Positions 1-28,045 of a stretch of DNA of 28,045 bases are shown here, piece after piece. Under the pieces are notes generated by a model. It saw only the letters and a list, made by a program, of their open reading frames with translations. It was not told where the DNA came from and made no database searches. The first letter of the stretch is position 1. Each line of letters begins with the position of its first letter. Source of the DNA: Acidithiobacillus ferruginosus (GTDB lineage Bacteria; Pseudomonadota; Gammaproteobacteria; Acidithiobacillales; Acidithiobacillaceae); assembly GCF_018854495.1 (NCBI RefSeq), contig NZ_JABBDR010000044.1:1-28045 (forward strand). The letters run 5' to 3'. The position numbers were made by a program, and so were the translations under genes.

Positions 1-1186
1 GCGAAGCATGCCACTGCAACTGCACGATCTTGAAGGGATCGGCGCCACAGGCCAGGGCCGCGAGCTGGACGTCGGCGACAATGGGAATGCTGTAGTTCAT
101 GTCGTGCGCCTTGCCGATCCACTGGTTCTTGTCCATGGTGGTGATACAGCCAGTATCAATACCGACCATCACATCGGCGTTGGCTTCTTCCCGGGCGACC
201 TTGATCTTGCGATTCATCGTAAAACTGCGGGTGAACTCGCGCTCGGAGATGATGTGGCGGAACCCGAAGCCGCAGCAGTCATACCAGGTGGAGTAGTCGA
301 TGACCTGGGCACCCAGGGCCTGGGCGACGGAGGTGCCGACGGCGGTGCGGTTGCCGCCCAGCACCGTGTTGTCGTAGACGGCGTCTTCCGCCACCATCTT
401 GTAGTAGTGACAGGCGGCGTGGTTGGTGACCCGGATGTTGCTCATGTCGATGGTCTGCAATTCACTGGCGATGCGGTTGCGCATGACATGCAGCCATTCG
501 CTGTAGTGGACCACTTCCTCGGGAATGACGATCTTGCCGTCCACCAGGCGTCCCAGCTTGCCGAGGATCTTCTTGACCTTCTCCCGCAGTTCGGCGGACT
601 CGATGAGGTATTTGCGGATCTCCTTGTAGTTGCCGAAGGAGGTGCCGCAGTGCACCAGGGGGAAGAAGTGGCCGTTCTCGAAGCCGTGCTGCTTGCCGGA
701 GACGTAGGCCTGATGGAAGTTGCGCAGGAAGACGGCGGCCAGGGATTCCACATTGCCGATGCCGGAGCCGTGGTAGTTCCAGGCGGTACAGGAGGTCTGG
801 TCGGTCTCGTCCAGATAGTCCATGCCGAACTTGTTCATAAACCAGAGGATACTGGTGGGATAGCCGGGGATGTTGCCGCACTGCCCACAACTCTTGTGAT
901 GCCAGAACTGATTCGTAGGAATCCGCTTTTTCCAGCCATACAGAGTATCTACTTCAACGGGCTTGTGCTGGTCGGTAAGGCGGTGGACGATGATTTCGCC
1001 TTCCTTCTCCAGTTCCCACATGTGGTCGCGGATGTCGTCCATCCGCTCGCCCAGGTCCATCGTACGCCGGTCGACATGGCTGCGCACCCAGGCCGTTGCC
1101 GCTTCGGCCTCGTTCGCCGAAAGATTCGTGTCCTGAAAGAAGGCGCCGTGCCCCGCCACGCCTTGCTGCGTGCTGTTGTCGCTCAT
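1..1186 (-). CDS. hdrB: HdrB-like subunit of the sHdr complex (3' end outside the window)
   Basis: This is a heterodisulfide-reductase subunit B homologue. In sulfur oxidisers the cytoplasmic sHdr complex is thought to oxidise protein-bound sulfane sulfur. The first 395 codons are visible and the gene runs off the left edge. The protein has two cysteine-rich CCG-type regions. The first has C100, C103, C133 and C180. The second has C259 (ACHYYK), the C304-C305-G box (YDCCGFGF), C347 (DTGC) and C380. The last element is a lone Cys, not the textbook CxxC of methanogen HdrB. The start is the ATG at 1186 behind a GAGGAG ribosome site that overlaps the hdrC stop, 10 bases away, so hdrC and hdrB are probably translationally coupled. 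A near-duplicate lies in inverted orientation at the right end. The family is clear; the exact partner set downstream is not visible. Confidence 0.93.
   Translation of the reverse strand, partial: MSDNSTQQGVAGHGAFFQDTNLSANEAEAATAWVRSHVDRRTMDLGERMDDIRDHMWELEKEGEIIVHRLTDQHKPVEVDTLYGWKKRIPTNQFWHHKSCGQCGNIPGYPTSILWFMNKFGMDYLDETDQTSCTAWNYHGSGIGNVESLAAVFLRNFHQAYVSGKQHGFENGHFFPLVHCGTSFGNYKEIRKYLIESAELREKVKKILGKLGRLVDGKIVIPEEVVHYSEWLHVMRNRIASELQTIDMSNIRVTNHAACHYYKMVAEDAVYDNTVLGGNRTAVGTSVAQALGAQVIDYSTWYDCCGFGFRHIISEREFTRSFTMNRKIKVAREEANADVMVGIDTGCITTMDKNQWIGKAHDMNYSIPIVADVQLAALACGADPFKIVQLQWHAS
1..1186 (-). repeat. Left arm of the inverted hdrB repeat
   Basis: The whole visible hdrB gene is repeated in inverted orientation at 26854-28045. 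Bases 1-78 match the reverse complement of the last 78 bases of the window exactly, with the first mismatch at position 79. Longer exact tracts lie inside the gene, separated by diverged patches (for example around 895-975). Homology does not extend upstream of the start codons. Confidence 0.95.
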
Positions 1187-1196
1187 GATGGTCTCC

Positions 1197-1883
1197 TCAG
1201 TCCTTATCGTTCTGGCTCTCGAGCCAGTCTTCATAGTCTTCACGTTTCTCGTCAATGAAGTCCTCAATGACGTCGAAAAGGTTTTCATCCATGGTTTCCA
1301 ATGACTTCAGCACACCCGTCATTTCCCAGATGGTGTACATCTCGACGGAGGTTTTTAGCGACACTTCCCACGCCGTTTCCACGGTTTGCAAGGTGCGCAC
1401 CGGAATGGCTTTACGCAGTATGCGCAAGTCACCTTCCACCTTCTGGATATTGGGGCCCCAGTCGGGGAAGTGATCAGGCTGGATCATGTCGGGGGACAAC
1501 TGATTGCCCGTAGTGATCAGCTTGAGCATGACGCGCCCGAAAGGTCGCAGCACATCTTTGGCCGACTGCATGCCATGGCGAATGGACACTTCACGCATGA
1601 TCATGACAAGCCCACCGGGGGAATTCTTGAAAGGACAGCGTGCGGCACAGGTCATACACTGCGCACAGGCCCATATTTTCTCCTGCATCGCATCGTAGAT
1701 CTGCTCGACATTTTCCGTCCACAACAACTGCACAATCTCGCGCGGGCTATAGTCATAGAACTGCGCAGACGGGCAGGTGGCCGTGCAAATGCCACAATTC
1801 AAACATCCATTGAGTTCATGGTCATAACGAAAATCCGCACGGATTTCGTCGAACATCTCCCTCATTTCAGCGTAAGTCGCCAT
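1197..1883 (-). CDS. hdrC: HdrC-like iron-sulfur subunit of the sHdr complex
   Basis: This is a heterodisulfide-reductase subunit C homologue of 228 residues that carries electrons between HdrA-type flavin and HdrB-type subunits. Two classical [4Fe-4S] motifs of the CxxCxxCxxxCP type are visible: C27/C30/C33/C37 and C73/C76/C79/C83. The C-terminal half is helical and acidic, ending in a charged tail. The start is the ATG at 1883 with GAGGAG about 8 bases upstream. The gene sits 63 bases after dsrE and 10 bases before hdrB on the same strand, so it belongs to the rhd-tusA-dsrE-hdrC-hdrB operon. There is no membrane segment, which fits a soluble cytoplasmic complex. The family is secure. The role in sulfur oxidation rather than in methanogen-like heterodisulfide reduction follows from the tusA/dsrE/rhodanese neighbours. 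Confidence 0.95.
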   Translation of the reverse strand: MATYAEMREMFDEIRADFRYDHELNGCLNCGICTATCPSAQFYDYSPREIVQLLWTENVEQIYDAMQEKIWACAQCMTCAARCPFKNSPGGLVMIMREVSIRHGMQSAKDVLRPFGRVMLKLITTGNQLSPDMIQPDHFPDWGPNIQKVEGDLRILRKAIPVRTLQTVETAWEVSLKTSVEMYTIWEMTGVLKSLETMDENLFDVIEDFIDEKREDYEDWLESQNDKD

Positions 1884-1946
1884 TTACTCGCTCCTCGCTA
1901 GCAATAAATACGTCATACCTGTTGACCCGCAGTGCAGCCCGACAGT

Positions 1947-2417
1947 TCACATAAAGAGCGTAATATCAGACTCTCCGGCGAACTCAAAGAACGAGGCAGC
2001 ACCACCGAGTTCAATGCCGTCAATGAAATCCGCGGTATCAAACTCGAAAAGATCAACGGTCATCTGGCAGGCGATCATCCGCACTTCCGCTTCAACGCAG
2101 AGCTCACGAAGCTCTTCCAGACTGGCTACACCCTTTGCCTTCATTTTGCTCTTCATCATGGAGGTAGCCATCCCTTCCATGCCAGGGAGCACCATCATCA
2201 GTGTCGGCATAGGTATCGGCATGGGCATTGCGGGATTCCCGAGCGGACTCACGCGCAGATGGCTCAAATCCTTCTTCAACAACTGCAGGCCGTAGAAGGT
2301 GAAAAATATTTCAACCCCATAGCCGAGCGCCGCTGCGGTAGATGCCAGAATGAAGGGCGGATAACCCCAATCCAGCGTGCCCTTCGTAGCGATAATTGCC
2401 AACTTTTTCTCGTCCAT
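1947..2417 (-). CDS. dsrE: DsrE-family sulfur carrier/transferase (DrsE_2 / DsrE3A type)
   Basis: This is a 156-residue DsrE/DsrF-like protein of the DrsE_2 type. In sHdr clusters these proteins pass sulfane sulfur between rhodanese, TusA and the Hdr complex. The N-terminus (KKLAIIATKGTLDWGYPP) matches the family. Two cysteines, C107 and C117 (MIACQM), are the candidate sulfur carriers. The middle (about residues 63-94) is strikingly rich in Met and Pro. The start is ATG 2417. The upstream ribosome site is only a G-run (GGGGG) about 9 bases away, weaker than those of tusA and hdrC. The gene lies 43 bases after tusA, in a gap that holds a stem-loop, and 63 bases before hdrC. The choice of DsrE3A over other DsrE subtypes rests on the operon context and is less certain than the family. 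Confidence 0.88.
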   Translation of the reverse strand: MDEKKLAIIATKGTLDWGYPPFILASTAAALGYGVEIFFTFYGLQLLKKDLSHLRVSPLGNPAMPMPIPMPTLMMVLPGMEGMATSMMKSKMKAKGVASLEELRELCVEAEVRMIACQMTVDLFEFDTADFIDGIELGGAASFFEFAGESDITLFM

Positions 2418-2432
2418 TATTTAATACCCCCG

Positions 2433-2451
2433 GTCGGGCTTGCGGCCCGGC
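2433..2451 (-). other. Intercistronic stem-loop between tusA and dsrE
   Basis: The arms GTCGGGC (2433-2439) and GCCCGGC (2445-2451) pair over 7 bases with one G-U when read on the plus strand, and also on the minus-strand transcript, around a 5-base loop. There is no U-tract, so it is not a convincing terminator. It could act as an mRNA-processing or stability element that sets the tusA:dsrE ratio (inference). Confidence 0.45.
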
Positions 2452-2460
2452 TCTGATAAA

Positions 2461-2691
2461 TTAAGCCTTCTGGATGAAGAAGATGAACTCGCCAGCAGCT
2501 TCCGCCTGTTCCAACAGGGGATTCTTGGTCTGCTTGGCAAACGCTTCGAAATCCTTCACCGCGCCAGGGTCGGTGGCGACGACCTTCAGGACCTGACCAG
2601 AGGTCAACTCCCCAAGCGCCTTCTTGGTGCGGAGAATCGGCAGCGGGCAATTCAGTCCGCGCGCGTCGAGTACTTTGTCTTCTTGTACCAT
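2461..2691 (-). CDS. tusA: TusA-family sulfur carrier protein
   Basis: This is a 76-residue TusA/SirA-fold protein. TusA carries a persulfide on a conserved cysteine and hands sulfur to partner proteins. In sHdr operons it works with rhodanese and DsrE to feed the oxidising complex. The family signature CPLP is present with the acceptor at C15 (GLNCPLPILRTKKAL), and the length is typical. The start ATG 2691 has a strong GAGGAGG site 7 bases upstream. It lies 104 bases downstream of the rhodanese gene, after an unusually AT-rich spacer (about 2700-2795), and 43 bases before dsrE. The spacer might hold an internal promoter, but I found no convincing hexamer pair. Neighbours favour a role in dissimilatory sulfur oxidation over tRNA thiolation. 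Confidence 0.95.
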   Translation of the reverse strand: MVQEDKVLDARGLNCPLPILRTKKALGELTSGQVLKVVATDPGAVKDFEAFAKQTKNPLLEQAEAAGEFIFFIQKA

Positions 2692-2795
2692 GGGTTAACC
2701 TCCTCGGTTATGATGTCTAAAAAACCACCTGCAAGACTCTATCAGGAAAACTATGAACAGCAAGGCAAATATTTTGATTTGATGATTAAGCACCC

Positions 2796-3143
2796 CTATT
2801 TTAGAATATCCTTATCAACCGGACAACTGACCAAGGGGAACCCCCGGTTGACCCAGGCGGAGATTCCGCCGCGCAAATTAAGCACTTGGCCGAAGCCTTG
2901 GGACGCCGCGAAAGCCGCTGCCTGCGCCGAACGCCCGCCGCTCAGGCAGTAAAAAACGAGCCGTTGCGATTTATCCATCTGCTGCACGGACATGGGAAGC
3001 AGGTGCAGCGGCAGGTGTCTGGCACCATCGATGACGCCCCGCGCCACTTCGCCGGGCGAGCGCACGTCAATCAGCGTAAACGCCCCCCCCTCTTCTCGTA
3101 AGGCTTTGAGCTGATCTGCGGTGATTTCCTGAAATCCGTACAT
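2796..3143 (-). CDS. rhd: Single-domain rhodanese (thiosulfate sulfurtransferase-like)
   Basis: This is a 115-residue rhodanese-fold sulfurtransferase of the GlpE/PspE size class. Rhodaneses move sulfane sulfur through a cysteine persulfide. The catalytic loop is C66-LSGGRS, with the helix that follows reading AQAAAFAAS. The upstream DVRSPGEVARGVIDGARHLP stretch is the usual substrate-side signature. A second cysteine is at C107 near the C-terminus. There is no signal peptide, so it is cytoplasmic. It is the first gene of the tusA-dsrE-hdrC-hdrB series and probably primes TusA with sulfur (family knowledge plus context). The ribosome site before ATG 3143 is weak (GAGTGG). It begins 60 bases after the moaA stop, and a possible -10 element lies in that gap. 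Confidence 0.92.
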   Translation of the reverse strand: MYGFQEITADQLKALREEGGAFTLIDVRSPGEVARGVIDGARHLPLHLLPMSVQQMDKSQRLVFYCLSGGRSAQAAAFAASQGFGQVLNLRGGISAWVNRGFPLVSCPVDKDILK

Positions 3144-3179
3144 GTGCCACTCGCTTGCATGAAAGAAAATTGACCGGGG

Positions 3180-3207
3180 ATTCTACACGAAACGCCCTGC
3201 AGGCTAA
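3180..3207 (-). promoter_or_regulatory. Possible promoter for the rhd-tusA-dsrE-hdrCB operon
   Basis: On the minus strand a TAGAAT (3180-3185, five of six to the sigma70 -10) lies 16 bases from a poor -35, TTAGCC (3202-3207), which overlaps the last moaA codons. It would give a leader of about 30 bases before rhd. Only the -10 is good; read-through from moaA is an alternative. Confidence 0.3.
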
Positions 3208-4232
3208 CCCCCAAGCCGCATCATGAACACTCTGGCGGAACGGTTGGGGTCATTTACAAAGTGATGGTGCTCCGGTTTGTCGCGCCAGATCCCTTGGGTA
3301 ATGGCCTCCGCGATCTGTCCGTCACTGGCTGCTCCGCGTATGAGGGGCAAAAGTTCCAGCCCTCCATCCTGCCCCAGACAATACACCAGACGCCCCGTTG
3401 CAGTGAGGCGTACACGGTTGCAGGTTGCGCAAAAATCGTCGCTGATGGGCGTAATGAAGCCCACCTGGGAGCGCGCCGCGGGGAGCTGATAGAGGCGCGC
3501 CGGACCATTATCTGCGGGTCGGATCACGGGTTGCAACGGGCCGAAGTGCTGCTCGATCACCTGCTGCGCCTCGGCAGCGCTCAAGAATTGCGTCTCCCGG
3601 GCATCCGCCCCCGCTTCACCGAGCGGCATGGCCTCGATGAAGCGGATATCGACGCCACGCTGTATCGCATATTCCAGCAGCGCTGGCAGGCTATCCCCAT
3701 TATCCTGGCGCAGCAGAACGACGTTGAGTTTTATCCGGGGAATCCTTGCCCGTATCGCCGCATCGATTCCTTCCAGTACACGACGCAGGTCACCACCACG
3801 GGTCACCCGTGCGAAAACCTCGGGGTCCAGACTGTCGAGGCTGACATTCAGGTTGTTGACGCCCATCTGTTTCAGAGCGTCGGCGCGCCGCCCCAGCAGC
3901 GTTCCATTAGTGCTGATGCTGATCTTGCCTACACCATGACGTCGCGCGAAGCCGACGAAAGACAGAATCTGTGGATGAAGGAGCGGCTCGCCACCCGTAA
4001 AACGTATATGGCGGACGCCGAGTCCGCTGAAAATGCGAATCAGGCGGTCATATTCTTCCGCCTGTAGATGGTCTTTCCGCACGAAGAAGGGGGTCCCCTC
4101 CTCGGGAGAACAGTAGCTACACCGGAAATTGCAGTGCTCCGTCACCGAAATGCGCAGATAGGTAACGCGCCGACCGAACTGGTCTGCCAACGCAGTCCCC
4201 TGCGCCGGTTCTGCAACTAATCCCTGCGGCAT
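3204..4232 (-). CDS. moaA: GTP 3',8-cyclase MoaA
   Basis: This is the radical-SAM enzyme for the first step of molybdenum cofactor synthesis; it converts GTP to 3',8-cyclo-7,8-dihydro-GTP. The SAM-binding CxxxCxxC cluster is C34/C38/C41 (CNFRCSYC), followed by the FTGGEPLLHP glycine-rich strand. The second cluster that binds substrate has C268, C271 and C285. The protein ends in the Gly-Gly tail needed for activity in this family, and 342 residues is normal length. Start ATG 4232 has a GGGAG site upstream. MoaC, the partner that finishes cyclic pyranopterin synthesis, is at 4812-5321 on the same strand, but the orphan gene on the other strand separates them. A hairpin or dyad lies in the moaA leader. 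Confidence 0.96.
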   Translation of the reverse strand: MPQGLVAEPAQGTALADQFGRRVTYLRISVTEHCNFRCSYCSPEEGTPFFVRKDHLQAEEYDRLIRIFSGLGVRHIRFTGGEPLLHPQILSFVGFARRHGVGKISISTNGTLLGRRADALKQMGVNNLNVSLDSLDPEVFARVTRGGDLRRVLEGIDAAIRARIPRIKLNVVLLRQDNGDSLPALLEYAIQRGVDIRFIEAMPLGEAGADARETQFLSAAEAQQVIEQHFGPLQPVIRPADNGPARLYQLPAARSQVGFITPISDDFCATCNRVRLTATGRLVYCLGQDGGLELLPLIRGAASDGQIAEAITQGIWRDKPEHHHFVNDPNRSARVFMMRLGG

Positions 4233-4260
4233 GCCGTCTGCTCCCTGGGAACCTTACCCT

Positions 4261-4285
4261 AAGGAGGTCATACTAGACCTCTTTT
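4261..4285. promoter_or_regulatory. Dyad/hairpin in the moaA leader
   Basis: AAGGAGGTC (4261-4269) pairs with GACCTCTTT (4276-4284) around a 6-base spacer, with one G-T. The core GAGGTC-N6-GACCTC is a perfect inverted repeat. It lies 29-52 bases upstream of the moaA start on the minus strand and could be an operator or a leader hairpin. The T-run on the plus strand has no obvious upstream plus-strand gene to terminate. Confidence 0.4.
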
Positions 4286-4373
4286 AAGACTGTGTTCAAC
4301 TCTGCCGACACCCATGACAGAGACAAATGATATGCTGCGCTGCGCCAACCCTGGGACGGCCGTTACAGAACGA

Positions 4374-4397
4374 CCGGGAAGGTATGCCCGGATTTTT
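4374..4397 (+). terminator. Terminator-like hairpin upstream of the 4503 gene
   Basis: CCGGG (4374-4378) and CCCGG (4387-4391) form a 5-bp GC stem with an 8-base loop, followed directly by ATTTTT. The stem is short. It lies about 105 bases before the 4503 start, with no gene on that strand upstream in the gap, so if real it would act as an attenuator or insulator. Confidence 0.3.
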
Positions 4398-4502
4398 GGC
4401 AACGCAAGTCAACGTTTTTAATTTTGCAATAAGTAGTGTTTATTTGCTTTGTACCCGGCGCGGTGATTAGTTTAGGGGCGCACAAGCCAAGGAGATCCAT
4501 AC

Positions 4503-4808
4503 ATGATTCGCAATGATTTCAAAGAACATTCGCGCATTACCGTCACCTGGAAGGACAAGGACGGCAAGCTGCGGCCTGGCAACTTCTATGTCTATGCCCT
4601 TCTCAAGGACGCCATGATCGTACGCGCCACCGACAAGGACGGCCTGCTGCGCAAACTCCCTTTCAGCGATGTACTGCGCGTGGTGAAGTTTCAGGATGTG
4701 GCACCACAGGACCGGTACATGATCCCCGAAGACATCCTGAAAGAAGCGAGCTGGAAGGACCGGGATGTAATGATGCGCTACAGCTCCTCGCCACACCGCG
4801 GCAAGTAG
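4503..4808 (+). CDS. Small conserved-looking protein of unknown function
   Basis: This is a 101-residue soluble, charged protein that I do not recognise. It starts at ATG 4503 with an AAGGAG site at ideal spacing, and codon use resembles its neighbours, so I treat it as a real gene. The N-terminal half (residues 9-50) alternates charged and hydrophobic residues (ITVTWKDKDGK..., FYVYALLKDAMIVRATDKDG) and looks like a small beta-barrel (inference from pattern only). It has no cysteine, signal peptide or membrane segment. It sits alone between divergent moaA and convergent moaC; its stop is only 3 bases from the moaC stop. The 270-base upstream gap carries hairpins. No function is proposed. Confidence 0.75.
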   Translation: MIRNDFKEHSRITVTWKDKDGKLRPGNFYVYALLKDAMIVRATDKDGLLRKLPFSDVLRVVKFQDVAPQDRYMIPEDILKEASWKDRDVMMRYSSSPHRGK

Positions 4809-4811
4809 ATA

Positions 4812-5321
4812 TCAGCGGACTGGCGGGCAGGACGCAGGGATTCTCTCCCAGACACCCGTCTTGCCGCCCTCTTTCCGTAAGAGACCGATATTTTGCAGCA
4901 GCATCCCGCGATCAATGGCCTTGCACATATCATAAATAGTGAGCAATCCCACGGAAACTGCCGTGAGCGCCTCCATTTCGATGCCCGTCTGGCCGACACA
5001 GCGCACTTCTGCGCGGCAGACAATCCGCGCGGGATCGTAAGCAGGGGTTAATTCGACTTCGACAGCGGTGAGGAGCAAGGGGTGTGCCAGAGGAATCAAC
5101 TCCCAGGTCCTTTTGGTGGCCTGTATGGCCGCGATGCGTGCGACTCCCAGGACGTCGCCCTTCCCCATTCGTCCAGAGGCAATGCGTTCCAGGGTGGAAT
5201 CCGCCATCAAAATTTCGCCTGCCGCCAGCGCAACCCTGGTCGTCACTGCCTTGGTACCGACATCGACCATGTGCGCATCGCCTTGCTCATTGAAATGATT
5301 GACGGTATCTGGATTTAACAT
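4812..5321 (-). CDS. moaC: Cyclic pyranopterin monophosphate synthase MoaC
   Basis: MoaC converts the MoaA product 3',8-cyclo-dihydro-GTP into cyclic pyranopterin monophosphate, the precursor of molybdopterin. The family blocks are clear: AHMVDVG near residue 17, MGKGDV with K54, IPLAHPLLL around 76-84, and [21 protein letters not shown] with the catalytic D131 and K134. I chose ATG 5321 (169 residues) because an AAGGAGT site precedes it and the encoded N-terminus aligns with the family; an open extension to 5438 has no family match. It converges on the 4503 gene with 3 bases between stop codons. The 257-base gap to divergent mreB must contain both promoters. Confidence 0.95.
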
Positions 5322-5344
5322 GAATGGGGGACTCCTTTTCGTAA

Positions 5345-6622
<1,278 letters not shown>

Positions 6623-6645
6623 GCCTTCGGCTGCCACGAGCTACT

Positions 6646-7485
6646 ATGCCTGCATTGTTTTTCCCCCGCCGCTACCCGCCGCTCCTTCGCGTAGCGGTGC
6701 TGATTTTGTTGACTGTATTCGTCTCGGTATCCAGCGAAAAACACCCCAACATAGGAAACGTTTCTTTGACCATAGCTTATCCTGTGCAGTGGATCAGCAT
6801 GCAGGGGGCACGTCTCTGGCGGCAGACCGACCACTACCTGCAAAGCCGTGCTGCGCTGGAATCCGAGAACGTCAGGCTACGCGCCGAACTCGTCCGTGCG
6901 CAGCCCAAGCTGTTGGAAGCAGATATTCTGCGTGACGAAAACCGTCAACTTCTCGCATTGCTCGACAGCATCCCCCACCCGCCCGGGAAAGTGGCCGTAG
7001 CGCAGATTATCGCCCAAAACTTTGCACCAGGCAGCCAGTTGTTGGTCGCCAACCTGGGGACGCGTGCGGGGGTCTTTGTCGGGCAACCGGTCCTCGCTGC
7101 CGGCGGAGTGGCGGGCCAGGTGGTCCGCGTTTCCCCCGAGAGCTGCCAGGTGGCGCTGCTATCCGACCTGGACAGCAGCATCCCTGTAAAGCCCGCAGGC
7201 TCGGACACACCATTGCTGGTGGATGGCACGGGGAACCTGGACAGTCTTACGGTGCCCTTTCAACCCCGCAACACCCCCCTGAAGGTCGGCGACAAGCTCG
7301 TCACCTCGGGTCTGGGTGGGCGTTACCCGGCGGGGCTGAATGTCGGTACGATTTCCGCAGTCATCCACAATGGTGACCAACCCTTTGCACGGATTGCGGT
7401 ACGACCGGCCGTTCACCTGGGGCGATTGGGCACTGTGCTCATGCTCTGGGATAGCCCAGCCTCGCAGCCCGCAGCAGCGCCATGA
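6646..7485 (+). CDS. mreC: Rod-shape determining protein MreC
   Basis: MreC is the periplasmic scaffold of the elongasome that activates PBP2/RodA. The 279-residue protein has a short cytoplasmic N-terminus, one membrane segment at about residues 13-30, a coiled-coil stretch at about 63-107 (SRAALESENVRLRAELVRAQ), and the twin beta-barrel core with the TSGLGGRYPAGLNVG signature late in the chain. It ends in a short Pro/Ala tail. It starts 23 bases after mreB, and its stop overlaps the mreD start in an ATGA, indicating coupled translation. The family is clear. Confidence 0.94.
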   Translation: MPALFFPRRYPPLLRVAVLILLTVFVSVSSEKHPNIGNVSLTIAYPVQWISMQGARLWRQTDHYLQSRAALESENVRLRAELVRAQPKLLEADILRDENRQLLALLDSIPHPPGKVAVAQIIAQNFAPGSQLLVANLGTRAGVFVGQPVLAAGGVAGQVVRVSPESCQVALLSDLDSSIPVKPAGSDTPLLVDGTGNLDSLTVPFQPRNTPLKVGDKLVTSGLGGRYPAGLNVGTISAVIHNGDQPFARIAVRPAVHLGRLGTVLMLWDSPASQPAAAP

Positions 7486-7958
7486 TCGTCGTCGTGGTCG
7501 TTCTCGGTTTTTTCTTCGCGCTCACGGCGGAAGCCATTCCCTGCGGTCCGTTTTACGCATTGCTCCACCCGGATTTTGTCGCCCTGCTACTGCTCTATTG
7601 GGCCATCAGCAGTGCTTCCGAACTGAGCTTTACCGTGGTCTGGCTGATCGGGCTGCTTCAGGATATGGTACTTGGCGATGTGCTGGGAGCCCAGGCTATC
7701 GCCGGGGTCGTCATGATTTATCTGCTCTACACCGGCATTGCCAGGGTTCGCAGTCTGGCGTCCTGGGAGCAACTCTTCTTCATATTCGTGTTACTGCTGG
7801 CCCACCGGTTGCTGGTCTGGTTGTGGCAGGTCTGGGCAGGCACCGTCACATGGCATTTTTCGCTGCTTTTAGGGCCCCTGATCGGCGCCCTGCTGTGGCC
7901 GCTTTTCACGTTGACGCTCGATTATCTGCGTCACGCATTGCGCCTGAACCATACATGA
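7482..7958 (+). CDS. mreD: Rod-shape determining protein MreD
   Basis: MreD is a small polytopic membrane protein of the elongasome. The 158 residues are almost entirely hydrophobic, with about five membrane segments, and contain the family stretch VVWLIGLLQDMVLGDVLGAQA. It overlaps mreC by 4 bases at its start and mrdA by 4 bases at its end (ATGA both times), so the three are co-translated. Primary sequence is poorly conserved in this family; the call rests on hydrophobicity, length, that motif and position. Confidence 0.9.
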   Translation: MIVVVVVLGFFFALTAEAIPCGPFYALLHPDFVALLLLYWAISSASELSFTVVWLIGLLQDMVLGDVLGAQAIAGVVMIYLLYTGIARVRSLASWEQLFFIFVLLLAHRLLVWLWQVWAGTVTWHFSLLLGPLIGALLWPLFTLTLDYLRHALRLNHT

Positions 7959-9763
7959 ACGCAGTACAGCCCGCCCGGGAACATCGGCAATTCACCCGCC
8001 GCCTGCTGGTCGCGGCGGGACTGATCACGGTACTTACGGCGCTGCTGGTCATACAGATATTCCGGCTGCAGGTCTGGGATCACGATCTCTATGCCACCCA
8101 ATCCACCCACAACACCATTGTGCTGCTGCCCATCGCCCCCCAGCGGGGTCTGATTCTTGACCGGCATGGGCAGGTACTCGCCGATGATCAGACCGGCTTC
8201 GCCCTTACGATCACGCCGAACAAAGCCATGCACCCGGAGGAAACCATCCAGCGCCTACGGCGGATATTGCCCGTCAGTGCAGAGGATCAGCAACGCTTCA
8301 ACCACGATCTATCACATGCGCGTCCCTATCAGCCCATTCTTCTGCGTCGCAATCTGAGTCCCGGGGAGTTGGCCGCATTTGCCGTGCAGCGGCATCAATT
8401 TCCGGGGGTAGACATACAAACCAGGACCAAACGCCACTATCCCTATGGTTCACTTTTCGCCCATGCAGTGGGCTATGTGGGCCGCCTGACCCCTGCAGAA
8501 GTCCGCGAGGAGCAGATGGCGGACTACGCGGGGCTGGACAGCATCGGCAAAAGCGGACTTGAAGCGCAGTATGAAACCCTGCTGAAAGGACAGCCGGGCG
8601 ACCAAGAGGTAGAGGTCGACGCACGCGGACATACATTACACACGCGCTTGCGCAACCCGCCCCGGGAGGGCGTAACCATCCGGACGACTCTGGATCTTGC
8701 GGTGCAGCAGGCCGCCGCGAAGGCCATGATCGGCCAGCAGGGCGCCGTCGTGGCACTGGATCCGCGGAATGGTGACATACTCGCCGCTTATTCGGCCCCC
8801 GCGTTCGACCCGAATGCTTTCGTAGATGGCCTGAGCACCGCCGTATGGAGCAGCCTGCGGGACGATCCCGGCACGCCCATGGCCAACCGCTTTCTGCGGG
8901 GCAGCTATCCTCCGGGCTCTACCATCAAACCTTTTGTGGCACTCAGCGCCCTGCGTGACAAGGCCGTCGCCGCTGATCAGCGGCTCGCTGGCGGCGCTTA
9001 CTACCAGATTCCCGGCACCAAACACAAATATTACGACTGGAAACCCGGTGGTCATGGCGCGCAAAATCTGCGCGAAGCCATTCGCGATTCCAATGACGTA
9101 TATTTTTACCAAATTGCCATGCGTCTTGGCGCAATCCAGCTCGGCAACGGTCTCGCGCATTTTGGCTTTGGTCAGCGCAGTGGAGTGGATTTACCCGGGG
9201 AATCCGCCGGTGTGATTCCCTCCCCGGTCTGGCTACGTCGGCGCTACGGCCAGACCTGGTATCAGGGACAGACCGTGATGATGGGAATAGGACAGGGTTA
9301 CCTGCTGAGCACCCCACTCCAGTTGGCGCGTGCCACAGCCAGCATCGCCAATGGTGGCAAACTGGTTATACCGCATATGAAACAAACCTCCGACAGTGCG
9401 ACGCAACCCCTGGATTTTTCCCCAGAGGACATTGCCGTCATTCAGGGTGCGATGCGTGATGCGGTGACTTCGGGTACCGGCAAATCACTGGCCAACGATC
9501 TCCATGCCATTGCCGGCAAAACCGGCACTGCCCAGGTGCACCATGCGCAGCGCAATGATTCCGGTCGGGTGCTGCACGATACGGTTCAACTTTGGCAGGA
9601 TCACGCACTCTTCATCGCCTACGCGCCGGCCGACCATCCGCGCATCGCCGTAGCGGTAGTGGTCGAACATGGCGGCCACGGAGGCAGCATTGCCGGGCCT
9701 GTCGCCAGAGCGGTTATCGACACCTACCTCGATACGGTGACGACACCGGAGGTCAATCCATGA
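7955..9763 (+). CDS. mrdA: Penicillin-binding protein 2 (elongation transpeptidase)
   Basis: PBP2 is the monofunctional class B D,D-transpeptidase that crosslinks new wall during elongation with RodA. The 602-residue protein has an N-terminal membrane anchor (about 16-38), a pedestal domain, and the transpeptidase domain with all three motifs: SxxK as STIK 322-325, SxN as SND 379-381, and KTGT 522-525. ATG 7955 overlaps the mreD stop in ATGA and gives the usual PBP2 N-terminus; the same frame is open further upstream to 7340, but that part is antiparallel noise inside mreC/mreD. It overlaps rodA by 4 bases. The length is slightly below that of E. coli PBP2, and no key residue is missing. Confidence 0.96.
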   Translation: MNAVQPAREHRQFTRRLLVAAGLITVLTALLVIQIFRLQVWDHDLYATQSTHNTIVLLPIAPQRGLILDRHGQVLADDQTGFALTITPNKAMHPEETIQRLRRILPVSAEDQQRFNHDLSHARPYQPILLRRNLSPGELAAFAVQRHQFPGVDIQTRTKRHYPYGSLFAHAVGYVGRLTPAEVREEQMADYAGLDSIGKSGLEAQYETLLKGQPGDQEVEVDARGHTLHTRLRNPPREGVTIRTTLDLAVQQAAAKAMIGQQGAVVALDPRNGDILAAYSAPAFDPNAFVDGLSTAVWSSLRDDPGTPMANRFLRGSYPPGSTIKPFVALSALRDKAVAADQRLAGGAYYQIPGTKHKYYDWKPGGHGAQNLREAIRDSNDVYFYQIAMRLGAIQLGNGLAHFGFGQRSGVDLPGESAGVIPSPVWLRRRYGQTWYQGQTVMMGIGQGYLLSTPLQLARATASIANGGKLVIPHMKQTSDSATQPLDFSPEDIAVIQGAMRDAVTSGTGKSLANDLHAIAGKTGTAQVHHAQRNDSGRVLHDTVQLWQDHALFIAYAPADHPRIAVAVVVEHGGHGGSIAGPVARAVIDTYLDTVTTPEVNP

Positions 9764-10854
9764 GCTGGCACGTACGCCTGCTGAAGCCCCTGCGGAAACT
9801 GGATCCGGCAATCATGACGGGGGTGGTAATGCTCATGCTCATCAGCCTCGCGGTGATCTACAGTGGCAGCCAGGAAAGTATCCGCGTAGTGCTTGCCCAG
9901 CTTTTGCGATTCGCGATCGGCATCCTCGTCCTCGTTCTCGTTGCCAATACACCACCGGAACGTATTCGCGCCTGGGCACCCGCCTTGTACGCTACGGGCA
10001 TCCTCTTACTGGCCATCACACTCGTGGCGGGCAAAGCCAATCTCGGCGCACGCCGCTGGCTGGGCGTCGGCCCGCTGACCTTTCAGCCCTCGGAGCTCAT
10101 GAAACTTGCCCTGCCTCTGTTCCTCGCCTATTACTATTCGCAACGGGAAAATGTTCGCCACTGGCTTTCTGCTGTCACCGGATTTGTGCTGATTGCCATC
10201 CCCTTTCTGCTCATCGCCAAGGAACCAGATCTCGGTACGGCGGCGCAAATTGGCGCTGCCGGGGTCTTCATGATGTGGCTGGCGGGTGTGCGCCGCCGAT
10301 GGTTTGTCGCGCTGATCATTCTGGCCGCCATCAGCGGGCCGGTACTCTGGCATTTTCTGCATGGATACCAGAAAGAACGCATACTGACCTTTCTCGATCC
10401 TCAGCGCGACCCCCTGGGCGCGGGTTATCACATCATCCAGAGCATGATTGCCGTGGGTTCGGGAGGATTCTGGGGGAAGGGCTGGTTCAACGGTACCCAG
10501 GTCAACCTCGATTTCCTGCCGGAAGCCCAGACCGACTTCGTTTTTGCGGGATTTGCCGAGGAGTTTGGTCTGGTGGGCGTCCTGCTCCTCATCTCTACCT
10601 ACCTGCTCATCGTTCTGCGCGGGCTGGTCATTGCCTACGAAAGCCGTGACGCCTTCGGCCGCCTCATTGCCGGCACCCTGAGCCTGACGTTTTTCCTTTA
10701 TATTTTCATAAATATGGGTATGACCACCGGGATTCTCCCGGTAGTCGGAGTGCCGCTGCCACTGGTAAGCTACGGTGGCACCGCCATGCTGACTTTCATG
10801 GTCGGACTGGGCATACTGATGTCGGTCCACGCCCATCCGCGCACCCACGAATAA
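9760..10854 (+). CDS. rodA: Peptidoglycan glycosyltransferase RodA (SEDS family)
   Basis: RodA polymerises lipid II into glycan strands in the elongasome, paired with PBP2. The 364-residue protein has about ten membrane segments. SEDS signatures are visible: GARRWLGVGPLTFQPSELMK at 96-115, the PEAQTDFVF loop with the catalytic-type D259, and VGVPLPLVSYGGTAML at 329-344. It starts at ATG 9760, overlapping the mrdA stop, with GGAGG 7 bases upstream. The mltB and rlpA genes that often follow rodA in proteobacteria are absent here; a 142-base gap leads straight to dacA. Confidence 0.96.
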   Translation: MSWHVRLLKPLRKLDPAIMTGVVMLMLISLAVIYSGSQESIRVVLAQLLRFAIGILVLVLVANTPPERIRAWAPALYATGILLLAITLVAGKANLGARRWLGVGPLTFQPSELMKLALPLFLAYYYSQRENVRHWLSAVTGFVLIAIPFLLIAKEPDLGTAAQIGAAGVFMMWLAGVRRRWFVALIILAAISGPVLWHFLHGYQKERILTFLDPQRDPLGAGYHIIQSMIAVGSGGFWGKGWFNGTQVNLDFLPEAQTDFVFAGFAEEFGLVGVLLLISTYLLIVLRGLVIAYESRDAFGRLIAGTLSLTFFLYIFINMGMTTGILPVVGVPLPLVSYGGTAMLTFMVGLGILMSVHAHPRTHE

Positions 10855-10933
10855 TGGGATGTCTCTGCCCAAAGGCATGGGGTACCAAGTATTGCCCGCC
10901 GTCCCCAAGCATGATTTTCTCCGCAGGCATCGC

Positions 10934-10939
10934 TATAAT
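10934..10939 (+). promoter_or_regulatory. Perfect -10 hexamer upstream of dacA
   Basis: TATAAT lies 58 bases before the dacA start in the 142-base rodA-dacA gap. No good -35 is found 15-18 bases upstream, so it is either an activator-dependent promoter or chance. It suggests that dacA can be transcribed apart from the mre operon. Confidence 0.35.
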
Positions 10940-10996
10940 TCCAAACTTGCCCAATCCCCCTGAATTCCAATCGGCGTTTACCACTGAGGTCTCTTC

Positions 10997-12163
10997 ATGA
11001 TTGCCCGTATTTCCCTGATCACCCGGATACTCTTCCTGTTGGCCGGCTTCTGTGTCAGCCCCTGGGCATCTGCTGCCACCCCCACGCCCATGTTGCCCAC
11101 ACCGCCAGCCCCGGCACTGCCTGCCATCGTCAGCTATACGCTGATGGACTACGATACGGGTCAGATCATCGCCGCCAAGAGTGAAAACCTGCGCCGCGCG
11201 CCGGCGAGTCTCACCAAACTCATGACGGCCTATCTGGCCTATCAGGCCATTCAAAGCGGCACCCTGACCGCTCAGGAAAATATCCCCATCTCCAATACCG
11301 CATGGAAAACGGGGGGTTCCAGCATGTTCGTCCAGCCCAATGTCCCGGCGAATGTCGATCAATTACTGCATGGATTACTGATTGATTCGGGGAACGATGC
11401 GGCGGTCGCACTTGCCGAGGCGGTGGGCGGCAGCCAGTCTGGTTTCGTCACACTGATGAACGACTCGGCTCTGCGCCTCAATCTGCACAACACCCATTAC
11501 AGCAATGTCGACGGTCTGCCGGACAACAATCTCTATACTACCGCGCTGGATGTCGCCAAGCTGTCGCGCGCGTTCATCCGACAGTTTCCGCAAGTGATCC
11601 AGATCACCCGGGAAAAGTCGTATACCTATAACGGCATTACCCAGCGGAGCTGGAACCCTGTGCTTTTCCGTGACCCTACGGTGGACGGTCTGAAAACCGG
11701 CCTGACCGATGCCTCCGGTTATTGTATCGATGCCACCGCCATACGAAATGGCCGCCGTCTCATCGCCGTCGTTCTTGGCGGGCCGAGTTGGGCTGGCAGC
11801 ACCAACGCCGTTGAAGCCCTGCTGGATTACGGATACCGCTTTTTCGTCAACCATCCGGTTTATACCGCCGGAGAAAAGGTCAGCGAAATCAGCCGCAGCG
11901 ATTTATCGCCGATGCATATCCCCGTGGGGGTCGAACAGACCGTAGACATTACGGTTCCGAAAGGGCGGTTTTCCAGTCTACAGCGCGTGGTCGAGATTGC
12001 ACCCCATCTTCAGGTACCGATGAAAAAAGGTACGGTCGTCGGGCGACTGGTCTTCCTGCTGAATGGCAAACCGCTGAAGTCTGTACCTGTAGTGACGCAG
12101 ACTGCGGTAGAGAAGGCGGGCTGGATAACGCAAATGTTCCATAAGATCAGAAGCGCGCTGTAA
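10997..12163 (+). CDS. dacA: D-alanyl-D-alanine carboxypeptidase (PBP5/6 type)
   Basis: This is a low-molecular-weight penicillin-binding protein that trims the terminal D-Ala from peptidoglycan stem peptides in the periplasm. The 388-residue precursor has a signal peptide ending near residue 26 (ASA). The catalytic motifs are SLTK 71-74, SGN 131-133 and KTG 233-235, followed by the PBP5-associated beta-rich domain. The C-terminus ITQMFHKIRSAL looks like the amphipathic membrane anchor of PBP5/6. ATG 10997 has a GAGGT site. It is followed, after a 291-base gap, by ybeD-lipB-lipA, the same order as in E. coli (dacA-ybeD-lipB-lipA). Choosing dacA over dacC cannot be settled from sequence alone. 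Confidence 0.94.
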   Translation: MIARISLITRILFLLAGFCVSPWASAATPTPMLPTPPAPALPAIVSYTLMDYDTGQIIAAKSENLRRAPASLTKLMTAYLAYQAIQSGTLTAQENIPISNTAWKTGGSSMFVQPNVPANVDQLLHGLLIDSGNDAAVALAEAVGGSQSGFVTLMNDSALRLNLHNTHYSNVDGLPDNNLYTTALDVAKLSRAFIRQFPQVIQITREKSYTYNGITQRSWNPVLFRDPTVDGLKTGLTDASGYCIDATAIRNGRRLIAVVLGGPSWAGSTNAVEALLDYGYRFFVNHPVYTAGEKVSEISRSDLSPMHIPVGVEQTVDITVPKGRFSSLQRVVEIAPHLQVPMKKGTVVGRLVFLLNGKPLKSVPVVTQTAVEKAGWITQMFHKIRSAL

Positions 12164-12454
12164 GCGGGACGTCGAAGCTGCGGCCACCACGCTGACGGCT
12201 TCTGCAGGTTGTACGTACCTCCGGTCGGGGCTTCACCTCCGGCGGAGGAAGACTTACCATGGCCAACAGGCCCCGCAAAGGCCTGTCACCATTTTAATGG
12301 CATTTATGGGCAGTCCCGGCTGGTCTTCCGGCCCGCGCTTCGGCAGTGCGGTCCCAGGAACAACGGCCCAAGTTCGGGGGAGCCTATCATGCTCACGGCA
12401 AGCCGGCATGGATGAGTCCTGTCCGACGATGACACGAGGGGGTTACGAGACGCT
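12164..12454. other. Gene-free gap between dacA and ybeD with hairpins
   Basis: No convincing gene is present in these 291 bases. Two inverted repeats are visible. One is CCTCCG-G-CGGAGG near 12236-12248. The other is ACAGGCC (12266-12272) with GGCCTGT (12280-12286) around a 7-base loop, followed a few bases later by ATTTTA. The second could end the dacA transcript, although the T-run is poor and offset. A promoter for ybeD-lipB-lipA should lie here, but I could not identify it. Confidence 0.4.
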
Positions 12455-12721
12455 ATGGAAACCGACACAAATCCGGCAAAAGACTTTCCGCACCTGCATC
12501 ATGTCAAAGCCATCGGTCAGCACGACGATCTGCTCGCCGCGGTGCGTGCGGCGATTGCGCCTCATGCGCCGGATTTGCCGGACACGGCATTCTCCTGCCG
12601 GCCCAGCAGCCAGGGAAACTATCAGGCCGTCACGGTGTCCATCGAAGCCAGAAGCCATGAACATCTGCTCGATATTTATACGTCCGTCAGAGCGATTGAC
12701 GGCGTGATTCTCTGCTTATGA
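12455..12721 (+). CDS. ybeD: YbeD-like protein (DUF493/UPF0250)
   Basis: This is a small 88-residue protein of the DUF493 family, which has an ACT-like fold and is found next to lipB in many proteobacteria. Its molecular role is not established; regulation of lipoate metabolism has been suggested from context. The family pattern (FPxxHxVKAIG near residues 11-21, SSQGNYQAVTVSI at 51-63, HLLDIYxSVRAIDGVxLCL at the end) and the length fit well. The start at 12455 lacks a strong ribosome site but gives the family N-terminus. Its stop overlaps the lipB start in ATGA, so the pair is translationally coupled. Confidence 0.9.
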   Translation: METDTNPAKDFPHLHHVKAIGQHDDLLAAVRAAIAPHAPDLPDTAFSCRPSSQGNYQAVTVSIEARSHEHLLDIYTSVRAIDGVILCL

Positions 12722-13356
12722 ATGCGCCCATACTCGTTCGTTTCTGGCCGGGGCTGCTGCCTTACTTCACGGTACTGGACGCCATGCGCGAATTCACCAG
12801 CCAGCGGGACGCCGACACTCCGGACCAAATGTGGATTCTCCAGCATCCTCCCGTCGTCACCCTCGGTCGCAACGCCGACGCGGCTGATGTCCTTGACCCA
12901 GGTCCCATTCCGGTGATTCGCAGTGATCGGGGTGGCAAAGTCACCTATCATGGACCGGGACAATGGGTGGTCTATCTGCTTATCGACCTGCCGCGCATGG
13001 GTATCAACGTCCGTACTTTGACTACCGCCATGGAACAGTCCGTCATTCGTCTGCTCCAACGGCGCGGCATTGAAGCCCATGCGCGGCGCGATGCCCCGGG
13101 CGTATACGTGGGTAATGCCAAAATTGCTTCCCTGGGCCTGCGTATTCAGCGCGGTCGCAGTTACCACGGCCTCAGCCTCAACACCGAGATGGATCTGAGC
13201 CCGTTCCAGCGTATTCATCCCTGTGGCATGGCGAATCTCGCGGTTACCCAGGTGCACGATCTCTGTCCGGACTGGCCAAGTCACGATGTTGCCGAAGCCC
13301 TGATGGCAGAGCTGTCCGTCAGCCTGGACCGCCCCTTGAAAAAAGGAGGGGCATGA
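12718..13356 (+). CDS. lipB: Octanoyl-[acyl-carrier-protein]:protein N-octanoyltransferase LipB
   Basis: LipB moves the octanoyl group from acyl carrier protein to lipoyl domains, the first step of endogenous lipoylation. The 212-residue protein has the [12 protein letters not shown] motif (71-82), the catalytic lysine K135 (AKIASLG) and the acyl-thioester cysteine C169 (HPCGMANL). It overlaps ybeD by 4 bases, and its own stop overlaps lipA by 4 bases; AAAGGAGG sits inside its C-terminus as the lipA ribosome site. In an sHdr organism the products could also serve lipoate-binding proteins of sulfur oxidation (inference). Confidence 0.96.
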
Positions 13357-14312
13357 ACATGAACCCCCAACCCCAAGCAAAAAAAGCTGCTCGTGGTGCG
13401 GACAAAACCGCACGCAACCCCATACCCATCATTCCGGTACATACAGAACGCCTCCCCAAGCCACAGTGGTTGCGGGTACGTTCGCCCTTATCCCCCGAAG
13501 TGGACCGACTCAAAAAGATCCTGCGAGACGCGGGTCTCCATACGGTCTGTGAAGAAGCCTCCTGCCCGAATCTGGGAGAGTGCTTCGGCGGTGGAACGGC
13601 GACCTTCATGATCCTGGGAGACATCTGCACCCGCCGCTGCCCCTTCTGTGATGTAGCGCATGGCCGCCCAGAAGCACCCGATCCCCTGGAGTCCGTCCAT
13701 CTCGCCCGGACCGTGGCCAGCATGGAATTACGTTTTGTCGTCATCACCTCCGTCGATCGTGATGATCTGCGTGACGGAGGTGCCCGTCATTTTGCAGAGG
13801 TCATTTCGGCATTGCGCGAACATTGCCCGGAACTGCACGTGGAAATTCTCGTACCGGATTTTCGCGGTCGGATGGACAACGCGCTGGCCGCATTTCGGGA
13901 GACCCCTCCCGATGTCTTCAATCACAATCTGGAAACCGTGCCGCGCCTGTACTTACAGGCCAGGCCGGGTGCAGATTACCATCACTCGCTGCAACTGCTG
14001 GCCGCCTTCAAGGCACAGCATCCGCAGATCCCCACCAAATCCGGGCTGATGCTTGGTCTGGGCGAGGAACTCGATGAAATCCGTGGGGTGATGCGCGATC
14101 TGCGGCAGGCGGGATGTGAATTGCTTACCATCGGGCAGTATCTGGCACCATCCCGCCATCATCTGCCGGTGGCGCGTTTTGTACCGCCAGAAGAATTCCA
14201 GCAGTTGCAGCGGGATGGCATGGCCATGGGATTCCGCCACGTCGCCAGCGGCCCGCTGGTGCGATCTTCCTATCATGCCGAGCGTAGTTTTCATGAAATA
14301 GGTGGCAACTGA
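13353..14312 (+). CDS. lipA: Lipoyl synthase LipA
   Basis: LipA is the radical-SAM enzyme that inserts two sulfur atoms into protein-bound octanoyl groups to make lipoate. All cluster ligands are visible: the auxiliary cluster C66/C71/C77 ([12 protein letters not shown]), the SAM cluster C92/C96/C99 (CTRRCPFC), and the C-terminal RSSY serine ligand at about S306. Length (319) is typical. Start ATG 13353 overlaps the lipB stop and is preceded by a strong AAGGAGG. It completes the ybeD-lipB-lipA operon. Downstream, the ydcF-like gene begins 14 bases later and may be co-transcribed. Confidence 0.97.
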
Positions 14313-14326
14313 ATGGGGCCGGAGGG

Positions 14327-15127
14327 ATGCTGTTACGCTACACCACCTTGTTGACCCTGGTTTCGGCGCTTCTGCAACCGCCGGGTGTCCTGTTCGTCCT
14401 CGCCGCCCTGGGCTGGCTGGCAGAAATCGTGGGTTGGCGCTATCTGGGCCGGGTGCTCATGCTCCTCGCGCTGGGCACGCTCTATTTTTTCTCGACTGCG
14501 ATAGGGGCGCGGCTTCTGCTGCTGCCCCTGGAAGACCGCTATCCCCCCCTGACTAAGCCCCTGCACGGACCCGACGCTCCCCAGGCGATTATCGTGCTAG
14601 GGGGCGGAGAGGTCATGCAGTCGCCGGGTTCCCATCAGGAAACGGCGAATGCACGCACCCTCGTGCGCCTGCTGGCGGCAGCGCAGCTCGCCCGGCAAAC
14701 CGGACTTCCCATCATTCCCAGTGGCGGTGCCCCGCGTCTCGGCGCCCCAGCCGAGGCGCTCACCATGGAGTCCATCCTGCGCCAGGATATGGGCGTACAA
14801 AGCATCATCTGGCCGGAAACCCAGTCCTACAATACCGCAGCCAACGCGATAGACAGCGCGGCAGTGTTGGCCGAACACCATGGCCATCAGGCCTACTTGG
14901 TAACCTCCGCACTGCACATGCCGCGGGCCGTCGCATGGTTTCGCCGCGCTGGCGTAAAAGTGATCCCCGTGCCCACCGACTACCGTCTGGACCGGGTGAA
15001 CGGACTCCGGCTGGAGAGTTGGCTGCCGCGCGCGATTTATCTCGAAATCAGCAGCGAGGCGAGTCACGAGTACCTCGGACTTCTTTGGCTCTGGATTCAG
15101 GAGCAGGGCGTCGGTGGCGGCCACTAG
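14327..15127 (+). CDS. YdcF/ElyC-like (DUF218) membrane protein
   Basis: This is a 266-residue DUF218 protein resembling ElyC/YdcF, a family linked in E. coli to envelope integrity and lipid-carrier use; the enzymatic activity is not settled. Two hydrophobic segments (about 5-30 and 38-62) are followed by a Rossmann-like domain with AIIVLGGG (87-94), SGG (132-134), ETQSYNTAANA (164-174, the family Glu-x-x-Ser-x-Asn-Thr box), and the VTSALHMPRA strand (192-201). The ATG 14327 is only about 2 bases from GGAGGG, which is too close; a nearby in-frame TTG may be the true start. It converges on the L,D-transpeptidase gene with 29 bases between them. Both act on the cell envelope. Confidence 0.85.
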   Translation: MLLRYTTLLTLVSALLQPPGVLFVLAALGWLAEIVGWRYLGRVLMLLALGTLYFFSTAIGARLLLLPLEDRYPPLTKPLHGPDAPQAIIVLGGGEVMQSPGSHQETANARTLVRLLAAAQLARQTGLPIIPSGGAPRLGAPAEALTMESILRQDMGVQSIIWPETQSYNTAANAIDSAAVLAEHHGHQAYLVTSALHMPRAVAWFRRAGVKVIPVPTDYRLDRVNGLRLESWLPRAIYLEISSEASHEYLGLLWLWIQEQGVGGGH

Positions 15128-15156
15128 CTCCAAAGCCCCGAGAAGAGAACGAGATT

Positions 15157-16242
15157 CTACGGCTTCTGATCGGGGAAAGTCACCTGAACATGCAGATGTT
15201 CCTGATCTGCGGCACTTGCCAGAGGTAAGGGCGGCGGCACCGCGGCGCCATTCGCCGATGGGCCGTAAGGCGCATACGCGTAGGGTGTTGCGGGAAGCGC
15301 GGCAGACAGCGTTGCATAGCTCGGTGCGCCGACTCCGATGGGGAGTGCCACGGTGTTATCCTCAGTCACAATATGCCTGACCATGTCCCAGTCGATATGC
15401 TCATCGATCCGGTTCCGCACCATGAAAGACTTGATCGTCACCACGGCCCGCTGCAAATCCGGAATACCCTTTTTGTGGTAGGCATGCATCGGTTTGTATG
15501 ACTGCAGATAAACCTGCCCGTCGCGCACACCCACCAGGTTGGGCTGATCGATGATCCGTACCGGGGTGCCTACCGGAACCATCGGGAAAAGTTGTGCGAC
15601 ATTCTCCGGGAACATCTGAAAACACCCCTGACTAGCCCGCATGCCAACTCCCCAGGGGTGGTAGGTACCGTGGATGAAAATACCGGAGAGTCCGGTCTCC
15701 ATCGCCAGTTCACCCATGGGGTTTTCAGCGCCGGGTGGCCAATACCAGGGGATATCCATGTGAAATTTCTTCTCGAACCACGCATGGATATTTTTGGGCA
15801 CATTCCACGCAGGCATTTTAAATTTGGCGATAATCCGCGTAGCCGTTAACGCCTCCTTCCAGCCTGGCAGAAAGACACCGACGGGATAGGTGTACACCAC
15901 CCGGTCATTCACCGGAAAATAGTAGATCCGTCGCGCCGGAATATCCACGATGATCCCGGTCCAGGGCTTTGGCGGTAAAATATACTCGGCAGGAATGACC
16001 ACCTTGCTGGCCTGGCCAGGAAGCCAGGGATTGACACCAGGGTTGGCTGCTGTTACCTGATTGTAACCGAGGTCGTAGAAACGCCCGATGTCGAGAAGGG
16101 TATCGTCTCTGTGGGTGGTTACCGCCTCGAGCGCCCCGACAATATTACCCTGGACGGGCAAGGCATAGACACTGGCATTGGCTACCGTCACACCACATCC
16201 CATGAAGGCTGCCAGAAACCAGGCACCTAACTGTTTTTGCAT
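15157..16242 (-). CDS. L,D-transpeptidase-like (YkuD) exported protein with a variant active-site box
   Basis: This is an ErfK/YbiS/YkuD-type protein of 361 residues. It has a signal peptide (about 1-23), a LysM-like region (TTHRDDTLLDIGRFYDLGYNQVTAANPGVNPW starts near 42; described by position 42-74), then the YkuD domain. Such enzymes crosslink peptidoglycan or attach proteins to it in the periplasm. The conserved H191 (IHGTYHPWGVG) and the nucleophile C207 are present, but the usual SHGC-hydrophobic-R box reads S204-Q-G-C-F-Q209: the His and the Arg are both Gln. The C-terminal 140 residues are an unusual extension ending in a Pro/Ala-rich tail. It is divergent from the 16356 gene and convergent with the ydcF-like gene. 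Family membership is strong; activity is uncertain because of the altered box. Confidence 0.88.
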   Translation of the reverse strand: MQKQLGAWFLAAFMGCGVTVANASVYALPVQGNIVGALEAVTTHRDDTLLDIGRFYDLGYNQVTAANPGVNPWLPGQASKVVIPAEYILPPKPWTGIIVDIPARRIYYFPVNDRVVYTYPVGVFLPGWKEALTATRIIAKFKMPAWNVPKNIHAWFEKKFHMDIPWYWPPGAENPMGELAMETGLSGIFIHGTYHPWGVGMRASQGCFQMFPENVAQLFPMVPVGTPVRIIDQPNLVGVRDGQVYLQSYKPMHAYHKKGIPDLQRAVVTIKSFMVRNRIDEHIDWDMVRHIVTEDNTVALPIGVGAPSYATLSAALPATPYAYAPYGPSANGAAVPPPLPLASAADQEHLHVQVTFPDQKP

Positions 16243-16304
16243 GATTTATTTTCCTGTTCGCGGCTCGCTGAAAAAGCAAGAACGCCATCCGCCGCGCACG
16301 CGCG

Positions 16305-16333
16305 TTGGCAGCGTCCTGTATTATCGCCATAAT
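16305..16333 (+). promoter_or_regulatory. Strong sigma70-type promoter for the 16356 gene
   Basis: TTGGCA (16305-16310) and CATAAT (16328-16333) are spaced by exactly 17 bases, five of six matches each. Start of transcription would fall near 16340, leaving a short leader with an AAAGGAGG ribosome site at 16343-16350. The same hexamers and spacing occur upstream of the solitary hdrB. Confidence 0.6.
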
Positions 16334-16355
16334 CATAAAGTAAAAGGAGGTCTGT

Positions 16356-16787
16356 ATGGAATCGCCACACCTGATTTTTCTGAGAAACGCAGTGAGCGGC
16401 CAGACCGTTCCGGTCGTGCCGTTACGCGATGCGCTGCACCGTCTCGATCATATGCTGACCGGTTTGGCTGGCGATCTGCATATCCCCTATGCAGGCCCTT
16501 ACGTCGGTCTGGGACAAATGACCCGGCAACACCAGTTGTGCATTGCCGAGCATCAGTGGTCGGCGCAGGAGCGCGGCTGGGGTGTCGCCATCTGCGTTAG
16601 CCACCCCGTTCACGGTTGGCGCGCAGAATGGCGGCTGGCCACGGTAAGCCGCGAACGCCTCCCGCTCATCGTACAGGCTTTGCCTGCGCTGTTCGCCGGC
16701 TACGCGGCGGCTGCGGACGCCTCCCCGGCGGCGCAGCGTCCCAGCACGAAGCGCATCCATGAAATTGCCGGGATCTTCGCGCATTGA
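16356..16787 (+). CDS. Unknown soluble protein
   Basis: This is a 143-residue protein that I do not recognise. It begins at ATG 16356 with an excellent AAAGGAGG site and a good promoter, so it is a real gene. The central part is rich in His, Trp and Gln (residues 55-95: MTRQHQLCIAEHQWSAQERGWG at 55-76, and VHGWRAEWRL). There is a single cysteine near residue 62, and there is no signal peptide or membrane segment. The C-terminus ends in a helical stretch after an Ala/Pro-rich hinge. It stops 82 bases before the FimV-like gene of the GTPase cluster, whose candidate -35 overlaps this stop codon, so it may be an accessory member of that cluster or an independent gene. Confidence 0.75.
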   Translation: MESPHLIFLRNAVSGQTVPVVPLRDALHRLDHMLTGLAGDLHIPYAGPYVGLGQMTRQHQLCIAEHQWSAQERGWGVAICVSHPVHGWRAEWRLATVSRERLPLIVQALPALFAGYAAAADASPAAQRPSTKRIHEIAGIFAH

Positions 16788-16811
16788 CAGTGCCGTTAAA
16801 CCGCCTATCTA
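16784..16811 (+). promoter_or_regulatory. Candidate promoter for the GTPase/roadblock cluster
   Basis: A consensus -35 TTGACA (16784-16789) overlaps the stop codon of the preceding gene. TATCTA (16806-16811) follows after 16 bases but matches the -10 poorly. A small imperfect hairpin (16801-16827) lies over the expected start site. The candidate is plausible because the -35 is perfect. Confidence 0.35.
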
Positions 16812-16869
16812 CCAGTCAGAATAGCGGCAAAGACGCAACACCACGTTTACCCTGAAGCGAGATTCCTGC

Positions 16870-18342
16870 ATGGAATTACCCACCGGCAGCCTGATTATCA
16901 TAGCCTTTCTTGTAACCCTGGTGGTGCTGACCGGGGTATGGAAGGCGTCACGCGGACGGAAACCTCTCAAGGCCCCAGGTTTGCAGCGCGAGGGCAGCGG
17001 AAGTCCGGCACCGGCGGCATCCCCTGTCAAAAGCAGCCAGGCCAGCACCGTAACAGCGGCATCCCCCGTGCAGGTCGACGAAATCAGCATTCTGGACGAG
17101 GTGGACATTTATCTTTCCTACGGCCACCTGGAACAGGCTGCCACATCCCTCAGCTGGTACGTGGATCATAATCCCGACAACGCCCAGCAGACGCGCAGGC
17201 TCCTCGCGATCTATCGTGAAATACCGGATATCGATCACTTTGCTGAACGGTTGGAACAACTCACCGAGTCGCACACCATTCCCGATGCGGAAGCCAGGGA
17301 TCTCGTTTTGCAGGGACTGAAACTAGATCCGCAGAACCTACAACTACGGGTAACCGCAGAGAATTTGGGGATGAGCAGCGCGCAGATCGCGGCTGTCCTC
17401 GCGCATGCCACCCTTGCGCCACAACCGGCGGAGTCTTCTGCGCTCGCCGGCGCACAGAGGGAGTTGCAGCAAGCCATCGTCAACCCGGAACCACTGGATC
17501 TGTCCGGATTCATGCCTAGACCGGAGATGCTATCGGCCGGGGTATCCCAAAATGGTCCTACAGGGGAGGGCCTCCTACTGCTAACCGGGCCCGATGACAT
17601 TCTGCCGCTGGACGAGGAGGAATATGAGGTAGTAGCCAGCCTGGTTTCGCCGCTCCTTGCCGCACGCCATCTGCTGGCGTGTCGCCAATATCCTGAGGCC
17701 GAGCGGCTGTTACGTCGCCAACTCATTCTCGATCCCCGCAAGCTCATTCTCCATGTCACCCTGCTGGAACTACTGTACGACCAGCGGCGCTGTGCCGCCT
17801 ATGCCGAATCCCTCCTGCAGCTCTATATCACCCTGTGGGGCGCTGGTGGCGATCTGCGAACGCGATTGCTGCAACAAGGCCGGCGACTGGGTGAACACAA
17901 CCTCTGGGTAGCCCTTGCCGGAAGCGATGGAAAGGAGCAGCTTCTCGCAGGGCTGGCCGAGAAATACGGGCTGTATCTGCCGATCACCGCCATACCACTG
18001 AGCAACCCCCCACTGGTGACGGAAGAAATTCACCGTGATCACCGGATTACCGGGAAGGACAGCGAGGATAGCATTATTGAGGAGTTCAACATGCTTCTGG
18101 ACTACGGGCAGGTGAACGAGGCGGTGGACCTTCTGGAGAAGGCCATATTGGCGCAACCTCGGCATGACGTTTACTACGGACCGCTTCTCGAAATGTACGA
18201 ACGGATGGACGCCCGCGAGCGATTTTCCCATTTCGTCAAATCCATTCTCACGACGGACATGCAGCCCAGTGAAGATATCATGCGCCAGATGTTCAGCCTG
18301 ACTGAACGCCTCCAGCGTTACCCGCAACGACAGATCATTTAG
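16870..18342 (+). CDS. Membrane-anchored FimV/TPR-like protein
   Basis: This 490-residue protein has one N-terminal membrane segment (about 7-24), a Ser/Pro/Ala linker (30-68) and a large cytoplasmic part with helical repeats. Residues 76-133 (DEVDIYLSYGHLEQAATSL at 76-94, then an xLLAIYRE block and an FAERLEQL block) closely resemble the C-terminal FimV domain that recruits polar proteins in Pseudomonas and Vibrio. Similar repeat units recur at about 262-322 and 405-460. Between them lies an acidic, low-complexity region (180-250). There is no LysM domain, so it is not a full FimV. It begins the five-gene GTPase cluster, 9 bases before the receiver-like gene. Likely a scaffold that localises the GTPase system (inference). 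Confidence 0.8.
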   Translation: MELPTGSLIIIAFLVTLVVLTGVWKASRGRKPLKAPGLQREGSGSPAPAASPVKSSQASTVTAASPVQVDEISILDEVDIYLSYGHLEQAATSLSWYVDHNPDNAQQTRRLLAIYREIPDIDHFAERLEQLTESHTIPDAEARDLVLQGLKLDPQNLQLRVTAENLGMSSAQIAAVLAHATLAPQPAESSALAGAQRELQQAIVNPEPLDLSGFMPRPEMLSAGVSQNGPTGEGLLLLTGPDDILPLDEEEYEVVASLVSPLLAARHLLACRQYPEAERLLRRQLILDPRKLILHVTLLELLYDQRRCAAYAESLLQLYITLWGAGGDLRTRLLQQGRRLGEHNLWVALAGSDGKEQLLAGLAEKYGLYLPITAIPLSNPPLVTEEIHRDHRITGKDSEDSIIEEFNMLLDYGQVNEAVDLLEKAILAQPRHDVYYGPLLEMYERMDARERFSHFVKSILTTDMQPSEDIMRQMFSLTERLQRYPQRQII

Positions 18343-18351
18343 GATTTGATC

Positions 18352-19521
18352 ATGACGACAAACCCCTCCAACGGCGGTAGTATCCTCGTCCGCAGCATCG
18401 GGATGGATGCACGCAAAGAAGCCGTCTTCCGCATGGCTTTCAAGATGTTTACCCGGCGGCATTATCAGTTGCTGGACGCTGGGGACGCGCAAACGCCCGC
18501 AGTGATCATTATCGATGTGGATGGTAGGGACGGTATGACCATCGCGCGGCGGTTGCATGAAGAACAGCCGGAACAACGTATCCTGCTGACAAGCGTTTCC
18601 GCGCACCCTGACAGCATTTTCCCGGTACTGCAGAAACCCATACGGATGGAAACCCTCTTCCCCGCACTGGAGCTTCTGCTGAATGGTAGCCCCGCTCCGG
18701 CAAAGTCGGCAGAAAGGAGTAGCGCGACAGTCATGCCCATCCGGCCCGACGTCGCGATCTCTTCGCCATTCGCTTCCGTTGCGGCACCGCCTGCGACCAA
18801 CCCAGCGTCGGCCCCTGCTCCCAAACCTGTCGCACCGCCAGCCGTCGCACCACGCCCGACACCCCTGCTACGCCCTGAAGACGTACGTCATTTCAATCCT
18901 CAGGCTGGACTGCTGGGACTTTTGCAGATCGTCCGCCGCGACCAGTCGCCAGCCATCATCGTGGACGACCGGCAGCAGGTTATTCTGCGCTTGGACCCGG
19001 TGGCAGATCAGGCCATTCTGCTGACGGACGACGCAACCCTCAAGTCCCTGGCGCAGGAGGAGCACCCACGGCTGCAAATGCGCGCCCCCGCTGACACGGA
19101 CATCCCTGCCCATGCCTCTGTACGGCATCTCACCCTTCCATCCCTGCTCTGGCAAGTAGGTGCGTGGACTGCAGACGGGCGCCTCATTCAGCAACTGCAG
19201 ATCAACGCCCCAGTCCAACTGAAGCAATGGCCCAACCTCACGCGCCTGACCATGTTGCCTGACGCCCTGCGCCTGGCGGCGTTTCTGGCCCGTTCTCCGG
19301 CGTCTCCGGCATTGACGGTGAAGATGTTGCGCGTCGCGCCCTCCGACCTCTTCAACTTTCTTGCGGCCGCAGACAGCCTGGGGTTGTTGCGCTATAACAC
19401 GGCGGAAAACCCTGACAACCGCATCCAGCCTGCGTCCGCGAACGCGCCGGAGGCCGCGGAAATACCGGCAGCGAAACGGAGCTTCCTGGGCCGCCTCCTT
19501 GCCCGCATTGCGGGGCTGTAA
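18352..19521 (+). CDS. Pseudo-receiver protein with Pro-rich linker and amphipathic C-terminus
   Basis: This 389-residue protein belongs to no family I can name with certainty. Residues 9-110 look like a response-regulator receiver: a hydrophobic strand with D55 (VIIIDVDG), a T80-S81 pair and K95 before Pro (LQKPIRMETL). The acidic pair normally after strand 1 is lacking, so phosphorylation is doubtful. A long Pro/Ala linker (113-170) follows, then a beta-rich domain (about 175-290) and a winged-helix-like helical part (303-347). The tail AAKRSFLGRLLARIAGL is a basic amphipathic helix that could bind membrane. I take ATG 18352; a TTG two codons upstream is possible. It is 9 bases after the FimV-like gene and 56 before the GTPase. 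Confidence 0.75.
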   Translation: MTTNPSNGGSILVRSIGMDARKEAVFRMAFKMFTRRHYQLLDAGDAQTPAVIIIDVDGRDGMTIARRLHEEQPEQRILLTSVSAHPDSIFPVLQKPIRMETLFPALELLLNGSPAPAKSAERSSATVMPIRPDVAISSPFASVAAPPATNPASAPAPKPVAPPAVAPRPTPLLRPEDVRHFNPQAGLLGLLQIVRRDQSPAIIVDDRQQVILRLDPVADQAILLTDDATLKSLAQEEHPRLQMRAPADTDIPAHASVRHLTLPSLLWQVGAWTADGRLIQQLQINAPVQLKQWPNLTRLTMLPDALRLAAFLARSPASPALTVKMLRVAPSDLFNFLAAADSLGLLRYNTAENPDNRIQPASANAPEAAEIPAAKRSFLGRLLARIAGL

Positions 19522-19577
19522 GACGCGACCGGGATTTTTCTCCGGTAAAGATCAAAAGATCATATGTAAGGAGCCGT

Positions 19578-20147
19578 GTGGTGAGAGAAGACAATAAAAT
19601 CATTTTTACCGGTCCTGTTGGCGTAGGCAAAACAACGGCTATTGCGGCATTGTCGGATATTCCGATCATCTCCACCGATGCCCAGGCCTCGGATATGACA
19701 CTGAATCGCAAGGGCCACACCACCGTCGCGATGGATTACGGCGTGTTGAAGCTGGATGAGGGTACCAAAATTCATCTGTACGGCACTCCAGGCCAGGAAC
19801 GTTTCGACTTCATGTGGGATATCCTCACCACCGGCGGCCTGGGCCTCATTCTGATGCTCGACAACACCCGCCCCAACCCCAAAAAAGACCTGCATTTTTT
19901 TCTTCATGCCTTCAAGGACTTCATTGTCGATGTCCCCGTCGTCATCGGGGTTTCGAAGACGGATATCCAGACCCAGCCCCAGATAGCCGACTACGTCGAC
20001 ATGCTCCCGGAGGCGACTGCGGACCTGCGGATGCTCAATCCCATTCCGCCAATTTTTGAAGTGGATGGCCGCAACAAGGACGACGTAAAGAATCTGGTCA
20101 TGGCGTTGCTTTACTCCATTGATCCGGGCATCGGGGATCAGTTATGA
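19578..20147 (+). CDS. Ras-like small GTPase (Srp-beta/MglA-like, COG2229 type)
   Basis: This 189-residue GTPase resembles bacterial MglA/COG2229 proteins. The P-loop is GPVGVGKT (12-19), switch I holds the T48-T49 pair, switch II is GTPGQE (69-74) with the Ras-type Gln, and the guanine-specificity motif is SKTD (126-129) in place of NKxD. There is no membrane anchor. The start is GTG 19578 or GTG 19581; AAGGAG (19568-19573) gives better spacing to 19581. The gene overlaps the next one by 4 bases (ATGA), and a roadblock/LC7 gene follows, the usual GAP or effector partner in bacteria. A nucleotide-dependent spatial switch is the family-based expectation; its target is unknown. Confidence 0.92.
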   Translation: MVREDNKIIFTGPVGVGKTTAIAALSDIPIISTDAQASDMTLNRKGHTTVAMDYGVLKLDEGTKIHLYGTPGQERFDFMWDILTTGGLGLILMLDNTRPNPKKDLHFFLHAFKDFIVDVPVVIGVSKTDIQTQPQIADYVDMLPEATADLRMLNPIPPIFEVDGRNKDDVKNLVMALLYSIDPGIGDQL

Positions 20148-20782
20148 GTATCGAACTGGTCGCCACGAACGCGGATATTTACGGTGAGGTGACACCCGCC
20201 GGGGCTTTTTATGCCACATCCAGTCCGCATCAGGACGAAAACCGGACCACCCTCCTCCACATTTTACGGCAAGGACACCGGGCTCCCTTCAGCGCCAGCA
20301 CCGCACAGCACTGGACTCAGGCGGCGAGTGAAGAGGAAGCCCTGCGCAGCATTTTCCGCCTGCAGCGTCTGGGCATGTTGCGGGGCACGGCACGGCCGCG
20401 CCAACGGGAGGAACAGCGGCTGGAAGACGCCTTGCCGCCTCTCCTCGCGCAACTTTCGGATATACAGAAAACCCTCCTCGCCGATGAAAACGGCTTTTAT
20501 CTCGCGGCATCGGGCTACACCCATGAAGCCGCAGAAGAACTGGCCGGGCTTTCGGCCGATCTGCTGTCCCTGCAGTCCAGGCACGACCGTCTGCTGAAAA
20601 ACAACCTCCGCGTCAACACTGAAACCTGGGGTTTGATCGATCCGGCGGGGCGCTCCGAACTGGGATTCTGGCCGTTATTTATCGGTCAGCAACATTTCAT
20701 GCTCGTCATCAGCGGTACGCCTCGCCTGCAGGATCAATCCTTCGTTACACTAGTGCAGGACCTGGACACACGTTACCGCTAA
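20144..20782 (+). CDS. Unknown protein with possible winged-helix and roadblock-like domains
   Basis: This 212-residue protein is translationally coupled to the GTPase (ATGA overlap). The N-terminal third (about 30-85) is helical, with a winged-helix-like end (LRSIFRLQRLGMLRG). The C-terminal part (about 100-212) has a strand-turn-strand LLADENGFYLAASG followed by a long helix and further strands ending in FMLVISG and a terminal helix. That pattern is what a diverged roadblock/LC7 fold shows, but the sequence match is weak. No catalytic motif is visible. It is probably a GTPase partner or regulator (inference from coupling and neighbours). The start ATG 20144 needs no separate ribosome site. 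Confidence 0.75.
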   Translation: MSIELVATNADIYGEVTPAGAFYATSSPHQDENRTTLLHILRQGHRAPFSASTAQHWTQAASEEEALRSIFRLQRLGMLRGTARPRQREEQRLEDALPPLLAQLSDIQKTLLADENGFYLAASGYTHEAAEELAGLSADLLSLQSRHDRLLKNNLRVNTETWGLIDPAGRSELGFWPLFIGQQHFMLVISGTPRLQDQSFVTLVQDLDTRYR

Positions 20783-20829
20783 AACAACCTCTTTTTCACA
20801 AACCCCGATTCTAATTCAGGAGAACAAAA

Positions 20830-21192
20830 ATGCGTGAAGAAATGCTCAAATCCATCCTCAGTGACCTGAACGGGTCTTCTGCGGACATCGAGGCCTCAGC
20901 CGTGATTTCCACCGACGGCCTCACCATCGCCTCACTGCTTTCTTCGACCATGGACGAGGACCGGGTAGGGGCCATGGCGGCGGCGATGCTTTCCCTGGGC
21001 GACCGCACCGCCGTAGAGCTGGCGCGGGGTGAACTGGAGCAGGTCATGATCAAGGGCGATAACGGCTACGTTCTGCTCATTCATGCCGGCCCGGATGCGG
21101 TCCTCACGGTCATCGCCCGAAAGGAGGCGAAGCTTGGGCTGGTCTTTCTCGACGCCAAGCGGGGAGCTGCGGGGATCGCCGAGCTGCTTTGA
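20830..21192 (+). CDS. Roadblock/LC7 domain protein (MglB-like)
   Basis: This is a 120-residue single-domain roadblock/LC7 protein. Bacterial members such as MglB act as GTPase-activating or co-regulatory partners of Ras-like GTPases. The family hallmarks are clear: an N-terminal helix, ASAVISTDGLTIAS (22-35) as the first strand-turn-strand, VGAMAAAMLSLGDRTA (46-61) as the long helix, then VMIKGDNGYVLLIHAGPDAVLTVIA strands (72-96) and a closing helix. The start ATG 20830 has an AGGAG site. It is 47 bases after the preceding gene and closes the cluster that starts at 16870. It probably dimerises and binds the GTPase. Confidence 0.93.
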   Translation: MREEMLKSILSDLNGSSADIEASAVISTDGLTIASLLSSTMDEDRVGAMAAAMLSLGDRTAVELARGELEQVMIKGDNGYVLLIHAGPDAVLTVIARKEAKLGLVFLDAKRGAAGIAELL

Positions 21193-21224
21193 GGCCGTCG
21201 GGGTATGCAGACTTGCAGACGCCC

Positions 21225-21254
21225 TTCACAGGGCTGGCTACGTTGGGCCATAAT
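21225..21254 (+). promoter_or_regulatory. Sigma70-type promoter for glyQS
   Basis: TTCACA (21225-21230) and CATAAT (21249-21254), five of six each, are spaced 18 bases in the 88-base gap between the roadblock gene and glyQ. The leader would be about 20 bases. This separates the glyQ-glyS-gmhB-plsC operon from the GTPase cluster. Confidence 0.5.
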
Positions 21255-21280
21255 GCGCAAAATATCTGCCCGAGACCCCT

Positions 21281-22165
21281 ATGACTTTTCAGGAAATCAT
21301 CCAGCGGCTGCAAGGCTTCTGGGCCGATCAAGGCTGTGTTCTGCTCCAGCCCATGGATATGCCGGTAGGTGCCGGAACCTTCCACCCCGCCACCTTTTTG
21401 CGGGCCATCGGCCCAGAACCATGGCGGGCAGCTTACGTACAGCCCTCCAGGCGCCCCACGGACGGCCGTTATGGGGATAATCCCAATCGTCTCCAGCACT
21501 ACTACCAGTTTCAGGCGGTACTCAAACCGAACCCGGTAAATCTGCAGGAACTCTACCTCGAATCGCTGGCGGCCCTCGGTATTGATTCCGGGGTCCAGGA
21601 TATCCGTTTCGTCGAAGACGACTGGGAGTCACCAACCCTGGGGGCCTGGGGACTGGGGTGGGAGGTCTGGCTGAATGGCATGGAAGTCACCCAATTCACC
21701 TATTTCCAGCAGGTGGGCGGTCTGGATTGCCATCCCGTGATGGGCGAGGTCACCTATGGTCTGGAACGACTGGCCATGTACCTGCAGGGCGTCGAAAGTG
21801 TCTATGACCTGGTGTGGACCCCGAACGTACTCTACGGGGACGTATTCCATCAGAACGAAGTGGAGCAATCGCGCTATAATTTTGAACTGGCGCCCGTAGA
21901 AGACCTCTTTCAGCGCTTTGACCAGGCGGAAAAAGACGGTCACGCCTTGCTGGCGGCCGAACTCCCTCTACCCGCCTACGAACGGGTGCTGGACTGCTCC
22001 CATACCTTTAACCTGCTGGACGCACGCCATGCCATTGGCGTCAACGAGCGCGCTCGATTCATCGGCCGCGTCCGTACGCTGGCGCGAGGTGTGGCCGAGC
22101 ACTATGCCGAGGCCCGTGCCGCCCTCGGTCACCCCCTGCTGAGGAGCCAAGATGTCCGCGCCTGA
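21281..22165 (+). CDS. glyQ: Glycyl-tRNA synthetase alpha subunit
   Basis: This is the catalytic alpha subunit of the heterotetrameric bacterial glycyl-tRNA synthetase. The 294-residue sequence is highly typical: [20 protein letters not shown] near the start (18-36), [20 protein letters not shown] (53-72) and the YYQFQ class II motif, then the [20 protein letters not shown] block (about 147-166). ATG 21281 has only a weak ribosome site (GAGAC) but matches the family start. It overlaps glyS by 14 bases, and glyS carries its GAGGAG site inside the glyQ end. Confidence 0.98.
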
Positions 22166-24236
22166 AGATCTCCTGCTGGAACTGGGTTGTGAAGAGTTGC
22201 CGGCGCGGGAACAAATGCCCCTGCAGGACGCCGCGACCGGGATCATAGGCCAACTGCTCGATGCGGCCGGATTGCAGTTTGGGAGCATTCACGGCTATGT
22301 CACGCCGCGACGGCTCGCTCTCTGGATCAAAGACGTCTCCCGGCAGAGCCTGCCGCAGGAGACCCTGCGCCGCGGTCCCCTCGTGGCGCGCGCCTGTGAT
22401 GCACAGGGCAAGCCCACGGCGGCGGCAGAGGGCTTTGCCCGCTCCTGTGGGGTCAGCCTGGACGACCTGCTCATCCTGGAGACTGAAAAAGGCCCCGTTC
22501 TGGCCTGGCGGGAGGTCGGCGCGGCGCAGGACAGCCATGCTCTGTTACCCGAGATCGCCAGCAAGCTGGTCACCAGTCTGCCCCTGCGCAAACGCATGCA
22601 CTGGGGGGCTCGTTCCGACAGTTTCCTGCGTCCGGTACGCTGGCTTTTGCTGCGTCAGGGCGGCCAGGTGCTGGACTGGAATATGTTTGGTCTGGATGCC
22701 GGCGGCGAGAGCTTCGGACATCGCGTCCACCATCCCCAGGCGGTGCAGATCAACACGCCTGCCGGTTACGCCGGATCCTTGCTGCAGGCAAAGGTGATGG
22801 TGGATTTCGCCGGGCGCCGCGCGCACATTTCCGGTAAAATGGCCGCCCTGGCAGGCGAGATGGCGGTCACTCCGATTCTGCCGGAGGCCTTGCTGGACGA
22901 GATCACCGGCCTCAACGAATGGCCGGTCATTCTTGCCGGTAGCTTCGCCGCGGACTATCTGCGGGTGCCCGAAGAAGCGCTGATTACGGTCATGATGCAG
23001 CACCAGCGTTATGTCCCCCTGCGCGGTCAGGATGAGCGCCTGGTACCCTATTATCTGTTCGCGGCCAACCTCCACAGCCGGGATACGCAGGTCGTCATCG
23101 ATGGAAATAACCGGGTACTGCGTGCCCGCCTCGCGGATGCCGCCTTTTTTTGGGATCAGGATCGCCAGATCTCCCTGCAGACACGACGGGCCGCACTCGA
23201 CGGGGTGCTGTTTCAGGACGGCCTCGGCAGCATTTTCGATAAGACGGTGCGTCTGCAGGAGCTTGCCGCAGCCCTCTCACCGCAGTTCGCGGTGGATGCG
23301 GGTGACATGAACCGCGCCGCGGAACTCTGCAAAAGTGATCTGCTCAGCGGTTTGGTGGGCGAGTTTCCGGAATTGCAAGGCATCATGGGCGGCCACTACG
23401 CCCGGCATGACGGGGAAAACAACCGTGTTGCCACAGCCATCGCCCAGCATTACCTGCCCAGTGGGCGCGACGACGAAATCCCGGCGGATGCGCACGGTCA
23501 GTGCTTGGCCATCGCCGACAAGCTGGATACCCTCTGCGGTTTTTTTGCCATCGGCAAAGTACCTACCGGGGACCGCGATCCCTTTGCCCTGCGCCGCGCT
23601 GCGCTGGGGGTGCTGCGGATCGTGCTGGATGCCGGAGTGCCCCTGAACCTGGATGAAGCGGTAACCCGCACGCTGGCCGCTTACGGTGGTGCCTTCGCCA
23701 AGAACCGGACGGAGATACGGAGCGCGGTGCTCGACTTCTTTCAGGATCGGATGCGGGTCTACTTCAGGGAGGAGGGCTTCCGCGCCGACCAGATCGCCGC
23801 CGTGCTCAGCCGCCAGCCCCACGAGCCATTGGACGCACGCCAGCGTCTCGAAGCCCTCGCCCTTTTCCAGGCTGAGCATGCGGCGGCAGGTGCCCTCGCA
23901 GCGCTGATCAAACGGATCAACCATCTGTTACGCAAAGAAGCGATCCCCGGCGACCGGCCCATAGATCCCCAATACTTTATGGATCCGGTAGAGAACGCAC
24001 TCTGGGACTACTGGCGGGCTCTGGAGCAGCCCCTCCATGCACAGCTTGCAGAACGTCGCTATGCCGCGGCCCTCGTGCTGCTCGCAGGCCTGCGTCCCGC
24101 TGTCGACCAATTTTTTGATGGGGTCATGGTCCTGGCCGAAGATCCGGTGCTGCGCCAGAACCGCCTGGCGCTGCTGGCCCGGCTTCAGGAAGCGTTCCTG
24201 CGCATTGCCGACTTCTCGCAGTTGCAGGGGGCCTGA
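22152..24236 (+). CDS. glyS: Glycyl-tRNA synthetase beta subunit
   Basis: This is the beta subunit needed for tRNA(Gly) recognition and for activity of the alpha-beta synthetase. The N-terminus [12 protein letters not shown] is the family start. The middle contains the HD-like region with the [21 protein letters not shown] block (from about residue 395), and the C-terminus is a DALR-type anticodon-binding helical domain ending [20 protein letters not shown]. Length (694) is normal. ATG 22152 lies inside glyQ behind GAGGAG. The stop shares one base with the gmhB start (TGATG), so translation is coupled through the operon. Confidence 0.97.
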
Positions 24237-24775
24237 TGGGGCAGATCGTCATTCTGGATCGTGACGGTGTGATTAACGAGGACAGTAACGCTTATATCAA
24301 ATCACCCGCAGAGTGGCGCCCCATCCCCGGCAGTCTGGAGGCCATCGCGCGACTGAACCGTGCCGGTTACCAGGTGGTGGTGGCCACCAACCAGTCTGGT
24401 GTGGGACGGGGGCTTTTTGATATCCGCACCCTGACCGCTATCCACCAGCGCATGCGTCAGGAGTTGGCCGCCGCAGGCGGCCGGATCGATGCCATTTTTT
24501 TCTGCCCCCATGCTCCGGAGGCAGCATGCGCCTGCCGCAAACCGGCGCCGGGTCTGTTTCAGGAAATACAGGAGCGGCTGCAAATCTCGCTGGAACAGGT
24601 TCCCGCCATTGGTGACAGTATGCGCGATCTGCTCCCGGCACAGGAAGCGGGCGCACGACCCATGCTGGTACTGACGGGGAAAGGTCAAGAGGCGCGCCTC
24701 GAAGCGCGGGCCGCGGGCTTTCCCATCTTCGCTGACCTTACCGCGGCGGTACACGCCATTCTCGGCACTCCATGA
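24236..24775 (+). CDS. gmhB: D-glycero-D-manno-heptose 1,7-bisphosphate 7-phosphatase GmhB
   Basis: This is a HAD-family phosphatase in synthesis of ADP-heptose for the lipopolysaccharide inner core. The nucleophile and acid D8 and D10 (LDRDG), TNQSG (51-55), the zinc site C90/H92/C98/C100 (CPHAPEAACAC), K102 and the final HAD acid region GDSMRDL (about 135-141) are all present. The 179 residues are typical. It starts on the glyS stop and overlaps plsC by 4 bases (ATGA). The sequence family also includes histidinol phosphatase domains; the zinc loop and the plsC neighbour favour GmhB. Confidence 0.94.
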   Translation: MGQIVILDRDGVINEDSNAYIKSPAEWRPIPGSLEAIARLNRAGYQVVVATNQSGVGRGLFDIRTLTAIHQRMRQELAAAGGRIDAIFFCPHAPEAACACRKPAPGLFQEIQERLQISLEQVPAIGDSMRDLLPAQEAGARPMLVLTGKGQEARLEARAAGFPIFADLTAAVHAILGTP

Positions 24776-25500
24776 TACGCACCATCCGCAGCGCATTGTT
24801 CTATGGGGGCTTTACGATCTGGACGCTGATCTGGGCTATTTTCAGTCTAGCCGTAGCACCGTTGCCGCTGCCGGCGCGGGTCTGGGCCAGTCGTTTATGG
24901 GCACGCACCGGCGTCGGCTGGCTCCATTGGAGCTGCGGCCTGCGTTATCGGGTTTCCGGTCTCGCCAATATTCCCGCCACACCCTGCGTCATCGTCGCCA
25001 ATCATCAGTCGGCGCTGGAGACCCTGCTCTTTTGGTGCATCTTTCCGCAACTCTCCTTTGTACTGAAAAAGGAACTCTTCCGCATCCCGGTGATCGGCTG
25101 GGGCCTGCGCCTGGCCTGGCCCATCGGGATCGACCGCAACGGGGGCAGAGAAGCCCTGCTGCAGGTGATTGAACAGGGAAAACTCCGGCTGGCTGCGGGC
25201 TTTCATGTGGTCATTTTTCCGGAAGGCACCCGCCACCCCTGCGGCACAGTCGGCCCCTTCAGCAGCACCGCTGCCGGGCTGGCCATCCGTGCTCAGGTTC
25301 CCCTTCTGCCGATCGCTGTGAATAGCGGGTGTTTCTGGTCGCGTACAGACTGGCGAAAACGGCCGGGGGTCGTCGAAGTGCATATCGGCCCCGCGCTGCC
25401 CCCCGCAGGGAAGGCGGGCTCCCTCAACCAGCAGGCGCACGACTGGATTACGGCTGCGATTGCGGAGATGGGGACGAGGCCTGCCGCAAAAGCGCTTTGA
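24772..25500 (+). CDS. plsC: 1-acyl-sn-glycerol-3-phosphate acyltransferase PlsC
   Basis: This enzyme acylates lysophosphatidic acid to phosphatidic acid at the inner membrane. The N-terminus holds a membrane segment (about 10-30). The acyltransferase motifs are NHQSALE (77-83, an HxxxxE variant of the HxxxxD box, seen in this subfamily), the KKELFRIPVIGW block (99-110), FPEGTR (149-154) and the VPLLPIAVNSG block (176-186). Length (242) is typical. It ends the glyQ-glyS-gmhB-plsC operon. Its last 53 bases overlap the 3' end of the convergent rimK-like gene, so the two coding sequences are antisense to each other there. Confidence 0.95.
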   Translation: MIRTIRSALFYGGFTIWTLIWAIFSLAVAPLPLPARVWASRLWARTGVGWLHWSCGLRYRVSGLANIPATPCVIVANHQSALETLLFWCIFPQLSFVLKKELFRIPVIGWGLRLAWPIGIDRNGGREALLQVIEQGKLRLAAGFHVVIFPEGTRHPCGTVGPFSSTAAGLAIRAQVPLLPIAVNSGCFWSRTDWRKRPGVVEVHIGPALPPAGKAGSLNQQAHDWITAAIAEMGTRPAAKAL

Positions 25501-26356
25501 CCAGCGTACCGGCGATATCCTGCCCCGTAACCGCTTCGATGCCTTCCAGACTGGGGACGGGGTTCACCTCCAGCACCAGAGGCCGCTGATCTTCTGCCAG
25601 CATAATATCTACTCCGGCAAAGCCCAGACCCAGAGCAGCAGCCGACCGGCGGGCAATGGCGGCGAAATCTTCGGGCAGATCGGGCAATGCCGACGCCCTC
25701 CCCCCGCAATGCAAATTGCTGCGAAAATCCTCGGCAGATGCTTCCCTGCGCATGGCCGCAATGACCCTGCCGAACAGGACGATCACGCGGATATCCTGGC
25801 GCCCGCCGAGAAAGCGCTGCGCCATCGCCTCGTGCTGCAGGTGGAGGACGGTATCCAGCATGCCCCGAGCAGCGGCAGGTGTATCTGCCAGACTGACACC
25901 CACCCCTTGCGAGCCGCTGAGTAATTTATGCACCAGCGGCATTCCCAAGGAGGAGACCGCCAGATCGCGCTGTCCCGCCTGGGTGAAGTAGGCGGTTTGC
26001 GGTACGGCAATGCCCGCCGCCGCCAGGACCTGAAGGGAGGCGAATTTATCCCGGGAAAGCTCCAACGCCCCTGCACTATTGAGGCAGCAACTTCCCTCCC
26101 CGGCAAAATAACGCAGCAGACGCGCACCCAGGCGCGTGATTGGGGCGCCCACCCGTGGAATCACCGCCGCACAGGGTGCCAGCGGAGAGGATCCATAATA
26201 AAGCGCGGCCTGCGTGTCGTGTAGCATCAGCAAACACTGTTCAGGCTGAAGCAGGACCGGATCGGCGCCCGCAGCAACAACCGCATCCAGCAGGCGGCGA
26301 GTCGAATAGAGCTCCGCATGGCGCGAAAGAATGGCTACGCGGGGCGCCGCAGCCAT
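25448..26356 (-). CDS. rimK: RimK-like ATP-grasp glutamate ligase
   Basis: This is an ATP-grasp ligase of the RimK family, whose best-known member adds glutamates to ribosomal protein S6; other members act on different carriers. In 302 residues it shows the N-terminal pre-ATP-grasp region, SRDKF (101-105), the nucleotide-binding KLLSGSQGVGV (144-154), the QDIRVIVLFGRVIAAMRR core (187-204) and the metal-binding VDIMLAED...LVLEVNPVPSLEGIE stretch (D250, E263, N265). The usual NSSPGLEG reads NPVPSLEG here. It begins 2 bases after the small 26359 gene and is surely co-transcribed with it. Its 3' end overlaps plsC by 53 bases. The substrate cannot be told from sequence, so the gene symbol is by family. 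Confidence 0.87.
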   Translation of the reverse strand: MAAAPRVAILSRHAELYSTRRLLDAVVAAGADPVLLQPEQCLLMLHDTQAALYYGSSPLAPCAAVIPRVGAPITRLGARLLRYFAGEGSCCLNSAGALELSRDKFASLQVLAAAGIAVPQTAYFTQAGQRDLAVSSLGMPLVHKLLSGSQGVGVSLADTPAAARGMLDTVLHLQHEAMAQRFLGGRQDIRVIVLFGRVIAAMRREASAEDFRSNLHCGGRASALPDLPEDFAAIARRSAAALGLGFAGVDIMLAEDQRPLVLEVNPVPSLEGIEAVTGQDIAGTLVKALLRQASSPSPQSQP

Positions 26357-26358
26357 GC

Positions 26359-26679
26359 CTAGGCTACATCCTCATGGAAACTGAGCAGGGGCAACTCGCC
26401 GTGCCCGATGGATCGCTCGATGAAACCTGCCCGCCCCGGCGACCGCTGTTCCAGCGCCGTCCTTGACAGGGCGGGCGCACCGCTGATCGCGGCAAAGAGT
26501 ACCTCCAGTTCCCAGGGATCGACCCGCAGCGTCCCAAAGGGATTATCCCGCGTTGCCGGACGCCAGAAGAGATTCGGCAACCATCCTTTGCTGCGCACTG
26601 CGGGGGCCAGATAAAACGCGCGACAACGTGCGGCTATCTCCGCCGGCGCGGGAATCGGGATCACATCCAGGTTTTCCAT
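26359..26679 (-). CDS. Small unknown protein encoded with the RimK-like ligase
   Basis: This 106-residue protein is not one I recognise. It starts at ATG 26679 with an AAGGGG site and ends 2 bases before the rimK-like gene, so the two are probably one operon. The sequence is Pro- and Trp-rich in the first half (VIPIPAPAEI, KGWLPNLFWRPATRDNPFG) with one Cys, and the second half contains a helical segment (WELEVLFAAISGAPAL, about 56-71). There is no signal peptide or membrane segment. It could be a partner, substrate or regulator of the ligase; nothing in the sequence decides. Confidence 0.65.
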   Translation of the reverse strand: MENLDVIPIPAPAEIAARCRAFYLAPAVRSKGWLPNLFWRPATRDNPFGTLRVDPWELEVLFAAISGAPALSRTALEQRSPGRAGFIERSIGHGELPLLSFHEDVA

Positions 26680-26745
26680 AATACCCCTTTCAAGTCGTTA
26701 CCGATGCGGATCACCACCCACGGCGACGATCATAAAGCCATTTAC

Positions 26746-26785
26746 TTGGCAACGGAATCATTGTGGAGCATAATAGTCAACTATT
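26746..26785 (+). promoter_or_regulatory. Promoter and overlapping palindrome for the solitary hdrB
   Basis: TTGGCA (26746-26751) and CATAAT (26769-26774) are exactly 17 bases apart. A perfect dyad AATAGT-CA-ACTATT (26772-26785) overlaps the -10 and the expected start near 26781, which is a typical repressor-operator position. The leader to the hdrB ATG would be about 73 bases, with GGGGAG as ribosome site. This shows that the second hdrB is transcribed on its own. Confidence 0.6.
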
Positions 26786-26853
26786 CGCATGGATGTACGG
26801 TGTGTTCCACAGTGTATTCCGGTTAAGCGGCTTGATGCCCGGGGAGTCAATCT

Positions 26854-28045
26854 ATGAACGACGACAACAACAGCACACAGCAAGGCGTAGCAGGTCACGG
26901 TGCCTTCTTTCAGGACACGAATCTTTCGGCGAACGAAGCGGAAACGGCTACGGCCTGGGTGCGCAGCCATGTGGATCGCCGCAGCGTCGATCTGGGCGAG
27001 CGCATGGACGACATCCGCGACCACATGTGGGAACTGGAGAAGGAAGGCGAAATCATCGTCCACCGCATCAATCCCGAACATCGTGCGGAAACGGTGCAGA
27101 CCCTCTATGGTTGGGACAAAAAGATCCCCACCAACAACCTCTGGCATCACAAGAGCTGCGGACAGTGCGGCAATATTCCCGGCTATCCCACCAGCCTCAT
27201 GTGGTTCATGAACAAGCTGGGCATCGACTACCTCGACGAGACCGACCAGACCTCCTGTACCGCCTGGAACTACCACGGCTCCGGCATCGGCAATGTGGAA
27301 TCCCTGGCCGCCGTCTTCCTGCGCAACTTCCATCAGGCCTATGTCTCCGGCAAGCAGCATGGCTTCGAGAACGGCCACTTCTTCCCCCTGGTGCACTGCG
27401 GCACTTCCTTCGGCAACTACAAGGAGATCCGCAAATACCTCATCGAGTCCGCCGAACTGCGGGAGAAGGTCAAGAAGATCCTCGGCAAGCTGGGACGCCT
27501 GGTGGACGGCAAGATCGTCATTCCCGAGGAAGTGGTCCACTATAGTGAATGGTTGCACGTCATGCGCAACCGCATCGCCAGCGAGTTGCAGGTGATGGAT
27601 ATGAGCAACATTCGCGTCACCGTCCATGCCGCCTGCCACTATTACAAGATGGTGCAGGAAGACGCCGTCTACGACAACACGGTGCTGGGCGGTAATCGTA
27701 CCGCCGTCGGTACCTCCGTCGCCCAGGCCCTGGGTGCCCAGGTCATCGACTACTCCACCTGGTATGACTGCTGCGGCTTCGGGTTCCGCCACATCATCTC
27801 CGAGCGCGAGTTCACCCGCAGCTTCTCCATGAACCGCAAGATCAAGGTGGCGCGGGAGGAGGCCAGGGCCGACGTGATGATCGGCATCGACACCGGCTGC
27901 ATCACCACCCTGGACAAGAACCAGTGGATCGGCAAGGCCCACGACATGAACTACAGCATTCCCATTATCGCCGACGTCCAGCTCGCGGCCCTGGCCTGTG
28001 GCGCCGATCCCTTCAAGATCGTGCAGTTGCAGTGGCATGCTTCGC
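26854..28045 (+). CDS. hdrB: Second HdrB-like subunit, solitary copy (3' end outside the window)
   Basis: This is a near-duplicate of the left-end HdrB; 397 codons are visible before the window ends. The cysteine pattern is fully conserved, including SCGQCG, HCGTSF, the DCCGFGF box and the lone DTGC. Compared with the left copy it has two extra N-terminal residues and a clearly different stretch at about residues 72-98, plus scattered changes elsewhere, while long tracts are identical at DNA level. It has no hdrC, dsrE or tusA next to it on the visible side; it has its own promoter with a palindrome and a GGGGAG site 7 bases before ATG 26854. It could be an alternative subunit for the sHdr complex under separate control (inference). 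Confidence 0.93.
   Translation, partial: MNDDNNSTQQGVAGHGAFFQDTNLSANEAETATAWVRSHVDRRSVDLGERMDDIRDHMWELEKEGEIIVHRINPEHRAETVQTLYGWDKKIPTNNLWHHKSCGQCGNIPGYPTSLMWFMNKLGIDYLDETDQTSCTAWNYHGSGIGNVESLAAVFLRNFHQAYVSGKQHGFENGHFFPLVHCGTSFGNYKEIRKYLIESAELREKVKKILGKLGRLVDGKIVIPEEVVHYSEWLHVMRNRIASELQVMDMSNIRVTVHAACHYYKMVQEDAVYDNTVLGGNRTAVGTSVAQALGAQVIDYSTWYDCCGFGFRHIISEREFTRSFSMNRKIKVAREEARADVMIGIDTGCITTLDKNQWIGKAHDMNYSIPIIADVQLAALACGADPFKIVQLQWHAS
26854..28045 (+). repeat. Right arm of the inverted hdrB repeat
   Basis: It pairs with 1-1186 in inverted orientation. Exact-identity tracts include 27235-27341 (107 bases), 27406-27542 (137 bases), 27712-27821 (110 bases) and the terminal 27968-28045 (78 bases), interrupted by diverged patches such as the codons for residues 72-98. 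This mosaic pattern is typical of gene conversion between duplicates. Confidence 0.95.

Follow-up and report, generated by a model that had tools for sequence, protein, structure and literature searches.

Gene content of the locus

The window, a stretch of 28,045 nucleotides from the sulfur/iron oxidiser Acidithiobacillus ferruginosus, contains a cluster of five genes on the forward strand, preceded by a short ORF:

16356..16787, + strand: up143, unnamed 143-aa ORF directly 5' of FimVL, of uncertain membership in the module
16870..18342, + strand: FimVL, membrane-anchored TPR protein, 490 aa
18346..19521, + strand: RecL, degenerate receiver protein (likely start, ATG at 18352)
19578..20147, + strand: MglA Group 3 small GTPase (by its motifs), 189 aa
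20144..20782, + strand: RobN, roadblock protein with an N-terminal winged-helix-like domain (predicted fold), 212 aa
20830..21192, + strand: Rob, canonical MglB-type roadblock/LC7 protein, 120 aa

At 60% coverage, up143 was found in 14 of 99 loci, every one of them from Acidithiobacillia. The genes flanking the cluster in the Acidithiobacillus lineage are lipA, ykuD, glyQ, and glyS, which are uninformative on pili, and a promoter scan of the cluster returned nothing informative.

The motifs of the GTPase were counted across 91 loci. G3 reads GTPGQ in all of them. In G2, a Thr replaces the Arg finger of Group 1, and the eight listed variants (73/91 loci) all follow the pattern TTVA(M/L)DYG. G5 conforms to (V/I)D(A/G)R in 85 loci (VDAR in 52, VDGR in 15, IDAR in 15, and IDGR in 3), the window carrying VDGR. 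The G4 forms include TQMD (30 loci), TRMD (16), and SKTD (11), the last being that of the window, which retains the Lys. Published Group 3 MglA proteins have GTPGQ, no Group 1 Arg finger, a DAR-type G5, and a G4 that is often devoid of Lys (PMC4316618). Judged by its sequence, the window GTPase shows the Group 3 MglA features tested, those of G2, G3, and G5.

The GTPase motifs, the Pfam match of Rob, and the fold predicted for RobN all agree with the preliminary description, which had grouped an MglA-type GTPase with a roadblock protein and a possible second one. Rob matches the roadblock/LC7 family, its D29-G30 and R45 are near-invariant, and it matches CvnB5 (3leq) with an E of 1.4e-11. RobN, described there as a coupled protein with a possibly roadblock-like domain, was confirmed as a second roadblock by the fold of its predicted model. 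Besides these two coupled roadblocks, the window genome has two elsewhere, one of them 46% identical to Rob.

RecL comprises a receiver (residues ~10-112), a disordered linker, an unnamed alpha/beta domain (176-290), a winged-helix-like part (305-348), and a C-terminal basic helix (378-386). Coherently with the receiver-like adaptor suggested earlier, the receiver fold is present in the predicted model, with Asp, Ser/Thr, and Lys retained and the acidic pair missing, and receivers filled the match lists when this model was searched against the PDB. In a fold search of the same model against viral proteins, four entries reached near-1 probability and E<0.01, namely EsV-1-186 and three proteins named as histidine kinases; all other matches were weak. 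Secondary structure and the example of PixE/PilB1 had raised the idea of a PATAN domain (PF14332, DUF4388) in RecL; this family gave no match there at E<=0.01, nor at E<=10 among 25 of 32 families, and it is nearly absent from the class sample (1/143, under the cut-off).

In FimVL, a membrane segment (~5-24) is followed by a FimV-like TPR region (~71-176) and by a second TPR half (~255-460). The first of these regions is, on profile comparison with the TPR region of FimV, related to it (hhalign probability 97.4, E 1.2e-11), as the preliminary description had proposed. A search of the organism's own genome with FimVL gave, at E<=1, only two non-self matches, a FimVL paralogue and FimV, and the FimVL profile retrieved only designed TPRs, LapB, and HsiE1 from PDB sequences. 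The reading of the first gene as the organism's FimV itself was rejected: neither FimV_core nor FimV_Cterm matches FimVL at E<=0.1, and the true FimV, on contig C120, lies above the cut-off for both in the same search. A LysM match was also absent from FimVL in the Pfam search.

Conservation of the gene order

The five-gene cluster is real and widely conserved. All five families, in the order FimVL-RecL-GTPase-RobN-Rob, were found in 73 of 80 named loci, these being the nearest GTPase relatives (the best 80 of at least 593 matches, with farther relatives less covered). The script flagged 71/80, and the count became 73/80 because L076 and L114 had been misflagged through overlong ORFs. In six of the seven named loci without the full order, a contig end cuts the locus. 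FimVL is missing from L049, where RobN is found on a different contig; L119 has no Rob match. Since 73 of the 80 loci carry the ordered set, the genes are not confined to very close relatives, and the earlier proposal of one conserved module, co-occurring in order beyond them, holds. Furthermore, among 369 genomes, a GTPase match adjoins RobN in 30 of the 40 RobN-positive ones, as counted from coordinates.

A hidden Markov model built from Acidithiobacillia FimVL alone had the same ORF as its top match in 72/80 loci, 71 of them at E<1e-3. The length of FimVL varies among loci, and its N-terminal membrane segment scores >1.6 in 21 of the 80, the short gamma forms having no such segment. The anchor is thus lineage-specific, and the role of membrane hub formerly assigned to FimVL is possible where the anchor is present but does not extend to these short forms.

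Relation to described systems

The preliminary description knew of no system with this set of genes. Four of the five belong to the Group 3 MglA system, published in 2014 for beta/gamma-Proteobacteria (Wuichet and Sogaard-Andersen, PMC4316618). The published system and the window share a receiver and winged-helix protein, a GTPGQ GTPase with the same G2, G3, and G5 features, one or two neighbourhood MglB, and the bacterial groups in which they occur; we found Group 3 MglA systems in Neisseriales, methanotrophs, Thiothrix relatives, Acidithiobacillia, and others. The 2014 survey names no TPR or FimV-like gene, whereas the window and the 73/80 loci add a fifth member. The Snodgrassella mgl locus (PMC11112851), in which a Group 3 mglA is coupled to two mglB while another mglB is an orphan, resembles that of the window genome. 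The words "TPR" and "FimV" are absent from the texts of both papers, and "receiver" from that of the second. FimVL is therefore a new part of the set, a constant TPR partner unnamed in either paper.

Other systems share single traits with the window. In Myxococcus, MglA-GTP is bound by SgmX, a TPR protein, and SgmX by the pseudo-receiver of FrzS; together with MglB and MglC they form a GTPase, roadblock, TPR, and pseudo-receiver set that acts on type IV pili. However, the Myxococcus partner genes lie away from mglA (PMC4316618), whereas those of the window are clustered; Myxococcus MglA is a Group 1 GTPase with an intrinsic Arg finger, where the window GTPase has Thr; SgmX has 14 TPRs and no membrane segment, and FrzS has a coiled coil. 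The actinobacterial conservons (CvnA-D) also combine a GTPGQ-type GTPase and a roadblock in an operon, but they carry a histidine kinase and CvnC (PMC4316618), neither of which is among the five genes. Like FimV/HubP, FimVL has a membrane segment ahead of a related TPR region, but it lacks the FimV_core, FimV_Cterm, and LysM matches.

The literature search found no paper joining FimV and roadblock, and nothing joining Acidithiobacillus, roadblock, and GTPase, an absence that is weak for subscription papers, few of which it covered. The Snodgrassella work was the only functional study of a Group 3 MglA system that it found; PMC5595344 mentions MglA in its discussion only.

Possible output of the module

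We consider it moderately probable that the locus encodes a Group 3 MglA G-protein module with a constant TPR partner, likely controlling the activity or placement of type IV pili. PilT is present in 40/40 RobN-positive genomes and in 269/329 of the others (one-sided Fisher P 5e-4, phylogeny and genome size being ignored), and it is common overall (309/369). One genome of the same genus, G001, listed as 100% complete, has no match for the GTPase, RobN, or PilT; the other 16 genomes of its genus have both GTPase and PilT. G025 (91% complete) has the GTPase and no PilT match, and is thus a counter-example to the association. The Snodgrassella study tested a mutant of a strain that has a Group 3 mglA: a missense mutation in its orphan mglB altered how colonies spread on soft agar (PMC11112851). 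The link to pili is correlative in our data and otherwise drawn from analogy with Myxococcus and from this one mutant; it makes pili the likeliest output, and the cluster probably steers them.

A different target, with pili as a mere correlate, is rather unlikely; the module would then position or control some other machine of the envelope or of signalling (flagellum, secretion, exopolysaccharide, or redox taxis). Such an output would fit the modest PilT correlation, broken by G025, and the sensor-type neighbours seen in other lineages, where 11 of the 80 loci have an upstream ODP-family gene, 40 a PAS protein, and 42 a phosphonate-binding-type protein. The joint loss of cluster and PilT in G001 and the spreading phenotype of Snodgrassella speak against it, as do neighbours of another kind: a FimV_Cterm-family gene downstream of the cluster in L085 (41.6 bits), with relatives in seven loci in all, and a bactofilin gene upstream in 13 loci. 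Control of transcription, proposed in the 2014 survey because a winged helix is present (PMC4316618), appears improbable. RecL and RobN would then be DNA-binding regulators gated by the GTPase, and their predicted models do contain winged-helix-like parts, and weak matches were found in 3/69 RecL members to HTH_20 (best E 0.035) and in 3/69 to MarR_2 (best E 0.1). However, neither protein matches a DNA-binding Pfam family at E<0.01, and the presumed recognition helices have next to no net charge across the alignments: the mean is -0.3 for RecL 330-342 (n=69), and -0.6 and 0.03 for RobN 51-58 and 63-75 (n=58), the N-terminal 88 residues of RobN averaging -3.3. When compared with each other, the winged helix of RecL and the N-terminal part of RobN showed no homology (hhalign probability 0.3, E 0.21).

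It is very improbable that FimVL is a free-standing FimV-like gene lying by chance ahead of a Group 3 mgl operon of four genes. The variable length of FimVL, its missing anchor in gamma forms, its omission from the 2014 description, and the locus that lacks it would be compatible with two adjacent modules; yet FimVL lies constantly just 5' of RecL, with a median gap of ~3 nt across 74 loci. Moreover, in 7 of 16 relatives examined, a FimVL paralogue adjoins a second GTPase alone, at an independent locus, a pairing that we counted in favour of FimVL as a module partner. The second GTPase has no adjoining FimVL in the other 9/16, nor in four further loci (L050, L051, L053, and L054).

For the favoured G-protein module, the gene content, conservation, motifs, predicted RecL and RobN folds, and genomic PilT co-occurrence are direct results, from which we infer the binding events, GAP action, localisation, and pilus output of the following scheme. 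The GTPase would alternate between GTP and GDP forms, and Rob and RobN would form a homo- or heterodimeric platform that determines, by GAP and/or exchange action, which nucleotide it carries. FimVL could be the TPR effector or scaffold, a soluble protein in gamma-Proteobacteria but anchored in the inner membrane of Acidithiobacillia and of the beta-proteobacterial relatives. RecL may be a protein-protein adaptor through its degenerate receiver and winged-helix-like part, and its basic tail may contact an acidic partner or the membrane. As MglA-GTP, SgmX, and FrzS do in Myxococcus, the module would likely control how active type IV pili are or where they are placed.

FimVL is a concrete candidate effector for Group 3 MglA, and the genome that lacks both the cluster and PilT points to an output that can be tested directly. 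A wider reading, tentative and short of probable, is that one operon, shared across beta/gamma-Proteobacteria, brings together counterparts of the polarity components that are dispersed in Myxococcus, and that lineage-specific neighbours (ODP-family, PAS, and phosphonate-binding-type proteins) supply oxygen/redox or ligand cues by which it sets the place and timing of type IV pilus action. It would be a compact, independently assembled circuit including the one constant partner that PMC4316618 and PMC11112851 leave unnamed. Should Group 3 modules indeed act on pili, small-GTPase control of these would be much more widespread in Proteobacteria than Myxococcus alone implies.

Layout and conservation of the five-gene set

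The source genome comprises 3.0 Mb in 309 contigs, and the cluster lies on contig C249 as five consecutive ORFs on the + strand, with intervals of 3/9, 56, −4, and 47 nt. In the genome survey, eight close relatives carry a GTPase with 94-99% identity to the one encoded here, and the GTPase of Acidithiobacillus ferriphilus is 93% identical to it. The surroundings are the following (the names glyQ, glyS, and lipA were assigned from sequence):

16870-21192, +: FimVL, RecL, GTPase, RobN, and Rob
16356-16787, directly 5' of the cluster: up143, an ORF of 143 aa with no Pfam match, kept in Acidithiobacillia (14/99 loci)
5' of the cluster, divergent: L,D-transpeptidase-type gene (Pfam YkuD)
3' of the cluster: glyQ and glyS

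The neighbourhood comparison bears out that the five genes are conserved together beyond very close relatives. Full synteny was found in all 11 loci sampled from the genus, family, and order (L037-L047), and all five families are present in 73 of the 80 named loci, which are the closest of at least 593 GTPase matches. The script counted 71 loci in order; L076 and L114, which brought the total to 73, had been scored out of order solely because an overlong ORF was chosen. Seven loci do not show all five. In five of them (L084, L108, L119, L121, and L125) the contig starts within the cluster, so that FimVL would fall beyond it; L119 also gave no Rob match despite more than 4 kb of further sequence. 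The sequence of L120 stops after the GTPase, and L127 has a different sequence 5' of the cluster. An HMM built from Acidithiobacillia FimVL alone retrieved the same ORF as top match in 72/80 loci (71 at E<1e-3), thus FimVL detection is independent of iteration. Across a sample of 369 genomes of the class, the GTPase was matched in 68 (E≤0.001) and RobN in 40 (E≤1e-6), and by coordinates RobN directly adjoins a GTPase match in 30 of these 40. One genome (G039, locus L049) is a real exception to the set: FimVL is absent and RobN lies on a separate contig.

FimVL and its association with the GTPase

The preliminary description called the first gene FimV-like, which is supported for its TPR region. 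FimVL has a hydrophobic N-terminal segment and weak TPR matches; it matches the genome's own FimV (contig C120) by BLASTP at 2e-8, and hhalign aligned it to the FimV TPR region with 97.4% probability, the FimV side being a single sequence. Apart from FimVL itself, a search of the whole genome with the FimVL profile recovered two proteins at E≤1, one paralogue and FimV. Since neither the FimV_core nor the FimV_Cterm model matched, FimVL is a relative of FimV and not a member of that family.

The gamma-proteobacterial homologue is shorter (~220-305 aa) and has no membrane segment. It represents the C-terminal half (profile positions ~291-470 of 505, medians of 47 loci); a membrane segment score above 1.6 was obtained for FimVL in 21/80 named loci. 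Both the anchor and the first FimV-like TPR block thus belong to Acidithiobacillia and the beta-proteobacterial relatives.

Relatives also carry an additional, more distant GTPase. A FimVL paralogue adjoins it on the same strand in 7/16 loci (L052, L158, and L161-L165), with no roadblock or RecL match near the pair; in the other 9/16 none was found beside it within the ~2.5 kb fetched per side. Four further GTPase loci (L050, L051, L053, and L054) have no FimVL beside the GTPase, and in the window's own genome the paralogue lies at L150, with no GTPase match in the fetched stretch. Where present, the pair indicates that FimVL is tied to the GTPase and not to the roadblocks. At the position of the GTPase gene in the five-gene cluster, two loci encode a GTPase fused behind a protein-kinase domain (L048:1596-3089, Pkinase 130.7 bits; L122:7044-8546, 122.6 bits).

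Neighbouring genes and the probable pilus link

PilT (E≤1e-95) was found in 309/369 genomes of the class, namely in 40/40 with RobN versus 269/329 without it (one-sided Fisher P 5e-4, a test that ignores phylogeny). Both the GTPase and PilT occur in 16 of 17 genomes of the same genus; the remaining one, G001 (310 contigs, listed completeness 100%), gave no match for GTPase, RobN, or PilT, which may reflect loss or an assembly gap. Against the link count G025 (91% complete), with the GTPase and no PilT, and G027 (69%) and G028 (61%), with PilT and no GTPase. Gene neighbours seen in other lineages likewise favour a pilus output: the gene 3' of the cluster in L085 matches FimV_Cterm (seven loci with its relatives, L085 being the tested case), and a bactofilin gene lies 5' of the cluster in 13 loci (L085:4844-5206 tested by Pfam, 84 bits), on the same strand and within 60 nt in L095, L114, and L117.

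Other neighbours are possible inputs to the module. An ODP-family gene lies 2-72 nt 5' of FimVL on the same strand in 11/80 loci (L059, L061-L067, and L076-L078; L064 tested by Pfam); ODP proteins bind oxygen. In gamma-proteobacterial loci, a PAS protein (40/80) and a phosphonate-binding-type protein (42/80) occur near the cluster, mostly directly 3' of Rob. Examples of these two types, also found in relatives, are:

L079:9594-10897
L085:9724-10932

Two separate observations concern pilus and roadblock genes. In the close relative G011 (C1:1119810-1123454), one of two PilT-family matches spans model positions 2-247 only, so this gene may be broken. The window's own genome has two lone roadblock genes by Pfam (L035:836-1186 on C243; L036:5080-5502 on C106), the former divergent and ~2.4 kb from genes that by eye are pilus platform-like, minor pilin-like, and PilY1-like.

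Relation to Group 3 systems and proposed mechanism

In the 2014 survey, Group 3 systems comprise a receiver/winged-helix protein of unknown kind, MglA, and one or two MglB (PMC4316618); in a Group 3 bearer, a 2024 study describes a missense change in an orphan mglB that alters soft-agar colony spreading and gut competition (PMC11112851). The terms TPR, tetratricopeptide, and FimV are absent from the main texts of both papers, and on this ground we count the fifth gene as an addition to the known group. The window is thus a known-group member plus a constant fifth gene unnamed in those texts, here in a membrane-anchored variant. The earlier remark that a system with this exact set was not known is accordingly narrowed to that gene, the other four being those of the published Group 3 system.

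In Myxococcus, the TPR protein SgmX, required for polar PilB, is bound by MglA-GTP, which MglB clears at the opposite pole (PMC7519303), and SgmX is also bound by the FrzS pseudo-receiver (PMC11580455). Each of the roles of MglA, MglB, SgmX, and FrzS has one gene in the window. The same 2014 survey proposed a transcription role for the module (PMC4316618); weak HTH matches in a few RecL members would fit it, but the helices placed in recognition position are uncharged on average, which makes this role less likely. The survey also describes such MglB as little conserved apart from an Asp-Gly pair (PMC4316618), whereas R45 of Rob (window 20962-20964), in the DRVGAM motif, is near-invariant (≥97% of 89), so this residue may act on the GTPase in trans. 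In a switch of the Myxococcus type, Rob and RobN would set the nucleotide state of the GTPase, whose GTP form would bind FimVL, most likely at its conserved C-terminal TPR half, and RecL may connect the complex to pili or the membrane.
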